Below, piece by piece: positions 1-64,000 of a stretch of DNA of 64,000 bases (position 1 is its first letter; each line of letters opens with the position of its first letter). Made by a program: the position numbers and the translations under genes. The notes below the pieces were generated by a model. It did no database searches, was not told the DNA's origin, and saw only the letters and a list, made by a program, of their open reading frames with translations. The stretch comes from Flavobacterium sp. SUN046 (GTDB lineage: Bacteria > Bacteroidota > Bacteroidia > Flavobacteriales > Flavobacteriaceae): contig NZ_JAPQNT010000006.1 of the NCBI RefSeq assembly GCF_028867965.1, forward strand, positions 164,274 through 228,273, given 5' to 3'.

Positions 1-1260
1 TTTGAATTCCTCCTGAATATCCATAGAAATATCAACCGATTTTGAAAACTTTTTACGCAATTCATCAGGCATAACATATTTAAAATTACTTTCAATATCA
101 GCATCGTCACGAAGACTTTCAAGATAATATTCGGGTGATTTAAAAATATGCTGCCAATCAACCGGATTATTCCATAAACCAAATCGTAACGCGTTGTTTC
201 CTAAATCGATAACGTTAAATTCATCTTTGTGTGGCAGTCGTCTTGAACCACGCCCAATCATTTGAAAATAAAGCGTTAATGACTTGGTGGCTCGATTCAA
301 AATTATGGTTTCAACTGTTGGTTCATCAAATCCGGTGGTTAAAATTCCAACTGATGTTAAAATTGCATCTGGAGTTTTCTTAAACCAATGTAAAATATCT
401 TTTCTATCTTCTGCGGAAGTTGTATTATCTAAATGTCGAATATTGTATCCGGCATGCATAAAACTCTCATAAACATGCAAAGAAGTATTGATTCCGTTAT
501 TAAAAATTAAGGTCTTTTTACCAAGAGATTTTTCTGAATAAGCATGCAATAATTTTTCTTGCATGACCATATTACTGTACAAATCATCAGATGATTTTAC
601 TGTATAATCGCCATTAATTCCGACTTTTAAGGACGTTAAACCAACATCATAACTATAAGTAGTTGCTTTAGCTAAAAATCCTTTATCTATAAGGTTTTGA
701 ATGGTATCACCAACAATTAATTCGCTATAATTTTCATACATTGGTAATTTAATATTCGAACTCAATGGCGTTGCAGTAACTCCGAGAATAAAAGCATTTT
801 CAAAAGCACTAAATAATTTCCTAAACGAATTGAAGTGAGCTTCGTCAATTATCACTAAACCAACATCTTGTATTTCTAATTTATCATCATTAAGACGGTT
901 TTTTAATGTCTCAATCATAGCAACAAAACATGAATATTCTTCTTGATCTGGAAGCTCTTTTATTGCACTATTAATAATTTTATTTTTTACATCAAACGCT
1001 TTAAGCATTTTAGAAGTTTGCTTACAAAGCTCAATTCGATGCGTTAGAACCACTACTTTTTTATTATGTTGTTCTAAATATCTTCTTGTTATTTCAGAAA
1101 AAATTACTGTTTTTCCGCCGCCAGTTGGCAATTGATATAACAAATGATAATTGTGTGGACCATTATCTAATCGTTCAAAAATCTTGTCGATATCTCCTTT
1201 TTGGTAACTGTAAAGTTCCTTTTTATCTTCAATTTCGGCAAGTAGTTCTTTTTTTGACAT
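1..1260 (-). CDS. DEAD/DEAH-box superfamily 2 helicase (partial, C-terminus outside window)
   Basis: ATP-dependent superfamily 2 helicase of the type III restriction/UvrB-like class, open from its ATG at 1258-1260 to the window edge (420 codons, no stop). The Walker A motif LPTGGGKT is at residues 44-51, the Walker B box DEAH at 139-142 and motif VI QMIGRGSRR near residue 333, so both RecA-like domains are present and only the C-terminal part is missing. No methyltransferase or specificity gene is visible beside it, so it could be a stand-alone helicase. The substrate (DNA or RNA) cannot be read from the sequence. The helicase class is certain; the exact role is not. Confidence 0.85.
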   Translation of the reverse strand, partial: MSKKELLAEIEDKKELYSYQKGDIDKIFERLDNGPHNYHLLYQLPTGGGKTVIFSEITRRYLEQHNKKVVVLTHRIELCKQTSKMLKAFDVKNKIINSAIKELPDQEEYSCFVAMIETLKNRLNDDKLEIQDVGLVIIDEAHFNSFRKLFSAFENAFILGVTATPLSSNIKLPMYENYSELIVGDTIQNLIDKGFLAKATTYSYDVGLTSLKVGINGDYTVKSSDDLYSNMVMQEKLLHAYSEKSLGKKTLIFNNGINTSLHVYESFMHAGYNIRHLDNTTSAEDRKDILHWFKKTPDAILTSVGILTTGFDEPTVETIILNRATKSLTLYFQMIGRGSRRLPHKDEFNVIDLGNNALRFGLWNNPVDWQHIFKSPEYYLESLRDDADIESNFKYVMPDELRKKFSKSVDISMDIQEEFK

Positions 1261-1335
1261 ATTGATTTTTACAATTTTGCAAAAATACTCTAAAAAAGAG
1301 TTCTACGACTATGTTTTTAAAACTTTTACAAAAAA

Positions 1336-1851
1336 TTAATAATCAAATCTTTCTATAATGGAGTTGAACTCAAATTTATTTATCCAATTTTGAGCTACAC
1401 TTTCTTCTTTGATTGCCACTACTCTACTTTTGAAATCATCTAAAACACCTTTTTCAATCATAAAACTTATGGCTTGTTGAAATGAATTTAACATGCTTTT
1501 ATAAAATGCTTCATTGTTAATTTGCTTTTCAGAAGATAATGTTTGCGCAATTTCAATAGTGTAAAGCATAACATCAACAATAATAAATGAATCAACGCCT
1601 AGTGAAATAAAGTGTTTGATATATTTTTGAGCAACAGATCGACGCATTTTGGGTTTCTTTCCACGAATTGGGAAATATTCATTAGAAATTTTGAGTTTTG
1701 CATCTTTGACTAAATTTCGTTCGTTTGGATTGAAAACAAAATCATAATAAACCTTTACGTCTTTAAATTTATCATACAATTCGACAAGTTGCTCTTCTAA
1801 TTGCGGTTTAGAAAGTTCGTTCAAGTATTTTTTTAAATCACGTTTGCTCAT
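1336..1851 (-). CDS. DUF6155 family protein
   Basis: A 171-residue soluble protein. The N-terminus MSKRDLKKYLNELSK matches what I remember of DUF6155 proteins in Flavobacteriia; this is recognition from memory without a search. It is rich in Lys and Glu, probably all-helical, and has no signal peptide or membrane segment. It lies 75 bases downstream of the helicase start on the same strand, so the two may be cotranscribed with this gene first. No function is known to me. Confidence 0.7.
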   Translation of the reverse strand: MSKRDLKKYLNELSKPQLEEQLVELYDKFKDVKVYYDFVFNPNERNLVKDAKLKISNEYFPIRGKKPKMRRSVAQKYIKHFISLGVDSFIIVDVMLYTIEIAQTLSSEKQINNEAFYKSMLNSFQQAISFMIEKGVLDDFKSRVVAIKEESVAQNWINKFEFNSIIERFDY

Positions 1852-1912
1852 ATAAATGCTAAATTATTACAAAAGTAATGCAGTTTCTAGGTAAATTTTT
1901 AATGATATTACT

Positions 1913-1920
1913 TAATTTTG
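1913..1920 (+). promoter_or_regulatory. Bacteroidota -7 box (TAATTTTG)
   Basis: Exact match to TAnnTTTG, 18 bases upstream of the ATG at 1938. Transcription would begin near 1926, downstream of the longer in-frame ATG at 1878, which argues for the shorter DUF3817 start. Confidence 0.55.
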
Positions 1921-1937
1921 CAATTCAAAATAAAACT

Positions 1938-2222
1938 ATGACAAAGATTTTCAAATATACTGCGTTGGCTGAAGGTTGTTCTTACTTGATTTTATTAGCC
2001 AATATGCTATTTATAAAGCCTAATAATATCGATTTATACAAAACATTATTATTTCCAATCGGAATGACACACGGAGTTTTATTTATTGCATATCTATATT
2101 TAGCCGTTATGATTAAAGGTACGCAAAACTGGAGTTTGAAAGATTTATCGGTCATAATTTTAGGTTCGTTAATTCCTTTTGGTGCTTTTTATATCGAAAA
2201 AAAATACATAAAGAATGCATAA
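1938..2222 (+). CDS. DUF3817 family membrane protein
   Basis: A 94-residue integral membrane protein with three predicted hydrophobic helices and the pattern ALAEGCSYLILLANM followed by GMTHGVLFIAYLYL, typical of the DUF3817 family. An ATG at 1878 is in frame, but the promoter box at 1913-1920 lies between the two starts and the extra 20 residues do not look like family sequence, so I chose 1938. The last 8 bases overlap the start of the downstream MscS channel, so the two are probably translationally coupled. Biochemical role unknown. Confidence 0.75.
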   Translation: MTKIFKYTALAEGCSYLILLANMLFIKPNNIDLYKTLLFPIGMTHGVLFIAYLYLAVMIKGTQNWSLKDLSVIILGSLIPFGAFYIEKKYIKNA

Positions 2223-3474
2223 TTTTCTTGAAAAATTATTTGGTTGGTTCTATCCGCTGTTGCGCAAAATTAGTTTTGGCGACACATTAGCATCTTACAT
2301 AAGTTTGACTGTTAACATATTAATATTAGGAGTTTTTGCCTATTTTATTTATGTGATTTTCAGATTAATTTTAGTCACATTAATGGCTGTAATTGCTAAA
2401 AAAACCAAAACTAATTTTGATGATTTACTCGTTTCTAATCAAACAGCTAAATATATTGCTCATTTAATTCCGTTTTTATTCATCTATAAGTCGGTTCCAG
2501 TAATTTTAGAAGATTATGTTTATTGGGAATCTATGTTTGGAAAATTAGTTGGGATTTACATCATATTACTTTCGCTTTGGATATTTAGAAGCGTTTTAAA
2601 AGCCATTCGAGATTACTTAAAAGAGCAACCACGTTTTAGTGATAAACCAATTGATAGCTACATTCAAGTAATTATGATTGTGTTATGGATTTATGCTGTT
2701 GGTGTAATAATTTCTAAATTATTTGAAATTGATAAAGGAACTTTATTAGGAGTTTTAGGAACAATTTCTGCAATTGTAATTTTGATTTTTAGAGATACCA
2801 TTTTGGGATTTGTTGCTAGCGTTCAAGTTTCATTAAATGACATGGTTCGCATTGGAGATTGGATAACTTTTGATAAATATGGTGCCGATGGTGATGTAAT
2901 TGAAATTAATTTAGCAACTGTAAAAGTTCGAAATTTTGACAATACAACTACCACAATTCCTACATATAGTTTGATTTCAGATTCGTTTAGAAATTGGCGC
3001 GGAATGTTGGATTCTGACGGAAGACGTATCAAAAGACATATTTTAGTCAAAGCCAAAAGCATTCGATTTTTAACGGATGTTGAATTGCAAAAAATGAAGA
3101 AAATTCAGCTAGTTTCAGAGTATATCGATATTCGACAATCGGAAATTGATAAGTATAACAAAACCTATAATGTAGATAAATCGCTATCTATAAATGGAAG
3201 AAACATGACCAATTTTGGGTTATTTAGAAAATACATCACACAATATCTTGAAAATTATCCGGGTTTAAATAAAGATATGATTTTGTTATGCCGTCAATTA
3301 CAGCCAACGGCACACGGAATTCCGTTAGAAATTTACACATTTACTAAAGACCAACGATTTCAACAATATGAATATGTTATGGCAGATATTTTTGACCATA
3401 TTATTGCTTCTATTGCTTATTTCGATTTAGAAATTTATGAAATGCCGACTGACAGAACTGATTTTACTGATTAA
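2215..3474 (+). CDS. MscS-family mechanosensitive ion channel (YbdG-like)
   Basis: A 419-residue inner-membrane channel expected to open under membrane tension in osmotic downshock. Several transmembrane helices fill residues 25-195. The pore helix and start of the MscS beta domain run from about 175 to 245 (GTLLGVLGTISAIVILIFRD, then NDMVRIGDWI). A long C-terminal cytoplasmic domain follows. The length and long N-terminal membrane part resemble E. coli YbdG (415 residues) more than the short MscS. Its start overlaps the DUF3817 gene by 8 bases. Its 3' end overlaps the convergent thioesterase gene by 11 bases. Confidence 0.88.
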   Translation: MHNFLEKLFGWFYPLLRKISFGDTLASYISLTVNILILGVFAYFIYVIFRLILVTLMAVIAKKTKTNFDDLLVSNQTAKYIAHLIPFLFIYKSVPVILEDYVYWESMFGKLVGIYIILLSLWIFRSVLKAIRDYLKEQPRFSDKPIDSYIQVIMIVLWIYAVGVIISKLFEIDKGTLLGVLGTISAIVILIFRDTILGFVASVQVSLNDMVRIGDWITFDKYGADGDVIEINLATVKVRNFDNTTTTIPTYSLISDSFRNWRGMLDSDGRRIKRHILVKAKSIRFLTDVELQKMKKIQLVSEYIDIRQSEIDKYNKTYNVDKSLSINGRNMTNFGLFRKYITQYLENYPGLNKDMILLCRQLQPTAHGIPLEIYTFTKDQRFQQYEYVMADIFDHIIASIAYFDLEIYEMPTDRTDFTD

Positions 3475-3874
3475 TATCCGATTTTATCTTATTAATTCTA
3501 TCTTCTACATATTCAATTTTGGTTTTTCCATGCGGTTGTGGTTTACCATCTAATCCAACACTTACCATTGTGATTGCATCAATTGAAATTATGGTTTCTT
3601 TAGTCATCATGTTTCTAACTTCGCATAATAATGTTAATGAAGTAGTTCCAAATTTTATAACATCAATTCCGATTTCTATAATATCACCTTGTCTTGCAGA
3701 GCTTTTAAAATTAATTTCCGACATGTGTTTGGTAACAATTCTAGGGCTTTCCAATTGAATAATTGCATAAAGTGCAATTTCTTCATCTATCCAAGCTAGC
3801 AATCGACCGCCAAATAAAGTACTATTGGGATTTAAGTCTTCGGGTTTAACCCATTTTCTGGTATGAAATCTCAT
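3464..3874 (-). CDS. acyl-CoA thioesterase (hotdog fold, YciA/BFIT type)
   Basis: A 136-residue single hotdog-domain protein likely to hydrolyse acyl-CoA thioesters in the cytoplasm. The pattern NPNSTLFGGRLLAWIDEEIALYA is the signature region of the YciA/cytosolic acyl-CoA hydrolase group: the N...GG segment followed by the helix carrying the catalytic Asp. A second conserved block around residues 48-65 (MSEINFKSSARQGDIIEIG) fits the same group. Substrate chain length cannot be inferred. It stands alone and converges on the MscS gene. Confidence 0.85.
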   Translation of the reverse strand: MRFHTRKWVKPEDLNPNSTLFGGRLLAWIDEEIALYAIIQLESPRIVTKHMSEINFKSSARQGDIIEIGIDVIKFGTTSLTLLCEVRNMMTKETIISIDAITMVSVGLDGKPQPHGKTKIEYVEDRINKIKSDINQ

Positions 3875-4173
3875 TTTGATTCAAGTTTTAATGCTGCAAA
3901 TTTAATGTTTTAACAAGTATTGAATACTATTTTAGCAATTCATTAACCTAAGAACACGATTAATTTTAGATACGTTATTTTATAAATTGTATTATTATTC
4001 TTTAAAAAAAGATAGAATTTTGTAGTGAATAATTGAGAAGTAGTTATTTTTTTAACAATAGAATCTCAATGAGTTGACAAATTTAGGGTATTTACCTTAT
4101 AAAAAGTTGGTAATTTGTTGTAATCTATTATATTTGCAAATAATTAAGTAAATTGAACCTATTAAAACATAGT
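3875..4173. other. AT-rich intergenic region upstream of the ompA-like gene
   Basis: About 300 bases between the divergent thioesterase and OmpA genes. No ORF with coding character is visible. The right end carries the OmpA promoter; in the rest I see nothing beyond poly-A/T tracts. Confidence 0.5.
4107..4136 (+). promoter_or_regulatory. Promoter of the ompA-like gene (-33 TTG, -7 TATATTTG)
   Basis: An exact -7 box TATATTTG lies at 4129-4136, preceded 19 bases upstream by TTG at 4107-4109, close to the Bacteroidota sigma factor consensus spacing. The predicted start of transcription is about 30 bases before the ATG at 4174. Confidence 0.6.
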
Positions 4174-5490
4174 ATGAAAAAAATTACATTATTGTCATTA
4201 TTGTTAGTTTCTGCTACAGCTGTTAACGCTCAAGACAAAGTAGTGAAAAAAGATACTGCTTCTGCAGATTATAATAGATGGACAATCGAGGCTACTTTTG
4301 GTCAAGCAAAAGGTGTTAAACCCTATACAGTTGGTTACTACTCAAGTGAGCCTGGAAAATTTTTAGGTAAACCACAGCTAAATAGTTTCAGTTTAGGTGC
4401 TAGATACATGATTAGTCCAAAATTTGGTTTCAAAGGTGCTTTGCAATACAATGATTTAAAAAATATAAAAGATAACGGTAGTATTCCTTTTGAAATGCAA
4501 CAAATTGGACTTTCAGTAGAAGGTGTTGTTAATGCTAGTAGATTATTTGGTGCTGAAGATGCTTTTAAACGTTTTGGTCTTTTATTGCATGCTGGTATTA
4601 GAATCGACCAAATGAAGTCAAAAACTGCTAATGTTGTTGAACACGACCATAACTTTGGAGTTGTTGAATATAATGGTGGTATCGTTACTGGTATTTCACC
4701 TCAATATAGAATAGGAAATAAATTATCCGTTTTATTTGATATTTCTATTCAAAATAGTTACCGTCAACATTTTAATTGGGATGGTTCTTATTCTGATAAA
4801 ACAAATAACTTAAATGGTCAATTAATTACAACTTCATTAGGTCTTACATATTCTCTAGGTAAAAATGAAATTCATGGTGATTGGGCAACTATTAGAGATA
4901 AAAACTTAGATCAAATTGAAGCTCTTGAAAAAAGAGTTGGCGAAGTTGAGACTTTGATGAATGATACAGATAAAGATGGTGTGCCAGATTATTTAGATCA
5001 AGAAAACAATTCGGTTGCTGGTGTAGCTGTTGATACTAGAGGTAAAATGGTTGATTTAAACAGAAATGGAGTTCCAGACGAATTAGAGCGATATGTTGAT
5101 AAATCTACTAAAGAAATTTCTGAAAAATCGAATGTTGACATGATTAAGCGTTTAATTAACGAAGGTTATGTAACAACTTATTTTGATACTGGAAAAGCAA
5201 ATCCAACAAATGTTTCAACAGAAGGAATTGATTTTATAAGAACCTATTTGAAAAATTATCCTAATTCTAAAATAGATATTTATGGTCACGCTGACGAAAT
5301 TGGAAGTACTGAGAAAAACAATGCATTATCGCAAGGTCGCGCAGAAGCAGTAAAAGCTATATTAGTAAAAGCCGGAATTGATGCTTCAAGATTAAATGTT
5401 GTTCCAGCAGGCGAAGATACATCAGTTGAAAAAGATTCAGAAGGTGCTAGAAAATTAGTGAGAAGAGTAACTTTCAAAATAAAAGAATAA
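4174..5490 (+). CDS. OmpA-family outer membrane protein with thrombospondin-3-like calcium motif
   Basis: A 438-residue outer membrane protein. A signal peptide (MKKITLLSLLLVSATAVNAQ) is followed by an N-terminal beta-barrel of roughly 220 residues, a coiled linker (LDQIEALEKRVGEVETLM), an acidic calcium-binding-like motif DTDKDGVPDYLDQE, and a C-terminal OmpA peptidoglycan-binding domain (YFDTGKANPTN..., GHADEIGSTEKNNALSQGRA). It should tether the outer membrane to the cell wall. A TTG at 4153 is in frame, but the signal peptide begins exactly at the ATG at 4174. It has its own promoter and a strong terminator, so it is monocistronic; such porins are usually abundant. Confidence 0.9.
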   Translation: MKKITLLSLLLVSATAVNAQDKVVKKDTASADYNRWTIEATFGQAKGVKPYTVGYYSSEPGKFLGKPQLNSFSLGARYMISPKFGFKGALQYNDLKNIKDNGSIPFEMQQIGLSVEGVVNASRLFGAEDAFKRFGLLLHAGIRIDQMKSKTANVVEHDHNFGVVEYNGGIVTGISPQYRIGNKLSVLFDISIQNSYRQHFNWDGSYSDKTNNLNGQLITTSLGLTYSLGKNEIHGDWATIRDKNLDQIEALEKRVGEVETLMNDTDKDGVPDYLDQENNSVAGVAVDTRGKMVDLNRNGVPDELERYVDKSTKEISEKSNVDMIKRLINEGYVTTYFDTGKANPTNVSTEGIDFIRTYLKNYPNSKIDIYGHADEIGSTEKNNALSQGRAEAVKAILVKAGIDASRLNVVPAGEDTSVEKDSEGARKLVRRVTFKIKE

Positions 5491-5516
5491 TTAACAATTA
5501 TTTCTTGATAACTATT

Positions 5517-5546
5517 AAATCCTCTGTTTCACACAGAGGATTTTTT
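5517..5546 (+). terminator. Rho-independent terminator of the ompA-like gene
   Basis: An 11-bp perfect stem (arms 5517-5527 and 5533-5543) with a 5-base loop, ending in a T tract. Confidence 0.8.
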
Positions 5547-5566
5547 GTATAACTTTAATAAAAAAA

Positions 5567-5968
5567 ATGGAAACTAGAGATTTAATGGTATTGGAATTAA
5601 GAGGTGAAACAATAGGAATGATTTCTAATCAATCATCACCCGAAGAATTATTTCAAAATAAAACATTACGCCCAATTTTAAAAGTCCAAAATGACTTGTT
5701 TATTGAAGTTTTTAGAAATTATGCCATAAAGCAAAAAAATGTTTTTTTTACTTTAAATCCTGAAAAGAAAAATGCTTATATTGAAAACGTAATTCAACGT
5801 GACATTAAGTTTAGAAATTCACTAAAAGGAATTGTAATTGCATTATTTACATTTGAAGAATACAATGAATACATTAAAAACTCTTCTAATTTAAACAAGC
5901 GAATGATGAACATGCTTATCGAACGATTGAAAAGTCAGTTGTTGTTGTTTGAAAATGTTGTTGCTTGA
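5567..5968 (+). CDS. Conserved hypothetical protein (Flavobacteriia)
   Basis: A 133-residue soluble protein with no signal peptide or membrane helix; mixed alpha-helical character, with a conserved-looking central block LRPILKVQNDLF and a C-terminal block LNKRMMNMLIERLK. I recall homologues in many Flavobacteriaceae, sometimes carrying the label glyoxalase, but I see no vicinal-oxygen-chelate metal ligands that would justify it. It follows the OmpA terminator by about 20 bases, so it needs its own promoter or readthrough. Function unknown. Confidence 0.65.
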   Translation: METRDLMVLELRGETIGMISNQSSPEELFQNKTLRPILKVQNDLFIEVFRNYAIKQKNVFFTLNPEKKNAYIENVIQRDIKFRNSLKGIVIALFTFEEYNEYIKNSSNLNKRMMNMLIERLKSQLLLFENVVA

Positions 5969-6049
5969 TTATAAGAAGTTTGTATTTATATCGGAACTAT
6001 CGTTTTACCTTATTTAATTTATAACCAACCTACTCTATCAAAATTAAAA

Positions 6050-6532
6050 TCATTCTGCTTTATTAACTTTTTCAGGTAATGTAGCGCCAGTATTTTCTCT
6101 AATTTCAGTATGACGAATTTCTCCTCCAGAAGTGCCTGTTTGCATAGCTAATAATACAGCAACTAATGCAACTGTAGCTGCTATGTATGAAACTAAATTT
6201 GCTTTAGCCTTATTTTTTACATTGGTATAGATTCCGAAAATTGAAATAATTCCTAATACGTAAAGCACAATTGCTAGTTTTTCGGCCATTTCTTCGTGCT
6301 CGTGTATAATTTTTCTGCCAATGTTAGGCATATCTTTAACCATATCTTCAGCTCCATCACCAGTTGCCATACTTGCAAAAGCAAATAAAGCGGCAACAAT
6401 AAACAAGCTATAAGCAGTGTTTTTTATCGTGTTATTTTTAAAAAACAATCCAAAAATAATTATCCCAAGTCCAAAAATGGTTCCTATAATTGGAAAGTGA
6501 TTTACAATCATGTGTAAGTGTGCCTCATTCAT
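6050..6532 (-). CDS. Multi-pass membrane protein, possibly DUF2231-like
   Basis: A 160-residue protein with four hydrophobic helices (about 10-30, 38-56, 84-102 and 110-128). Histidines sit near the membrane faces (HLHMIVNHFPI at the N-terminus, HEHEEMAEK in the middle, GGEIRHTEI near the C-terminus). This arrangement is reminiscent of DUF2231-type or heme-binding membrane proteins, but the assignment is tentative. It starts 11 bases downstream of the histidine kinase stop on the same strand, so it is probably the third gene of the two-component operon and may be part of its output or sensing. Confidence 0.55.
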   Translation of the reverse strand: MNEAHLHMIVNHFPIIGTIFGLGIIIFGLFFKNNTIKNTAYSLFIVAALFAFASMATGDGAEDMVKDMPNIGRKIIHEHEEMAEKLAIVLYVLGIISIFGIYTNVKNKAKANLVSYIAATVALVAVLLAMQTGTSGGEIRHTEIRENTGATLPEKVNKAE

Positions 6533-6543
6533 AATCTAATTTT

Positions 6544-7935
6544 TTAAAATTTGTCTAATATACTCAATTTAAGAGTTGTTCCGTTATTTTGTTCGCTAAA
6601 AATCTCTATTTCAATCAACAAAATAGCACACAATCGTTTAGCAATAGACAATCCTAAACCTGTTCCTTTTATTTCAGGATAATTGGTTGAGTTAGAAGTT
6701 CTATAAAATGAATTAAACACTTTGTCCAATTCATTTGGTGCAATTCCGATTCCGTTATCGACAACTTTTAAAATTGTGGTAGATTTTATTTTTTCTATAA
6801 CTACTTCTACTCTACCATTATCTTTAGAATATTTCAATGCATTAGAAATTAAATTATTTAATATTATGGAGAAAAAATAAATATCTGTTTCAACAAAATA
6901 ATCGTTAGAATAATTTTCAATAAGTGTAAGATTTCGTTTGTTTGCTTTATTTTCAAATCGTTTGATAGCATCTTTTATGCAATCATTCAAACATATTTTT
7001 TCAATATTCAGTGATTGCTTTTGGTTTTCAAATCGCGCTAACAGTAATAATTGATCAACCAAATTATTGATTCTATCAACTTCAGAAATACATAAATTTA
7101 TTTTTTGTTGGTATTCTTCTGTATTTCTTGGCTTTCTAATTAGTACTTCCAATGTGCCTTTAATTACTGCTAACGGAGTTCTAAGTTCGTGAGAAGCGTC
7201 TGAAGTAAATTGTTTTTCTCTATCAATTGTGGCTTCAATTCTATCTAACAAATTATTTATAGTTTGTGATAATATAAAAAGTTCATCTTTATTTTTGGGC
7301 AATTCAATTCTAGATTTTAAATTATCATTAGTAATTGCGTTTGAAGTTGTAATTATAGAATTAATTGGCTTAATGCTTCTGCCAGCAATAAATTGAGCAA
7401 CAAAAAACAACAATAAAAGCACAATTGGAAATAAAATAAACAGAATGTTTTTTAGATTATCAACAACATTAATAGCTTCTCCTAATGAAACAGCTACAAT
7501 TAAATAGCCACTAATTTTATTTTTAAAAAATAACGGCACCTGAATTTGTCGAACATATTTTCCTGATAATTTAAAATTGGTTTCTTTATTTTTTAAAACT
7601 TTATAATTAAAAATTAAGGTGTGTTTTTTTAAATTTTCCGATTTTTCAATAATCGTTCCAACGGAATTAGTAAGTTGCAAAAAAATTGGATCTACCGAAA
7701 CTTCATTGTGCTCGCCTTGCATCCAATCATCTTTATCTGTAAGTTGAATAGCGTTTTCTGAAATTTTAATTCGTTCAATATTTTCTTTTATTTCCGAATT
7801 GATTTCGTTATTTACATTATTAAAAACAGTTAAAGAAACAATAGTATAAATTGAAAAAAATACCACAAAAATCAACATCGCTGCCGAAATAATATAGTAA
7901 AATGCAATCCTGTTTTTTAAAGAAAATTTATTCAT
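6544..7935 (-). CDS. Sensor histidine kinase (HAMP, HisKA, HATPase)
   Basis: A 463-residue membrane-bound kinase. Transmembrane helices lie at about 10-34 and 163-185 and flank a periplasmic sensor of about 130 residues. A HAMP linker follows (about 185-240). The HisKA box SDASHELRTPLAV carries the phospho-acceptor His249. The C-terminal ATPase domain has N, G1 (DNGIGI) and G2 (GTGLGLSI) boxes. It is encoded 6 bases downstream of the response regulator. The architecture is like heavy-metal or envelope-stress OmpR-class systems (CusS type), but the signal cannot be deduced. Confidence 0.9.
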   Translation of the reverse strand: MNKFSLKNRIAFYYIISAAMLIFVVFFSIYTIVSLTVFNNVNNEINSEIKENIERIKISENAIQLTDKDDWMQGEHNEVSVDPIFLQLTNSVGTIIEKSENLKKHTLIFNYKVLKNKETNFKLSGKYVRQIQVPLFFKNKISGYLIVAVSLGEAINVVDNLKNILFILFPIVLLLLFFVAQFIAGRSIKPINSIITTSNAITNDNLKSRIELPKNKDELFILSQTINNLLDRIEATIDREKQFTSDASHELRTPLAVIKGTLEVLIRKPRNTEEYQQKINLCISEVDRINNLVDQLLLLARFENQKQSLNIEKICLNDCIKDAIKRFENKANKRNLTLIENYSNDYFVETDIYFFSIILNNLISNALKYSKDNGRVEVVIEKIKSTTILKVVDNGIGIAPNELDKVFNSFYRTSNSTNYPEIKGTGLGLSIAKRLCAILLIEIEIFSEQNNGTTLKLSILDKF

Positions 7936-7941
7936 TTTATA

Positions 7942-8601
7942 TTAATCATTCGCAATATATCCAACACCGCGAATTGTTTTTACACAATCATTATCTTTAT
8001 TAATAGTAAGTTTTTTTCTAATAGCATTCATGAAAACATCAATTACACCAGTATCATATTCAAAATAAATGTTCCAAACATTTTCAATTATTTCGGTTCT
8101 TGAGCAAACTCGTCCTTTATTTTTTATCAAATAACTTAGTAATTCAAATTCGCGCTGGGTTAATGAAATTTCCTTTTCATTGTTAAAAACTTGATGCTTA
8201 GAAAGATCTAATTTTATTGTTCCTAATGTAAGTATGTCATTTTCACTATTTCTAAAATGAATTTTAACTCGCTCCAACAATTCTTCAAAACTGAAAGGTT
8301 TTTTTATATAATCGTTTGCTCCAGCTTTCAAACCTTCGATTGTTTCTTGAATAGTATCTTTAGCCGTTAAAAATAAGATCGGTGTATTTTTATCTTTTTC
8401 TCTTATTTTTTTACAAATTTCTAAACCCGAAATTTTTGGTAACATCCAATCTAATAAAATTAAATCAACTTGTTTTGTTGTGGCAAATTCCAACCCAATT
8501 AAACCATTATTTGCAACAATAACTTCATATCCTTCTTCTTCTAATCCTTGGCTTAAAAAATTTGAAATTCCGATTTCGTCTTCAACAATTAATATTTTCA
8601 T
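7942..8601 (-). CDS. OmpR/PhoB-family response regulator
   Basis: A 219-residue DNA-binding regulator. The receiver domain (residues 1-115) has the acidic pair E7/D8, phosphorylation site Asp51 (LILLDWMLPKISG) and Lys in the KKPF motif. A winged-helix domain (about 125-219) contains the typical LTQREFELLSYLIKN and IRGVGYI segments. A TTG two codons upstream (8607) is in frame, but the ATG at 8601 directly precedes the conserved MKILIVEDE. It is the first gene of an operon with the kinase and the DUF2231-like membrane protein. Confidence 0.92.
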   Translation of the reverse strand: MKILIVEDEIGISNFLSQGLEEEGYEVIVANNGLIGLEFATTKQVDLILLDWMLPKISGLEICKKIREKDKNTPILFLTAKDTIQETIEGLKAGANDYIKKPFSFEELLERVKIHFRNSENDILTLGTIKLDLSKHQVFNNEKEISLTQREFELLSYLIKNKGRVCSRTEIIENVWNIYFEYDTGVIDVFMNAIRKKLTINKDNDCVKTIRGVGYIAND

Positions 8602-8771
8602 AAACAATTGATTTTATTTCAAATAGAATTAGAAATTTATTAGTTCCAAATTTAGTTGAAATCATGTTACAATACAAAATAACATATTTTCTTTTTCAGA
8701 AATTTAATCTGCCAACAAAGTTAAGTCAATCTTAATTTGAGATAAAAACCAAGTTTGAAATCAGTTTTTTA

Positions 8772-8779
8772 TACCTTTG
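8772..8779 (+). promoter_or_regulatory. Bacteroidota -7 box (TACCTTTG)
   Basis: Exact TAnnTTTG match 17 bases before the ATG at 8796; no convincing -33 element at the usual distance. Confidence 0.45.
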
Positions 8780-8795
8780 TAAAAAATCACAATCA

Positions 8796-10889
8796 ATGCA
8801 ATTATTCCAAAAGAAGTCGCCGTTTTACAATCTTGCCTTTTTTTATATCCTAGTAAGTTTAATAACTCGGCTAGTTTTGCTCTTCCATCCTATTACGCAA
8901 ACGAGTTTTACAATAATTGATAGCTTTAAAATATTTATTTTCGGATTCATTTCAGACTTATTTGTTTTTATAGTTGCAAGTGCTTTTTTGTGGTTGTATT
9001 TGCTGTTTTTATCCAACTCTAAATTTCATAAACCTTGGGGTTATTTAATTTTCGGACTATTCGTTTGTTTATTATTATATCTTTTATCAGGAAAATCAAT
9101 ACTTCATGAATATGGTGGTTCGTTACCCGAAATCGGAATTGCATTTGTTTCCTTAAAAACAATATTATTCGGATTGCTCCTATTTTTACCAAAATACCGT
9201 AAACAAATACGATTCACATTATTTTCAATTACAATTTTCATTTTTGTTTTGATCATTATTCAAAATGCAATTAGTGAATACTTCTTTTGGAATGAATTTG
9301 GCGTTCGTTACAATTTTATTGCTGTTGATTATTTGGTATACACCAATACCGTTATCGGAAATATTATGGAATCTTATCCGGTAATTCCGTTATTTATTGG
9401 TGTCGGAATTTTATCATTAATTGCAACATTTATTGTTGTAAAAAAATCGAAAGCTTATTTAGACAATTTACCATCATTTGTTGACAAATTAAAAAATCTT
9501 GGCGTTTACATAGTCTTATTTATTATTTCATTAATTGCAATTCCAAATCTTGCTAAACTTCAAAATTCTAGTAATGTTTTTGCAAATGAGTTACAAGCCA
9601 ACGGACTTTATAAATTCTATTTAGCGTTCATGAATAGTGAATTAGATTATGATAAATTTTATAAAACTTTGCCCGAAAAAGAAGCATTTGCATTATTACA
9701 TGAACAAATACCCGGAATTAGTAATGATTCTTCTTTACGAAAAATTCAAAGTGATGCTGCCGAAAATCATAAAAATGTAGTCTTAATTACAATCGAAAGT
9801 TACAGTGCCGATTTTATGAAAGCCTACGGAAATGACCAAAATATTACTCCGTTTTTAGATTCATTGGCTAATAAAAGTTTGCTTTTTACCAATTTTTATG
9901 CTGTTGGAAATAGAACCGTTCGTGGTTTAGAATCGGTTACACTTTGTTTGCCTCCAACTGCTGGTGAAAGTGTTGTTAAACGTGTTGACAATAAAAATAA
10001 ATTTTCAACTGGAAGTATTTTTAAACAAAAAGGTTACAGCGTAAAATTTCTTTATGGTGGCGATGCCTATTTTGATAATATGGGCGATTTCTTTGGCGGA
10101 AATGGCTACGATATTGTAGATAAGAAAACTTTCAAACCCGAAGAAATCACGTTTTCAAACGTTTGGGGCGTTTGTGATGAAGACATGGCAAACAAAGCCA
10201 TCAAGGTCATGAATGAAGAAGCCAAAACTGGAAAACCATTTTTCAATCATTGGATGACTGTTAGTAATCACAGACCGTTTACATATCCTGATGGCAAAAT
10301 TGATATCGATGCTCATGCCAAATCTCGTGAAGGTGGCGTAAAATATACCGATTATTCATTGCGTAAATTCTTTGCTATGGCTGAAAAACAAACTTGGTTT
10401 AAGAATACAGTTTTTGTAATTCTAGCCGATCATTGTGCGTCAAGTTCTGGAAAAACTGAACTTCCTGCTGACAAATATAGAATTCCTGCAATGATTTATT
10501 CGCCTGGATTCATTGAGCCAAAACAGTACACTAATTTGATGTCGCAAATAGATATTATGCCAACTTTATTCGGATTATTGAATTTCAATTATCAAAGTAA
10601 ATTTTATGGTCAAGATGTATTAAAACCTGATTACAAACCACGAGCATTAATTGCAACTTATCAAGACTTAGGTTTAATTAAAGACAATATTTTAACTATA
10701 ATTTCACCAGTTAGAAAAGCAAAACAATTTCAATTGACACTGCAACCAAAAGAAGGATTGCAACCTAATTTTCAATTGTATTATGAGCAAAAACCATTAG
10801 AAAAAGAACGAACTGATTTAATTAATCAAACCATTTCTTATTATCAAACGGCTTCGTATATGTTGAAAAAGAAAAAGTATCAAAAATAG
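8796..10889 (+). CDS. LTA synthase-like sulfatase-family membrane enzyme
   Basis: A 697-residue protein with about five N-terminal transmembrane helices (residues 12-255) and an extracytoplasmic alkaline phosphatase/sulfatase-fold domain (about 310-620). Metal-site features are ITIESYSADF near 325, the nucleophile region GNRTVRGLES with Thr374 as the candidate nucleophile, and ILADHCAS near 545. This layout is that of lipoteichoic acid synthases and their Gram-negative relatives that move phosphoglycerol or phosphoethanolamine onto glycans or lipids. Flavobacteria have no lipoteichoic acid, so the acceptor here is unknown. It is monocistronic, with its own -7 box and terminator. Confidence 0.85.
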   Translation: MQLFQKKSPFYNLAFFYILVSLITRLVLLFHPITQTSFTIIDSFKIFIFGFISDLFVFIVASAFLWLYLLFLSNSKFHKPWGYLIFGLFVCLLLYLLSGKSILHEYGGSLPEIGIAFVSLKTILFGLLLFLPKYRKQIRFTLFSITIFIFVLIIIQNAISEYFFWNEFGVRYNFIAVDYLVYTNTVIGNIMESYPVIPLFIGVGILSLIATFIVVKKSKAYLDNLPSFVDKLKNLGVYIVLFIISLIAIPNLAKLQNSSNVFANELQANGLYKFYLAFMNSELDYDKFYKTLPEKEAFALLHEQIPGISNDSSLRKIQSDAAENHKNVVLITIESYSADFMKAYGNDQNITPFLDSLANKSLLFTNFYAVGNRTVRGLESVTLCLPPTAGESVVKRVDNKNKFSTGSIFKQKGYSVKFLYGGDAYFDNMGDFFGGNGYDIVDKKTFKPEEITFSNVWGVCDEDMANKAIKVMNEEAKTGKPFFNHWMTVSNHRPFTYPDGKIDIDAHAKSREGGVKYTDYSLRKFFAMAEKQTWFKNTVFVILADHCASSSGKTELPADKYRIPAMIYSPGFIEPKQYTNLMSQIDIMPTLFGLLNFNYQSKFYGQDVLKPDYKPRALIATYQDLGLIKDNILTIISPVRKAKQFQLTLQPKEGLQPNFQLYYEQKPLEKERTDLINQTISYYQTASYMLKKKKYQK

Positions 10890-10900
10890 TTGTTTCAAAA

Positions 10901-10936
10901 AAAATCCTGATTGAAGAACAATCAGGATTTTTTTTA
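10901..10936. terminator. Bidirectional terminator
   Basis: An 11-bp hairpin (arms about 10902-10912 and 10920-10930) bounded by A and T tracts, lying between the convergent LTA-synthase-like gene and the exported protein gene; suited to both. Confidence 0.75.
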
Positions 10937-10953
10937 AACTATAAAGCAATCAA

Positions 10954-12372
10954 TTACAACTTAATGTCATTGTAGGTTACAAAAACCATTTTACCATCAT
11001 CATATTTCTTTGCTAAAAGTAATTTGCTACTATCGGCATAATAATGGCATAATTGGTTGATGTAATTTCCGTATTTGAACTCGTTGTCTTCATATACAAC
11101 GTTAATACTGGCTTTTTGTTCTCTCGTAAAATCAGGAACATTTAATTTGAAAAATCCAGAAGTGTTTCCTAAATTTAGGTAATAACTTCCTCTAAAATTT
11201 ATCAATCCGAAAGAATTAAATATATCAGCAAGATTTCCTGTTTCATTCAAACCGACTTTAGTTTTGAATTTCCCATCCAATCCTAAAACAATCAAACTAG
11301 ATTGTCCATAATAATAAACCGGAACTGTAAACGCAGAATTAGGAAAAGTTGGATCTGGTTTTGTTCCAGCTTTGTATTTTGGATCTACAAATAAATGAAT
11401 TTCGTTATTTTGGATATTCACATTTCTAATAACTACATCTGCAATATCTTTGATAGAATTGAATCCGTCAATATCATTATTTTGAAGAATTTTACCCAAT
11501 TGTAAATCATACAACATTAACGAACCAAAGTCACCACGACGAATTCCTTTAGCAGGATAATTAAACGCTACCAAATAATCTTGAGTTCCAATAGAAATTG
11601 CAGTTGGTTTTTGAAGTTTTAATGCAACTCCAAAATCTTTATTCTCAATTCCGTTTGTATCAGCAATTGCTAAAACATTATTATAGCCAACTTCTTTAAC
11701 CGTTCTAACAAAAACAAATTTTCCAGAATTAGTTAAAACTCTTTCATTGGTATTGGATTCAATTGGAAATGAAATTGTTTTTTTCCAAACAACCTCCAAA
11801 GTTTTAGTATCTAGAACGAAACACTCATTATCTTCTGGATCTTTTTTAGTATTGTATTTTTGATAAACTATACCAATATAATTTCCATTTTGAGATTGCA
11901 TCGAATACATTGATCCCGATTTAGATAACGAAAGAATATCATATTCGGCAATTGTAGTAGTTGTAAATGTTCCCGATTTTTTGTCAAAAACTATTTTATC
12001 AATTTGATTTTTCTTAGTTTTATTAGAATATCCTTGTGTGAAAACTACAAATTTATCCTCGCCAGATTGATATCCTCCAAGGTAATTGTGTAACGTAAAC
12101 ATATCCGTTAGCGGAAACTTCTGAATAAAAGTATCAACCAATTGATTTTTTTGATCAAATTTTCTAATAATCACTTGATGACTCGCCATCATTCCGTCAA
12201 CATTAATAACCGATGCTAAATAATAATTGTAGTTATCATTCAAAACCAATTGAAGATCCATTTCTGATTTAAAATCTACATCAAATTTGGTTCCCCAAAG
12301 TTTGGTTTGAGCATTAGCCGAAATGGCTAAAAATAAAACTAAAAAAGCTTTAAAAAATGTTTTCATATTCAT
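10954..12372 (-). CDS. Exported protein of unknown function
   Basis: A 472-residue protein with a signal peptide (MKTFFKAFLVLFLAISANAQ; a second ATG two codons in is equally possible). The rest is rich in beta strand with repeated aromatic and Gly/Asn turns, as in beta-propeller or WD-like outer-surface proteins, but I recognise no defined family. Its ATG overlaps the stop of the upstream gene by one base (TAATG), so translation of the two is probably coupled and they may act together at the cell envelope. No T9SS C-terminal signal is evident. Confidence 0.6.
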   Translation of the reverse strand: MNMKTFFKAFLVLFLAISANAQTKLWGTKFDVDFKSEMDLQLVLNDNYNYYLASVINVDGMMASHQVIIRKFDQKNQLVDTFIQKFPLTDMFTLHNYLGGYQSGEDKFVVFTQGYSNKTKKNQIDKIVFDKKSGTFTTTTIAEYDILSLSKSGSMYSMQSQNGNYIGIVYQKYNTKKDPEDNECFVLDTKTLEVVWKKTISFPIESNTNERVLTNSGKFVFVRTVKEVGYNNVLAIADTNGIENKDFGVALKLQKPTAISIGTQDYLVAFNYPAKGIRRGDFGSLMLYDLQLGKILQNNDIDGFNSIKDIADVVIRNVNIQNNEIHLFVDPKYKAGTKPDPTFPNSAFTVPVYYYGQSSLIVLGLDGKFKTKVGLNETGNLADIFNSFGLINFRGSYYLNLGNTSGFFKLNVPDFTREQKASINVVYEDNEFKYGNYINQLCHYYADSSKLLLAKKYDDGKMVFVTYNDIKL

Positions 12373-13562
12373 TAGTTTTTGTAAACTTCAGCTTCAATTC
12401 GTTTCAATTCATTCTCATCGTCGTAAGACAATTTCATATAAATTTGATTTTCTTGAAATTCATTTAAGTATTTTTCAGCTTCTGTTTTATTTCCTAATGC
12501 TAAATTCAAACGAATTAAATTGAAATACACAAATTCAGCAATTTTATTATTGAAATCTGCTTTTTTGTCTTTGTAGTCAATTTTTGTCAAAGTTTCTTTC
12601 CAAATATCAATACCTTTTTGCATGTTGGTCATTGCTGAGGCATTAATTTGTGGATTTTGTGGATTCATTTTTTTCAAATTTGTAGTAACATAAATATCTG
12701 CTTTTTCTAAATCGTCATATTTACCTTTGTTTTTTACACTTTGAATTTTAACAGAACCTCTCATATTTTGGTAACCAAAATTATCATTCAAAAACTGATT
12801 AACAGCTGCCATTACTTTAGACAAATGATTTTTCTCTTCTAATGGTTTGTTGATGTTGTTACTTGGTGAAGACGAAATGAATGCAAAATCTTGAAAAAAT
12901 GTTTTGTTAATTTTTTCTACACCACCAACTTTTACAACTAATTTAGTTGGTTGATTTGCAAAAGTTTGACCTGCATTATCTTGAAATTTCAATTTTTGAA
13001 CATCTAAACTAATATCAACATAAGCGCCATCACGAGTAAAACCGTCAATTTTTACTTGAGTTGCCAACACATTATTATCTACAATAATATAATCGTTTAA
13101 GTTTGGTTCTCTGTAAACTGGTGGTTGTGGTTTATAATAAACTGGTTTTGATGGTGTAACTAATTTTGGATTTTTACCTTGATCAGTCATAGACAATCGT
13201 TCGAACATAGAAAGCTTTTTAAATTCGGCTGATTCTAAAGCGAATTTTTCATTAGCCTTAGCTACTTCTACAGTGTAATCATTTTGTTTTACTTTAAAAT
13301 CTGCTTCGCTATCGGCTACAGTTTTATCATAATTTTTCAATTCATTTTGAAAATCAAGTTTCGATTGTGCAATTACATCTTCCGTTTTAAGGCTGTAAGG
13401 CGATGTTACGGTAACTTTAAATTGTCTTGAAGCTGCTTCAATAGGAGTTTTTGGTGCTTTTAAAACGGCAAAATCTACCATTTCTGCTGATACACTTTGA
13501 GACTGCACAGTAATTACTGTTGCTAAAAGTGTTAATGATACTAGTAATCTTCTAAAATTCAT
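12372..13562 (-). CDS. Exported protein of unknown function, coupled to its downstream partner
   Basis: A 396-residue protein starting at the ATG at 13562; the 9 extra upstream codons are unlikely because the signal peptide MNFRRLLVSLTLLATVITVQSQ begins here. Residues 60-140 look like a charged helical or coiled segment. A Pro/Tyr-rich stretch follows (KPVYYKPQPPVYREP), then a beta-rich middle domain and a C-terminal helical part that could be TPR-like (IAEFVYFNLIRLNLALGNKTEAEKYL). No family recognised. It is the first gene of a two-gene unit. Confidence 0.6.
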   Translation of the reverse strand: MNFRRLLVSLTLLATVITVQSQSVSAEMVDFAVLKAPKTPIEAASRQFKVTVTSPYSLKTEDVIAQSKLDFQNELKNYDKTVADSEADFKVKQNDYTVEVAKANEKFALESAEFKKLSMFERLSMTDQGKNPKLVTPSKPVYYKPQPPVYREPNLNDYIIVDNNVLATQVKIDGFTRDGAYVDISLDVQKLKFQDNAGQTFANQPTKLVVKVGGVEKINKTFFQDFAFISSSPSNNINKPLEEKNHLSKVMAAVNQFLNDNFGYQNMRGSVKIQSVKNKGKYDDLEKADIYVTTNLKKMNPQNPQINASAMTNMQKGIDIWKETLTKIDYKDKKADFNNKIAEFVYFNLIRLNLALGNKTEAEKYLNEFQENQIYMKLSYDDENELKRIEAEVYKN

Positions 13563-13586
13563 TGTTTTATAGTTTTTTAATTTTGT

Positions 13587-13594
13587 CAAAAATA
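13587..13594 (-). promoter_or_regulatory. Bacteroidota -7 box (TATTTTTG on the minus strand)
   Basis: Exact match 24 bases upstream of the ATG at 13562. It nearly abuts the longer alternative start and supports the shorter one. Confidence 0.45.
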
Positions 13595-13650
13595 GTTAAA
13601 TTAATTTGAAATATAATCAACTAAAAAAAATGTTTAACTTATTAAAAATG

Positions 13651-13695
13651 AAAACTCCACGACATAATTCTAATTGAATTTATCATGGAGTTTTT
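13651..13695 (-). terminator. Terminator of the VWA-like gene
   Basis: A 9-bp stem (13651-13659 with 13686-13694) whose loop can pair further, followed on the minus strand by a T-rich tract. It lies between the VWA-like gene and the exported gene pair. Confidence 0.55.
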
Positions 13696-13781
13696 AAAGC
13701 TAAAGTCTAACTTAACTATGAAGCAAACTTACAGCATATTTTAGAATTGGATATACGTAGTTTTACGTGTTTTTTTTAAAC

Positions 13782-15809
13782 TTACAACAATCCGTTATAT
13801 TTTCTAATAAACCATTCTGCCGCAAGAGCAATAGCAATTAAAATCAGTAACCAATACCAATCAATTAAAGGAGTTTTCTTGACAATATCCTTTTGAATGG
13901 CTTTGTAATCTTGATTATTAAGTAGCGTTTTAATAAGTTCATCTACTTGATTTGGTACATAAACCGAAGCTTTCGTTTGAGTTGCTAATTGTTTCAATTT
14001 ACTCATATCCGGATTCACGAATTGTTTTTCAATATCAAAATCCAATATTTCAAATGTACTAGAATAAGTAGCATTAGAATTCAATTCTTTTACAGTAAAC
14101 GTATAATTTCCAGCACTCAATCCGTCAAGATTTACTTTGTAACTGTTGGTAGTTTTAAGTAAATCGTATTTTTTAACTTGTTTGGTTTTGGTATTTGTTA
14201 CTGCAATTGTCAAACGAGCTTTATCATCAAACTCATAATTTTTATTGAAATACTGCGCAGTAATTTCTATGGCATCACCCGAATTATAAAAACGTTCATG
14301 ATTAACAATCAACGATTTTTTAGAATCATTAGAAGCCAAAAACTGAATTGTTTTATCAATAAAAACATCAAATTGTTCGAATGATTTTTTATCAACATAA
14401 CTTTGAGCGCGCCATTTCCAGATGTTTTCTCCAATTAAAAAAGCACTTCGTTTTCCTTGATTATCTCCGAAAGCTAATAAGGGTTGATTCGTTTCAACGT
14501 TGCGTATTCTTGAAGAAAGTAGTACCGAAATATTTTCATTCGGAGTAATACTTCCATAAGCATTTTCTAAAGGCGGAAAATTTTCAAAACCAATATTTTC
14601 GGCAGCAAAAAGGTTAAAATCAGAATTGAAACTAGCCAAATAATCTTCTTTTTGTGAAGACATTTTAAATTGTAATTGATTTTGTTGTTGGTTCAAAAAT
14701 CCGAAATCGGTATCATTTCCTGTGATAATCCAAGTATTAATTTTAAGGTTTTTATTAGCATCAAATACTTGTTTGAAAGTTCCATTAGGTTGATACAAAA
14801 CCAAAACATTATAATTACCCAAAGAAGTAATTTGGTTTGGTTTAAGTATTGTCACTTTGCGTTGTGCATTCGTTTCAATACTTCGTTTTAAAGTTCCTAA
14901 ATCGGGATGATTTATGGCAGAAATTAAAGCTATTTCTGTTTTTTGTTCAATAACTTCAACTGCAAATTTCTTGGAATTATTATACGTATTCTTTTCAGAT
15001 TCAGATGAAGTAATTTTAGCATTGAATATCTGTAAACCTGATTTATCCGCTGGAAGCAAAACGTTTACAACAGCTGATTTTTTGGAAGGCGAAAAAGAAA
15101 CACTTTGTTTATCCAAAACTGTATTTCCTTGAGAAATAGAAAAATTTGCCGTTACCGATTTAGTTCCTGCATATTGCAAGAATACTTCCACAGGAAATTT
15201 ATTCTTGTGAAAAGCATATTTATTTACGTTAATCTGATTGATTTTTAAATCTAAATAAGTAGTCGTATCGCCAACAACTAGTGGATAAACTTTATTATCA
15301 GCATCAAAACTAAAAACATAATCAGAACCCGAAGTTTGATTTCCATCAGAAATTAAAACTGTTGGAAATTTCAAGTTTTTATTGATGCTTTTTAAATTCT
15401 GAGCAACTTTATCGATATTGGTTTGTTTTCCTTTAAAATCAAAAGTTTCTGCCGACTGAAATTCAGAATCAAACGAATACGATTGAATGTCAAATTTATT
15501 TTTTAAATCAGAATTGGAAGCTAATTTGTAATATACTTCTTTAGCAACCTCATTAGCTTTTAAATCTACAATCGAACTTGAATTATCGACTACAATTGGC
15601 AAAGGAGTTTTGATCGTTTCATAAGTACTTCGACTAACAACAGGATTGATTAGCAAAAGTAAAATTCCGAAAACTGACAAAAAACGTAATACTGCCAAAA
15701 GTTTAGTTATTTTAGACTTACTCTTGGATTTGAAAAAATATTGAAAATACGACAAACCACCAGCAAAAATTACTGAAAGCAATAAAAGAAATAAAGTTGA
15801 TTTGGTCAT
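13782..15809 (-). CDS. Membrane protein with VWA-like domain (BatA-related)
   Basis: A 675-residue protein anchored by two N-terminal helices (about 5-24 and 38-58) and one near the C-terminus (about 648-668). The segment VDNSSSIVD near residue 75 fits the DxSxS metal-ion site of a von Willebrand A domain, and the following 130 residues fit that fold. The middle contains immunoglobulin-like beta sandwich sequence and a ThuA/glutamine-amidotransferase-like part, as in large BatA-type proteins of Bacteroidota. It probably works in the envelope with partners encoded elsewhere. It stands alone here, with a terminator behind it. Confidence 0.7.
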   Translation of the reverse strand: MTKSTLFLLLLSVIFAGGLSYFQYFFKSKSKSKITKLLAVLRFLSVFGILLLLINPVVSRSTYETIKTPLPIVVDNSSSIVDLKANEVAKEVYYKLASNSDLKNKFDIQSYSFDSEFQSAETFDFKGKQTNIDKVAQNLKSINKNLKFPTVLISDGNQTSGSDYVFSFDADNKVYPLVVGDTTTYLDLKINQINVNKYAFHKNKFPVEVFLQYAGTKSVTANFSISQGNTVLDKQSVSFSPSKKSAVVNVLLPADKSGLQIFNAKITSSESEKNTYNNSKKFAVEVIEQKTEIALISAINHPDLGTLKRSIETNAQRKVTILKPNQITSLGNYNVLVLYQPNGTFKQVFDANKNLKINTWIITGNDTDFGFLNQQQNQLQFKMSSQKEDYLASFNSDFNLFAAENIGFENFPPLENAYGSITPNENISVLLSSRIRNVETNQPLLAFGDNQGKRSAFLIGENIWKWRAQSYVDKKSFEQFDVFIDKTIQFLASNDSKKSLIVNHERFYNSGDAIEITAQYFNKNYEFDDKARLTIAVTNTKTKQVKKYDLLKTTNSYKVNLDGLSAGNYTFTVKELNSNATYSSTFEILDFDIEKQFVNPDMSKLKQLATQTKASVYVPNQVDELIKTLLNNQDYKAIQKDIVKKTPLIDWYWLLILIAIALAAEWFIRKYNGLL

Positions 15810-15815
15810 GTTTTA

Positions 15816-15849
15816 GGTTAAAAGTTTATGCGTTTAAAAGTTTATAAGG
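15816..15849 (+). repeat. Short repeat, left copy flanking the four-helix-bundle gene
   Basis: AT-rich element with the core TTTAAAAGTTTATAAGG, containing two imperfect copies of AAAAGTTTAT. The inverted partner lies at 16271-16306, on the other side of the four-helix-bundle gene. Confidence 0.5.
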
Positions 15850-15874
15850 TATTGTCGATTATTACAGTGTAAAA

Positions 15875-16243
15875 CTATTTTATAGTTGAAACTTGAGATT
15901 TGTGTAAACCATCTATTAACATATTTACTTCGGTAATTTTTTCTCTGATTTGGATGTATTGAATTTCTTGTAAATAATCAAAATCACGACTTAAAATGAT
16001 TTGATTTAATAATTCTAAAGAAGAACTGTATGCGATTTCTGAAAATCTTGCCTTATCTTTCATAGAACTTCTTCCTGAACCTTCGGCTAAATTTGAAGCA
16101 ATAGAAATAGAACAGCGTCTCATTTGACTAGTTATTCCGAATATTTCGTCTTTAGGAAAATTTTTAGTTGTTTTATAAATCAAAATAGCAAGTTCTCTTC
16201 CTTTTTGCCAAGCAATCAACTTTTCAAAACTAAATATTCTCAT
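15875..16243 (-). CDS. Four-helix-bundle protein (S23 / bacteriophage Avd-like family)
   Basis: A 122-residue all-helical protein. The patterns FEKLIAWQKGRELAILIYKTTKNFP and SQMRRCSISIASNLAEGSGR are the hallmark of the four-helix-bundle proteins first found in 23S rRNA intervening sequences and related to Avd of diversity-generating retroelements. No template repeat or reverse transcriptase is nearby and no rRNA surrounds it, so this is the common stand-alone chromosomal form, whose function is unknown. It is bracketed by inverted short repeats (15816-15849 and 16271-16306). Confidence 0.88.
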   Translation of the reverse strand: MRIFSFEKLIAWQKGRELAILIYKTTKNFPKDEIFGITSQMRRCSISIASNLAEGSGRSSMKDKARFSEIAYSSSLELLNQIILSRDFDYLQEIQYIQIREKITEVNMLIDGLHKSQVSTIK

Positions 16244-16270
16244 TTTTAAAACTACTAATTATTCATCAAA

Positions 16271-16306
16271 TCTTTTAAACTTATAAACCTATAAACTTTT
16301 AAACTC
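16271..16306 (-). repeat. Short repeat, right inverted copy flanking the four-helix-bundle gene
   Basis: Read on the minus strand, it shares the core TTTAAAAGTTTATAGG with the copy at 15816-15849, so the small gene lies between inverted repeats. Confidence 0.5.
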
Positions 16307-16318
16307 TAAATAGAACTC

Positions 16319-17065
16319 TTATGTTAACATTCCTCCGCAAACATTTAAAACTTGACCTGAAACATAAGCACTCATATCGGAAGCAAAAAACAAACAAGCA
16401 TTTGCAACATCTTCTGGAGTTCCGCCACGTTTCAACGGAATTGAATCTCTCCAACCTTGTACTACATCGTCATTTAATTTTGCGGTCATTTCGGTTTCGA
16501 TAAATCCTGGTGCAATTGCGTTACAACGAATATTTCTAGAACCCAATTCTAAAGCAACTGATTTAGTAAAACCAATCATTCCTGCTTTAGATGCAGCGTA
16601 ATTAGCTTGTCCGGCGTTACCTTTCACTCCTACTACACTACTCATATTCACAATTGAACCTTTACGGTTTTTCAACATAATTTTTTGAACTGCTTTAGTC
16701 ATATTGAATACCGATTTCAAGTTGATTTCGATAACTTTATCAAAATCTTCCTCACTCATTCGCATCAATAAATTGTCTTTTGTAACTCCGGCATTATTGA
16801 TTAAAATATCAACATTTCCGAAATCAGCCATAACATCATCGACTAATTTTTGAGCTTCATTAAAATCGGCAGCATTTGATTTATATCCTTTTGATTTTAT
16901 TCCTAAAGCGTTCAATTCATTTTCTAAAGCCAATGCCGATTCGACAGATGAACTATATGTAAAAGCTACATTTGCACCGTGTTGAGCGAATACTTTAGCA
17001 ATTCCGCTCCCAATTCCGCGGCTTGCACCAGTAATAATAGCTACTCTTCCTTCAAGTAATTTCAT
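16319..17065 (-). CDS. fabG: 3-oxoacyl-[acyl-carrier-protein] reductase
   Basis: A 248-residue NADPH-dependent short-chain dehydrogenase that reduces 3-oxoacyl-ACP in fatty acid elongation. TGASRGIGSG at residues 12-21 binds the cofactor, NNAG lies at 90-93, and the catalytic set is Ser143, Tyr156 and Lys160 (YAASK). Family length (about 245) and the C-terminal SGQVLNVCGGM are typical of FabG rather than of other SDR enzymes. It is transcribed alone from a -7 box at 17099-17106. Confidence 0.93.
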   Translation of the reverse strand: MKLLEGRVAIITGASRGIGSGIAKVFAQHGANVAFTYSSSVESALALENELNALGIKSKGYKSNAADFNEAQKLVDDVMADFGNVDILINNAGVTKDNLLMRMSEEDFDKVIEINLKSVFNMTKAVQKIMLKNRKGSIVNMSSVVGVKGNAGQANYAASKAGMIGFTKSVALELGSRNIRCNAIAPGFIETEMTAKLNDDVVQGWRDSIPLKRGGTPEDVANACLFFASDMSAYVSGQVLNVCGGMLT

Positions 17066-17098
17066 GTATAATTAAATTTTAGTTTGTTTACTGTTGCG

Positions 17099-17106
17099 CA
17101 AATATA
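17099..17106 (-). promoter_or_regulatory. fabG -7 box (TATATTTG on the minus strand)
   Basis: Exact TAnnTTTG match 33 bases upstream of the fabG ATG. Confidence 0.5.
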
Positions 17107-17155
17107 ATAAATTCAAATTAAGAAAATAAGCTAGTACAAAGGCATTAAAAAAAAG

Positions 17156-17190
17156 TTAACACAAATTGCACAAATTTTCACAAATTTTTA
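17156..17190 (+). repeat. Dispersed CACAAATT-type repeat, copy 1
   Basis: Three imperfect ACAAATT units in a row. The same sequence occurs in reverse orientation at 35981-36020, upstream of the 4HBT thioesterase gene, so this is a dispersed element and not chance AT richness. Confidence 0.6.
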
Positions 17191-17343
17191 AAATCTCATA
17201 GTTTATTGCACGAATTGAATTTGTTTTGTTTATTCAAACATTTATTATTGAAGATGAGTTTCGTGCAAATTAGCATAAATTGGCCTAAAAAATGCACAAG
17301 ATAATTTTAGTTAGTTTTGTTAATAAACATTCTTAATTATTGC

Positions 17344-17351
17344 TATTTTTG
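17344..17351 (+). promoter_or_regulatory. Bacteroidota -7 box (TATTTTTG)
   Basis: Exact match 20 bases before the ATG at 17372; a TTTG at 17316-17319 could serve as the -33 element at a slightly long spacing of 24. Confidence 0.5.
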
Positions 17352-17371
17352 TAAATCAACAACGATTTTAG

Positions 17372-17830
17372 ATGAAAGAATATTTTAAATACAATAAGGG
17401 TTTTGTGAATATAGATGATGAAAATTTATATTTAACCAATTCTGGAAATTGGCAAGAGGCAAGAAATGTACAAGAAAAGTCATCCAAAACTATCAAAGCC
17501 AATAATTTTAGAAAAAATAAAATCAGTTTTTACTTTTATATTTTGTTGGGATTAGGAATTTTGGGAACTATTTATCAATTCTCTAAAGGAAATTCAGTGC
17601 GTTTACCACTTGTTTTTAGTGGATTAGGGTTTGCCGTTTATCGCTATTTGATTAGAGAAACTGGAAATCGGTATAAAATTCCGTTATCAAAAATAAAATT
17701 AGTTTCCAGAGAAAATGATTCTGTTACAATTACTTTTTTAGACGAACAAGGATCAGAAACCACAGAAGTTATTTCGGGCGTTGATGAAAAAGGAATCAGA
17801 TTATTAGAAGATAAATTTAAAATGAATTAA
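17372..17830 (+). CDS. Small membrane protein of unknown function
   Basis: A 152-residue protein. A charged N-terminal segment of about 50 residues is followed by two membrane helices (about 54-72 and 78-94), then a cytoplasmic C-terminal domain with beta-strand pattern (YKIPLSKIKLVSRENDSVTITFLDEQGSETTEVI) that resembles a PH-like fold. I do not recognise a family. It is monocistronic, with its own promoter box and a shared terminator with sucD. Confidence 0.6.
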   Translation: MKEYFKYNKGFVNIDDENLYLTNSGNWQEARNVQEKSSKTIKANNFRKNKISFYFYILLGLGILGTIYQFSKGNSVRLPLVFSGLGFAVYRYLIRETGNRYKIPLSKIKLVSRENDSVTITFLDEQGSETTEVISGVDEKGIRLLEDKFKMN

Positions 17831-17833
17831 ATA

Positions 17834-17864
17834 AAAAAAGCTCTCGAAAATTGAGAGCTTTTTA
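17834..17864. terminator. Bidirectional terminator between the membrane-protein gene and sucD
   Basis: A 10-bp stem (about 17836-17845 with 17853-17862) flanked by A and T tracts, between convergent genes. Confidence 0.78.
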
Positions 17865-17887
17865 AGTAATATTATATTTTAGGATAA

Positions 17888-18760
17888 TTATCCCATAACT
17901 TCTTTAACTTTTTTACCAATTTCAGCCGGAGAATCTACAACGTGAATTCCACATTCTCTCATGATGCGTTTTTTAGCTTCAGCAGTATCGTCAGAACCAC
18001 CAACAATTGCACCTGCGTGACCCATTGTACGACCTTTTGGAGCAGTTTCACCTGCAATAAAACCTACAACTGGTTTACGGTTTCCGTCAGCTTTAATCCA
18101 TTTAGCAGCATCCGCTTCTAATTGACCACCGATTTCACCAATCATAACGATACATTCAGTTTCAGGATCATTCATTAATAATTCAACCGCTTCTTTAGTA
18201 GTAGTTCCTATAATTGGATCGCCACCAATTCCGATTGCAGTTGTAATTCCTAATCCTTGTTTTACAACTTGATCAGCAGCTTCATAAGTTAATGTTCCTG
18301 ATTTAGATACAATTCCAACTGTTCCTTTTTTGAAAACAAAACCTGGCATAATTCCAACTTTAGCTTCACCCGGAGTAATTACACCCGGACAGTTCGGACC
18401 AATTAACGTGGAATTTCTTTCTTTTACATATGAATACGCTTTAATCATATCAGCAACTGGAATTCCTTCAGTGATACAAATAATAACTTTAATACCAGCA
18501 TCTGCGGCTTCCATAATTGCATCGGCTGCAAAAGCTGGCGGTACAAAAATAATAGTGGTATCTGCTCCAGCTTGATCTACAGCATCTTTAACCGTATTAA
18601 AAACTGGACGCTCTAAATGGCTTGAACCACCTTTTCCTGGTGTTACACCACCAACAACGTTAGTTCCGTATTCTATCATTTGAGAAGCGTGAAAAGTTCC
18701 TTCACTTCCTGTAAATCCTTGAACAATTATTTTTGAATCTTTATTAACTAAAACGCTCAT
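17888..18760 (-). CDS. sucD: Succinyl-CoA synthetase alpha subunit
   Basis: A 290-residue TCA-cycle enzyme subunit that forms succinate and ATP or GTP from succinyl-CoA. The CoA-binding start ([20 protein letters not shown]), the segment IGPNCPGVI at about 120-128 and the phosphorylated His248 in [13 protein letters not shown] are all present, and the length is exactly that of the family. The beta subunit gene is not in this window, so sucC is unlinked, as is common in Bacteroidota. A minus-strand -7 box lies 38 bases upstream. Confidence 0.96.
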
Positions 18761-18797
18761 GTTATATTTTTTTATTTAGTTTTATTGTTTTGTGGTG

Positions 18798-18805
18798 CAA
18801 AAGTA
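18798..18805 (-). promoter_or_regulatory. sucD -7 box (TACTTTTG on the minus strand)
   Basis: Exact TAnnTTTG match. The expected -33 region falls inside the heptamer repeat at 18811-18841. Confidence 0.55.
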
Positions 18806-18810
18806 TAAAA

Positions 18811-18841
18811 TAGTAATTAGTAATTAGTGATTAGTGATTAG
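18811..18841 (+). repeat. Short tandem heptamer repeat over the sucD -33 region
   Basis: Four consecutive 7-base units: two TAGTAAT followed by two TAGTGAT, then TAG. Units of this kind can change number by slippage. It lies immediately upstream of the sucD -7 box. Confidence 0.6.
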
Positions 18842-18881
18842 TTTTTTACAGATAATCATCACAAATTTTCTTGATTAAATT

Positions 18882-19244
18882 TTATGAAAATTGACTCATT
18901 TGATAACCTCGATATAATTTGTTGTCTTTTACTTCCCAAATCACGCAAAAATGTGCCAAAAGCATCTCTTCTCTAGGATTTTCAATTGTTTTAACAAAAT
19001 GAGAATATCGTATAGAAATCATATTTCCTTCTTGAATGACATGCGTAATTCTCATTTTAGAACGAACATACGCTTTGCTTAATTCATCAGACAGGTTTAG
19101 TAAATCTTGTCTGTTCATTTGAACAAAACCTTTACTACTATTCCACTCTATCATTAAATCTTCATGAAGGAATTCATTTACTTCCGATTTATTTAAAATT
19201 AAATCGTTTTTGTAAAAATCAAGTACTAATTCTTTTGGTGACAT
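18882..19244 (-). CDS. NTF2-like / SnoaL-like domain protein
   Basis: A 120-residue single-domain protein with the cone-shaped alpha+beta pattern of the NTF2-like superfamily (N-terminal helices PKELVLDFYKNDL, then strands MRITHVIQEGNMISIRYSHFVKT and LLAHFCVIWEVKDNKLYRGYQMSQ). No catalytic residues can be named. Its ATG overlaps the stop of the LpxD-like gene by one base (TAATG), so it is the last gene of the lipid A operon and probably coupled to that gene. Function unknown. Confidence 0.7.
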   Translation of the reverse strand: MSPKELVLDFYKNDLILNKSEVNEFLHEDLMIEWNSSKGFVQMNRQDLLNLSDELSKAYVRSKMRITHVIQEGNMISIRYSHFVKTIENPREEMLLAHFCVIWEVKDNKLYRGYQMSQFS

Positions 19245-20173
19245 TATTTACTGTTTTTTAATAATTCTGGAATACGCTTTATGTTTGCTAATTGTTTTAG
19301 CTTTTCGCGTGATTCTTCTATTGGTGTTCCAAAATAAGATTTTCCGCCTTCAACCGATTTTGTTACGCCTGTTTGACCAAGAATAACTGCTTTTGTTCCA
19401 ATTGTAATGCCACTTGTAGTTCCAACTTGTCCCCAAATGGTTACTTCATCTTCAATAATTACACAACCAGCAATTCCGGTTTGTGCAGCAATTAAACATT
19501 TTTTTCCGATGATAGTATCGTGACCAACATGCACTTGATTATCGATTTTTGTTCCTTCACCAATTGTTGTGTCGCCTGTTACTCCTTTATCTATAGTACA
19601 AAGTGCACCTATTCCGACATTATTTTCTATAACAACTCTTCCGCCAGAAAGCAATTGATCATAACCTTCGGGACGTTTTTTGTAATAAAATGCATCAGCA
19701 CCAAGAATTGTTCCGGCTTGAATTATAACATTATCACCAATCACACAATTATCATAAATGGAAACATTAGAATGAATAATGCAATTTTTTCCGATTACAA
19801 CATTATGTCCGATGAAGCAATTGGGTTGAATAAAAGTTTCTTCTCCAATAGTTGCCGATTGTGAAATTGAAACACCAGCCGAAGTAAACGGACGAAAATG
19901 ATTGGTTAATTTATTAAAATCTCTAAACGGATCATCTGAAATTAATAATGCTTTTCCGTCTGGACATTCAACTTCTTTGTTAATTAAAACAATTGTAGCC
20001 GCCGATTGCAAAGCTTTATCGTAATATTTTGGATGATCTACAAAAACAATATCTCCAGAAGTTACTACATGAATTTCGTTCATGCCTTCAACTGGAAAAT
20101 CATCGGCACCAACATAATTACAACCAATTATTGCTGCGATATCTTTAAGTGAATGTATTTTTGGAAATTTCAT
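19244..20173 (-). CDS. LpxD-like left-handed beta-helix acyltransferase (second copy)
   Basis: A 309-residue protein with an N-terminal domain like that of LpxD (about 1-95) and many hexapeptide repeats (about 100-285: [20 protein letters not shown] and similar), forming a left-handed beta-helix trimer. His in [13 protein letters not shown] corresponds to the acyltransferase active-site region. It is annotated in relatives as UDP-3-O-(3-hydroxyacyl)glucosamine N-acyltransferase, yet a bona fide lpxD lies at the head of the same operon. It may have a different acyl chain or sugar acceptor. It follows efp by 5 bases. Confidence 0.8.
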
Positions 20174-20178
20174 TAGAA

Positions 20179-20745
20179 TTATTCTTTCACACGTTCCATG
20201 TAAGACCCTGTAGCCGTATCGATTTTAATTTTATCTCCTTCGTTGATGAATAAAGGTACGTTTACAGAAGCACCAGTTTCAACTTTTGCAGGTTTAGTAG
20301 CATTTGTAGCTGTATTTCCTTTAACACCTGGCTCGGCGTAAGTAACTTCTAAAACTATTGATGATGGCATATCAACAGATAATGGCAAATCGGTTTCAGT
20401 GTTAACTTGAACCATTACCACTGTTCCTTCTTTCAATAAATCTGGTGAATCTAAAGTCTTTTTATCTAAAGTAATTTGCTCATACGATTCAACATTCATA
20501 AAATGAAATTGATCGCCTTCAGCATATAAATATTGATAAGAATGCGTTTCAACACGAACTTCATCAATTTTGTGTCCAGCAGAAAAAGTATTATCTAAAA
20601 CTTTTCCGTTAGTTAAACTTCTTAATTTTGTTCTTACAAAAGCTGGTCCTTTTCCTGGTTTAACGTGAAGAAATTCGATGATTTTATAAATATCGTGATT
20701 GAACTTAATACATAATCCGTTTCTAATATCTGATGTAGATGCCAT
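20179..20745 (-). CDS. efp: Translation elongation factor P
   Basis: A 188-residue three-domain factor that relieves ribosome stalling at polyproline. The N-terminal KOW-like domain carries the tip loop [12 protein letters not shown] with Lys32 as the candidate modified residue. The C-terminal OB domain ends in the family motif [17 protein letters not shown]. Length is typical. It lies in the lipid A operon between lpxA and the LpxD-like gene, a conserved arrangement in flavobacteria as far as I recall. Confidence 0.96.
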
Positions 20746-20792
20746 TTTGGTTTTTTTAAATGTTTAAAATTGTTTTTTTTAAATTAGTTGAA

Positions 20793-21578
20793 CTAATATG
20801 CTCCTGAATATCCTTTCATAATTCCACGAGAAGAGTTTCTGATAAAATCTAATATTTCGTCACGTTCTGGAGAAGCTGCCATTTCGGCTTCAATGATTCC
20901 AACTGCTTGCGAAGTATTGTAATTTTTTTGATATAAAATTCTGTAAATGTCTTGAATTTCTCTGATTTTTTCTGATGTAAATCCGCGTCTTCTTAATCCG
21001 ACTGAATTGATTCCCACATACGAAAGTGGTTCTTTAGCCGCTTTAGTGTATGGTGGAACATCTTTACGAACCAACGAACCACCAGAAATCATTGCATGAT
21101 CTCCGATATGAATGAACTGATGAATCGCTGCCAATCCGCCAATAATTGCAAAATTTCCAACAATTACGTGTCCTGCAAGCGCAACTCCGTTTACAATAAT
21201 AGCATTATCGCCAATATGACAATCGTGAGCAATGTGTGCAGTTGCCATAATTAAACAGTTTTTTCCAATCTTGGTTTGACCAGACGCAACAGTTCCTCTG
21301 TTTATTGTAACACATTCTCTTACAGTGGTGTTATCACCAATTATTGCAAGTGAATCTTCACCTCCAAATTTTAAATCCTGTGGCACAGCAGAAATTACTG
21401 AACCTGGAAAAATATTGCAATTTTTACCAATTCTAGCGCCTTCCATTATGGTTACGTTCGAGCCTATCCAAGTTCCTTCGCCAATTTCTACATTGTTGTG
21501 AATAGTTGTAAAAGGATCAATTACAACATTTCGAGCAATTTTTGCTCCAGGATGTACGTATGCAAGTGGTTGATTCAT
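20793..21578 (-). CDS. lpxA: Acyl-ACP:UDP-N-acetylglucosamine O-acyltransferase
   Basis: A 261-residue trimeric left-handed beta-helix enzyme catalysing the first step of lipid A synthesis: 3-O-acylation of UDP-GlcNAc. Hexapeptide repeats fill residues 8-185; the catalytic His is in the segment MATAHIAHDCHIGDNA (about 120-135). A C-terminal helical domain (about 190-261) is typical of LpxA. It starts 2 bases after the lpxC/fabZ stop, within the operon. Confidence 0.95.
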   Translation of the reverse strand: MNQPLAYVHPGAKIARNVVIDPFTTIHNNVEIGEGTWIGSNVTIMEGARIGKNCNIFPGSVISAVPQDLKFGGEDSLAIIGDNTTVRECVTINRGTVASGQTKIGKNCLIMATAHIAHDCHIGDNAIIVNGVALAGHVIVGNFAIIGGLAAIHQFIHIGDHAMISGGSLVRKDVPPYTKAAKEPLSYVGINSVGLRRRGFTSEKIREIQDIYRILYQKNYNTSQAVGIIEAEMAASPERDEILDFIRNSSRGIMKGYSGAY

Positions 21579-21580
21579 AC

Positions 21581-22969
21581 TTATTGTTTTTTAGCTATTT
21601 GAGCCATTAATTCTGCTTCGGCAACTAATTTTCCGTTAGCATAAGCATTGGCTTGCATGTGACAAATTCCTCTTCTTATTGGTGTAATTAACTCACATTT
21701 GAATATTAAAGTATCTCCGGGAAGTACTTTATGTTTGAACTTAACATTATCAATTTTCATAAAATAAGTCAAGTAATTTTCAGGATCTGGAACCGTGCTT
21801 AATACTAAAATTCCGCCTGATTGTGCCATTGCTTCTACAATTAAAACTCCAGGCATAACTGGCGCATCAGGAAAATGCCCTACGAAGAAATTTTCATTCA
21901 TGGTAACATTTTTCATACCAACGACATGTTTATCGGACATTTCGATAATTCTATCAATCAATAAAAATGGTGGTCGATGCGGAAGAATACTCATAATTTT
22001 ATGAATATCCATTAATGGTGGCAAATTCAAATCGAAAACTGGAATTTGATTTTTTTGTTCGATTTTAATAATCTTAGCCATTTTCTTAGCAAACTGTGTG
22101 TTTACAAAATGACCTGGTTTATTGGCAATAACTTTTCCTTTAATTCTTATTCCGATAAGTGCTAAATCACCAATTACATCAAGTAACTTGTGACGTGCAG
22201 CTTCATTTGGATAATGCAATGTTAGGTTGTCTAAAATTCCGTTCTCTTTAACCGAAATATGTTCTTTACCAAAAGCTTTCTTCAAATTCTCCATTGTTGC
22301 TGGAGATATTTCTTTATCTACATATACAATTGCATTATTCAAATCGCCACCTTTGATTAAACCATTATCCAATAAAGTTTCTAGTTCATGTAAAAAACTG
22401 AAGGTTCTGGCATTAGCAATTTCAGTTTTAAAATCAGTTATATTTTTTAATGTCGCATTTTGCGTTCCAAGAACTTTAGTACCAAAATCAACCATTGCTG
22501 TCACTTGATAATCATCTGATGGCATGACAATAATTTCGCTTCCTGTAGCTTCATCAGTAAATGAAATCACTTCTTTAACTACATAATATTTGCGTTCAGC
22601 ATCTTGTTCTTCAACACCAACTTGTTCAATAGCTTCTACAAAAAACTTAGACGAACCATCCATAATTGGCGGTTCAGATTCGTTCAATTCAATGATAACG
22701 TTATCAACATCACAACCAACAAAAGCGGCTAAAACGTGCTCTGATGTTTGAATTTTAACACCTAATTTTTCTAAATTAGTTCCTCTTTGGGTATTTACTA
22801 CATAATTTGCATCAGCTTCAATCATTGGACTTCCTTCAAGATCAACTCTTATAAAGGTAAAACCATTGTTAATTGGTGCTGGTTTAAAAGTCATTTTAAC
22901 TTCTTTACCTGTGTGTAATCCTACTCCTGTAAGTGAAATTTCACTTTTGATGGTTTTTTGCTTAACCAT
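21581..22969 (-). CDS. lpxC/fabZ: Bifunctional LpxC deacetylase / FabZ dehydratase
   Basis: A 462-residue fusion. Residues 1-300 are UDP-3-O-acyl-GlcNAc deacetylase, with zinc ligands His78 (TSEHVLAAF) and the HKLLD motif at 260-264. Residues 312-462 are 3-hydroxyacyl-ACP dehydratase, with HRPPFLLIDRI from 331, catalytic His365 in GHFPDAPVMPG and Glu379. The fusion is characteristic of Bacteroidota and links the lipid A commitment step to the fatty-acid step competing for 3-hydroxyacyl-ACP. It lies between lpxD and lpxA. Confidence 0.96.
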   Translation of the reverse strand: MVKQKTIKSEISLTGVGLHTGKEVKMTFKPAPINNGFTFIRVDLEGSPMIEADANYVVNTQRGTNLEKLGVKIQTSEHVLAAFVGCDVDNVIIELNESEPPIMDGSSKFFVEAIEQVGVEEQDAERKYYVVKEVISFTDEATGSEIIVMPSDDYQVTAMVDFGTKVLGTQNATLKNITDFKTEIANARTFSFLHELETLLDNGLIKGGDLNNAIVYVDKEISPATMENLKKAFGKEHISVKENGILDNLTLHYPNEAARHKLLDVIGDLALIGIRIKGKVIANKPGHFVNTQFAKKMAKIIKIEQKNQIPVFDLNLPPLMDIHKIMSILPHRPPFLLIDRIIEMSDKHVVGMKNVTMNENFFVGHFPDAPVMPGVLIVEAMAQSGGILVLSTVPDPENYLTYFMKIDNVKFKHKVLPGDTLIFKCELITPIRRGICHMQANAYANGKLVAEAELMAQIAKKQ

Positions 22970-22995
22970 AATATAATTCTAATTTTGTTTGTTTT

Positions 22996-24015
22996 CTATT
23001 CTGTTTTCTTCTTCAAATTATCTAAATCGGAAACTATTTTCGGTAAATTTCTAAAGTGCACATACGATTTAGAAAAATCTCCATAATTAAATGCTGGTGT
23101 GCCTTGAATCACTTCGCCATCGGCAATGCTTTTTCCGACTCCAGATTGCGCTTGAATTCTGACTCCGTTTCCTATTGTTATGTGTCCAACTATTCCAACT
23201 TGTCCGCCAATCATGCAGTTTTTTCCTATTTTGGTTGAACCTGCGATACCGGTTTGTGATGCAATAACTGTATTTTCTCCAATTTCAACATTATGAGCAA
23301 TCTGAATTTGATTGTCCAACTTCACTCCTTTTCGAATAATAGTTGAACCCATTGTTGCACGGTCAATTGTGGTACACGAACCAACTTCAACATCATCTTC
23401 GAGAATTACGTTACCTATTTGTGGAATTTTACTGTAAGTTCCATCTTCTTGTGGTGCAAATCCGAAACCATCTGAACCAATAATGGTACCCGAATGAATA
23501 ACACAATTATTACCAATTTCACTTTCAGAATAAATTCTTACTCCAGCAAACAAGATACAATTATCGCCAATTGTAACATTATCACCTATAAAAGTATTTG
23601 GATAAATTTTGACGTTATTTCCGATTTTCACATTCGACCCTACGTAGCAAAAACTTCCTAAATATAAATCGGTTCCATAAGTTACATTTTCAGAAATAAC
23701 AGAAGGTTGTTCAATTCCCGATTTCATCAATTTAACTTGATTGTAGTATTCTAACAATTTAGAAAAGGATTGGTATGCATCGTCAACCTTTATTAAAGTT
23801 GATAAAACTGGTTGATCGGCTTCAAAACTTTTATTAACAATCGTTATGGTTGCTTGAGTTGTGTAGATATAATTTTGGTATTTTGGATTGGATAAGAATG
23901 TTAATGAACCAACAGTTCCTTCTTCTATCTTAGACAATTTATGGACTTCGGCATTAGGATTTCCTATTACTTCGCCTTCCAGAATACCCGCAATTTGTTC
24001 AGCTGTAAATTTCAT
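22996..24015 (-). CDS. lpxD: UDP-3-O-(3-hydroxyacyl)glucosamine N-acyltransferase
   Basis: A 339-residue trimeric acyltransferase for the third step of lipid A synthesis. The N-terminal uridine-binding domain (MKFTAEQIAGILEGEVIGNP) is followed by hexapeptide repeats from about 100 to 315, with the active-site His in DNQIQIAHNVEIG. An ATG at 24069 is in frame, but a -7 box lies at 24057-24064 and the extra residues are not family-like, so the start is the ATG at 24015. It is the first gene of the lpxD-lpxC/fabZ-lpxA-efp-LpxD-like-NTF2 operon. Confidence 0.93.
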   Translation of the reverse strand: MKFTAEQIAGILEGEVIGNPNAEVHKLSKIEEGTVGSLTFLSNPKYQNYIYTTQATITIVNKSFEADQPVLSTLIKVDDAYQSFSKLLEYYNQVKLMKSGIEQPSVISENVTYGTDLYLGSFCYVGSNVKIGNNVKIYPNTFIGDNVTIGDNCILFAGVRIYSESEIGNNCVIHSGTIIGSDGFGFAPQEDGTYSKIPQIGNVILEDDVEVGSCTTIDRATMGSTIIRKGVKLDNQIQIAHNVEIGENTVIASQTGIAGSTKIGKNCMIGGQVGIVGHITIGNGVRIQAQSGVGKSIADGEVIQGTPAFNYGDFSKSYVHFRNLPKIVSDLDNLKKKTE

Positions 24016-24056
24016 CTTATAAAATAATTTTTTCCATAGAAATAAAATGGAACTTG

Positions 24057-24064
24057 CAAATATA
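24057..24064 (-). promoter_or_regulatory. lpxD operon -7 box (TATATTTG on the minus strand)
   Basis: Exact match 41 bases upstream of the lpxD ATG, with a TTTG 17 bases further upstream. It overlaps the longer alternative start, which it rules out. Confidence 0.6.
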
Positions 24065-24134
24065 GTCAAAAATAAAATCTACAAATTTGATGGTTCGTTT
24101 CATTGCAACAAAAATATAAAATTTAATTGAATCA

Positions 24135-25370
24135 CTAGTTATCTAATAAGACTTTTGGAAAACATATAAAATACTTAGTAACAGCTTTAGATAATGCTCG
24201 AACTTGCAACTGATCTGACGAATCAACAAGATTTTCAATAGTTTTATCTTTTTTTACTATACTTATTGGTTCACTTTCTTTATTATATGCTTGATTTTTA
24301 AGTTTTCCTTTAAATACAAAATAGGTAGCATCTTTTTCGGAAATGTTATACAAATTAGTCAATTTAGTTTTGAAATTAGTAAGTTTCTCAGCATCTAATT
24401 TTTCATCCAACATTATAATTTTCAACAAATCTCTATTAATAATCATTTTACTGAGCGAACTCAATACAAAATCATCGTTAAATTGCCAAGATTTTATTGC
24501 GCCCATCACATCATAATCATCCAATAAAGCGAACGTTTTTAATGTTTCAATGGTAAAAGTTTCATGACTGATTTTATGGTTCAAAAAAAACGAAAGTGGT
24601 TCGCTACACCAAAGTTTAACGCCTTTGCTAGTCAATTCTTTAGCACGTTTTAAAATTTTGGTTAACGTCAATTCTGCAACGACAGATGTTTTATGAAGAT
24701 AGGCTTGCCAATACATTAATCGTCTGGCAACAAGAAATTTCTCTACCGAATAAATTCCTTTTTCTTCAATTACCAAAACATCGTCTTGCACGTTCATCAT
24801 TTGAATCAATCGGTCGCTGTTGATATTTCCTTCGGCTACACCGCTGTAAAAACTATCTCGTTTTAAATAATCCATTCGATCCATATCCAACTGACTTGAA
24901 ATGAGTTGCAACATGAATTTTCGATGGTATTCGCCTTTAAATATTTGAATTGCCAAACTTAGTTGTCCATCAAATTCAACATTCAAAGCATTCATAAAAT
25001 ACAATGAAATTTCTTCGTGATGCACATCTTCAACGATACTGTGCTCCATTGCATGAGAAAATGGTCCGTGTCCGATATCATGCAACAAAATAGCTACATA
25101 AAGTGCGTTTTCTTCATCATCTGAAATTAAAACCCCTTTAAAACGAAGCGTTTGAACTGCTTTTTGCATAATGTGCATACAACCCAATGCGTGATGAAAA
25201 CGAGTATGATTTGCTCCTGGATAAACTAGATAAGTCAAACCCATTTGAGAAATGCGACGCAAACGTTGAAAGTAAGGATGCTGAATTAAATCGTAAATTA
25301 AAGTATTCGGAATGGTTATAAAACCATAGATAGGATCGTTGAATATCTTGAGTTTGTTGGTAGCAATCAC
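24135..25370 (-). CDS. HD-domain phosphohydrolase (dGTPase/SAMHD1-like)
   Basis: A 411-residue metal-dependent phosphohydrolase. Metal ligands are His in FHHALGCMHIM, the HD pair in AILLHDIGHGPFSHAMEH and a downstream Asp in LISSQLDMDRMDYLKRDSF. This set matches bacterial HD-superfamily dNTP triphosphohydrolase-like proteins; the substrate is not certain. The start codon is GTG at 25368-25370: the conserved KIFNDPIYGFI follows directly, no suitable ATG exists, and a -7 box sits 23 bases upstream. Confidence 0.88.
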   Translation of the reverse strand: MIATNKLKIFNDPIYGFITIPNTLIYDLIQHPYFQRLRRISQMGLTYLVYPGANHTRFHHALGCMHIMQKAVQTLRFKGVLISDDEENALYVAILLHDIGHGPFSHAMEHSIVEDVHHEEISLYFMNALNVEFDGQLSLAIQIFKGEYHRKFMLQLISSQLDMDRMDYLKRDSFYSGVAEGNINSDRLIQMMNVQDDVLVIEEKGIYSVEKFLVARRLMYWQAYLHKTSVVAELTLTKILKRAKELTSKGVKLWCSEPLSFFLNHKISHETFTIETLKTFALLDDYDVMGAIKSWQFNDDFVLSSLSKMIINRDLLKIIMLDEKLDAEKLTNFKTKLTNLYNISEKDATYFVFKGKLKNQAYNKESEPISIVKKDKTIENLVDSSDQLQVRALSKAVTKYFICFPKVLLDN

Positions 25371-25392
25371 TAATGAATTGTTTTATTTTACA

Positions 25393-25400
25393 CAAATGTA
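25393..25400 (-). promoter_or_regulatory. Bacteroidota -7 box (TACATTTG on the minus strand)
   Basis: Exact TAnnTTTG match 23 bases upstream of the GTG start of the HD-domain gene. Confidence 0.5.
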
Positions 25401-25470
25401 AGGTAAATGCTAAAAACAAAAAACTATTTTTCACTAAGTTGTTTATTGAGAATTGTAATTTCAAAAATAA

Positions 25471-26091
25471 TTAATCTAGTTTCATTCTACAATTGGCACA
25501 CAATTCTAATTTTTCATTGTCTATTGTTTGAATTTTTTCAACTGCGCTTGTCATCAAACATTGTTTATTACTGCAATGTTTTAGGCCTAAATTATGTCCT
25601 AATTCATGCAATGTAACTTTTTGAAGACGCAATAAAAATTGATCATTATCTTTGCTTTTGAGTCTGAATGAAGATATTATACAACTATTACCTGGGCAAT
25701 ATCCTAAACCCATTATTCCAAAATCGTTATACTTCCAAGTTGGTTTTTTAATGGTTCCATCACTATTTTTTTTAGTTATTGAAATGTCATTTGCAGTAAT
25801 TCCTAAAATATAATCAACTTTATTTACTGAATTTCTTTTTTGTATTTTAATGATACTATCTGCTCTATATCTTGGAGATTTTATTTTTATAAATGCTGCT
25901 TTAGGCAAATCAATTTGAGGCAAAATAACAACTCTAATTTTGTAAAAACTTTCTATTTTATCAGATATTAGTTCTGCATTATGTTTCGAAAAACCATTGT
26001 ATATCTGCATTCTGACTACTTTATTAGAAGCTACTTTCGTACAAGAAGAACAAATTAAAAAGCACTTTATAATTAAAATAGAAATACGCAT
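25471..26091 (-). CDS. Archaemetzincin-type zinc metalloprotease, apparently exported
   Basis: A 206-residue protein with the extended metzincin signature HELGHNLGLKHC at 162-173 followed by C178, M180 and the pair C198/C201, exactly the archaemetzincin arrangement of a catalytic zinc plus a second structural zinc site. Unlike most archaemetzincins it begins with a hydrophobic leader (MRISILIIKCFLICSSC), so it is probably secreted or a lipoprotein. The start is taken at 26091 because the upstream extension is not leader-like. It is divergent from the SRPBCC gene. The substrate is unknown. Confidence 0.82.
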   Translation of the reverse strand: MRISILIIKCFLICSSCTKVASNKVVRMQIYNGFSKHNAELISDKIESFYKIRVVILPQIDLPKAAFIKIKSPRYRADSIIKIQKRNSVNKVDYILGITANDISITKKNSDGTIKKPTWKYNDFGIMGLGYCPGNSCIISSFRLKSKDNDQFLLRLQKVTLHELGHNLGLKHCSNKQCLMTSAVEKIQTIDNEKLELCANCRMKLD

Positions 26092-26175
26092 AATTTTAAA
26101 CTTTTGACTAAATTTTAACAATAATTGTACCAATGTAAAAAAGATTTATATCTTTATAATTCAAAAGAAACCAAA

Positions 26176-26592
26176 ATGAATTCACAAAAAATCACAGTAG
26201 AAATCACGATACAGGCCAACATTGAAAAAGTTTGGAATTTTTGGACAACTCCAGAACATATTATGCAATGGAATAATGCATCTGCTGATTGGCACACTCC
26301 AAAAGCAATAAACGATTTACAAAATGGAGGTCGTTTTGTATTTACAATGGCAGCGAAAGATGGTAGCTTTAGTTTTGATTTTGAAGGAACTTATTCTGAA
26401 ATTATTCCGTTAAAATCAATAGAATATTACATTGCTGACAATCGAAAAGTGAGTATTGATTTTATTACTATTGGTGATGTTGTAGAAATTGTAGAAACAT
26501 TTGAAGCCGAAAATGAAAATTCAATTGAATTACAAAAACAAGGTTGGCAAGCTATTTTAAATAATTTCAAAAATTATGTTGAAGCTAATTAA
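26176..26592 (+). CDS. SRPBCC / AHSA1-type START-fold protein
   Basis: A 138-residue single-domain protein of the Bet v1-like superfamily (activator of Hsp90 ATPase-like). Typical patterns are ITIQANIEKVWNFWTTPEHIMQWNNAS at the N-terminus and GGRFVFTMAAKDG...FDFEGTYSEI in the middle, with a C-terminal helix. These proteins bind hydrophobic ligands; no ligand can be named. The start at 26176 is chosen over 26125 because MNSQKITVEITI begins the fold. It overlaps the convergent small gene by 8 bases at its 3' end. Confidence 0.85.
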   Translation: MNSQKITVEITIQANIEKVWNFWTTPEHIMQWNNASADWHTPKAINDLQNGGRFVFTMAAKDGSFSFDFEGTYSEIIPLKSIEYYIADNRKVSIDFITIGDVVEIVETFEAENENSIELQKQGWQAILNNFKNYVEAN

Positions 26593-26818
26593 GTGAAGTT
26601 TTTAAAATATCGATTTTCAATTGCAAATGGTTAACTAAAATTTGAAACGGACTTAAAGCTTGAAGTTCTTCGTCAGATATAGAATAATCAATTAAATCAT
26701 CAATAATTTCAGTTACAACTGTCATTTTTAATTCAGCTTCTGAAACTTTTTTTTGTGCAATTAAATCAATTATTTCTTGAAATTTTATTTTTAAAGACGC
26801 TATTGAATTCTTTTTCAT
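26585..26818 (-). CDS. Small protein of unknown function
   Basis: A 77-residue helical, Leu/Ile-rich acidic protein without signal or membrane segment; no family recognised. It follows the next small gene by 11 bases on the same strand, so the two probably form a unit. The tight pair of about 75-residue proteins is the size of a toxin-antitoxin module, but neither sequence shows a motif of a known system, so I do not call it one. Confidence 0.55.
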   Translation of the reverse strand: MKKNSIASLKIKFQEIIDLIAQKKVSEAELKMTVVTEIIDDLIDYSISDEELQALSPFQILVNHLQLKIDILKTSLN

Positions 26819-26829
26819 TGGATTCTTAT

Positions 26830-27054
26830 TTATTCAAATTCTTTTCTGCCTCTCTGAATGTCTTCAAATGTCGCGCATTTTACAAATTCTTGCTGTTCAT
26901 CAATCATCATTGGTAAATGAATAAAATCAACATCAGAAACATCTTCTTTAAGATGATAAGCAATATCATCTAAATTATAAAACCATTCTTTATCGAATTG
27001 CACTTTGTGTATCGATGCGTCTTTTAATAATGCTTTTTCTAATAAAGGTTTCAT
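26830..27054 (-). CDS. Small protein of unknown function, weakly BRO-N/antirepressor-like
   Basis: A 74-residue acidic soluble protein. The stretch KEWFYNLDDIAYHLKEDVSDVDFI is faintly like the beginning of BRO-N/antirepressor domains, but it is far too short for that fold and the likeness may be chance. It lies 10 bases downstream of the exported 139-residue protein gene and 11 bases upstream of the other small gene, so a three-gene unit is plausible. Confidence 0.55.
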   Translation of the reverse strand: MKPLLEKALLKDASIHKVQFDKEWFYNLDDIAYHLKEDVSDVDFIHLPMMIDEQQEFVKCATFEDIQRGRKEFE

Positions 27055-27064
27055 TTAATAAAAT

Positions 27065-27484
27065 TTATTCTCTTTTGAAAGTAATTGTATTTTCTTTTGT
27101 GAATTTTGTTGGTCTAACTTCATCAGCTGCCGCTAAACTAATTGTGTTATTATCTACAATTTTCACTAACATCATCATTTTTTTCTTTCCTTTTTTTGCA
27201 TCTTTAAAAGAAACAACTATATCAATTGTAATAGGATTATTATTTTGATTAATAACATAATACATATCGCCTTTTTGACCTTTTATATTAAAATTTTTTC
27301 CTCCTAATTTTTCTCCATTTTTAAACATAAAAGCATAACCATCAGCGTCAAAAATAAAACCACTTCCTTTATCTTTATCTCCAATTGCTTCCCATTTACC
27401 TACAAAATTAAATGGTTTAAATGTATTAACAGAAAATGAACACAAGGACAAAATAATTAAAGCAAAAGCAATTGTTTTTTTCAT
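27065..27484 (-). CDS. Small exported protein of unknown function (lipocalin-like pattern)
   Basis: A 139-residue protein with a signal peptide (MKKTIAFALIILSLCSFSVN). The mature part begins FVGKWEAIGDKDKGSGFIFDADGYAFMF, a pattern of short strands starting with G-x-W that is reminiscent of lipocalin-like domains. No catalytic residues can be named. It lies 11 bases downstream of the E1 stop on the same strand, and so is probably cotranscribed with it. Confidence 0.6.
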   Translation of the reverse strand: MKKTIAFALIILSLCSFSVNTFKPFNFVGKWEAIGDKDKGSGFIFDADGYAFMFKNGEKLGGKNFNIKGQKGDMYYVINQNNNPITIDIVVSFKDAKKGKKKMMMLVKIVDNNTISLAAADEVRPTKFTKENTITFKRE

Positions 27485-27495
27485 ATTCTTTTAAA

Positions 27496-29472
27496 TTAAT
27501 AGTTTAGTAAATTTATTAATTCCTCTTCAAAACGAACTTTAGGCAAATATTGATCTTCTAAAGATTTCACAAATGGAATTGCACTTTCAATACTACCAAC
27601 TCTTCTAACTGGAGCATCCAAATATTCGAAACAATTTTCCATGATTAAAGCTGAAATATCACTCGAAATTCCGCCAAACAAAGTATCTTCTTGCAAAATA
27701 ATTACTTTTCCTGTTTTCTTAACCGATGCAAAAATAGTTTCTGTATCAAGCGGTTGTAAAGTTCGTAAATCAATCAAATCGGCTTTGATTTCTATATTTT
27801 TAGATAAAGTTTCTAAAGCCCAATGCACTCCAGCACCGAAAGAAATTATGGTGACATCATTACCTTCTTTTATCAAAGAGGCTTTACCTAACGGAATCGT
27901 GTAATACTCTTTAGGCACATCTTGATAAACGCTTCTGTAAAGTTGCTTATGCTCAAAAAACATCACCGGATTTGGATCATTAATTGCAGTATTCAATAAT
28001 CCTTTTACATCGTAAGGAAATGCAGGATAAACTACTTTCAAACCAGGAGTTTTTGTAAACCAAGCTTCATTAGTTTGCGAATGAAATGGTCCAGCTTGAG
28101 TTCCACCACCACAAGGCATTCTTACTACAACATCGGCTTTTTCATTCCAACGATAATGTTGTTTCGCTAATAAATTTACAATCGGATTAAATCCAGAAGA
28201 TACAAAATCTGCAAATTGCATTTCAACAATAGCTTTAAATCCGTTAATAGATAATCCGTTTGCCGCCGATACAATTGCACTTTCACAAATTGGAGTATTT
28301 CGAACTCGTTCTTTTCCAAATTGCTCTACAAAACCTTCTGTAATTTTGAAAGCACCACCATATTCAGCAATATCTTGACCCATGATAACCAAATTTTCAT
28401 GGCGTTCCATTGATTGTCTTAAAGATTGTGAAATGGCATCAACAACTCTTATGTTTTCTAAATCATTTGAATGATTAATTTCTTCAAATTCAAAGTGTTC
28501 AAACATATCATTAAGCTCTTCATTCAAATTTGCAACAACATCTGGTTCAGCTTGTGTAATTGCCCAATTTTCATCAATCTCAGATTTTATTTTAGATTTG
28601 AAATCAGCATCCAAATCCTCCGAAAGCACTCCAATATTAACTAAATAATCTTTATAATTTGCAATCGGATCTTTAATAGCCCACATATCCATTAATTCTT
28701 GCGGAACATATTTTGTACCACTTGCTTCTTCGTGACCACGCATTCTAAAAGTTTTGAACTCTAACAATACTGGTCTAGGATTTACAGTTAATGATGCTTT
28801 TAATTCAGATATTTTTGCAAAAACCTCAAGAATATTATTTCCATCTATGATGTGACTTTCCATTCCGTAGCCAATTCCTTTATCGGCCAAATTTTCACAT
28901 CTATATTGCTCATTTGTTGGCGTTGATAGTCCGTAACCATTGTTTTCAATAACAAACAAAACTGGTAAATCCCAAACTGAAGCAATATTTAAAGCTTCAT
29001 GAAAATCGCCTTCACTTGTTGCTCCTTCGCCTGTAAAAACAGCTGTTATTTTTCCGTTTTTCTTTAATTTATTGGCTAACGCAATTCCATCTGCAACACC
29101 CATTTGTGGGCCAAGATGCGAAATCATTCCTATAATATTGAACTCTTGAGTGCCAAAATGAAAACTTCTATCTCTTCCTTTTGTAAAGCCGGTTTTTTTA
29201 CCTTGCCACTGCGAAAATAAGCGATGTAACGGTATATTTCTAGAAGTAAAAACTCCTAAATTTCTATGCATTGGTAAAATGTATTCATCTTGATCTAAAG
29301 CAGCAGTTATTCCAACTGAAATTGCCTCTTGACCGATTCCTGAAAACCATTTTGAAACTTTTCCTTGACGTAGTAGAATGAGCATTTTTTCTTCTATTAA
29401 TCGAGGTTTAAGTAGCTGTTTATATAAATCTAATAATTGAGAATTGGAAAAATCTTTTCTATCGAAGTTCAT
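27496..29472 (-). CDS. 2-oxoacid dehydrogenase E1, fused alpha and beta subunits
   Basis: A 658-residue fusion of the alpha (about 1-330) and beta (about 335-658) chains of a thiamine-diphosphate-dependent E1, most like branched-chain 2-oxoacid dehydrogenase. The ThDP motif [14 protein letters not shown]...NN is in the alpha part. The beta part has the transketolase pyrimidine domain ([17 protein letters not shown]) and C-terminal domain. E2 and E3 are not nearby. The ATG at 29472 is preferred over an in-frame start at 29514 because a minus-strand -7 box lies at 29494-29501, between them. Pyruvate as substrate is not excluded. Confidence 0.9.
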
Positions 29473-29493
29473 TTGTTTTGTTTTAAAGCATTG

Positions 29494-29501
29494 CAAAAAT
29501 A
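29494..29501 (-). promoter_or_regulatory. -7 box of the fused E1 gene (TATTTTTG on the minus strand)
   Basis: Exact match 21 bases upstream of the ATG at 29472 and downstream of the longer alternative start. Confidence 0.5.
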
Positions 29502-29690
29502 TAAAAAAAGACAAAGCAATAGTAATGATTTTTACGAATTTGTTGATGATTTTAAATATTTACAAACAATAATACAATTTCTAAAAAATGCTAGTGCAAT
29601 ATATTTAAAGTTACTAAATAAATATTATACCGTAACTTTCTTTTCATTATTCTAATAATTTTATTTAATTTGTAGTAAATAATTTAAAAA

Positions 29691-30299
29691 ATGCAATTTG
29701 ATCCAAATAATTTAGAACAATCCTCAATTTACAAACTACTAACTGGAATAATTACCCCAAGACCAATTGGTTGGATTTCTACAATAAGCGAAGATGGAAC
29801 AAACAATTTGGCGCCTTTTTCCTATTTTAATATGGTTAGTAGCGATCCGCCATGTGTCATGTTTTCGACTCGACGAGATAACAATACCAACAAAGACACT
29901 TTAAACAATGTATTAGCTACTAATCAGTTTGTTGTAAATATGGTTACTAAAGAAGTGGTTGAACAAATGAATCAAACCGCCGCAACTGTAACTTCTGATG
30001 TTGATGAATTTGAATTAGCCAGTCTTACACCAATTGAATCTTCGGTTATTAAACCAATGCGAGTAAAAGAAAGTTTGGTTCACCTTGAATGTGAAAAAAT
30101 TCATCATTATTTTATCAAAGATAAAGAAGGAAATGAAACGGCTTGTGTAGTTATTGGACAAATAAGGATACTACACATTGCAGATGAAATTCTTGATGAA
30201 AATTTTAAAATAAACTTAGATAAATACAATCCAGTTGCTCGTTTAGCAGGCTCGAATTACGGAACAATCGGAGAAATCTTTTCTATAAAAAGAGCTTAA
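29691..30299 (+). CDS. Flavin reductase-like domain protein
   Basis: A 202-residue FMN-binding split-barrel protein of the flavin reductase (DIM6/NTAB) family. The signature TPRPIGWISTISEDGTNNLAPFSYFN is at about 22-50. Members use NAD(P)H to reduce free flavin for a partner oxygenase, or catalyse their own reaction. It ends one base before the monooxygenase/OYE gene and so heads the catabolic unit, probably supporting a flavin step there. The monooxygenase has its own OYE reductase domain, so what this protein adds is unclear. Confidence 0.85.
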   Translation: MQFDPNNLEQSSIYKLLTGIITPRPIGWISTISEDGTNNLAPFSYFNMVSSDPPCVMFSTRRDNNTNKDTLNNVLATNQFVVNMVTKEVVEQMNQTAATVTSDVDEFELASLTPIESSVIKPMRVKESLVHLECEKIHHYFIKDKEGNETACVVIGQIRILHIADEILDENFKINLDKYNPVARLAGSNYGTIGEIFSIKRA

Positions 30300-30300
30300 A

Positions 30301-32619
30301 ATGAAAATAACAGTAATAGGTGGCGGTCCAGGCGGATTATATTTTTCGATATTAACTAAAAAAGCAATGCCCAATTGCCAAATTGACGTTTACGAACGCA
30401 ATAAACCCGATGATAGCTTTGGTTTTGGCGTTGTTTTTTCAGATGAAACTTTGGGCGAATTTTTAAAACGCGATATGCAATCGTATGAATTAATTCGAAC
30501 AAATTTTGCTTATTGGGACGATATTATTATTGCTCGTGATGGAGAAACAGTAAACATTGCCGGAAACGGATTTTGCGGTTGTTCTCGAAAAACATTACTT
30601 CAATTATTGCAACAACGCTGCCTTGAAGAAGGTGTGAATTTGCACTTCGAACAAAATGTAGACGACTTAAATCAATTCAAAGATTCCGATATAATTGTAG
30701 CTTGCGACGGAATTGGGAGCAAAATCAGAACACAATATCAATCAGAATTTGGAACCAAAATTGAATTGAAGAAAAACCGTTTCGTTTGGCTAGGTTCAAC
30801 AAAACCTTTAGATGCATTTACTTATTTTTTTAGAACAACGCCACACGGAACAATTGTTGCACATTCCTACCAATACCAGGAAGGAATGAGTACGTGGATT
30901 TTTGAATGTAGCGATGAAACCTGGCAAAAATTCAATTTTGAATTAACTAACGAACAGGATACAATTGCTAAAATTGCTGAAATTTTCAAAGAAGAACTAG
31001 ATGGTCATTCTTTGATTTCAAATAAATCACATTGGCGCCAATTTCCTCATGTTACCAACGAAAAATGGTTTCACAACAACATCGTTTTATTAGGCGATGC
31101 AAAGGCAACTGCACACTACTCTATTGGTTCGGGAACAAAATTAGCAATGGATTCTGCAATTGCTTTATCTGATGCTGTAATTGCAAATCAAAACGATGTT
31201 CAAGCTGCTTTTCAACAGTATGAAAAATCAAGAAGAAATACGGTTGAAATGATTCAGCATGCCGCTTTGGTTTCGTTAGATTGGTTTGAAAATATGGACA
31301 GAAATAACCAACATCCGTTTTATCAATTTGCTTTTGGTTGCATGACACGAGCCAAGAAAGTTACTTACGAAAATTTACGTTTACGTGATAAGTCTTTTAC
31401 TGATAAGGTTTTAAATGAGTTCAACACATTGTCTTCCCGAGCGCAGTCGAGGCACTTCAATGAAGCAATAAACGTCAATCAATCGCCTGCATTTACCAAA
31501 TTCAAATTAAGAGATTTAGAACTTCAAAATCGAATTGCAATGTCGTCAATGGGACAATATTCTGCAGAAAATGGTTTGGTTTACGATTGGCATTTTCAAC
31601 ATTATACCTCAAGAGCAATTGGAGGTTTAGGATTAATATTAACCGAAATGACTGCTATTTCAGAAAACGGACGTATTACTTTAGGTTGTACTGGTATTTA
31701 TAATGAAAATCAGATAGTTGAATGGGGGAAAATAATCGATTTTATACATAAAAATACAACAACTAAAATCGGAATTCAATTAGGTCATTCTGGACGAAAA
31801 GGCTGTTCTAAAATTCCATGGGAAGAATCATTTAAAGGAAATTCATGGGATTTAATTTCGGCATCTGCAATTCCATATAATGATAATTCAATTATTCCAA
31901 AAGAAATGAATTTGGAAGATATGAATTTGATAACTTCACAATTCGTTCAAGCCACAATAAATTCAGACAAAGCAGGATTTGACCTAATCGAATTACAAGC
32001 GCATCATGGGTTTTTATTAGCATCTTTCCTATCGCCATTAACAAATATCAGAAACGACGAATTTGGCGGAAGTATTGAAAATAGATTAAAATTTCCATTA
32101 CGAGTTTTTAACGAAATGCGAAAAGTATTTCCTGCAGAAAAACCAATGTCAGTTAGAATTTCAGCAACCGATTGGGCAGAAAACGGAATTTCAGAAGAAG
32201 ATGTAATCACAATTGCAACTGCCTTTAAAAATGCAGGAGCAGATATTATTAATGTTTCAACAGGAAATACAGTCGAGAATCAAAAGCCACAAACAGGTAG
32301 AATGTGGCAAACACCTTTTTCAGATTTGGTTAGAAATACGGTTCATATTCCAACAATTACAGCTGGTTACATTCAAGATATTGATCAAATTAACACTATA
32401 ATTTTAAACGGAAGAGCCGATTTAGTTGCGCTTGGAAGACCATTGTTATTAGATCCTAATTTTGTTAGAAACGCTCAAGCGTATGAAAATTTTCAATCTG
32501 ATGACATTCCAAAGCAATACAAAATGGGAATTTCTCATTTGTATCCGTTAAAAATTAGCGAAAGAAAACAAGTTGACGGAATGAAAAAAGCATTGAAACC
32601 GAAAAGTAATAAAAAATAA
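30301..32619 (+). CDS. Aryl-CoA monooxygenase fused to Old Yellow Enzyme domain (2-aminobenzoyl-CoA / salicylyl-CoA 5-hydroxylase type)
   Basis: A 772-residue two-domain flavoenzyme. Residues 1-370 are an FAD monooxygenase with the Rossmann motif GGGPGGLYF at 7-15 and a GD motif (VLLGDAKATAHYSIGSG) near 265. Residues about 395-760 are an Old Yellow Enzyme-type NAD(P)H:flavin oxidoreductase (FDLIELQAHHGFLLASFLSP, IGIQLGHSGRKG). The same fusion is known in 2-aminobenzoyl-CoA monooxygenase/reductase of Azoarcus evansii and salicylyl-CoA 5-hydroxylase of Streptomyces. With the adjacent ligase, thioesterase and ring-cleaving cupin I infer 5-hydroxylation of an ortho-substituted benzoyl-CoA. Residues 376-389, between the domains, are encoded by a dispersed repeat. 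Confidence 0.88.
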   Translation: MKITVIGGGPGGLYFSILTKKAMPNCQIDVYERNKPDDSFGFGVVFSDETLGEFLKRDMQSYELIRTNFAYWDDIIIARDGETVNIAGNGFCGCSRKTLLQLLQQRCLEEGVNLHFEQNVDDLNQFKDSDIIVACDGIGSKIRTQYQSEFGTKIELKKNRFVWLGSTKPLDAFTYFFRTTPHGTIVAHSYQYQEGMSTWIFECSDETWQKFNFELTNEQDTIAKIAEIFKEELDGHSLISNKSHWRQFPHVTNEKWFHNNIVLLGDAKATAHYSIGSGTKLAMDSAIALSDAVIANQNDVQAAFQQYEKSRRNTVEMIQHAALVSLDWFENMDRNNQHPFYQFAFGCMTRAKKVTYENLRLRDKSFTDKVLNEFNTLSSRAQSRHFNEAINVNQSPAFTKFKLRDLELQNRIAMSSMGQYSAENGLVYDWHFQHYTSRAIGGLGLILTEMTAISENGRITLGCTGIYNENQIVEWGKIIDFIHKNTTTKIGIQLGHSGRKGCSKIPWEESFKGNSWDLISASAIPYNDNSIIPKEMNLEDMNLITSQFVQATINSDKAGFDLIELQAHHGFLLASFLSPLTNIRNDEFGGSIENRLKFPLRVFNEMRKVFPAEKPMSVRISATDWAENGISEEDVITIATAFKNAGADIINVSTGNTVENQKPQTGRMWQTPFSDLVRNTVHIPTITAGYIQDIDQINTIILNGRADLVALGRPLLLDPNFVRNAQAYENFQSDDIPKQYKMGISHLYPLKISERKQVDGMKKALKPKSNKK
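31427..31466 (+). repeat. Short dispersed repeat inside the monooxygenase/OYE gene
   Basis: A GC-richer segment (CCCGAGCGCAGTCGAGG at its core) in a very AT-rich gene. It resembles the short intergenic repeats with the theme CCCGAGCGCAGTCGAG that I recall from flavobacterial genomes. It keeps the reading frame and encodes part of the linker between the two enzyme domains. Only one copy is in this window. Confidence 0.55.
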
Positions 32620-32628
32620 TTGCAAATT

Positions 32629-34218
32629 ATGAAGTATTACGAAGATAATTTTGCTCACAATAACTTACCTAGTTTAGACTTGCAACCAGAATATTCTTTT
32701 TTGGATTTACCCCAATTTCAGCATCCAGAAATGTTGAATTGTGTAGATAAATTATTAGATAATCACATCAAAGAAAGTCGAGGAAACAATACTTGTATAA
32801 GAACATTTGAAACAACTTGGACCTATCAAGATTTGTATGAAAAAGCAAATCAAATAGCTCATGTTTTAGTTGATGATTTAGGATTAGTTTCAGGAAATCG
32901 TGTTTTATTGCGTTCGGCGAATAATCCGATGATGGTTGCCTGTTGGTTTGCAATTATAAAAGCAGGCGGAATTGTAGTTGCAACAATGCCATTACTTCGC
33001 TCTAAAGAAATTAAGATATTTATCGATTGCGCCGAGATATCGCATGCTATATGTGACAGTGAACTTTCGGAGGAAATGAATTTAGTTAAATCAGATTATC
33101 TAAAAAAAACCAGTTATTTCAGAAATGGTGATTTAGAAACATTAATGCAATCCAAACCTAAAACGTTTACTAATTATCATTCCAAAGCAGATTCGGTTGC
33201 TTTAATAGGTTTCACTTCTGGAACTACAGGTTTGCCAAAAATGACAGCTCATTATCATAAAGATATTTTAAATATTTGTGAAGCATTTCCAAATTATGCT
33301 TTACAACCAACTCCAAATGATGTTTTTACTGGTAGTCCACCACTCGGATTTACGTTCGGTCTTGGCGGATTAGTTTTGTTTCCAATGTATTTTGGAGCTT
33401 CAACATTTTTAATCGAAAAACCAAGTCCCGATTTATTGCTTCAAGCTATTCAAGATTTTAAAATCACCATTTGCTTTACAGCTCCAACGGCTTGGCGCAT
33501 TATTACAACTAAAGTTAATGAATATGATATTTCTAGCTTACGCAAATGTATTTCTGCTGGCGAAACTTTACCATTAAAGGTTTGGCAAGATTGGTATGAT
33601 GCAACTAAATTAAAAATTATTGACGGAATTGGAGCTACTGAAATGCTTCATATTTTTATTTCATCAAACGAAGAAAATATAAAACCCGGTGCAACCGGAA
33701 AAGCAATTATGGGTTACGAAGCTAAAATTATAGATTCAAACGGAAATGAAGTTCCAAGAAATGAATCTGGAAGATTAGCTGTTCGTGGAATAACAGGTTG
33801 CAAATACCTTAATAGAGAAGAAAAACAATTAGAATATGTTGAAAACGGTTGGAACATTACAGGCGATATTTTCCGTCAAGATGAAGACGACTATTTTTGG
33901 TTTGTAGCTCGTGGCGATGATATGATAATATCTTCTGGATATAATATTGGTGCAATTGAAGTAGAATCCGTACTTTTAACCCACGAAGATATTCTAGAAT
34001 GTGCTGTTGTTGGTTTGCCCGATGAAGAACGTGGAATGCTTGTTTGCGCACATATTGTATTAAAAGATTCGTCTAAAGCATCTGATGAATTAAAAAAATC
34101 TATTCAATTGTGGTTCAAAGAAGTAGCAACACCTTATAAATATCCTAGAGAAATTATTTTTACAGATGTTTTACCTAAAACTGAAACAGGAAAAATACAA
34201 CGTTTTAAGTTAAAATAA
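32629..34218 (+). CDS. Aryl-CoA ligase (benzoate / 2-aminobenzoate-CoA ligase family)
   Basis: A 529-residue ANL-superfamily adenylate-forming enzyme. The P-loop TSGTTGLPK is at 196-204, the A5-type motif DGIGATEMLHIF near 345, the hinge region GDIFRQDEDDYFWFVARGDDMI near 425, and the catalytic lysine in TGKIQ at residue 522. These fit the benzoate-CoA ligase family, which includes anthranilate-CoA ligase. It should activate the aromatic acid as its CoA thioester for the monooxygenase upstream. A TTG at 32620 is in frame directly after the previous stop; the ATG at 32629 is more likely. Confidence 0.9.
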   Translation: MKYYEDNFAHNNLPSLDLQPEYSFLDLPQFQHPEMLNCVDKLLDNHIKESRGNNTCIRTFETTWTYQDLYEKANQIAHVLVDDLGLVSGNRVLLRSANNPMMVACWFAIIKAGGIVVATMPLLRSKEIKIFIDCAEISHAICDSELSEEMNLVKSDYLKKTSYFRNGDLETLMQSKPKTFTNYHSKADSVALIGFTSGTTGLPKMTAHYHKDILNICEAFPNYALQPTPNDVFTGSPPLGFTFGLGGLVLFPMYFGASTFLIEKPSPDLLLQAIQDFKITICFTAPTAWRIITTKVNEYDISSLRKCISAGETLPLKVWQDWYDATKLKIIDGIGATEMLHIFISSNEENIKPGATGKAIMGYEAKIIDSNGNEVPRNESGRLAVRGITGCKYLNREEKQLEYVENGWNITGDIFRQDEDDYFWFVARGDDMIISSGYNIGAIEVESVLLTHEDILECAVVGLPDEERGMLVCAHIVLKDSSKASDELKKSIQLWFKEVATPYKYPREIIFTDVLPKTETGKIQRFKLK

Positions 34219-34222
34219 AATT

Positions 34223-34284
34223 AAAAATTACGTTTACAACATTGCGAACTTTGCCTTAATCTTTGCGAACTTTGCGGTTAAATA
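34223..34284 (+). repeat. TTGCGAACTTTGC-type repeat in the ligase-GltS gap
   Basis: Two copies of TTGCGAACTTTGC (34242-34254 and 34263-34275) followed by GCGGTTAAATAACAATTATG. The ending GGTTAAATAA...AATTATG is shared with the repeat before the thioesterase gene (35981-36020), so two different repeats end in the same leader just before a start codon. Confidence 0.6.
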
Positions 34285-34290
34285 ACAATT

Positions 34291-35871
34291 ATGAGAAAAG
34301 CATTTTTAGTAATCAGTTTTACAATTCTTTCCATCACTGGATTGTTAATGTATATCAACATCAAATTCGGATTTTTACTATTGATATTCATACCATTGAT
34401 ATTAATGGGATTATACGACATGTATCAATGTAAAAAAACCATCAGAAGAAACTTTCCATTACTAGGAAGAATGCGTTATTTATTAGAATCTATTGGTCCA
34501 GAAATACGCCAATATTTTGTAGAAACCGATTTAGATGGAAAACCGTTTAACCGTCAGCAACGAAGTATTGTATACCAAAGAAGCAAAAAAGAATCTGATG
34601 CAATGCCCTTTGGAACACAATTAGATGTATATAAAGAAGGTTACGAGTGGATAAATCATAGTATTCGAGCAATTCCTTTTACTGATGTGAATGAAAATCC
34701 AAGAGTTAAAATAGGTTCAACACAATGTATGAATCCTTATTATGCAAGCATTTTTAATATAAGCGCAATGAGTTTTGGTTCGCTTAGTAAAAATGCAATA
34801 ATCGCATTAAATAATGGCGCGAAACAAGGCGGTTTTTATCATAATACCGGAGAAGGCGGACTTTCACCATACCATCTTTTAGGTGGCGATGTAGTTTGGA
34901 ATATCGGAACTGGATATTTTAGTTGCAGAACTCCAGATGGCAAATTCAGTTACGATGAATTCACAAAACGTGCTCTGTTAGACAATGTGAAAATGATAGA
35001 AATTAAATTTTCTCAAGGAGCAAAACCGGGTCATGGCGGCATTTTACCTAAAGAAAAAGTTACAGACGAAATTGCACAAATACGTTTGGTTTCAAAAGGT
35101 CAAGATATTCTTTCACCACCAAGTCATTCCGCTTTTACAACTCCTTTAGAATTAATGGATTTTGTAAAATTACTCCGAAAAGGTTCTGGTGGAAAACCAA
35201 TAGGAATGAAAATCTGTATCGGTAATAAATCGGAGTTTATTTCTATTTGTAAAGCAATGGTTCAAACTAAAACCTATCTCGATTTTATCACAGTCGATGG
35301 TGGCGAAGGCGGAACTGGAGCAGCACCTCAAGAATATTCTGATCATGTTGGAATGCCTTTGCGCGATGCATTGGCTTTTGTTTATGATTGTTTAAACGGA
35401 TTCGGAATCAAAGATCAAATCAAAATAATTTGTAGCGGAAAAGTAATCACAGGTTTTGATATCATTCGAAACCTTTCACTTGGAGCAGATTTATGCAATT
35501 CTGCACGCGGAATGATGTTTGCTTTGGGTTGCATACAAGCACTCGAATGTCATGCAAACACTTGTCCGACTGGAGTCGCAACACAAAATCCAGAATTAAT
35601 GAAAGGACTTGTGCCCGAAGAAAAAAGCGTCAGAGTAGCAAGATACCATCATGAAACTGTAAAAAGCGCAATGGATTTAATAGCATCTGCAGGCTTGGCA
35701 CATCCTGACGATGTTGATAGAACAGTTGTGAGTACTAGAGTTGATAGAACTAAAATAGAAACATTTGAAGAAACCTATCCTGAACTAAAAGTTGGATCAT
35801 TACTAGACGGAAGCACCGTTCCAAACCAGTTTTTTAGATTTTGGAAAAGAGCATCGGCAGAGAAATTTTAA
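34291..35871 (+). CDS. Membrane-anchored FMN-binding glutamate synthase-domain protein
   Basis: A 526-residue protein. Two hydrophobic helices at residues 5-25 and 27-43 are followed by the FMN-dependent synthase domain of glutamate synthase (about 115-480). The 3Fe-4S cysteines are conserved with the correct C-x5-C-x4-C spacing (C414, C420, C425), as are IKFSQGAKPGHGG and ITVDGGEGGTGAAP. It lacks the glutaminase domain, so it cannot take ammonia from glutamine itself. Its place in a catabolic cluster is unexplained: it could transfer electrons, or use ammonia released from the substrate. The family is certain, the role unknown. Confidence 0.85.
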   Translation: MRKAFLVISFTILSITGLLMYINIKFGFLLLIFIPLILMGLYDMYQCKKTIRRNFPLLGRMRYLLESIGPEIRQYFVETDLDGKPFNRQQRSIVYQRSKKESDAMPFGTQLDVYKEGYEWINHSIRAIPFTDVNENPRVKIGSTQCMNPYYASIFNISAMSFGSLSKNAIIALNNGAKQGGFYHNTGEGGLSPYHLLGGDVVWNIGTGYFSCRTPDGKFSYDEFTKRALLDNVKMIEIKFSQGAKPGHGGILPKEKVTDEIAQIRLVSKGQDILSPPSHSAFTTPLELMDFVKLLRKGSGGKPIGMKICIGNKSEFISICKAMVQTKTYLDFITVDGGEGGTGAAPQEYSDHVGMPLRDALAFVYDCLNGFGIKDQIKIICSGKVITGFDIIRNLSLGADLCNSARGMMFALGCIQALECHANTCPTGVATQNPELMKGLVPEEKSVRVARYHHETVKSAMDLIASAGLAHPDDVDRTVVSTRVDRTKIETFEETYPELKVGSLLDGSTVPNQFFRFWKRASAEKF

Positions 35872-35876
35872 TTTGA

Positions 35877-35958
35877 AGCTAATCCAGCTATCCGTTACAA
35901 TCTTTTCTTTTTTAAAGAAAAAAAGAAAAGGATTTCTACTACTATCTGGGCTAGGCTT
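35877..35958 (+). repeat. Hairpin-forming flavobacterial intergenic repeat (degenerate)
   Basis: Imperfect inverted repeat with the theme GGATTTCTACTACTATCTGGGCTA on the right and GCTAATCCAGCTATCCGTTACAA on the left, around a pyrimidine/purine mirror (TCTTTTCTTTTTTAAAGAA). It resembles a widespread Flavobacteriaceae intergenic element I know from memory. It follows the GltS-domain stop directly and could act as a transcription terminator. Confidence 0.5.
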
Positions 35959-35980
35959 ATCAGCTAAATCAAGTAATTAA

Positions 35981-36020
35981 TTAAGAATTTGTGAAAATTT
36001 GTGTAATTTGTGGTTAAATA
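35981..36020 (-). repeat. Dispersed CACAAATT-type repeat, copy 2
   Basis: The reverse complement of this stretch matches the element at 17156-17190 almost base for base (TTAA, then three ACAAATT-type units). It provides the sequence immediately upstream of the thioesterase start. Confidence 0.6.
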
Positions 36021-36027
36021 AATAATT

Positions 36028-36450
36028 ATGAACAAACCTTTTGTAAAACAAGAAAAAATTCGTTTCCAACACATCGATTACGCCGGAATAGTTTTCTATC
36101 CAAGATTTCTAGAAATGCTAAATTGCCTTGTTGAAGATTGGTTTGAAGAAGCATTAAATCGACCGTTTTCAAAAATGCACGAAACCAACGGAATCCCAAC
36201 AGTTGATTTAAAAATACAATTCAAGAATGCAGCGCGATTAGGCGAAATTCTAACCAAAAAACTTTGGGTAAATGAATTAAAAAAATCATCTGTTATTTGT
36301 GGTTTTCAGTTTGTAAATGAACTAGAGAAAGTTGTTTTAGAAGGCGAAGTTACATTGGTTAACGTTTCTTTTCAAGAAAATAAAAATGAAATTAAATCTG
36401 AAGCTTTTTCAGAAGAAATGAAAGAAAAAATTGAAAAATATAAATTATAA
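36028..36450 (+). CDS. 4-hydroxybenzoyl-CoA thioesterase-family (4HBT) hotdog thioesterase
   Basis: A 140-residue single hotdog domain with the 4HBT signature IRFQHIDYAGIVFYPRFLEMLN. Asp17 stands at the position of the catalytic Asp17 of Pseudomonas 4-hydroxybenzoyl-CoA thioesterase. In this cluster it would release the free 5-hydroxylated aromatic acid from its CoA thioester before ring cleavage. It has its own repeat-derived upstream region and is followed by an imperfect hairpin. Confidence 0.9.
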   Translation: MNKPFVKQEKIRFQHIDYAGIVFYPRFLEMLNCLVEDWFEEALNRPFSKMHETNGIPTVDLKIQFKNAARLGEILTKKLWVNELKKSSVICGFQFVNELEKVVLEGEVTLVNVSFQENKNEIKSEAFSEEMKEKIEKYKL

Positions 36451-36458
36451 TTCAAGTA

Positions 36459-36508
36459 ACACCGATTTGAGAAATCTTTAAGATTTTTAAAATTTCTTAA
36501 ATCTGTGT
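36459..36508. repeat. Imperfect inverted repeat in the thioesterase-nitrilase gap
   Basis: Arms 36459-36476 and 36491-36508 pair at 16 of 18 positions around a short A/T-rich loop. Confidence 0.6.
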
Positions 36509-36522
36509 TGAAAACATAAACT

Positions 36523-37503
36523 ATGAACTTTCCAAAATTCAAAGCCGCAGCAATCCAAACAGCTCCAGTTTTTCTAAACGTAGAAAAAACAGTTGATAAA
36601 GCAATTTCTTTTATTAAAGAAGCCACTTCAAACGGAGCAAATTTAGTAGCTTTTCCAGAGGTATTTATTGCAGGTTATCCTTATTGGAACTGGATTATGA
36701 CGCCAATTCAAGGAAGCAAATGGTACGAACAATTATACAAATCATCAGTAAAAGTTGATGATGAAGTAATGAAACCTTTGTTTCAAGCAGCAAAAAATTT
36801 TAATTGTCATATTGTTATCGGAATTAATGAACGTGGCGATAGCTTTGGAGAAATTTACAATACCAATTTAATTATTGACAACAACGGAGTTCTAATTGGA
36901 AAACACCGAAAATTAGTTCCGACTTGGGCAGAAAAACTTACTTGGACATCAGGTGATGGATCATCTTTAAAAGTATATAATACCGAAATTGGACCAATTG
37001 GAACCTTAGCTTGTGGCGAAAATACCAATACTTTAGCACGATTTACTCTTTTATCACAAGGAGAATTAATACATATTGCCAATTACATTTCGCTACCAGT
37101 TGCACCTCCAGATTATGATATGGCAGAGGCTATAAAAATTAGAGCAGCAGCACATTCATTTGAAGGTAAACTATTTACAATTGTATCCTGTTCCACAATT
37201 TCGCAAGAAATAAAGGACGCTTTGCGAAATGATGTACCAAATGTTGATGAGTTATTAACTAGAAAAAAATCAGCATTTTCAGGTATAATTGGTCCAAATG
37301 GAGCTGCGGTTGGAACGCCATTAATCGATGATGAAGGAATTGTTTATGCAGATATTGATTTAGAAAAATGTATTCAACCCAAACAAATGCATGATATTCT
37401 AGGACATTATAATAGATTTGATATTTTTGATTTGAGAGTTAACATCGCTCCTACTCGAAAAATCACGTTTATTGACAATCACGAGGAATTTAATAAAAGA
37501 TAA
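36523..37503 (+). CDS. Nitrilase-superfamily carbon-nitrogen hydrolase
   Basis: A 326-residue enzyme with the nitrilase catalytic triad Glu46 (FPEVFI), Lys130 (HRKLVPTWAE) and Cys164 (ACGENTNTLARF). The motif CGEN differs from the CWEN of classical aliphatic nitrilases but occurs in the nitrilase branch as I recall it; the family also contains amidases. In the inferred pathway it could hydrolyse the amide formed when a 2-amino acid ring is opened (maleamylpyruvate or maleamate), releasing ammonia. A nitrile substrate is also possible. Enzyme family certain, substrate inferred. Confidence 0.85.
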   Translation: MNFPKFKAAAIQTAPVFLNVEKTVDKAISFIKEATSNGANLVAFPEVFIAGYPYWNWIMTPIQGSKWYEQLYKSSVKVDDEVMKPLFQAAKNFNCHIVIGINERGDSFGEIYNTNLIIDNNGVLIGKHRKLVPTWAEKLTWTSGDGSSLKVYNTEIGPIGTLACGENTNTLARFTLLSQGELIHIANYISLPVAPPDYDMAEAIKIRAAAHSFEGKLFTIVSCSTISQEIKDALRNDVPNVDELLTRKKSAFSGIIGPNGAAVGTPLIDDEGIVYADIDLEKCIQPKQMHDILGHYNRFDIFDLRVNIAPTRKITFIDNHEEFNKR

Positions 37504-37505
37504 AA

Positions 37506-37575
37506 AAACCATATAAGGCATATAAGTACATTTAAGATTTTTAACTTATATTTTCTTATATGCCTTATATGGTTT
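37506..37575. repeat. Large perfect inverted repeat between nitrilase and dioxygenase genes
   Basis: Arms 37506-37526 and 37555-37575 are perfect reverse complements over 21 bases, with a 28-base AT-rich loop. The theme TATAAGGCATATAAG recurs in my memory as a flavobacterial intergenic repeat. It occupies almost the whole gap. Confidence 0.75.
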
Positions 37576-37589
37576 AAAAATATAACACT

Positions 37590-38690
37590 ATGAACGACAA
37601 TCATTCAGATAACCAATTAGGACGAGCAAGAGTTCAAGATTCGCCAGAACTTATAGCCTATTACAAAGAACTCGAAACCCTTGGCGCAGGCGCATTATGG
37701 ACAGTTGCCAACGACATCGAGCCTTGGGAACCAAGAAGTTCATCTGTTCCAATGCTTTGGAAATATGATGAATTGCGTGATTTAGTTTTAAAATCATCCG
37801 AATTAGTTACACCAGAACAAGCAGGAAGACGTGTTGTTTATTTGGTAAACGATAAACGAAAAGATGTTTCAGCTGCAGTTGGTTGGTTATACACCGGAAT
37901 TCAAGTTACAAAACCTGGCGAAAGCACATCTGCTCATAAACACAAAGCATCAGCACTACGATTTATTATGGAAGGAGAAGGCGGTTATACTGTTGTTGAC
38001 GGAAATAAAATAACATTTGAAATCAATGATTTTGTAATCACACCCAATTCTACTTGGCACGAACACGGTTGTGATGCTAACGGTAAAACCTGTATTTGGC
38101 AAGATGGCTTGGATATTCCGCTAATAAATGCGCTTGAAGCGAATGATTATGCTGTTTATGATGGCAATCAACCTATCGAAAAACCAACTAATCAATTACC
38201 GAATTCGTTTGCTACATCTGGATTAATTCCAGCCGATTTAGTTTGGAACAAACCTTATTCACCATTATTCAAGTATTCTTGGAAAAATGTTTATCCAGCT
38301 TTAATTGAATCTTTAAACGTCAATAAACTTAATATTTATGACGGAATAATTATGAAATATTCTAATCCGTTAACTGGTGGTCACGTTATGCAAACAATGG
38401 GCGCAGCAATGCAATTATTGCCAGCAGGTTTCAAAGGAAAAGCACACAAACATACTGGTTCGTTTGTGTATCAATGTGCGAAAGGAAAAGGATTTACTAT
38501 CATTAACGGACAACGATTCGATTGGAAAGAAAGAGATATTTTTTGTGTTCCATCTTGGGCTTGGCACGAACATCACAATTTATCTGAAACTGAAGATGCT
38601 TGTCTATTTCAATTCAATGATTTACCTGTGATTGAAAGTTTAGGATTGTATCAAGAAAAAGAATTAGAAGAAAATAATGGACATCAGTAG
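37590..38690 (+). CDS. Gentisate 1,2-dioxygenase-like bicupin ring-cleaving dioxygenase
   Basis: A 366-residue bicupin Fe(II) dioxygenase. The N-terminal cupin has the iron ligands His116, His118 and His157 (SAHKHK and WHEHG). The C-terminal cupin retains KAHKHTGSFVYQ and WAWHEHHN. The family contains gentisate, salicylate and 1-hydroxy-2-naphthoate dioxygenases, which open the ring between the carboxyl-bearing carbon and its ortho substituent. With gentisate the product is maleylpyruvate. With 5-hydroxyanthranilate it would be the amide maleamylpyruvate, which fits the neighbouring nitrilase-type hydrolase. Which substrate is used is not proven. Confidence 0.88.
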   Translation: MNDNHSDNQLGRARVQDSPELIAYYKELETLGAGALWTVANDIEPWEPRSSSVPMLWKYDELRDLVLKSSELVTPEQAGRRVVYLVNDKRKDVSAAVGWLYTGIQVTKPGESTSAHKHKASALRFIMEGEGGYTVVDGNKITFEINDFVITPNSTWHEHGCDANGKTCIWQDGLDIPLINALEANDYAVYDGNQPIEKPTNQLPNSFATSGLIPADLVWNKPYSPLFKYSWKNVYPALIESLNVNKLNIYDGIIMKYSNPLTGGHVMQTMGAAMQLLPAGFKGKAHKHTGSFVYQCAKGKGFTIINGQRFDWKERDIFCVPSWAWHEHHNLSETEDACLFQFNDLPVIESLGLYQEKELEENNGHQ

Positions 38691-38723
38691 GTTTAAAAAA
38701 AATAAACAATTAAACGAAATAAA

Positions 38724-38903
38724 ATGAAAAAAATACCATTACTAGGAATTGCAATTGCGATATTATTTATAATGTTGGGTGTATATCTTACTTCAAAGGA
38801 AAATCAATTAGCAGTAATTATTGGTTATGCTAACATTGTTTTCTTTTCAGGGCTAATCATTTTTGCTATTTTAAAATTACTGTCAAATAGAACTAGAACA
38901 TAA
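38724..38903 (+). CDS. Small 59-residue membrane protein inside the catabolic cluster
   Basis: ATG at 38724, stop at 38901-38903: MKKIPLLGIAIAILFIMLGV at the N-terminus, a short polar loop, then a second hydrophobic helix (about 29-50) and a basic tail. No family recognised. Its stop overlaps the ATG of the FAH-family gene by one base (TAATG), so the two are likely translationally coupled. It is not obviously a transporter; perhaps a membrane anchor or regulator. Confidence 0.65.
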   Translation: MKKIPLLGIAIAILFIMLGVYLTSKENQLAVIIGYANIVFFSGLIIFAILKLLSNRTRT

Positions 38904-39811
38904 TGAAACTACTTACCTACAAAACAAACGATACCGAATCAAGATTAGGTTTCCTACACAACAATCAAGTAATTGATATGGAAGATTTTGGTGAGATATC
39001 CAATTTTCCATTACCCAATGATATGTTGGAATTAATTGATATGGGATTTGAAATCATATCAGAAATTACTGAAATGGTTTCCGAAACGCCAGAAAATTTC
39101 TTCGAAGAGATTTCGTATGATATGAATGAAGTGACAATCCTTGCTCCTATTGAAAAACCTCGTAAAAACATCATCGGAATTGGTTTAAATTATACTGAAC
39201 ACGTTGCCGAAAGCGCTCGAACATTAGATACAACTGGAAAATTACCCCAAAAACCAATTATTTTTTCAAAACCTCCAACAACAGTTACTGCTACAAATAC
39301 CGAAGTAATTAAAAACACAAAACTAACTTCACAATTGGATTGGGAAGTAGAATTGGCTGTTGTAATTGGCAAAAAAGGAAAATATGTTCCAAATGCAGAT
39401 GCCATCGATTATGTTTTTGGATACACCGTAATAAACGATATTTCAGCCCGTGATTGCCGTCGTGAAGGCCAATGGATTGTTTCTAAAGGTCAAGATACTT
39501 TTGCACCAATGGGACCAATTTTAGTCACCAAAGATGAAATCGAAAATCCACACAACTTGAATTTATCTCTAAAAGTAAATGGTATAGAAAAACAAAATTC
39601 AAATACCAAATTTTTATTATTCAACATCAACGATTTAATTGAAGATTTGAGCATCATTTTCACTTTAGAACCTGGTGATATAATTGCAACAGGAACTCCA
39701 TCTGGTGTTGGCGCAGGAAGAAATCCTCAAGAATGGTTGTATGATGGTGATATAATGGAAGCAACAGTTGAAGGAATTGGAACTATTGTGAATACCGTAA
39801 AAGAAGTTTAA
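38903..39811 (+). CDS. Fumarylacetoacetate hydrolase (FAH)-family hydrolase
   Basis: A 302-residue metal-dependent C-C hydrolase. The FAH fold begins near residue 78, with metal ligands Glu148 and Glu150 (DWEVELAVV) and Asp179 (NDISARDCR), His100 as candidate base, and the conserved GDIIATGTPSGVGAGR near 260. The class includes maleylpyruvate and fumarylpyruvate hydrolases, which split the ring-cleavage product into pyruvate and a C4 acid. Its place between dioxygenase and maleate isomerase fits maleylpyruvate (or maleamylpyruvate) hydrolysis. Confidence 0.9.
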   Translation: MKLLTYKTNDTESRLGFLHNNQVIDMEDFGEISNFPLPNDMLELIDMGFEIISEITEMVSETPENFFEEISYDMNEVTILAPIEKPRKNIIGIGLNYTEHVAESARTLDTTGKLPQKPIIFSKPPTTVTATNTEVIKNTKLTSQLDWEVELAVVIGKKGKYVPNADAIDYVFGYTVINDISARDCRREGQWIVSKGQDTFAPMGPILVTKDEIENPHNLNLSLKVNGIEKQNSNTKFLLFNINDLIEDLSIIFTLEPGDIIATGTPSGVGAGRNPQEWLYDGDIMEATVEGIGTIVNTVKEV

Positions 39812-39838
39812 ATAAACATTAAATACAGATTAATAACA

Positions 39839-39867
39839 ATGAGATTGCTTCGTGCCTCGCAATGACA
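39839..39867 (+). repeat. GAGATTGCTTCGTGCCTCG-type dispersed repeat upstream of maiA
   Basis: A GC-rich block in an AT-rich gap, resembling the short repeats containing GATTGCTTCGT...CCTCGCAATGAC that I know from many Bacteroidota genomes. It runs up to within 3 bases of the maiA ATG. Confidence 0.55.
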
Positions 39868-39869
39868 AT

Positions 39870-40619
39870 ATGAAAAAATACAGAATAGGACAAATAGTTC
39901 CATCAAGTAATGTAACGATGGAAACTGAAATACCAGCAATTTTTCGTTCCAGAGAAACCATCTTGCCAGAACGTTTTACGTTTCATAGCAGCAGAATGCG
40001 CATGAAAAAAGTAACCAAAGAGGAACTTGAAGCTATGGATGCCATGAGTTTAAAATGTGCTCAAGAATTATCTGATGCTCATGTAGATGTTATGGGTTAC
40101 GCTTGTTTAGTAGCAATCATGAGTATGGGACGCGGTTATCATTGTGTTTCAGAAGTGAATTTGCATCAAGAAACAATTGCCAACGACTTCCCTACTCCAA
40201 TTGTAACTTCTGCTGGAGCTTTGATTAATGGATTGAAAGTTTTGGGAGCAAAACAAATTTCAATAATCACACCTTACATGCGTCCGCTGACTGATATGGT
40301 TGTGGATTATATTGAACATCAAGGCATTAAAATCAAAGAAAGTATTGCGCTTGAAATTCCTGATAATTTGGAAGTTGCGGCTCAAAATCCGTTAAATTTA
40401 TTAGAAATTTACAAACAATTGGATTTGACAGATATTGATGTTTTAGTAGTTTCGGCTTGTGTGCAAATGCCCTCTTTAGAGGCTATTGATTTGATTCAGG
40501 CAGAAATTGGAATTCCAGTTACTTCTGCTGCCGTTTGTACAACTTATGAAATGATGAAAAAACTCGGAATAGAAGCTAAATCAGTAATTGGTGGTGAATT
40601 ATTAAACGGAAAATATTAA
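39870..40619 (+). CDS. maiA: Maleate cis-trans isomerase
   Basis: A 249-residue cofactor-free isomerase of the Asp/Glu racemase superfamily that converts maleate to fumarate. The N-terminus KYRIGQIVPSSNVTMETEIP and the segment FHSSRMRMKKVTKEEL match what I remember of MaiA proteins of Alcaligenes and Pseudomonas. The paired catalytic cysteines are Cys79 (GYACLVA) and Cys197 (SACVQM), 118 residues apart as in the family. A GTG at 39852 is in frame but lies inside a dispersed repeat, so I use the ATG at 39870. It would feed the ring-derived C4 acid into the TCA cycle. Confidence 0.92.
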   Translation: MKKYRIGQIVPSSNVTMETEIPAIFRSRETILPERFTFHSSRMRMKKVTKEELEAMDAMSLKCAQELSDAHVDVMGYACLVAIMSMGRGYHCVSEVNLHQETIANDFPTPIVTSAGALINGLKVLGAKQISIITPYMRPLTDMVVDYIEHQGIKIKESIALEIPDNLEVAAQNPLNLLEIYKQLDLTDIDVLVVSACVQMPSLEAIDLIQAEIGIPVTSAAVCTTYEMMKKLGIEAKSVIGGELLNGKY

Positions 40620-40631
40620 TAAATAGAAATT

Positions 40632-40751
40632 ATGAAAAATTTAATTGCATTATTTGCTGGAATATTTGCAGCAAGAAAAACAAGATTTGGTTGTTTTGGT
40701 TCTGTTATAGTTTTTATTGTAGTTTATTATCTTGTAAAAAGAATTTTATAA
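40632..40751 (+). CDS. 39-residue hydrophobic protein at the end of the catabolic cluster
   Basis: ATG at 40632: an N-terminal hydrophobic stretch, a basic middle (AARKTRFG), then a C-terminal membrane helix (CFGSVIVFIVVYYLV) and the tail KRIL. It begins 12 bases after the maiA stop and ends exactly at the terminator hairpin. It may be a real small membrane protein or a chance ORF; its position favours the former. Confidence 0.45.
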   Translation: MKNLIALFAGIFAARKTRFGCFGSVIVFIVVYYLVKRIL

Positions 40752-40793
40752 AAAAAAGACATTATTGATTATTTCAATAATGTCTTTTTTTTA
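40751..40793. terminator. Bidirectional terminator closing the catabolic cluster
   Basis: An about 18-bp stem (GACATTATTGA paired with TCAATAATGTC, extended by A/T tracts) between the convergent cluster and the M13 peptidase gene. Confidence 0.82.
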
Positions 40794-40806
40794 TTATTGA
40801 TTTAAA

Positions 40807-42843
40807 TTACCAAATTTGAACTCTCAAATTCTCAGGTTGCCACATTTTGCTTCCTTCTTTAATATTAAAAGCTTTGTAAAATTCAGGATAATTGGCTAAT
40901 GGTCCGTTAATTCTAAACTGAGCTGGCGAATGTACATCCATCATAACTTGCTGTGATAATGATTCTTTGGTTGCATTAACCATCCAAGCGTAACCATAAG
41001 CTAAGAAATATCTTTTTTCTGGAGTTAATCCACTAATTACTTCTTTATTTTTATATTGGTTTGTCTTTTTGAAGGCTTCAAACCCCATTACAACGCCACC
41101 TAAATCGGCAATATTTTCTCCTTGAGTTGCATCTCCATTTACATGTTTGCCTCCAACAATTTCAAATTTACTGAATTGATCAACAATCAATTTAGTTTTT
41201 GCTTTGAATTTGGCATAATCTTCCTTAGTCCACCAATTGTTTAAATTTCCTTTGTCGTCATATTGACTACCTTGATCATCGAATCCGTGAGTAATTTCAT
41301 GTCCGAAAGTTGAACCACCAATAATTCCGTAAAGAATAGCATCGTCTGGCATTCTTCCTTCAAAACCTGGAACAATTATATTACACGCTGGCACACAAAT
41401 TTCGTTGTTACTTGGATTATAATACGCATTATACGTTTGCGGATACATTCCCCATTCAGTTCTATCAACAGGTTTACCAAATTTATTAATCATGTAGTTG
41501 TAACTCCATTGGTTAACTGCAATCACATTTTTTAGGTAAGAATTCTTATCAATAGTAATAGAACTTAAGTCTTTCCATTTATCAGGATAACCCACTTTCA
41601 TTACTATTTTACCTAATTTATTAAGTGCTTTAACTTTCGTTTCATCACTCATCCAATCTAACTTTTTAATTCTATCTGCATAGACATCTCTAATATTATT
41701 TCCAATTTCAAGCAGTTTTTCTTTAGTTCCTTTCGGAAGATATTCATCTACATAAACTTGTCCGATTAGTTCACCTAACGAACCGTCTGTTTGCTCAACA
41801 ATTCTTTTCCAACGTGGTTTTTGTTCTTTAATTCCGTTCATAACCGTACTAAAGAAATAGAAGTTCTGATTCTCAATATCTTTACTCAAATAACCTGCAT
41901 ACGTGTTTAACAAATCCCATTTCAAATATACTTTCCATTGATCTACCGAATAATTTTTTAACGAAGCGTTCAATCCTCTATAAAATTCAGGTTGTCCAAC
42001 AATTACAGTATCTGCATTTTTTATGTTCAAATTGGTAAACATCGCTTTCCAATCGATATTTGGTGTAATTGCGTTCAATTGGGCAATTGTCATTTTATTA
42101 TAATTCTTAATTGGATCACGAAGTTCTTCTAATTTTCTAGAACTCTTAGCCAATTCAGTTTCCATTTTCATGATTAATGCTGAGTTTGCTGTTGCCATTT
42201 CATTATCAACACCAGACAATTCAAATATTTTGGCTACATGTTTTACATATTCATCACGAATTTTTTTAGTATCGGCATCGGTATCAAAATAGTAGCTACG
42301 TTGCCCTAAACCTAATCCGCCTTGTGAAAGAAACAATGCATTTTTAGAACTAATTTTATCATCTTGTCCGACATAAAAATTAAATGCTGGTGCAATTCCG
42401 TTGGTATGAAAATAAGCAACAGTTTGCAATAAACTTTGTATATCTTTTACAGCATCAATTTTAGCAATTTCATTTTTTAATGGTGTAATTCCGAGTTTAT
42501 TTATGGTAACAGAATCCATTCCAGCAGCATAAAAATCGCCAATCTTTTGTTTGTTACTTCCTTTATCAGCATTTGCCTCTGCAGATTTTACACAAATAGA
42601 TTTAATTTGATTATTAATCGTGTCCTGAATCATTCTAAAAATACCATTACTCTTTTCTGAAGATGGAATTGGATGATTTTTAAACCAACCACCATTGGCA
42701 TATTGAAAAAAATTATTCGACGGATTTGCAGTAGTATCTCTATTAGTTAGTAACGGATCTTGTGCAGTGGTTTCTTTTTTAGAGCAACTAATAACTGCTA
42801 GTACAGTCAAAAATACTAGTGAATTTATTTTAAATTTATTCAT
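40807..42843 (-). CDS. M13-family (neprilysin-like) zinc metallopeptidase lipoprotein
   Basis: A 678-residue peptidase. A lipoprotein signal (MNKFKINSLVFLTVLAVISC, lipidated Cys20) is followed by the PepO/neprilysin fold. The zinc motif HEITH is at 515-519, with the third ligand in ENIADLGG about 60 residues on, and NAYYNPSNNEICVPA in front. The C-terminal substrate-binding segment HSPAQFRINGPLAN...EFYKAFN is typical. It probably cleaves peptides in the periplasm or at the outer surface. Its stop lies next to the shared terminator. Confidence 0.93.
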   Translation of the reverse strand: MNKFKINSLVFLTVLAVISCSKKETTAQDPLLTNRDTTANPSNNFFQYANGGWFKNHPIPSSEKSNGIFRMIQDTINNQIKSICVKSAEANADKGSNKQKIGDFYAAGMDSVTINKLGITPLKNEIAKIDAVKDIQSLLQTVAYFHTNGIAPAFNFYVGQDDKISSKNALFLSQGGLGLGQRSYYFDTDADTKKIRDEYVKHVAKIFELSGVDNEMATANSALIMKMETELAKSSRKLEELRDPIKNYNKMTIAQLNAITPNIDWKAMFTNLNIKNADTVIVGQPEFYRGLNASLKNYSVDQWKVYLKWDLLNTYAGYLSKDIENQNFYFFSTVMNGIKEQKPRWKRIVEQTDGSLGELIGQVYVDEYLPKGTKEKLLEIGNNIRDVYADRIKKLDWMSDETKVKALNKLGKIVMKVGYPDKWKDLSSITIDKNSYLKNVIAVNQWSYNYMINKFGKPVDRTEWGMYPQTYNAYYNPSNNEICVPACNIIVPGFEGRMPDDAILYGIIGGSTFGHEITHGFDDQGSQYDDKGNLNNWWTKEDYAKFKAKTKLIVDQFSKFEIVGGKHVNGDATQGENIADLGGVVMGFEAFKKTNQYKNKEVISGLTPEKRYFLAYGYAWMVNATKESLSQQVMMDVHSPAQFRINGPLANYPEFYKAFNIKEGSKMWQPENLRVQIW

Positions 42844-42889
42844 AATTTAGTTTTGGTTTACATATGTTGGTCTAATTTAATAAAAAAAG

Positions 42890-43912
42890 TTACATGTTTT
42901 TAGAATTAGTATTCATATTTTGGTAAATCAAAGTTGAGATTTGACTTATAACTTCGGGTAATTTATCCATGTTATTTCCTTTAGTCATAATTGTGACTAA
43001 ATACGGATTATCATTTACATATATTATTGCAGTTTCATGTAATTGTTTTTCAATTGGATCACCAGCTTCACCAAATTTATGAATTACTTTAGTTCCTGCT
43101 GGTAAACTTTTAATAATTCCATCTTTATAATCAGATTTACTTAATAATTTTGATGCAAATTCAGAATTTTCAATAGTTAAATAAGATGCATTAAATAAAG
43201 TTCTCATAAAAAGTGAAGCTTCATAGGAAGTCAATGGAAAATCTGATGAATTCCAATCAGGAGCAGATAAACCAATATCGGTAAATACTTTTTTAAACAC
43301 TTTAACATCAATAATACTATTTAATAATAAGGTTGCATTATTATCTGAATACGTAATCATATAATCTAGAAGTTCTCTGATTTTATATTTATGACCTAAT
43401 TGTATTGATTTAGATACAAATTCGGGCTTTTTATCTATGCTAAAAGGCCGACTGTAAAGTATTTCTTTATCTAATAAACCAGGATTTTTTTCATTCATCT
43501 TTAAAAAAGCAATCAATTCTGGAATTTTCAATAATGATCCAGGCTTGAATTTTTCATCAGGATTTATTGATGTCCAATCATTGTTATCATACGATTTTAA
43601 ATAAACAGACGCCGATGTAATTGTATTTGATTTTTTATAATTATCTATTAATCCATTAACACTTTGCTTAATAGATGAAAGATTTTCAGATTCACATGAA
43701 TTGTCAACAAACATAATTGGTTTAATGTAGTCGTATCCTTGCAGACGCTTAATGCTATAGGAACAACTGGAAGAATTATTAGAAATTTGAGATTCTAAAT
43801 CCTTACTTTTTTGAAAACTTGATGCGATAAAAAAAGTTACAGATATTGTCAACACGAGGATAATAACAAAATAATAAGCTGGAATTTTTTTAAAAAAAAG
43901 AGTTTTAACCAT
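42890..43912 (-). CDS. Class A beta-lactamase-like serine hydrolase
   Basis: A 340-residue protein with one N-terminal membrane anchor (about 12-32). The serine-penicillin-binding fold has the SxxK motif Ser126-Lys129 (PGSLLKIP), an SDN motif at 189-191 (TYSDNNATLLL) and a KFG in place of KTG (VIHKFGEAGD). The Glu of the omega loop is not evident, so beta-lactamase activity is uncertain; it may be a DD-peptidase-like or cell-wall enzyme. A minus-strand TATTTTTG lies upstream (43945-43952). Confidence 0.78.
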   Translation of the reverse strand: MVKTLFFKKIPAYYFVIILVLTISVTFFIASSFQKSKDLESQISNNSSSCSYSIKRLQGYDYIKPIMFVDNSCESENLSSIKQSVNGLIDNYKKSNTITSASVYLKSYDNNDWTSINPDEKFKPGSLLKIPELIAFLKMNEKNPGLLDKEILYSRPFSIDKKPEFVSKSIQLGHKYKIRELLDYMITYSDNNATLLLNSIIDVKVFKKVFTDIGLSAPDWNSSDFPLTSYEASLFMRTLFNASYLTIENSEFASKLLSKSDYKDGIIKSLPAGTKVIHKFGEAGDPIEKQLHETAIIYVNDNPYLVTIMTKGNNMDKLPEVISQISTLIYQNMNTNSKNM

Positions 43913-43944
43913 TTAATTTTAATTCTATTGATTTTTATTAAAAA

Positions 43945-43952
43945 CAAAAATA
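43945..43952 (-). promoter_or_regulatory. -7 box of the beta-lactamase-like gene (TATTTTTG on the minus strand)
   Basis: Exact TAnnTTTG match 32 bases upstream of the ATG. Confidence 0.45.
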
Positions 43953-44155
43953 AACATTATAATCTTAAGAATGTCTTAAAATTAGTTATAAATTACCATT
44001 AAAATATATGATATATTCAATTTTTATTAAAACTGCTAGATTTTCAATAGTTTATCTTTTTTCAAAATTATTAATTTTAAAAGTTGCTTTAATTTTATAC
44101 TAATTTTAATACATCCTTCGTTATACATATAGTAAATTGCACCAAAATTAAGGCT

Positions 44156-45748
44156 ATGGAAAAAATTAAGATACTTTGGGTTGATGACGAAATAGATTTG
44201 TTAAAACCGCATATTTTATTTCTTGAAAAGAAAAATTATGAAGTTACAACCTGCAATAATGGTCGTGATGCGGTTGATGTTTTTGCCGAAAACAACTTTG
44301 ACATCGTATTTTTAGATGAAAATATGCCTGGAATGAGTGGCTTAGAAACCTTATCTGAAATCAAAGAAAAAAAATCTTCAACACCTGTGATTATGATTAC
44401 TAAAAGTGAAGAAGAATATATTATGGAAGAAGCAATTGGCTCTAAAATAGCCGATTACTTAATTAAACCTGTAAATCCAAATCAGATTTTATTGAGTTTG
44501 AAGAAAAATTTAGATCATTCAAGGTTAGTTTCAGAAAAAACTACAATGGATTATCAAAAAGAATTTAGAAAAATTGCTATGGAATTATCCATGGTAAATT
44601 CATACGAAGATTGGATTGAATTGTACAAAAAGCTTATTTTTTGGGAGCTCGAACTTGAAAATATTGAAGACACTAATTTAATTGATATTTTAGAATCTCA
44701 AAAGTTAGAAGCCAATTCACAATTTGGTAAATTTATTGAACGAAATTACGAAGATTGGTTTGCTCCGCAAGCTTCGCCAGTTCGCCATAAAGGCTCGAGT
44801 GATACAAAAGAAGATAAACCAATTCAATCTCACACTTTATTTAGAGAATTGGTAGTTCCAGAATTAGTAAAAAAAGAGAAACCAATTCTTTTTGTAGTAG
44901 TTGATAATTTGCGTTACGATCAATGGAAAGCAATGGAATCAACCATAAATAACTATTACAAATTAGAGAAAGAAATTCCTTATTATGCCATTCTTCCAAC
45001 AGCAACTCAATACGCAAGAAATGCTATTTTTTCTGGTTTGACACCGCTTGAAATGGAAAAACAATTTCCGCAATATTGGAAAAACGATGTTGAAGAAGGC
45101 GGAAAAAACTTATTTGAAGCCGAATTTTTAACGGCACATTTAAAACGTTTGGGAATAAATATCAAACAAGATTATTTTAAAATTACCAATTTAGCTGGCG
45201 GAAAAAAATTAGCAGATAATTTTAGAACACTAAAAGATAACAACTTAGTAACTGTAGTTTATAATTTTGTTGACATGCTATCGCATGCTAAAACAGAAAT
45301 GGATGTTGTAAAAGAATTGGCATCTGATGATAAAGCCTATCGTTCATTAACATTAAGTTGGTTTAAAAATTCACCATTACTAGACATTATTCAACAAGCT
45401 CAAAAATTAGGATTCAAATTGATAATCACTACCGATCACGGAACGATTAATGTAAAAAATCCGACCAAAGTGATTGGAGACAAAAACACAAGTTTGAATT
45501 TAAGGTATAAAACTGGACGAAGTTTATCTTATGAAGATAAAGATGTTTATGCAGTAAAAGAGCCAAAAAGAATTGGTTTACCCACAATAAATATGAGTAG
45601 TTCTTATATTTTTGCAAAAAATGATTACTTTCTAGCTTACGTCAATAATTACAATCATTATGTAAGTTATTATCGAAATACGTATCAACATGGCGGAATT
45701 TCATTAGAAGAAATGATTATTCCGTTTTTAGTGTTTAATCCTAGATAA
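44156..45748 (+). CDS. porX: PorX: response regulator with PglZ domain (type IX secretion regulator)
   Basis: A 530-residue fusion of a CheY-like receiver (residues 1-125, phosphorylation site Asp54 in VFLDENMPG) and a C-terminal PglZ/alkaline phosphatase-superfamily domain (about 210-530), with metal-site residues in VVDNLRYDQWKAME and IITTDHGTINV. This architecture is that of PorX, which in Porphyromonas and Flavobacterium acts with PorY to control type IX secretion genes. It implies that this organism has a T9SS. Its histidine kinase is not in the window. Confidence 0.92.
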   Translation: MEKIKILWVDDEIDLLKPHILFLEKKNYEVTTCNNGRDAVDVFAENNFDIVFLDENMPGMSGLETLSEIKEKKSSTPVIMITKSEEEYIMEEAIGSKIADYLIKPVNPNQILLSLKKNLDHSRLVSEKTTMDYQKEFRKIAMELSMVNSYEDWIELYKKLIFWELELENIEDTNLIDILESQKLEANSQFGKFIERNYEDWFAPQASPVRHKGSSDTKEDKPIQSHTLFRELVVPELVKKEKPILFVVVDNLRYDQWKAMESTINNYYKLEKEIPYYAILPTATQYARNAIFSGLTPLEMEKQFPQYWKNDVEEGGKNLFEAEFLTAHLKRLGINIKQDYFKITNLAGGKKLADNFRTLKDNNLVTVVYNFVDMLSHAKTEMDVVKELASDDKAYRSLTLSWFKNSPLLDIIQQAQKLGFKLIITTDHGTINVKNPTKVIGDKNTSLNLRYKTGRSLSYEDKDVYAVKEPKRIGLPTINMSSSYIFAKNDYFLAYVNNYNHYVSYYRNTYQHGGISLEEMIIPFLVFNPR

Positions 45749-45757
45749 AATAGTTGG

Positions 45758-45796
45758 CAGTATTCAGTGTTCAATTAACAGCAACACTGAATACTG
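45758..45796. repeat. Perfect 14-bp inverted repeat between porX and tsaE
   Basis: Arms 45758-45771 and 45783-45796 (CAGTATTCAGTGTT and its complement) with an 11-base loop, followed by another GAATACT copy. No T run follows on the plus strand, so a terminator role is uncertain. Confidence 0.7.
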
Positions 45797-45818
45797 AATA
45801 CTAAAAAACAAAAAAACT

Positions 45819-46226
45819 ATGGAAATAATTTTTACATTAGATGAAATTGAAAATGTTGCAAAAAAAATTCTATCAGAAAACCCTAAAAAAGTAATCTTAT
45901 TTTACGGAAAAATGGGTGTTGGAAAAACAACATTAATTAAATCATTGGCTAAAAATCTTGGTGTGAATGACGCAACTAGCAGTCCGACTTTTTCATTAGT
46001 TAATGAATATCAAATTAGTGAACACCAATATCTATATCATTTTGATGTTTATCGATTAAAAAACGAAACCGAAGCGCTTGATATGGGCATTGATGAATAC
46101 CTATATTCAGGAAATTGGTGTTTCATCGAATGGGCAGAAAATATTCCGAATTTAATTCCTGACGAACATTCAATCATTAGAATTGAAACGCTACCCGATG
46201 GAAAAAGGAAATTGCAATTAAATTAA
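45819..46226 (+). CDS. tsaE: tRNA threonylcarbamoyladenosine biosynthesis ATPase TsaE
   Basis: A 135-residue P-loop ATPase that helps make the t6A37 modification of tRNA with TsaB and TsaD. The Walker A motif GKMGVGKTTL is at about 31-40, SSPTFSLVNEY forms the switch-like segment, and HFDVYRL with FIEWAEN is typical of TsaE. Length is normal. It lies 70 bases after porX, separated by a hairpin repeat. Confidence 0.94.
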   Translation: MEIIFTLDEIENVAKKILSENPKKVILFYGKMGVGKTTLIKSLAKNLGVNDATSSPTFSLVNEYQISEHQYLYHFDVYRLKNETEALDMGIDEYLYSGNWCFIEWAENIPNLIPDEHSIIRIETLPDGKRKLQLN

Positions 46227-46284
46227 TTTTTTTTGAACATCAATTATATAAATCTGTTATACTATTGAAATTGACTTTTTAAAT

Positions 46285-46310
46285 AGGTCTTCGACAAGCT
46301 TAAACTGACA
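46285..46310 (+). repeat. TCTTCGACAAGCT-type dispersed repeat, copy 1
   Basis: A 26-base element (AGGTCTTCGACAAGCT..., ending ACTGACA) that recurs at 55045-55070 with 24 identical bases, in the same orientation, in an AT-rich gap with repeated GAAATTGACTTTT around it. Confidence 0.65.
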
Positions 46311-46414
46311 ATAGTTTTCAGAATTGATTTTTGAAATTGAAATTGACTTTTGAAGTTGAAATTAAATTTTGATATTGATTTTTTTGTAACTTGTGCCATA
46401 ATTCATTTGCAACT

Positions 46415-47608
46415 ATGTCACTTACACCATTTACAAGACAACAACTGCTTCCTCAAGAAGAAAAACTTGAAATTGCTCGTCACAAGAGTGAACTTTTTAT
46501 AGGAATTCCTAAAGAAACTAGCTACCAAGAACGACGAATTTGCTTAACGCCAGATGCTGTAAATTCGCTCACATCTCACGGACATCGAGTTTTAATCGAA
46601 GCTGGAGCCGGACAAAGTTCAAGTTATTCTGATAAAGAATATAGTGATGCCGGTGCAGAAATTACAAATGATCCTCAAAAAGTATTGTCGTGTCCGATGC
46701 TATTAAAAGTCGAGCCGCCAACAATGACTGAAATAGAAATGATGAACCCAAATTCAATCATAATTTCAGCAATTCAACTAAAAACTAGAAAAAAAGAATA
46801 TTTTGAAGCTTTAACCAAAAAGAAAATTACTGCATTAGCTTTTGAATATATTAAAGATGAAGACGGCTCTTATCCTGCTGTGAAATCATTAAGTGAAATT
46901 GCTGGAACAGCTTCAATCTTAATTGCTGCCGAATTAATGATCAATAATCAATTTGGTAAAGGATTATTATTCGGAAATATTACTGGAGTTCCACCCACCG
47001 ATGTTGTAATTATTGGCGCTGGAACTGTTGGAGAATTTGCAGCAAAAACCGCAGTTGGACTTGGAGCTCACGTAAAAGTTTTTGATAATTCAATCACAAA
47101 ATTACGTCGTTTGCAAAACAACCTTAATCAAAGAGTTTTTACATCAACAATTCAACCTAAATCATTGCTAAAAGCACTTCGACGTTGTGATGTTGCCATT
47201 GGTGCGATGCGAGGTAAAGAACGTTGCCCGGTTGTAGTAACCGAAACAATGGTGGAACATATGAAAAAAGGAGCTGTAATTGTTGATGTGAGTATTGACA
47301 CTGGCGGTTGCTTTGAATCGTCTGAAATCACAACGCACGAAAAACCAACATTCATTAAAAACAATGTAATTCATTATTGCGTTCCTAATATTCCTTCACG
47401 ATATTCTAAAACGGCATCGCTTTCAATATCTAATATTATTACACCTTATTTATTACAAATTGCCGAAGATGGCGGAATTGAAAGTGCTTTGAGATGTAAC
47501 AAAGGATTGAGAAATGGAGTTTATTTATACCACGGAATTTTAACCAACAAAGCAATTGGTGATTGGTTCAATTTGCCTGATAGCGATATAAATTTAATTG
47601 TTTTTTAA
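46415..47608 (+). CDS. ald: Alanine dehydrogenase
   Basis: A 397-residue NAD-dependent enzyme that deaminates alanine to pyruvate and ammonia (or the reverse). The N-terminal domain starts IGIPKETSYQERRICLTPDAV, and the Rossmann fold has VVIIGAGTVGEFAAKTAVGLGAHVKVFDN near residue 205. MRGKERCPVVVT and the C-terminal substrate-binding motifs are typical. A TTG-initiated extension from 46391 is in frame but not family-like. It may contribute to ammonia assimilation. NAD(P) transhydrogenase alpha is the nearest alternative, but length and ending fit alanine dehydrogenase. Confidence 0.85.
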   Translation: MSLTPFTRQQLLPQEEKLEIARHKSELFIGIPKETSYQERRICLTPDAVNSLTSHGHRVLIEAGAGQSSSYSDKEYSDAGAEITNDPQKVLSCPMLLKVEPPTMTEIEMMNPNSIIISAIQLKTRKKEYFEALTKKKITALAFEYIKDEDGSYPAVKSLSEIAGTASILIAAELMINNQFGKGLLFGNITGVPPTDVVIIGAGTVGEFAAKTAVGLGAHVKVFDNSITKLRRLQNNLNQRVFTSTIQPKSLLKALRRCDVAIGAMRGKERCPVVVTETMVEHMKKGAVIVDVSIDTGGCFESSEITTHEKPTFIKNNVIHYCVPNIPSRYSKTASLSISNIITPYLLQIAEDGGIESALRCNKGLRNGVYLYHGILTNKAIGDWFNLPDSDINLIVF

Positions 47609-47618
47609 AACTCATATC

Positions 47619-47650
47619 TTGTAATTATTATCATCTTTAGTTTACATTTG
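47619..47650 (+). promoter_or_regulatory. Promoter of the DUF4258 gene (-33 TTG, -7 TACATTTG)
   Basis: Exact -7 box at 47643-47650, with TTG at 47619-47621 separated by 21 bases; 14 bases remain to the ATG at 47665. Confidence 0.6.
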
Positions 47651-47664
47651 CAAAAAAAATACGA

Positions 47665-48042
47665 ATGAAATTTTATCAGCGATTTGCCTATTATTTAATT
47701 GGATTGGTTATTGGATGTTTCTTTGTTGCAGCAGTTCTTTCTGGTAAAGATACACGTTGTAATTATTTTCCGAATGCAAGAGTCTTGAATGATTTAAGAA
47801 ATAAACCTTTTAATTATAGCATAGAAGCATCACGAAAATTATCAGAAGATTGGATAGATACTATCGATATTAAAAATACACTTACGTATGGCGATGTTGA
47901 TTTTGATAAAAGCAATCAAGTTTATCAAAAAGGTAAATTGTACATTATAGAAGGTCAAACTGTAAAAAAAGACACCATTATTCTTAGAGTTATCAACTAT
48001 CCGAGTAAAGCAGTATTAGAGGATATTATAAGAAAAAAATAA
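47665..48042 (+). CDS. DUF4258 domain protein with N-terminal membrane helix
   Basis: A 125-residue protein with one membrane helix (about 8-26) and a soluble domain of about 90 residues of the DUF4258 type (FNYSIEASRKLSEDWIDTIDIKNTLTYGDVDF, then GKLYIIEGQTVKKDTIILRV). As I recall, this gene accompanies alanine dehydrogenase in many flavobacteria; here it has its own promoter. No function is known to me. Confidence 0.72.
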   Translation: MKFYQRFAYYLIGLVIGCFFVAAVLSGKDTRCNYFPNARVLNDLRNKPFNYSIEASRKLSEDWIDTIDIKNTLTYGDVDFDKSNQVYQKGKLYIIEGQTVKKDTIILRVINYPSKAVLEDIIRKK

Positions 48043-48061
48043 CTTTTTCAAATCCAAAAAT

Positions 48062-49048
48062 ATGAATGAAATCAAAATTAGAATCATACCAGCAATTGGA
48101 TTGTTTTTCTGCATTAGTTGTTTCTTCTTTTGGTTGTCTGAAAATTTTTATCCCGAAAATTATATTGGTTATGGTTTTGTAGGTGCATTACTTTGTGCAA
48201 TTACTTTTTTTTACACTGTAAAAGGTATTCAAGATACCGAAGATTTTACCAGTTCAATTCCGAAAAAATTTCTACTTAGAGATTATCCATTGTTTGATGT
48301 GTTAATTGTAAGTTTTTTATTTTTTGTTTTCTGTTGGATTTATTTAAGTTCCATGTATGCAAATATTAAGGAAAATGAATTAAAAGCATTTGGTAAAATA
48401 ACCACTGCCGATGTTATTGATGGCTACTCACTCACTGGCGGAAATGTTCCTGGAACTTATAAAGTAACGGTTGAATATTTCAAAGATTCTGAAAAAATTA
48501 CTGCTTACACAAATGTTTCTCCAACTGAATTTCAAAATTGCTATTTAGGCAAAACAGTTACTATTGTTTATTCAACCAAAAATAGTGGATTGATTGCTGT
48601 AATTGGTGATGATAGTTCAACAAAAACGTATGTAAATGTCGAAAACAAAGATATTACTGTCACCAATTTAATTAAAATTATTGATTTGGATGATGCGCAA
48701 ACTTTGAAATATTTAAACACGATTTCTTATCCATGGATTTATAATTCATATCAAAAAGGTTGGTCGAATGAAGATAAAAAATCATTTCTAATCAAAAACC
48801 AAAAAAACACAGTTTCGTTTTTAAACTCCGAATTAAACCCAAGTGATTTTCGCGATCAACTTGATCAATTAAAATTTAAAGAAATTAGTACTAAAACTGA
48901 AAACTTATCAGAAGCTGAAAAAATCAAACAAAAATTGTTTTCTGCTGAAGGCACTTATGAAAATGACAATTATTTAATTATTGTAAAAAATACTCTAATA
49001 GGCAATAATGGACAAATTGGAATGGTCATCACCATCTTAAAAAAATAA
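48062..49048 (+). CDS. Membrane protein with DUF3592-like domain
   Basis: A 328-residue protein with three to four membrane helices in the first 100 residues and a following beta-rich region ITTADVIDGYSLTGGNVPGTYKVTVEYF with GKTVTIVYSTKNSGLIAV, which fits DUF3592. The C-terminal 140 residues are soluble and unrecognised. It starts 19 bases after the DUF4258 gene and is closed by a terminator, so the two form a unit. Function unknown. Confidence 0.68.
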   Translation: MNEIKIRIIPAIGLFFCISCFFFWLSENFYPENYIGYGFVGALLCAITFFYTVKGIQDTEDFTSSIPKKFLLRDYPLFDVLIVSFLFFVFCWIYLSSMYANIKENELKAFGKITTADVIDGYSLTGGNVPGTYKVTVEYFKDSEKITAYTNVSPTEFQNCYLGKTVTIVYSTKNSGLIAVIGDDSSTKTYVNVENKDITVTNLIKIIDLDDAQTLKYLNTISYPWIYNSYQKGWSNEDKKSFLIKNQKNTVSFLNSELNPSDFRDQLDQLKFKEISTKTENLSEAEKIKQKLFSAEGTYENDNYLIIVKNTLIGNNGQIGMVITILKK

Positions 49049-49075
49049 AACTCCAGCTATTAACTGGAGTTTAAA
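49048..49075. terminator. Terminator hairpin after the DUF3592-like gene
   Basis: Nine-base arms (49048-49056 and 49064-49072), AAACTCCAG with CTGGAGTTT, between convergent genes; the T tract is short. Confidence 0.6.
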
Positions 49076-49095
49076 TATATAATTAAAAATAAAAA

Positions 49096-50136
49096 TTACT
49101 TAATAAATTCTATTTTTTGAACTTCTTCTGCATTTACACTGTCAAAGAAACCTTGTTCGTTCATCCAATCATCGCTAAAAACTTTACTCATGTAACGTGA
49201 ACCATGATCTGGAAAAATAATTACTACATTACTTTCTGAAGTAAATTCGCCTTCTTCGGCAAATTGTTTTACTGCTTGTAAAGCTGCTCCAGAAGTATAT
49301 CCAACGAATAAGCCTTCTGTTTTTGCAATTTCTCTGGTTGTATGAGCACTTTCTTCATCAGTAACTTTCATGAATTTATCAATAGAGTCGAAGTCAGTTG
49401 CTGTTGGAATTAAATTTTTTCCTAAACCTTCAATTCGATAAGGATAAATTTCATTATTATCAAACTCTTTAGTTTCGTGGTATTTCTTTAAAACTGAACC
49501 AAAAGCATCAACACCAAGAATTCTAACATTTGGATTCATTTCTTTAAGGAATTTTGCAATTCCAGAAATAGTTCCTCCAGTTCCACTGCAAGCTACAAGG
49601 TGCGTAATTTTTCCAGAGGTTTGTTCCCAAATTTCTGGACCTGTAGTTAAATAGTGAGCGTCAATATTCAATTCGTTAAAATATTGATTGATATAAACAG
49701 AACCTTTAGTTTCTTCGTGCAAACGTTTTGCAACATTATAATAAGAACGCTCATCATCTGCAGAAACGTGTGCCGGACAAACATATACTTTTGCACCTAA
49801 AGTACGTAGCATATCTATTTTATCTTTTGAAGATTTTGAACTTACTGCCAAAATACAATTGTATCCTTTAATGATGCTTACCATCGCTAAACTAAAACCT
49901 GTGTTACCAGATGTTGTTTCAATAATAGTATCTCCAGGAGTTAAGATTCCTTTTTTCTCGGCTTCTTCAATAATGTATAAAGCAATTCTGTCTTTTGAGG
50001 AATGTCCCGGATTGAAAGCTTCAACCTTAGCATAGAAGTTTCCTTCTAAATTTTCGGTGATTCTGTTCAGCTTAATAAGAGGTGTATTTCCTATTAATTC
50101 CAAAACGTTATTGTAGGCTTTTATTTCTTCTTTCAT
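49096..50136 (-). CDS. Cysteine synthase-family enzyme (cystathionine beta-synthase-like)
   Basis: A 346-residue PLP enzyme of fold type II. Lys48 (GHSSKDRIA) is the PLP lysine, TSGNTG at 75-80 holds the phosphate side, and SGTGGTISG near 180 completes the pocket. The sequence GHSSKDR is more like cystathionine beta-synthase than CysK/CysM, but the C-terminal CBS domains are absent. It therefore makes cysteine or cystathionine from serine/O-acetylserine and a thiol. A -7 box TAAATTTG on the minus strand lies at 50193-50200. Confidence 0.85.
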
Positions 50137-50192
50137 AAATAAAAAATTAGTGTCGAGGCAAAATTTATTTTTAATGATGCAACAAAACCTTG

Positions 50193-50200
50193 CAAATTTA
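50193..50200 (-). promoter_or_regulatory. -7 box (TAAATTTG on the minus strand) of the cysteine synthase-family gene
   Basis: Exact match 57 bases upstream of the ATG, in the gap to the S9 peptidase stop. Confidence 0.4.
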
Positions 50201-50215
50201 ATAAATTATTTTAAA

Positions 50216-52276
50216 CTATCTTTCAATTTTCTCTAAATCTAACAAAAAACTAAATTCTTTTGCAACTTCCTTCAACGCTTCAAATCGTCCAGATGCGCCA
50301 CCATGTCCAGCTTCCATATTGGTATCAAGGTATAATTGATTCGAATTAGTTCTACAAACTCTTAGTTTTGCTATCCACTTCGCTGGTTCCCAATATTGTA
50401 CTTGTGAATCGTGTAAACCTGTGGAAATGTAAATATTAGGATAATCTTGCGCTTTTACATTGTCATAAGGTGAATAAGATAACATGTAATCATAATATTT
50501 TTTCTTGTTTGGATTTCCCCATTCGTCATATTCTCCAGTTGTTAACGGAATGGTTTCATCTAACATAGTTGTAACAACATCTACAAAAGGAACTTGTGCA
50601 ATTACTCCGTTATATAATTCAGGATTCATATTAATAATTGCTCCCATTAATAAACCACCAGCTGAGCCACCTTCGGCATACAAATGTTTTTCAGATGAAT
50701 ATTTTTCAGCAATAACATGTTTGGAGCAATCTATAAAATCGGTAAATGTATTTTTCTTTTTTAGTAATTTTCCGTCTTCATACCATTGTCTACCCATATC
50801 TTCACCGCCACGAATGTGCGCAATTGCATAAATAAAACCTCTATCTAACAAACTCAATCGTGTTGTAGAAAAATAAGGTTCCATTGTCATTCCATACGAA
50901 CCATATGCATACAATAAGAATGGATTTTCTCCATTTAGTTTAATTCCTTTTTTGTAAACCATCGAAATTGGAATTTTAGTTCCATCGGTTGCGGTTGCCC
51001 AAATACGTTCTTCGGCATAATTGTTTTTATCAAATTTTCCGCCTAAAACTTCTTGTTCTTTTAATATGATTTTTTCTTGCGTACGCATATTAAAGTCAAT
51101 CAACGACGACGGAATTGCCATTGATTGATAGCCATAACGCAAAATTTCTGTGTCAAAATCGATGTTGGTTGTGGTATATGCTGTATAAGTTTCTAATTCA
51201 AATGGCAAATAGTACTCGCCTACTCCATTCCAAGGCATGATTCTAATTTTATTCAAACCATCAAATCGTTCGGAAACTACTAAATAGTCTTTAAAAATAT
51301 CAATGCCTTCCAACAAAACTTCTTCACGATGTGGAATCAAATCAACCCAATGTTCTTTAGAAGTTTTATCTTCATCAGTTTTCATCAACTTGAAGTTTGT
51401 TGCATCATCTTTATTGGTAACGATGTAAAAACTGTCTTCATAATGCGAAATGGAATATTCCAATTCACGAGTACGTTTTTGGAATATTTTAAATTTTTCA
51501 TCTGGAGTTGCCGAAAGTAAAATTTGATATTCTGATGTTAATGTACTTTCAGAAGTAATAATCAAATACTTTTTAGACTTCGATTTGTAAATAGAAACAT
51601 TAAACGTATCGTCTTTTTCAAAATAAACTACTACATCATTTTCAGGATTTGAACCTAATTTATGTTTAAAAATTCGATCAGGTCGAAGCGTAACTTCATC
51701 TTTTCTAGAATAAAAAATGGTTTTATTATCGCTTGCCCAAGTTGCTCCTCCGGTAGTATTTTCTATTTTTAATGGTAGAATTTCATTGGTTTCTAAATTC
51801 TTAATTTGAATGGTATATTGACGTCTAGAAACTGTGTCAATTCCAAACGAAACCCACTTATTATCTTCACTTACACTTATTCCATTTAGATTAAAGTAAG
51901 TATGACCAACAGCAATTTCGTTGCAATTGAACATGATTTCTTCCTTTGCTTCTAACGAATCTTTTTTACGTGAATAAATCGGATAATCTTTGCCTTTTTC
52001 AAATCTAGTAATGTAATAATATCCGTTATAGAAATAAGGCACTGACTCATCATCTTCCTTAATTCTGCCCTTCATTTCTTCGAATAATTGTTTTTGAAAC
52101 TCTTTGGTATGAGCTGTTGATTGATTATAATACTCGTTTTCTTTGTTTAAATAATCAATAACTTCAGGGTTTTCTCTATCGTTTAACCAATAATAATTGT
52201 CAATTCTTACATGACCATGTTTTTCTAATTCGTGCGGAATAATCTTAGCTATTGGTTGTTGTATTTCTTTACTCAT
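50216..52276 (-). CDS. S9A-family prolyl oligopeptidase (oligopeptidase B-like)
   Basis: A 686-residue serine peptidase. An N-terminal seven-bladed beta-propeller (about 70-400) gates a C-terminal alpha/beta-hydrolase domain with Ser538 (GGSAGGLLMG), Asp in GLHDSQVQYWEPAKW and His in EAGHGGASGRF. The sequence is closest to oligopeptidase B, which cuts short peptides after basic residues. No signal peptide is seen, so it is cytoplasmic. A minus-strand TAAATTTG lies at 52297-52304. Confidence 0.92.
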   Translation of the reverse strand: MSKEIQQPIAKIIPHELEKHGHVRIDNYYWLNDRENPEVIDYLNKENEYYNQSTAHTKEFQKQLFEEMKGRIKEDDESVPYFYNGYYYITRFEKGKDYPIYSRKKDSLEAKEEIMFNCNEIAVGHTYFNLNGISVSEDNKWVSFGIDTVSRRQYTIQIKNLETNEILPLKIENTTGGATWASDNKTIFYSRKDEVTLRPDRIFKHKLGSNPENDVVVYFEKDDTFNVSIYKSKSKKYLIITSESTLTSEYQILLSATPDEKFKIFQKRTRELEYSISHYEDSFYIVTNKDDATNFKLMKTDEDKTSKEHWVDLIPHREEVLLEGIDIFKDYLVVSERFDGLNKIRIMPWNGVGEYYLPFELETYTAYTTTNIDFDTEILRYGYQSMAIPSSLIDFNMRTQEKIILKEQEVLGGKFDKNNYAEERIWATATDGTKIPISMVYKKGIKLNGENPFLLYAYGSYGMTMEPYFSTTRLSLLDRGFIYAIAHIRGGEDMGRQWYEDGKLLKKKNTFTDFIDCSKHVIAEKYSSEKHLYAEGGSAGGLLMGAIINMNPELYNGVIAQVPFVDVVTTMLDETIPLTTGEYDEWGNPNKKKYYDYMLSYSPYDNVKAQDYPNIYISTGLHDSQVQYWEPAKWIAKLRVCRTNSNQLYLDTNMEAGHGGASGRFEALKEVAKEFSFLLDLEKIER

Positions 52277-52296
52277 AATTTTTATAAAATTCTAAA

Positions 52297-52304
52297 CAAA
52301 TTTA
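52297..52304 (-). promoter_or_regulatory. -7 box (TAAATTTG on the minus strand) of the S9 peptidase gene
   Basis: Exact match 20 bases upstream of the ATG at 52276. Confidence 0.45.
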
Positions 52305-52372
52305 TTGCAAAGCATTCTATATAAAATGTTAATTTGATTAAGTTATCCACTAGAAATTAACAACTGAATTTA

Positions 52373-52380
52373 TATATTTG
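52373..52380 (+). promoter_or_regulatory. -7 box (TATATTTG) of the YbaB gene
   Basis: Exact match 23 bases upstream of the ATG at 52404. Confidence 0.5.
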
Positions 52381-52403
52381 CTCTTCAAATAAAAATCAAA
52401 ATT

Positions 52404-52727
52404 ATGTTTGGAGACTTAATGGGAATGATGGGAAAACTTAAAGAAACCCAACAAAAAATAGAAGAAACTAAAGTACGTTTGGATTCAGTTTTAATTGACG
52501 AGCAAAGTAATGATGGTTTACTTAAAATTACTTTAACAGCAAACAGAAAAATAAAATCAATAGAAATCGACGAAAGTCTGCTGGCTGACAAAGAACAATT
52601 GGAAGATTATTTAATTCTGACATTAAACAAAGCTATTGAAAAAGCTACTAATATAAACGACGCTGAACTTGGTGCTGCTGCAAAAGATGGCATGCCTAAT
52701 ATTCCTGGAATGGATATGTTTAAATAA
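52404..52727 (+). CDS. YbaB/EbfC-family nucleoid-associated protein
   Basis: A 107-residue DNA-binding protein that dimerises in a tweezer shape. Recognisable are the start [23 protein letters not shown], the strand region [23 protein letters not shown] and the helix [12 protein letters not shown]. Elsewhere the gene often accompanies recR or dnaX; here it stands alone between its own promoter and terminator. Confidence 0.92.
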
Positions 52728-52734
52728 AAATTAA

Positions 52735-52769
52735 AAAAATCCAATTTTAGATTTAAAATTGGATTTTTT
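52735..52769. terminator. Terminator after the YbaB gene, probably bidirectional
   Basis: Fourteen-base arms (52735-52748 and 52755-52768) with a 6-base loop and a T tract; it lies against the stop of the convergent threonine aldolase gene. Confidence 0.82.
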
Positions 52770-52771
52770 AA

Positions 52772-53797
52772 TTAAAATTTGATTTTACTCAAAGCTTCCA
52801 TTACATAACTGTGCATGACTTCTCTGTAATCTAAATGGGTTACAATACGGAGTTTACCGTGTCCCATTGAACTGATGAAAATGCTTTTTTGTTTCAGTTT
52901 TTCAATTACCCATTTGTCTTCTAATGATGGTCGAACTGAAAATATTAAGATATTTGTTTCAACAGGTTCTACTTTTTCAACCCAAGATAATGTTTTTAGT
53001 AATTCTCCTAATTCTTTAGCACGGCGATGATCTTCTTCTAATCTTAGGATATTATTTTGTAAAGCATACATTCCGGCTGCTGCTAGATATCCAGCTTGAC
53101 GCATTCCGCCACCAAATATTTTACGAATTCGTAAAGCACGTTTCATATCGGCTGCACTTCCTATTAGTATCGAACCAATTGGAGCGCCTAATCCTTTTGA
53201 TAAACAAACCGAAATGGTATCGAATAATTCTCCAAATTGCTTCGGGTGTTGTTTTTTGGCTACCATTGCATTCCACAAACGAGCACCATCCAAATGGTAT
53301 TTCAGATTATGTTCTACACAAACTTCCTTAATTTTTTTCAGTTCAGAAATGTCATAACAAGCTCCACCACCTTTATTAGTTGTATTTTCGATACTCACTA
53401 AAGAAGTTAATGGTGCATGATAAAATTCAGGATCATTAATTGCTTCTCTAACCAAATCGGCAGTAATCATACCACGTTTTCCGTCAACTAAACAACAAGA
53501 AACTCCACTATTAAAAGAAGCTCCACCACCTTCATAATGGTAAATATGAGAATATTTGTCACAAATTATTTGTTCACCTGGATTGGTGTGCAGCTTAATT
53601 GCCGTTTGATTTGCCATAGTTCCACTCGGAAAAAACAAAGCGGCTTCTTTTCCAAACAATTGAGCTACAGCTGCTTCAAGTTCGTTTACTGTTGGGTCTT
53701 GTTTATATACATCGTCACCTACTTTGGCCTTAAACATAAACTGCAACATTTCGTTGCTCGGCTTGGTTACGGTATCACTTACTAAATTTATTTCCAT
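52772..53797 (-). CDS. Threonine aldolase-family PLP enzyme
   Basis: A 341-residue fold type I PLP enzyme that cleaves threonine (or allo-threonine) to glycine and acetaldehyde. Lys201 (VCLSKGLGAPIGS) is the Schiff-base lysine. NLVSDTVTKP at the N-terminus, YSHIYHYEGGG and LDGARLWNA are family signatures, and the length is typical of low-specificity L-threonine aldolases. It is divergent from prfB with only about 47 bases between the starts. Confidence 0.92.
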   Translation of the reverse strand: MEINLVSDTVTKPSNEMLQFMFKAKVGDDVYKQDPTVNELEAAVAQLFGKEAALFFPSGTMANQTAIKLHTNPGEQIICDKYSHIYHYEGGGASFNSGVSCCLVDGKRGMITADLVREAINDPEFYHAPLTSLVSIENTTNKGGGACYDISELKKIKEVCVEHNLKYHLDGARLWNAMVAKKQHPKQFGELFDTISVCLSKGLGAPIGSILIGSAADMKRALRIRKIFGGGMRQAGYLAAAGMYALQNNILRLEEDHRRAKELGELLKTLSWVEKVEPVETNILIFSVRPSLEDKWVIEKLKQKSIFISSMGHGKLRIVTHLDYREVMHSYVMEALSKIKF

Positions 53798-53814
53798 ATA
53801 AAAATCGGATGCAT

Positions 53815-53822
53815 TATATTTG
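53815..53822 (+). promoter_or_regulatory. prfB -7 box (TATATTTG)
   Basis: Exact match 22 bases upstream of the prfB ATG at 53845. Confidence 0.5.
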
Positions 53823-53844
53823 CGATTACAAAATTACATAATTT

Positions 53845-54943
53845 ATGACAAATACCGAACAAATAAAAGGTATTGTAGAGCGTCTTGGTGCGTTGAGGAG
53901 GTATCTTTGACATTGATGCTAAGCTTATCGAAATAACCAACGAAGAAGAAAAGACTTTTGCACCCAATTTCTGGAACAATGCTAAAGAAGCTGAATTGCT
54001 TGTAAAAAATCTACGTTCTAAGAAAAAGTGGGTGGAAGATTTTGATCATGCCAATGCTATGGCTGAAGAACTTCAAATTACTTACGAATTTTTCAAAGAA
54101 GGTGAACTTACCGAAGAAGAACTTGATGCTCAATATGAAGTAACTGCTACTTTTATTGAAGATTTAGAGTTTAGAAATATGCTTTCAGATGAAGGTGACA
54201 GCATGAGTGCTGTTTTGCAAATCACGGCTGGCGCTGGCGGAACCGAAAGTTGCGACTGGGCGTCGATGTTGATGCGTATGTACATGATGTGGGCAGAAAA
54301 ACAAAAATATAAAATTAAAGAATTGAACTTTCAAGAAGGTGAAGTTGCCGGAATTAAAACGGTGACTTTAGAAATTGAAGGCGATTTTGCTTTTGGATAT
54401 CTTAAAGGAGAAAATGGTGTGCATCGCTTGGTGAGAATTTCACCATTCGATAGTAATGCCAAACGTCATACTTCTTTCGCATCGGTTTATGTTTATCCGT
54501 TGGTGGATGATACTATAGAGATTGACATAAATCCTGCCGATATTGAAATAATCACTTCTCGATCAAGTGGTGCTGGGGGACAAAATGTTAACAAAGTAGA
54601 AACCAAAGTACAATTGTTTCACAAACCAACTGGAATTCAGATTCAATGTTCTGAAACGCGTTCACAGCAAGATAACAGACAACGTGCTATGCAAATGTTA
54701 CGCTCACAATTGTATGAAATTGAATTGAAAAAACAATTAGCACAACGTGCCGATATTGAAGCTGGTAAAATGAAAATCGAATGGGGTTCTCAAATAAGAA
54801 ATTATGTGATGCAACCTTATAAATTAGTAAAAGACGTTAGAACCGGACACGAAACAAGTAATGTTGATGGTGTAATGAATGGTGAAATTGACGGATTTTT
54901 GAAAGCTTATTTAATGATGATGGGACAAAAGGATGAATCGTAA
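53845..54943 (+). CDS. prfB: Peptide chain release factor 2, with programmed +1 frameshift
   Basis: Release factor 2 terminates translation at UGA and UAA. The ATG at 53845 opens 21 codons that end in CTT at 53905-53907 followed by an in-frame TGA (53908-53910). Reading continues in the +1 frame from GAC at 53909 to the stop at 54941-54943, giving 365 residues. AGGAGG at 53896-53901 lies 3 bases before CTT, the classic autoregulatory frameshift signal: low RF2 stalls at TGA and allows the slip. The SPF codon-recognition motif (VRISPFDSN) and the GGQ motif ([11 protein letters not shown]) are both in the second frame. Confidence 0.95.
53896..53911 (+). promoter_or_regulatory. prfB programmed frameshift site
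   Basis: AGGAGG TAT CTT TGA C: an internal Shine-Dalgarno-like hexamer, slippery CTT and in-frame TGA followed by C, as in other bacterial prfB genes. It causes the gene to look split into two ORFs. Confidence 0.93.
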
Positions 54944-54966
54944 TTGGATTTAAATTACGATTTTTG
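54936..54966 (+). terminator. prfB terminator overlapping the stop codon
   Basis: Ten-base arms 54936-54945 and 54953-54962 with a 7-base loop and a T tract. The left arm includes the last codons and the TAA stop of prfB. Confidence 0.7.
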
Positions 54967-55023
54967 AATCTGATTGGTAGAGTTATTTTTTATAGCGTGA
55001 TGTATATAAATTGTCTTATTGGG

Positions 55024-55058
55024 CTTGTTGAAGTGCTCCAAAAAAGGTCTTCGACAAG
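55024..55058. repeat. Inverted repeat with CTTGTTGAAG / CTTCGACAAG arms
   Basis: Arms 55024-55033 and 55049-55058 pair with one G-U; the right arm is part of the dispersed repeat at 55045-55070. Confidence 0.5.
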
Positions 55059-55070
55059 CTCAGACTGACA
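55045..55070 (+). repeat. TCTTCGACAAGCT-type dispersed repeat, copy 2
   Basis: Same 26-base element as at 46285-46310, with two mismatches in TTAAACTGACA versus TCAGACTGACA. Confidence 0.65.
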
Positions 55071-55159
55071 GTGTAATTTTAATTGGATTTAGTTTATATT
55101 TGATAAAAAAAAATAATTTGTTACAATCAAAAAGTATTCTTTAAATCATTTTTTAAATT

Positions 55160-56164
55160 TTAATTATTACCTTTTTTCAAAAAATCTATAAGTCCATTCA
55201 TGTAAGTGTTTTGGTCGTCATACAAACTCATGTGACTTCCGTTGGCGCAGTATAAATAGGTTCCGTTTTTAAATTGTGTCGCCATCCATTTCATATACTC
55301 TGGATCCATTGTATCGTGTTTGGCACCAATTACTAATGTTGGAATTGTGATGTTTTTCAATTCTTTAGAAACATCCCAATTAGTTAACTTACCCGAAATT
55401 CCTAATTCACTTGGACCTTGCATTGTTATGTATAAAGACGAATTCAATCTACTAAAAGCTCGGTTTACAGGTTCTGGCCAATCTTTTACTGGTAAACGCA
55501 AAATGTGTTGGTTATAGAAATTATCCATTAATAAACCCATGTATTTTGGATTAGAATAATCTTTTTTGGCTTCCAAATCTTTGATTGTTTTGAGTACTTC
55601 AGGATTTAGTTGTTTTTCTAAAACTTTAGAATATTCTCCATATTTTGGACAACTTGCCATCATATTAGAAATTATTAATCCTTTCATATTATTTTGATAC
55701 TTTAATGCATATTGCATTCCGAGAATTCCGCCCCAAGAATGTCCTAGCAAATAGAAATTAGAATTATCTAATTTAAGAGCTTTTCTAACTTGTTCTACTT
55801 CTTCTACATATCTTGGTAAATCCCACATTGTTGTATCGTTTGGATTTTCAGAATATCCGGTTCCAAGTTGGTCGTAATAGATAAATTCGATACCTTCTTT
55901 AGGCAAGAAACTTTCCATACATTCAAAATATTCGTGGGACATTCCTGGTCCGCCATTTAATAAAAGTAGTTTTATTTTAGGATTATTTCCGTAGCGTTTT
56001 GTCCAAACTTTGAATTTTCCTTTTGGAGTTTCAATAGTTATCATTTGAACTTGACCAGTTTTAATTCCAGTAGTTGTATCTGTTAAATACGAATTATTTT
56101 CGACTTCTTTTTTGCATGAAAAAAGTGTTAATACTAATGCGAATAATAGAATTTTGATTTTCAT
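55160..56164 (-). CDS. Alpha/beta hydrolase lipoprotein, proline iminopeptidase-like (S33)
   Basis: A 334-residue hydrolase. A lipoprotein signal (MKIKILLFALVLTLFSC, Cys17) is followed by the S33 pattern LLNGGPGMSHEYF (GGPG at 71-74), the nucleophile Ser143 in GHSWGGILG and a C-terminal His near 320 (NGSHMSLYDDQ). These features fit proline iminopeptidases, which remove N-terminal proline from peptides; its lipid anchor puts it at the envelope. It follows ppx by 13 bases on the same strand, so it may be read with the polyphosphate operon. Confidence 0.88.
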   Translation of the reverse strand: MKIKILLFALVLTLFSCKKEVENNSYLTDTTTGIKTGQVQMITIETPKGKFKVWTKRYGNNPKIKLLLLNGGPGMSHEYFECMESFLPKEGIEFIYYDQLGTGYSENPNDTTMWDLPRYVEEVEQVRKALKLDNSNFYLLGHSWGGILGMQYALKYQNNMKGLIISNMMASCPKYGEYSKVLEKQLNPEVLKTIKDLEAKKDYSNPKYMGLLMDNFYNQHILRLPVKDWPEPVNRAFSRLNSSLYITMQGPSELGISGKLTNWDVSKELKNITIPTLVIGAKHDTMDPEYMKWMATQFKNGTYLYCANGSHMSLYDDQNTYMNGLIDFLKKGNN

Positions 56165-56177
56165 AATATATATTTTT

Positions 56178-57068
56178 TTAGATTCTTTCGTAATACATTG
56201 CTTTTACAATTCCGTCTGAAAGCCCGATTTTTGGCACATAAATTTGGCGTGCACCACTCCATTTCATTGCGTTTAAATAAATTCGAGTTGCTGGAATGAT
56301 TACATCGGCTCTATCGGTATTTAATCCTAACTCGGCAATTCGTTGTTCGTAACTTAATGAATTCAAATATTGATATTGTGATGACAAATAAACATACGAT
56401 AACGGTTTGTCTTGATGTTTTTCAGATAATTTGTGAATTTTATTAATGTTTCCGCCTGAACCTATTAATGTAATATTTTCATACGGTTCGCAATTGGTTT
56501 TAATCCATTTTTCAATTTCATGCCATACAACATCATTTACCATTTCATTTAATAATCTAACCGTTCCGTTTTTAAACGATTTTGATGTAATCATTTTTCC
56601 ATCAGAAAATAATGAAAATTCAGTGCTTCCGCCGCCAACATCTACATATAAATAGGTTTTATCAGTAGAGAGAAAACTATGTAAATCAGATGAAGCTATG
56701 ATTGCGGCTTCGGTTTTTCCGTCGATTATATCAATATCAATTTCTGATTTTTCTTTAATTATTTCAGCTACTTCTTTACCGTTATAAGCCTCACGCATTG
56801 CAGACGTTGCGCAAGCTTTGTATTTTTCAACTTTATATACTTTCATTAAAAGGCGAAATGCTTCCATAGCATCAACCATTCGATCAATATTTTCTGAAGT
56901 AATTTCACCAACCGTAAAAGCATCTTGACCCAAACGAATTGGTACACGAATTAATGCCGATTTATTAAACTGCGTTTCTTTTCCGTCTTGCTCTACTATA
57001 TTGGTAATAAGCAATCTCATGGCATTGGAACCAATATCAATTGCTGCATATTTCTTTATTGAAATCAT
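56178..57068 (-). CDS. Ppx/GppA-family exopolyphosphatase
   Basis: A 296-residue member of the actin-like ATPase fold, which hydrolyses terminal phosphates of polyphosphate or converts pppGpp to ppGpp. The two phosphate loops are AAIDIGSNAMRLLI (from residue 8) and VDVGGGSTEFSLF (about 143), with ATSAMREAYNG and TLIGSGGNINKI typical of the family. It lacks the C-terminal HD-like domains of long Ppx. It starts 22 bases after the ppk1 stop, in an operon with polyphosphate kinase, which favours a polyphosphate role. Confidence 0.88.
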   Translation of the reverse strand: MISIKKYAAIDIGSNAMRLLITNIVEQDGKETQFNKSALIRVPIRLGQDAFTVGEITSENIDRMVDAMEAFRLLMKVYKVEKYKACATSAMREAYNGKEVAEIIKEKSEIDIDIIDGKTEAAIIASSDLHSFLSTDKTYLYVDVGGGSTEFSLFSDGKMITSKSFKNGTVRLLNEMVNDVVWHEIEKWIKTNCEPYENITLIGSGGNINKIHKLSEKHQDKPLSYVYLSSQYQYLNSLSYEQRIAELGLNTDRADVIIPATRIYLNAMKWSGARQIYVPKIGLSDGIVKAMYYERI

Positions 57069-57090
57069 GTATTATTGTAAGATTTGAGAT

Positions 57091-59211
57091 TTAAATTTGG
57101 GATTTATTGTGTTCTTCGATTTCGTTTTTATAGTAATTATATGTTTCTTGCTGCGCTCTAAAAACTGGTTCGTTTTCTTTACGAATTCTGTATTTATTAT
57201 CTAATTTTTCTGAATGAAAACGTGCTTTTACATTTCCTTTCCAGCCAACTTCAAATGTGTCTATAAGTTGTTTTTTTATATCTTCTTGATAAATTGGACA
57301 GGTTACTTCTACTCGACCATCAAGATTTCTTGTCATAAAATCGGCAGATGAAATAAATACTTCTGGATTATTGTCGTTACAAAAGATAAAAACTCGAGTA
57401 TGTTCTAGAAAATTATCAACAATACTAATGGCTTCAATATTTTCACTCATTCCTTTTATGCCCGGAATTAAGGAACAAATTCCGCGAATTTGTAATTTCA
57501 TTTTCACGCCAGCATTACTTGCATCGTATAATTTATCTATCATTTGAAAATCAGACAAACTGTTCATCTTTAAATTTATGTACGCTGGTCGACCTGCTTG
57601 TGCATTATGAATTTCTCTATCAATTAATTTATAAAACCTTGAACGTGAATAATGTGGAGAAACAATTAAGTGCTTATAACGATGTAATCTATAATTTATA
57701 TCAAAAAATTCGAAAATTTTAGTTACGTCTTTCAGTATTTTTTGATGACTAGTTAATAAGGTTACATCGGTATATATTTTGGCTGTTGATTCATTAAAAT
57801 TTCCAGTTGAAATAAAGCCATATCGTTTTACTTTTCCGTCTTCTAAACGGTCAACTACACATATTTTACTATGTACTTTTAAACCTTTAATTCCAAAAAT
57901 TAATTCAATTCCTTCTTGTTGCATTTGCTCAGCATAAGAAATATTACTTGCTTCATCAAATCGTGCTTGAAGTTCGATTTGAACAATAACACGTTTACCA
58001 TTTTTGGCTGCATTTATAAGAGAACTGATAATTTGCGAATTTTTGGCCAAACGATATAATGTAATTTTGATAGCAGTCACTTTTGGATCTAAAGCGGCTT
58101 CTCTCAAAAATTTAATTAGATAAGAAAATGATTGATAAGGCGCACAAATTAAATAATCTTTTTTGGCAATTTTACTTAAAATACTTCCTTCAAGCGATAA
58201 ACCTTCAACCGGAAGTGGTGCTTTTTGTTGGTACAATAAATCAAACCTTCCTAAATTGGGAAAGTTCATATAATCACGACGATTATGGTAACGACCACCA
58301 GGAATTATACTATCTGAAGCATCAATTTTCATTCTTTTTAAGAAGAAATTCAAAGTATCTTTATCGATAGTTTTGTCATAAATAAATCGTACTGGTTCGC
58401 CTACTCGTCGTTCTTTTACTGAAGTCGCAATTTTTTGTAACATACTCTTACTCATATCACTGTCAATATCTAATTGAGCATCCCGAGTTATTTTTATCAT
58501 GTGAGCAGAAATTTTTTCGTAATCAAATACATTAAAAATATTACTAATATTATACCTAATTACATCATCCAAAAGCATTATATATTGCTTTTCACCAATT
58601 GATGGAAGCACAACAATTCGATTTATATTTTTAGGAATTTCAATTATGGCATATCTAATTTCTTTTTTAGGTTTGACTAATCCTAAAACTTTAGTTTTTT
58701 CTTCAGTTTTCATTACTAATTTAACTGCCAAATAACCTGAAGTGTCTTTTAATAAAGGAAATTCAGCTAAATCATTTAATATAATTGTCACTAATTCTGG
58801 ACTTACTTTTTGGATAAATAAATCATGAACAAAATTTTGATGTTCTTGACAAAGTCCAGTTTCATCAACAATTATAACATTTTCTTCTTCCAACTGTTTT
58901 TCGATAATACTTAAAATTCGTAAACTTTCAGATTGCTGTTTGATTACAATATCGGTAATATCTTTAACTAATTGCTGTGCAGAAATTCCGCCAAGAATTT
59001 TTTCGCCGGTTTGTCCGGATAGACTTAATCGACGAATTGCAGCATATCTCACACGGAAAAATTCGTCTAAATTATTAGAAAAAATTCCTAAAAACCGCAT
59101 TCTATCCAAAAGTGGAACTGCATTATCTGCGGCTTCTTGCAATACTCTGGCGTTGAATGTTAGCCAACTTTTTTCTCGGTCAATGTATCTGTATTTTTTA
59201 TCTAAATTCAT
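57091..59211 (-). CDS. ppk1: Polyphosphate kinase 1
   Basis: A 706-residue enzyme that builds polyphosphate from ATP. The N-terminal domain (DREKSWLTFNARVLQEAADNAVPLLDRMRFLGI) is followed by the two PLD-like catalytic domains. The catalytic His is in GLKVHSKICVVDR near 445, and TGNFNESTAKIYTDVTLL and VNLKMNSL-like segments follow. The length is as in the family. It starts 2 bases after the sixA-like stop, and with ppx downstream this is a polyphosphate operon. Confidence 0.95.
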   Translation of the reverse strand: MNLDKKYRYIDREKSWLTFNARVLQEAADNAVPLLDRMRFLGIFSNNLDEFFRVRYAAIRRLSLSGQTGEKILGGISAQQLVKDITDIVIKQQSESLRILSIIEKQLEEENVIIVDETGLCQEHQNFVHDLFIQKVSPELVTIILNDLAEFPLLKDTSGYLAVKLVMKTEEKTKVLGLVKPKKEIRYAIIEIPKNINRIVVLPSIGEKQYIMLLDDVIRYNISNIFNVFDYEKISAHMIKITRDAQLDIDSDMSKSMLQKIATSVKERRVGEPVRFIYDKTIDKDTLNFFLKRMKIDASDSIIPGGRYHNRRDYMNFPNLGRFDLLYQQKAPLPVEGLSLEGSILSKIAKKDYLICAPYQSFSYLIKFLREAALDPKVTAIKITLYRLAKNSQIISSLINAAKNGKRVIVQIELQARFDEASNISYAEQMQQEGIELIFGIKGLKVHSKICVVDRLEDGKVKRYGFISTGNFNESTAKIYTDVTLLTSHQKILKDVTKIFEFFDINYRLHRYKHLIVSPHYSRSRFYKLIDREIHNAQAGRPAYINLKMNSLSDFQMIDKLYDASNAGVKMKLQIRGICSLIPGIKGMSENIEAISIVDNFLEHTRVFIFCNDNNPEVFISSADFMTRNLDGRVEVTCPIYQEDIKKQLIDTFEVGWKGNVKARFHSEKLDNKYRIRKENEPVFRAQQETYNYYKNEIEEHNKSQI

Positions 59212-59213
59212 CT

Positions 59214-59696
59214 TTATAAATCTCTTGGAAATAAAATTTTATTGATTTTACCTTTGGTGATGTGATTCCAATCATCGGTATCAAAATTAATTGAAACCAA
59301 TCCAGATGTTGGAACATTTTCAACAAAGATGTCTCCAAATTTATTAACAAAATCTGTAATGGCACTATTATGACCAAAAAGAATTAAATTGTTGTAGTCA
59401 TTTGTGCAAGATTTAACAATTTTTTCAAGTTCAATTGAGTCAAAAGTGTACAAATCATTATTCAATAGAATTGATTTAGTGTCTATTTGCCAATACTCAA
59501 TTACAATTTTTGCAGTTTCATAAGCTCTTTTTGCAGGACTTGACCATATAATTGACTCATTATGTATCAATTTTAAAGAATTATTTGCAACTTTTATAGA
59601 GTTTTCAATTCCGTTAAAAGTAATATTTCGGTCAAAATCATCAACTGAAAACTTCCAACTTGACTTTGCGTGCCTAACTAAAATGATGTTTTTCAT
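59214..59696 (-). CDS. SixA-like histidine phosphatase
   Basis: A 160-residue histidine phosphatase of the SixA branch. The catalytic RHA motif (LVRHAKSSW, Arg8-His9), the second Arg in SSPAKRAYETA and the later His in LFGHNSAITDFV are all present. SixA removes phosphate from phosphohistidine proteins such as phosphorelay Hpt domains. It is the first gene of the operon with ppk1 and ppx. Its target here is not known. Confidence 0.9.
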   Translation of the reverse strand: MKNIILVRHAKSSWKFSVDDFDRNITFNGIENSIKVANNSLKLIHNESIIWSSPAKRAYETAKIVIEYWQIDTKSILLNNDLYTFDSIELEKIVKSCTNDYNNLILFGHNSAITDFVNKFGDIFVENVPTSGLVSINFDTDDWNHITKGKINKILFPRDL

Positions 59697-60127
59697 AAAT
59701 ATTATTTGTAAGTATTTATATACAGAATATATACTTTTTTGTCATTTATCTATCTTTTTTTACACTTTATCGATATTTTTTTTGGTAGATATAAAAAAGC
59801 TAATTACTTTCGACAAAGATTTATAACAATAAAATTAGAAAATATAAATCAAGAATATTTTAAAAATATTTAATTTATTGAAAAAGTAGAACATATTCTA
59901 CCAAAAATCACAATAAACAAATGAATTTCAAATAATTACGTAAAAAATTAAATTTTGAAATGTATTTAAACGAGTTTAAAGGCTATTCATAGATTAAATG
60001 ATAGAATGAAAAAATATCAAACTATTTTTGTATCGTGAATAACTTGACTGAAAATGTTAATAACTTTTTTTTATCAAATTTCAAGATTTCATTTACCCAA
60101 AATAAAATTAATTAAGCATTAAAAACT
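59697..60127. other. 430-bp AT-rich intergenic region upstream of the giant repeat protein
   Basis: Between sixA (minus) and the repeat protein (plus). It is very AT-rich with scattered A/T tracts. A -7 box TATTTTTG lies at 60023-60030, leaving a 5' leader of about 97 bases before the ATG at 60128. I see no ORF with a plausible protein, no hairpin terminator and no recognised riboswitch. Confidence 0.5.
60023..60030 (+). promoter_or_regulatory. Candidate -7 box (TATTTTTG) of the giant repeat protein gene
   Basis: Exact TAnnTTTG match; no clear -33 partner. Confidence 0.4.
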
Positions 60128-63100
60128 ATGCAAACAACTACGCTTTTGAAAAACTTAAACAAGTTAAAGTTAATCTTTTCACTTTTTATAGTTCTTATTT
60201 CTACATCGGTATTTGCTGAAGGTACACCTACACTTTCTCCAAATGCAGCTAATATTACTGCGGTTTTAGTAGCTCCCGATTTAGCAAGTGGATCTTACTT
60301 CAATGCTGGAGATGATAATAGAATTTATTTTAATATTGCTAATGCTGCAACAGAAAGAATGTACTTTGGTTTCGACTGGAGAGGTTATTCCGTTGGAGTT
60401 CCAGCAAGATTAAATAATTTATACTACCGAATTAAAAATCCAAGCGGCACAGTTGTTATGTCTGGTTTGTGGAATAATGTTGCTGGTTCAGCTGGTAGTA
60501 TTGATACGCATGCTCAAGCATTAGCAGGTCCAAATATTGGTGGTGTAACAACAGGTTATTCACCTCTAACTTTTAGTCCTACGGTTTCTGGTGAACACTG
60601 GATAGAATTTTACCGAAGTAATGATGGCGGAGTAACTGCATTATCAACTTCCTCTGATAGAGCTGTTGGTGCATTATTTGATATGACTGTTGCTACTACT
60701 CTAGGAATTAAAAAAAATGGTCGTGTCCATTCAGATAAATGGGGTTTCGTTGCAGTTGATAGTAATTACGGAAACTTAGTAACTGCAAATTCTGAACCTA
60801 ACTTTTATGTTTATACTGCAGATCAAGTAGTTTTATTTGTAGATTTTCGTCCAGGTTTTCAACCAATTGCTTGGAATCTAGCAGTTAATAATTATGGTGT
60901 AAACCCTATAGGAGCATTTAATATTACACGGAAATCTATAAATACCGCAATTGTTCCTGCCTTAAGTAATGGTTATAAAGTGTTTTTAAATAATCCCGAT
61001 CCGCTATTATATCCAATAGCATCTTTGCCTGTAGCGCCTACATTTTTGAATCCTGCAATTTCTAATTGTGGGCCTTTTTCGATTAATTATAATATTTCAA
61101 ATCCGGGTGATGTTCGTTTAGTTATAGACTTAAATGGAGTACCAGGATATCAGGCACTTTCTGCCGATGTAATTTTAGAAGCTTATGGCGTACCTGCAGG
61201 AAACAACTCTTTTTTATGGGATGGTTTAAACGGTCTTGGTGTAGTTGTTCCTGATGGAGCAAATATGACATTAACATTGAATTATTTAGCTGGTCGTTTT
61301 AATTTACCAATGTATGATGCAGAGTTAAATAAAAATGGTTTTAATGTTCAATCAATTGCACCAACAGCAATTTCAAATTCTCAAATGTTTTGGGATGATA
61401 GTGGTTTAACAAGTGTTGGAACTGATTGTACTGACGCTAATAATAATACAACTGGAACTGGTTTAAATAATTCATTAAACGGTACTCCAAGTCCTACTAG
61501 AGCATGGAGCGGTAATGGAAATTTATCTAATGTAATTCCTGCGCCGGCTGTTGGTGCTAATGAAACCGACGGTATCACATGTAATGATTTTGGTAATGGT
61601 CGTTTACTTAATACTTGGGGTTGGGGATTAACTAGTGCTAGCGTTAGTACAATAGTTTACAAAGGTTGTTCTGATTTAAGAGTAGTTAAAACTGTAAGTA
61701 ACGCTACTCCAAATGTAGGAACAAATGTAACTTTCACCATTACTGCCAGTAACCTAGGAATAAGTAATGAACCAAATGCAGTTGCAACTGATATCTTGCC
61801 AACAGGTTATACTTTAGTAAGTGCAACTCCTTCAGTTGGTACTTACAATAATTTAACAGGTGTATGGGCAATTGGAGCTTTTGCAAATGGAGCAACAGCA
61901 ACTTTAAATATTATTGCAACAGTTAATATAGCTGGTATTTACTCAAATACGGCAACAATAACCGGAGTAAATAGCGATCCTAATTTAGCAAATAATACAT
62001 CCACTTCAACACCAGTACCAAATCCATTAGCTGATCTTTCTGTAATTAAAATAGTAAATAATTCAACACCAAATGTTGGAAGTAATGTTACCTTTACAAT
62101 TACAGCAACTAATAACGGTCCTAGTCTAGCAACCGGAGTTACAGTTAATGATGCTATACCTACTGGATATACATTAGTAAGCGCTACTCCTTCAACCGGA
62201 ACTTGGACTTCTCCTAATTGGACAATTGGGAATTTAGGAATAAGTGCTTCTACAACAATGACTGTTGTAGCAACTGTAAAAGCTACTGGAATTTATGCTA
62301 ATACAGCAACAATCTCAGGTAGTCAAACTGATCCTAACCCATCTAATAATTCATCAACTTCAACTCCTGTTCCTGTTCCTTTAGCTGATTTGGCAGTAGT
62401 AAAAGTAGCCAGTAACATGTCTCCTATTATTGGAACTAATGTTACTTTTACTATCACTGCATCTAATAATGGTCCTAGTAATGCTACTGGAGTGACTGTT
62501 AATGATGCTATTCCAGCTGGATATACTATAGTAAGTGTAACTCCATCTACTGGAACATGGACATCTCCTAATTGGACAATTGGTAATTTAAATAATGGTT
62601 CAAATGCAACTTTGACAATTGTAGCGAAAGTTAATCCATCTGGATCTTATAGCAATACAGCAACAATTAATGGAAGTCAAAGTGATCCTAACCTTTCAAA
62701 TAATACTTCAACATCTGTACCTGTTCCTGTTAATTCAATTATTGATGCAAGAGATGATAATGGTATTCTTATAAATGGATTTATTGGTGGTCAATCAGTA
62801 GCTAATGTATTAATTAATGATTTTGTAAATGGAGTTCCTGCAACAACATCAAATGTAATCTTAACTCAGATTTCAACTACCAATGCTGGTGTGACTTTAA
62901 ATACTGCTACTGGTAGTGTGAATGTTGCGCCAGGAACTCCTGCAGGTACTTATACCTTAACATACCAAATTTGTGAAGTTTTAAATCCAACCAATTGTGA
63001 TACTGCGATTGTAACAGTACCTGTTGGTGCAGCATCTATAGACGCTGTAAACGATACTGTTGCTGGTGGAAATGGAACAACTGGTAATCCAAATGCTGGA

Positions 63101-64000
63101 AATGTTTTAACTGCTAACGGAAATGGTCCTGATACTTTAAATGGTACTCCTGTTACTATTGCTCAAGTAAACTTGACAGTAGTAACTCCTGCAGTTGCTA
63201 TTGGTGGTGCTCCAGTTCCTGTGGTTAACACTACAACTGGTCAGATTTCTGTTCCTGCTGGAACGCCTGCTGGAACTTATACTATCACCTACCAAATTTG
63301 TGAAAAATTAAACCCAACTAATTGCGATACAGCTGTAGTAACTATTACTGTAGCAACTCCAATTATTGATGCGGTTAATGATGCTGGTGCTTCAGTTATT
63401 GGTGCTGCTGGTGGTCAATCTCTTGCTAATGTTCTTGTAAACGATACTTTAAACGGTGCTGGAGCTACTCTAGCTACTGTTAACCTTACTCAAATTTCAA
63501 CTACCAATGCTGGTGTGACTTTAAACACGGCTACTGGCTCTGTAAATGTTGCGCCTGGAACGCCTTCTGGAAATTATGTAGTAACGTACCAAATATGTGA
63601 AAAGTTAAATCCAACTAATTGTGATACCGCTACAGTTACTGTTACCGTTACTAATGCTGTTATTGACGCTGTAAACGATACTGTTGCTGGTGGAAATGGA
63701 ACAACTGGTAATCCAAATGCTGGAAATGTTTTAACTGCTAACGGAAATGGTCCTGATACTTTAAATGGTGCTGCTGTAACTATTGCTCAAGTGAACTTAA
63801 CAGTAGTAACTCCTGCTATTGCTATTGGTGTTGCTCCAGTTCCTGTGGTTGACACTACAACTGGTCAGATTTCTGTGCCTGCTGGAACGCCTGCTGGAAC
63901 TTATACTATCACCTACCAAATTTGTGAAAAATTAAACCCAACTAATTGCGATACAGCTGTAGTAACTATTACTGTAGCAACTCCAATTATTGATGCCGTT
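60128..64000 (+). CDS. Giant secreted multi-domain repeat protein (partial, runs off the window)
   Basis: Open for 1,291 codons from the ATG at 60128 to the window end. A signal peptide (MQTTTLLKNLNKLKLIFSLF... cut near VFAEG) is followed by an N-terminal globular region of about 480 residues and then three DUF11 modules (about 515-634, 635-752 and 753-870, with ADLAVVKVASNMSPIIGTN style starts). From residue 872 on it alternates two other modules of 99 and 109 residues, each ending in the Cys pair ICEKLNPTNCDTA. Such proteins are surface adhesins or gliding-associated filaments in Bacteroidota. A C-terminal T9SS signal is expected but lies outside. Composition is rich in Thr, Asn and Val. 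Confidence 0.88.
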   Translation, partial: MQTTTLLKNLNKLKLIFSLFIVLISTSVFAEGTPTLSPNAANITAVLVAPDLASGSYFNAGDDNRIYFNIANAATERMYFGFDWRGYSVGVPARLNNLYYRIKNPSGTVVMSGLWNNVAGSAGSIDTHAQALAGPNIGGVTTGYSPLTFSPTVSGEHWIEFYRSNDGGVTALSTSSDRAVGALFDMTVATTLGIKKNGRVHSDKWGFVAVDSNYGNLVTANSEPNFYVYTADQVVLFVDFRPGFQPIAWNLAVNNYGVNPIGAFNITRKSINTAIVPALSNGYKVFLNNPDPLLYPIASLPVAPTFLNPAISNCGPFSINYNISNPGDVRLVIDLNGVPGYQALSADVILEAYGVPAGNNSFLWDGLNGLGVVVPDGANMTLTLNYLAGRFNLPMYDAELNKNGFNVQSIAPTAISNSQMFWDDSGLTSVGTDCTDANNNTTGTGLNNSLNGTPSPTRAWSGNGNLSNVIPAPAVGANETDGITCNDFGNGRLLNTWGWGLTSASVSTIVYKGCSDLRVVKTVSNATPNVGTNVTFTITASNLGISNEPNAVATDILPTGYTLVSATPSVGTYNNLTGVWAIGAFANGATATLNIIATVNIAGIYSNTATITGVNSDPNLANNTSTSTPVPNPLADLSVIKIVNNSTPNVGSNVTFTITATNNGPSLATGVTVNDAIPTGYTLVSATPSTGTWTSPNWTIGNLGISASTTMTVVATVKATGIYANTATISGSQTDPNPSNNSSTSTPVPVPLADLAVVKVASNMSPIIGTNVTFTITASNNGPSNATGVTVNDAIPAGYTIVSVTPSTGTWTSPNWTIGNLNNGSNATLTIVAKVNPSGSYSNTATINGSQSDPNLSNNTSTSVPVPVNSIIDARDDNGILINGFIGGQSVANVLINDFVNGVPATTSNVILTQISTTNAGVTLNTATGSVNVAPGTPAGTYTLTYQICEVLNPTNCDTAIVTVPVGAASIDAVNDTVAGGNGTTGNPNAGNVLTANGNGPDTLNGTPVTIAQVNLTVVTPAVAIGGAPVPVVNTTTGQISVPAGTPAGTYTITYQICEKLNPTNCDTAVVTITVATPIIDAVNDAGASVIGAAGGQSLANVLVNDTLNGAGATLATVNLTQISTTNAGVTLNTATGSVNVAPGTPSGNYVVTYQICEKLNPTNCDTATVTVTVTNAVIDAVNDTVAGGNGTTGNPNAGNVLTANGNGPDTLNGAAVTIAQVNLTVVTPAIAIGVAPVPVVDTTTGQISVPAGTPAGTYTITYQICEKLNPTNCDTAVVTITVATPIIDAV
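61670..62737 (+). repeat. Three tandem DUF11 modules
   Basis: Modules at 61670-62029 (120 residues), 62030-62383 (118) and 62384-62737 (118). Each starts with SDL/ADL..V/VK, contains VGTNVTFTITASNNGPS and WTIGNL, and ends in DPNxxNNTSTSTPVP. Modules two and three are the most alike. Confidence 0.85.
62741..64000 (+). repeat. Alternating A/B modules of the giant repeat protein
   Basis: A modules of exactly 297 bases at 62741-63037 and 63365-63661, and B modules of exactly 327 bases at 63038-63364 and 63662-63988; a third A module begins at 63989. The two B copies differ at 11 of 327 bases by my count (5 residue changes). The A copies are more diverged but share ISTTNAGVTLNTATGSVNVAPGTP. The unit is therefore a 624-base A+B superrepeat. 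Confidence 0.9.

Follow-up and report, generated by a model that had tools for sequence, protein, structure and literature searches.

We suggest, with a probability of about 70%, that a gene cluster of Flavobacterium sp. SUN046 directs the oxygen-dependent breakdown of anthranilate by a route in which the ring is opened while the nitrogen is still attached. The genomic evidence leans clearly towards anthranilate over salicylate as the substrate. The stretch of DNA analysed (the window) comprises 64,000 nt of contig NZ_JAPQNT010000006.1, with coordinates counted from its position 1. Using a list of open reading frames (ORFs) together with profile scans, nine same-strand ORFs were found to form one block, 29691-40619 (Table 1). 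The ORFs flanking this block on either side lie on the minus strand, and no transporter or regulator was found within the window cluster. The initial annotation had named seven gene families here, and all were recovered on the plus strand in a single block; it overlooked the flavin_Reduct and Glu_synthase/FMN proteins, and of the span that it gave (29691..40751) the start stands but the end does not, the final ORF stopping at 40619.

Table 1. Genes of the putative anthranilate cluster, in window coordinates
Feature	Coordinates	Strand	Basis and remarks
Flavin-reductase-like FMN protein	29691..30299	+	PF01613, Pfam 85 bits
FAD monooxygenase / Old Yellow Enzyme (OYE) fusion	30301..32619	+	PF01494 + PF00724 in single ORF
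Aryl-CoA ligase	32620..34218	+	PDB match 4wv3; likely start ATG at 32629
FMN-binding glutamate-synthase-like protein	34291..35871	+	PF01645, 288 bits
4HBT-type thioesterase	36028..36450	+	PF13279
Nitrilase-branch C-N hydrolase, CGEN at catalytic cysteine	36523..37503	+	PF00795
Gentisate-1,2-dioxygenase-like bicupin	37590..38690	+	TIGR02272, PDB 3bu7
FAH-family hydrolase	38903..39811	+	PF01557, 224 bits
Maleate cis-trans isomerase	39852..40619	+	PDB 4fq7; likely start ATG at 39870

Eighty relatives were retrieved, of which 60 were long (at least 9.5 kb upstream and at least 3.5 kb downstream of the bicupin gene). The order fusion, ligase, 4HBT thioesterase, nitrilase, bicupin, FAH hydrolase and maleate isomerase is kept on one strand in 59 of the 60 long relatives, most of which bear the name Flavobacterium or that of its family in their titles; the arrangement of the block is therefore not due to chance. 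Gene by gene, the FAH hydrolase and the isomerase are present in 60/60 long relatives, the thioesterase in 59/60, the nitrilase-branch hydrolase at 59/60 loci and the flavin reductase in 58/60 (the L075 stretch stops where that gene would lie). The glutamate-synthase-like gene occurs in merely 23/60, indicating that it is an optional passenger. Outer neighbours are variable, the commonest family occurring in 14 of the 81 sequences, of which many end early. When 395 genomes of the window's phylum were drawn (thresholds E 1e-60 for the bicupin and 1e-150 for the fusion), the bicupin was detected in six, and the fusion in those six plus one genome of another family. The search for the ordered gene set in other genomes that had been proposed at the outset thus recovered it, and as a co-inherited unit.

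The lower half of the block (nitrilase, bicupin, FAH hydrolase and maleate isomerase) is also present in Proteobacteria and in one actinomycete. As a correction to the initial annotation, this lower core is not peculiar to Bacteroidota and often occurs without the fusion. The fusion adjoins the bicupin at only three of 14 plasmid bicupin loci (L002, L004, L005); the other 11 lack it or, in the case of L107, carry it 18 kb off, such that the hydroxyl group must there come from elsewhere. A fusion was not found at all in five of six further records searched.

In the proposed pathway the ligase would convert anthranilate to anthraniloyl-CoA, and the monooxygenase half of the fusion would hydroxylate C5. 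Because the OYE half is remodelled (see below), the ring would not be hydrogenated, and the product would be the aromatic 5-hydroxyanthraniloyl-CoA. The 4HBT enzyme, a putative 5-hydroxyanthraniloyl-CoA hydrolase, would cleave the thioester to give free 5-hydroxyanthranilate. The bicupin, a candidate 5-hydroxyanthranilate 1,2-dioxygenase, would then cut between C1 and C2, with the ring nitrogen staying as an amide in maleamylpyruvate. The FAH protein is predicted to be the C-C hydrolase that removes pyruvate from maleamylpyruvate to leave maleamate, the nitrilase-branch hydrolase to free ammonia from maleamate, yielding maleate, and the isomerase to turn maleate into fumarate; amide hydrolysis may come before or after the release of pyruvate. 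We infer all of these substrates and reactions from the observed gene families, conserved order, outside contexts and residue changes. The isomerase matches solved maleate isomerases (4fq7, 320 bits; 2xec, 190 bits), and a maleylpyruvate hydrolase is among the weaker PDB matches of the FAH hydrolase.

The best PDB match of the ligase is the anthranilate-CoA ligase 4wv3 (276 bits, compared with 214 for the benzoate-CoA ligase 2v7b), and the protein is 48% identical over 527 amino acids to the pAL1 ligase of Arthrobacter sp. Rue61a. A passage of PMC3534580 reports anthranilate-CoA ligase activity for the expressed Rue61a enzyme, and from its position we read the pAL1 ligase compared here as the same gene. 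Comparison with characterised enzymes, as first advised, thus places the ligase nearest to anthranilate-CoA ligases, and it is probably one itself. In Embleya the lower core adjoins genes for tryptophan dioxygenase (TDO), kynureninase and an AndR-like regulator. An isatin hydrolase lies next to it in Shinella (336 bits to 5nna) and less than 1 kb away in Caballeronia (461 bits to 5nmp), alongside IorAB in both contexts. A search for kynurenine-pathway genes elsewhere in the SUN046 genome, another early proposal, revealed TDO, kynureninase and 3-HAO; since kynureninase is present in 189 of 199 congeners, its presence in the genome does not discriminate.

Were salicylate the substrate, the route would run from salicylyl-CoA through gentisyl-CoA, gentisate and maleylpyruvate to maleate plus pyruvate, with every step covered by genes in the cluster. 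The enzyme names agree with this, as the best NCBIfam model for the fusion is named salicylyl-CoA 5-hydroxylase and the bicupin family is that of gentisate dioxygenase, the title also given to 3bu7. However, the conserved nitrilase (59/60 loci, with a C-N hydrolase at 12/14 plasmid loci) would be left without a task, and no salicylate gene was noted among the 14 loci, three of which are unannotated. The affinity of the ligase and the isatin hydrolase and TDO-kynureninase contexts also argue against salicylate, and we consider it unlikely.

A C-N hydrolase, from either of two families, lies near the bicupin at 12 of 14 loci of its clade (two organisms being counted twice among the 14) versus 1 of 8 canonical gtdA loci (Fisher p 0.0015), and near none of nine other fusion loci; none was found in the stretch read at bicupin loci L002 and L006. 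Together with gene order and outside contexts, this association supports the pathway and the fate of the nitrogen that the initial annotation had put forward, the reactions themselves being predicted. A second family, of CWEN type, replaces the CGEN type in L005, L008 and L009. The window hydrolase is 64% identical to its Ruegeria orthologue and scores 225 bits against TIGR04048 (Nit6803 nitrilase), under the cut-off of 502. Its description as a nitrilase-type amidase fits the predicted role in nitrogen release but not the sequence, which belongs to the nitrilase branch and not with known amidases. We propose that it is a maleamate (or maleamylpyruvate) amidase, which would make a nitrilase-branch enzyme work as an amidase. 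Its likeness to nitrilases rather than amidases counts against our best explanation of the cluster as an anthranilate route.

It seems quite improbable that the hydrolase acts on a true nitrile, or that the substrate is a related 2-amino acid (a substituted anthranilate), in which case the nitrogen argument would be right and the substrate different. The best PDB matches of the hydrolase, nitrilases and cyanide dihydratases, point in this direction, as does the substitution by a CWEN-type family, but the gene sits among those for ring cleavage and post-cleavage steps. Moreover, nitrilases have CW at the catalytic cysteine position, whereas CGEN is found there in 99 of 100 matching orthologous pieces (more than 50% identity, repeats included). 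A function of the fusion as in Azoarcus evansii, where hydroxylation and ring hydrogenation lead into beta-oxidation, with the bicupin group a mere neighbour serving another compound, strikes us as very improbable. The fusion and ligase families are indeed shared with Azoarcus-type clusters of Ruegeria, Sagittula and Paracoccus, and the bicupin group stands without the fusion at the 11 plasmid loci noted above. Yet the two groups occur together in 59/60 loci of Flavobacterium relatives, the OYE pocket is altered in the window fusion, and no beta-oxidation genes (SDR, enoyl-CoA hydratase, acyl-CoA dehydrogenase) are present among the nine ORFs of the block. Such genes do adjoin the fusion in L108, L109, L111, L132, L134 and L141. 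Two His-type fusions (see below), those of L112 (Rue61a) and L133 (Rhodococcus), have FAH and small cupin genes in their clusters, with no beta-oxidation genes listed, so that this type is not linked exclusively to beta-oxidation.

The anthranilate ring-cleavage route agrees with the residues of the fusion, which scores 970 bits against NF006101 (below the model cut-off of 1078) and is 43% identical to the Rue61a fusion. Its OYE half carries A452, Q566, H568 and N656, where C452, H566, A568 and Q656 (window numbering) are invariant across 23 reference fusions, a set that includes Rue61a and not the A. evansii protein. In each of the three ring-cleavage lineages, at least 60% of rows differ from the reference fusions at these four columns, and such parallel changes affect 4 of 186 OYE columns, compared with 0.13 expected by chance. 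The three remodelled lineages are separate, and their members read here adjoin a bicupin. The substrate-binding pair His566/His569, His/His in 23/23 reference fusions, is Gln566 and His569 in the window; as a complication, position 566 varies among sphingomonads, with Q in 30, H in 15 and M in 1 of 46 rows. This four-residue remodelling is a new observation, missed in the initial annotation. It is in keeping with a change of product in which ring reduction gives way to formation of 5-hydroxyanthraniloyl-CoA, and the fusion may be an anthraniloyl-CoA 5-monooxygenase whose reductase half has been altered. Whether the ring is reduced or cleaved is predicted to depend on parallel changes in a single pocket, and the common database name salicylyl-CoA 5-hydroxylase may mislead for such fusions. 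Under limiting NADH, 5-hydroxyanthraniloyl-CoA is formed even by the known enzyme (Langkau 1990, cited in a passage of PMC3534580).

A wider joint reading is tentative, and we give it somewhat less than an even chance. A ring-reducing fusion would have become ring-hydroxylating at least three separate times through the same four OYE positions. Anthraniloyl-CoA would thereby be channelled to 5-hydroxyanthranilate, whose ring would be cleaved directly and whose nitrogen would be lost in amide form. The altered OYE half may then be a rearomatising tautomerase, and Proteobacteria would feed the route from isatin, with isatin hydrolase giving isatinate and IorAB giving anthraniloyl-CoA directly.

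The bicupin scores 300 bits against TIGR02272 (gentisate 1,2-dioxygenase equivalog), under the cut-off of 442, and 493 bits against 3bu7 (GDOsp of R. (Silicibacter) pomeroyi), to which it is about 58% identical. GDOsp belongs to the same clade and likewise has two histidine metal motifs, and its locus shows the same nitrilase-bicupin-FAH-isomerase order; it differs in being named from gentisate. In the N-terminal cupin, His116, His118 and His157, the residues of the 3-His iron site expected for the gentisate dioxygenase fold family, are invariant in the alignments. The second (C-terminal) histidine motif and WQDGLD are found in 12/12 aligned members of the GDOsp clade, the window bicupin included, whereas among eight canonical enzymes two have the second motif and none has WQDGLD, the ordinary form being WLD(G/A/C)LD. 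Given the title of 3bu7, the clade may prefer gentisate, which counts against our best explanation; conversely, the predicted substrate of this solved enzyme may be 5-hydroxyanthranilate.

The nicotinate nic pathway ends with the same steps, maleamate to maleate to fumarate, and has a homologous maleate isomerase (4fq7), but there the maleamate amidase, NicF, is an isochorismatase-family enzyme and not a nitrilase-branch protein. The route of Streptomyces sp. WA46 likewise uses a CoA ester, 5-hydroxylation and gentisate-type cleavage of the free acid; it differs in having oxygen in the nitrogen's place and no known C-N hydrolase, and its SdgC is not known to carry the OYE half. SdgC of this salicylyl-CoA/gentisate route is named in a passage of PMC6460240. 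The 2-aminobenzoyl-CoA pathway of A. evansii and Rue61a likewise begins with an anthranilate-CoA ligase and a monooxygenase/OYE fusion; hydroxylation and hydrogenation of the ring then give 2-amino-5-oxocyclohex-1-enecarbonyl-CoA, which passes to beta-oxidation (sections of PMC4539516 and PMC3534580); the window cluster has ring-cleavage genes instead and a changed OYE pocket.

Passages of PMC4539516 and PMC6221969 cite earlier proposals of anthranilate to 5-hydroxyanthranilate to gentisate in Nocardia opaca (Cain 1968) and of an indole-isatin-anthranilate-gentisate route in Alcaligenes In3 (Claus and Kutzner 1983). As cited there, the Nocardia (5-hydroxyanthranilate) and Alcaligenes (gentisate) proposals share an intermediate and gentisate-type cleavage with the window route; gentisate was the substrate proposed for cleavage in them, while the window route is predicted to open the ring of the amine itself. 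No genes assigned to an anthranilate/5-hydroxyanthranilate/gentisate route were found in the searchable literature, and a section of a 2018 review (PMC6221969) states that no functional gene had been revealed for the gentisate pathway. The cluster supplies a complete candidate gene set for the branch proposed in 1968 and 1983, together with testable single-enzyme predictions. Anthranilate is described, in part of PMC4539516, as a hub in the degradation of tryptophan, indole, quinaldine and nitrobenzoate. Further cluster components recur elsewhere: thioesterases in clusters of Ruegeria, Caballeronia, Sagittula, Sulfitobacter THAF37 and Shinella (L106), and weaker flavin-reductase homologues (29-36%) near the bicupin in L005, L006, L008 and L009.

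The block on the plus strand is filled by nine ORFs (see table), whose families were obtained by profile search, with nearest solved structures for six of the nine proteins. All seven gene families named in the initial annotation were recovered, although its gene list lacked two of the nine ORFs. Because ATG codons lie at 32629 (ligase) and 39870 (isomerase), the listed starts of these two genes are probably a few codons too early. In a genome-collection scan with the bicupin (the gentisate-1,2-dioxygenase-like protein), the best 80 of 578 confirmed relatives were retained, with titles naming Flavobacterium (49), other Flavobacteri- names (20), Bacteroidetes (6) and, once each, Myroides, Paenimyroides, Chryseobacterium, Sphingobacterium and Bifidobacterium. 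Of the five single titles, the last three belong to genomes binned from metagenomes, and their labels are doubtful.

Gene order was counted on the 60 of these 80 loci that reach 9.5 kb or more upstream of the bicupin and 3.5 kb or more downstream, the other 20 being too short. The ordered set, which the initial annotation had marked for comparison with other genomes, recurs: fusion (FAD monooxygenase/Old Yellow Enzyme, OYE), ligase, thioesterase, nitrilase, bicupin, FAH hydrolase and isomerase stand on one strand in the same order in 59/60. The sole exception, a flavobacterial MAG (L036), has bicupin, FAH and isomerase together, with other genes upstream in place of the upper half. Among the same 60, the flavin reductase is present in 58, and the FMN/glutamate-synthase-like gene in 23 (within the block in 22, directly behind it in L053). 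The bicupin occurs in 86/199 congeners and in six of 395 genomes drawn from the phylum; the fusion occurs in the same six and in one genome of another family. The cluster is thus real and conserved, and the nine-gene block is one unit. Comparison of the relatives' flanking genes revealed no constant outer neighbour, and a Bacteroidota promoter pattern matched 13 times where 9 matches were expected, in no case directly upstream of the cluster.

We infer that the block very likely encodes an anthranilate route in which the CoA-dependent opening steps known from one pathway are joined to the ring cleavage of another. Anthranilate would be converted to anthraniloyl-CoA, then to 5-hydroxyanthraniloyl-CoA and 5-hydroxyanthranilate, and ring opening would give maleamylpyruvate. 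Hydrolysis of the C-C and C-N bonds, in either order, would release maleamate and pyruvate, then maleate and ammonia, and maleate would finally become fumarate. The flavin-reductase-like and glutamate-synthase-like proteins are given no step in this proposal. The former often accompanies the bicupin (also in L005, L006, L008 and L009), though the fusion would be expected to reduce its flavin by itself. No description of the gene set was found among titles and abstract starts of the openly licensed literature, and one may exist elsewhere. In PMC9007349, tryptophan degradation via anthraniloyl-CoA monooxygenase/reductase is among what was omitted for lack of knowledge.

Coordinates of features in the window and compared loci (L-numbers), and residue changes in the OYE half (window numbering; counts are rows of three clades)
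Feature	Location	Strand	Basis or rows
Flavin-reductase-like, FAD monooxygenase/OYE fusion, aryl-CoA ligase, FMN/glutamate-synthase-like, 4HBT thioesterase, nitrilase-branch hydrolase, bicupin, FAH hydrolase, maleate isomerase (in this order)	window 29691-40619	+	family profile matches
Flavin-reductase-like gene	window 29691-30299	+	
FMN/glutamate-synthase-like gene	window 34291-35871	+	
Isatin hydrolase, IorAB, thioesterase	L004 2251-6503, 13858-14637		
Isatin hydrolase, IorAB, thioesterase	L106 4502-8716, 12924-13721		
Isatin hydrolase, IorAB, thioesterase	L104 4480-8696, 18083-18874		
CWEN hydrolase	L005 7920-8846		
CWEN hydrolase	L008 11048-11977		
CWEN hydrolase	L009 16062-17009		
Nitrilase-like gene, ordinary locus	L117 4139-4900		
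His-type fusion cluster, Arthrobacter sp. Rue61a	L112 3998-7988		
His-type fusion cluster, Rhodococcus	L133 2972-7998		
Bicupin and isomerase in pieces, Leisingera pBMJM1_2	L107 5242-8200		
Cys to Ala	452		19/19, 46/46, 11/13
His to Gln	566		19/19, 30/46, 13/13
Ala to His or Gly	568		19/19, 44/46, 13/13
Gln to Asn or Glu	656		78/78

The initial annotation had left the substrate as anthranilate or salicylate; the former is supported by gene contexts in Embleya, Shinella and Caballeronia, by ligase similarity and by the C-N hydrolases near the bicupin. A C-N hydrolase stands near the bicupin in 12 of the 14 plasmid loci read, which include two from Leisingera and two from Shinella and so are not fully independent. 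Nine are orthologues of the window nitrilase and three belong to another family with the motif CWEN (∼70% identical to each other), the CGEN nitrilase being missing at those loci; none was found in the stretches read of L002 and L006. By comparison, such a gene occurs in 0/9 other fusion loci and in 1/8 ordinary gentisate dioxygenase loci (Fisher p 0.0015 against the 12/14; the eight were chosen by us from records whose bicupin match does not exceed 41%). The one exception, in L117, is a nitrilase-like gene amid nitrogen-starvation-response annotations and is apparently unrelated. Because two different hydrolase families serve the same bicupin clade, the ring-cleavage product would be expected to carry a C-N bond, which the product formed from salicylate would lack. 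Against this reading, by structure matches the window hydrolase is nearest to nitrilases, and the bicupin of Ruegeria pomeroyi is PDB 3bu7 itself (residues 1-374 align with zero differences), a structure entitled gentisate 1,2-dioxygenase. The first 3-His site is retained in each of the 12 aligned clade members, as are WQDGLD and a second histidine motif, which lies in the C-terminal cupin; among eight ordinary enzymes the second histidine motif occurs in two and WQDGLD in none. A second metal site in the R. pomeroyi structure is mentioned in PMC10306065 and PMC4019311, the former also reporting 5-nitrosalicylate dioxygenase to be inactive towards 5-hydroxyanthranilate. The openly licensed literature searched yielded no test of a clade bicupin on that compound.

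The neighbours of the bicupin core also point to anthranilate. In Embleya the core comes after a tryptophan 2,3-dioxygenase (368 bits, below the TIGR03036 cut-off of 390.7), a kynureninase (248.1 bits, cut-off 246.4) and a regulator that is similar to AndR of anthranilate dioxygenase but scores 200.7 bits, under the cut-off of 350. A gene annotated as "cyclase" matches isatin hydrolase in Shinella (336 bits, adjoining the core) and Caballeronia (461 bits, 0.9 kb away), and Sagittula has a 60% homologue ∼5 kb away. Isatin is a product of indole breakdown, and isatin hydrolase yields isatinate. The 2-oxoacid oxidoreductase IorAB, which resembles indolepyruvate oxidoreductase, may act as an isatinate oxidoreductase that turns isatinate into anthraniloyl-CoA, which could explain why the Caballeronia group has no ligase. 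In Proteobacteria the bicupin core is repeatedly accompanied by isatin hydrolase, IorAB and a thioesterase.

The window ligase has the anthranilate-CoA ligase 4wv3 as its nearest structure and shares 48% identity with the pAL1 ligase of Arthrobacter sp. Rue61a. From its position beside the fusion, we take the latter to be ARUE_113p00220, for which PMC3534580 reports anthranilate-CoA ligase activity. Kynurenine-pathway genes, which the initial annotation had suggested seeking elsewhere in the genome, are present (tryptophan dioxygenase, kynureninase and 3-hydroxyanthranilate dioxygenase); anthranilate could therefore come from kynurenine or from outside. Kynureninase was rejected as a marker of a tryptophan link, as 189/199 congeners carry the gene. 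Isatin hydrolase had no match in this genome at E 0.001, in a search run with no positive control genome.

The lower core (nitrilase-branch hydrolase, bicupin, FAH hydrolase and isomerase) also occurs outside Flavobacterium. Among plasmids searched, 17 records carry a bicupin that is 54-63% identical; after a gap come the ordinary gentisate dioxygenases, none of them above 41%. Fourteen were read and three Novosphingobium records left out, in two of which match positions put fusion and bicupin within 5 kb. The nitrilase was found at 59% or more in nine plasmid records, all with a clade bicupin, and in the nine loci read it stands in one gene group with that bicupin. The order nitrilase-bicupin-FAH-isomerase is common to R. 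pomeroyi, Leisingera, Sagittula, Sulfitobacter THAF37 and Shinella (L106); Caballeronia SBC1 has IorAB-thioesterase-fusion-bicupin-FAH-nitrilase-isomerase. The fusion adjoins the bicupin only in L002, L004 and L005. That the other 11/14 loci have no adjacent fusion, and that it is wholly absent from five of six further records searched (Embleya's included), counts against the proposed route; the substrate there may already carry the hydroxyl group, with 5-hydroxyindoles as one example of a source, or acquire it by other means. L003, L104, L105 and L106 combine the lower core with IorAB and thioesterase and have no adjacent fusion, possibly a route for 5-hydroxylated compounds such as 5-hydroxyindoles. 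The Leisingera copy in L107 looks broken, with bicupin and isomerase matching in several pieces; a second copy of the core, on plasmid pBMJM1_6 (L011), has an unbroken bicupin match.

According to PMC4539516 and PMC3534580, hydroxylation of the ring by the fusion is followed in the known pathway by its hydrogenation. Since a ring-cleaving route needs an aromatic product, the OYE half was examined for changes. YqjM-type enzymes bind the substrate carbonyl with a histidine pair, and the pair of the fusion aligns with ELHMAHGY of 3hf3. Gln occupies the first pair position in fusions beside the bicupin (68 loci among the best 80 of 578, the window, two further genomes, L002, L004 and L005, repeats removed). 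His occupies it in L107 (bicupin ∼18 kb away), L108, L109, L111, L112, L132, L133, L134, L135 and L141. Beta-oxidation genes accompany the His-type fusions of L108, L109, L111, L132, L134 and L141; of two neighbours scanned in L135, neither is a pathway gene. L112 and L133 show that the His type also occurs outside beta-oxidation clusters: their fusions lie with FAH, small cupin, thioesterase and RidA genes, and no beta-oxidation genes are listed there; these clusters perhaps process a hydroxylated or reduced ring in another way.

Columns were scanned with rows grouped by clade, as grouping by residue 566 would be partly circular. The reference set comprised 23 fusions (nine loci with context read, 14 database proteins without context), and context for the changed lineages besides the window's came from two betaproteobacterial and one sphingomonad locus (L002, L004, L005). 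Of 186 columns invariant in the reference set, four differ in 60% or more of the rows of each of the three clades, against a chance expectation of 0.13 (four reached in 0/200,000 random draws). All four lie in the OYE half, and limiting the draw to this half raises the expectation to 0.21. Residues 452, 568 and 656 pass all nine threshold settings, and 566 passes only the three 60% settings. When the four positions are blanked, a 25-row tree separates the Gln rows into three groups: Flavobacterium, Novosphingobium and a Cupriavidus-Caballeronia group nested among His-type rows. A single clade of Gln rows was rejected (p-AU 6e-20, quick tree of 25 rows), and a count of exactly three His-to-Gln changes, based on one Novosphingobium sequence, was dropped, as a 102-row tree requires 12. 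A weakened reductase half could suffice for the required product, since 5-hydroxyanthraniloyl-CoA is the product under limiting NADH (Langkau 1990, as cited in PMC3534580).

In 46 sphingomonad representatives residue 566 is labile (Q 30, H 15, M 1) and His569 is kept throughout the alignment. Outside the motif expression fell 57/120 sphingomonad sequences, in 55 of which the residue after the HG pair of the OYE half has ceased to be Tyr or Phe. The OYE pocket of the sphingomonad fusions (P0241-P0360) is unusually variable, with Q/H/M at 566, F/S/N/T/Y at 571 and changes at other positions, as if the reductase half were decaying.
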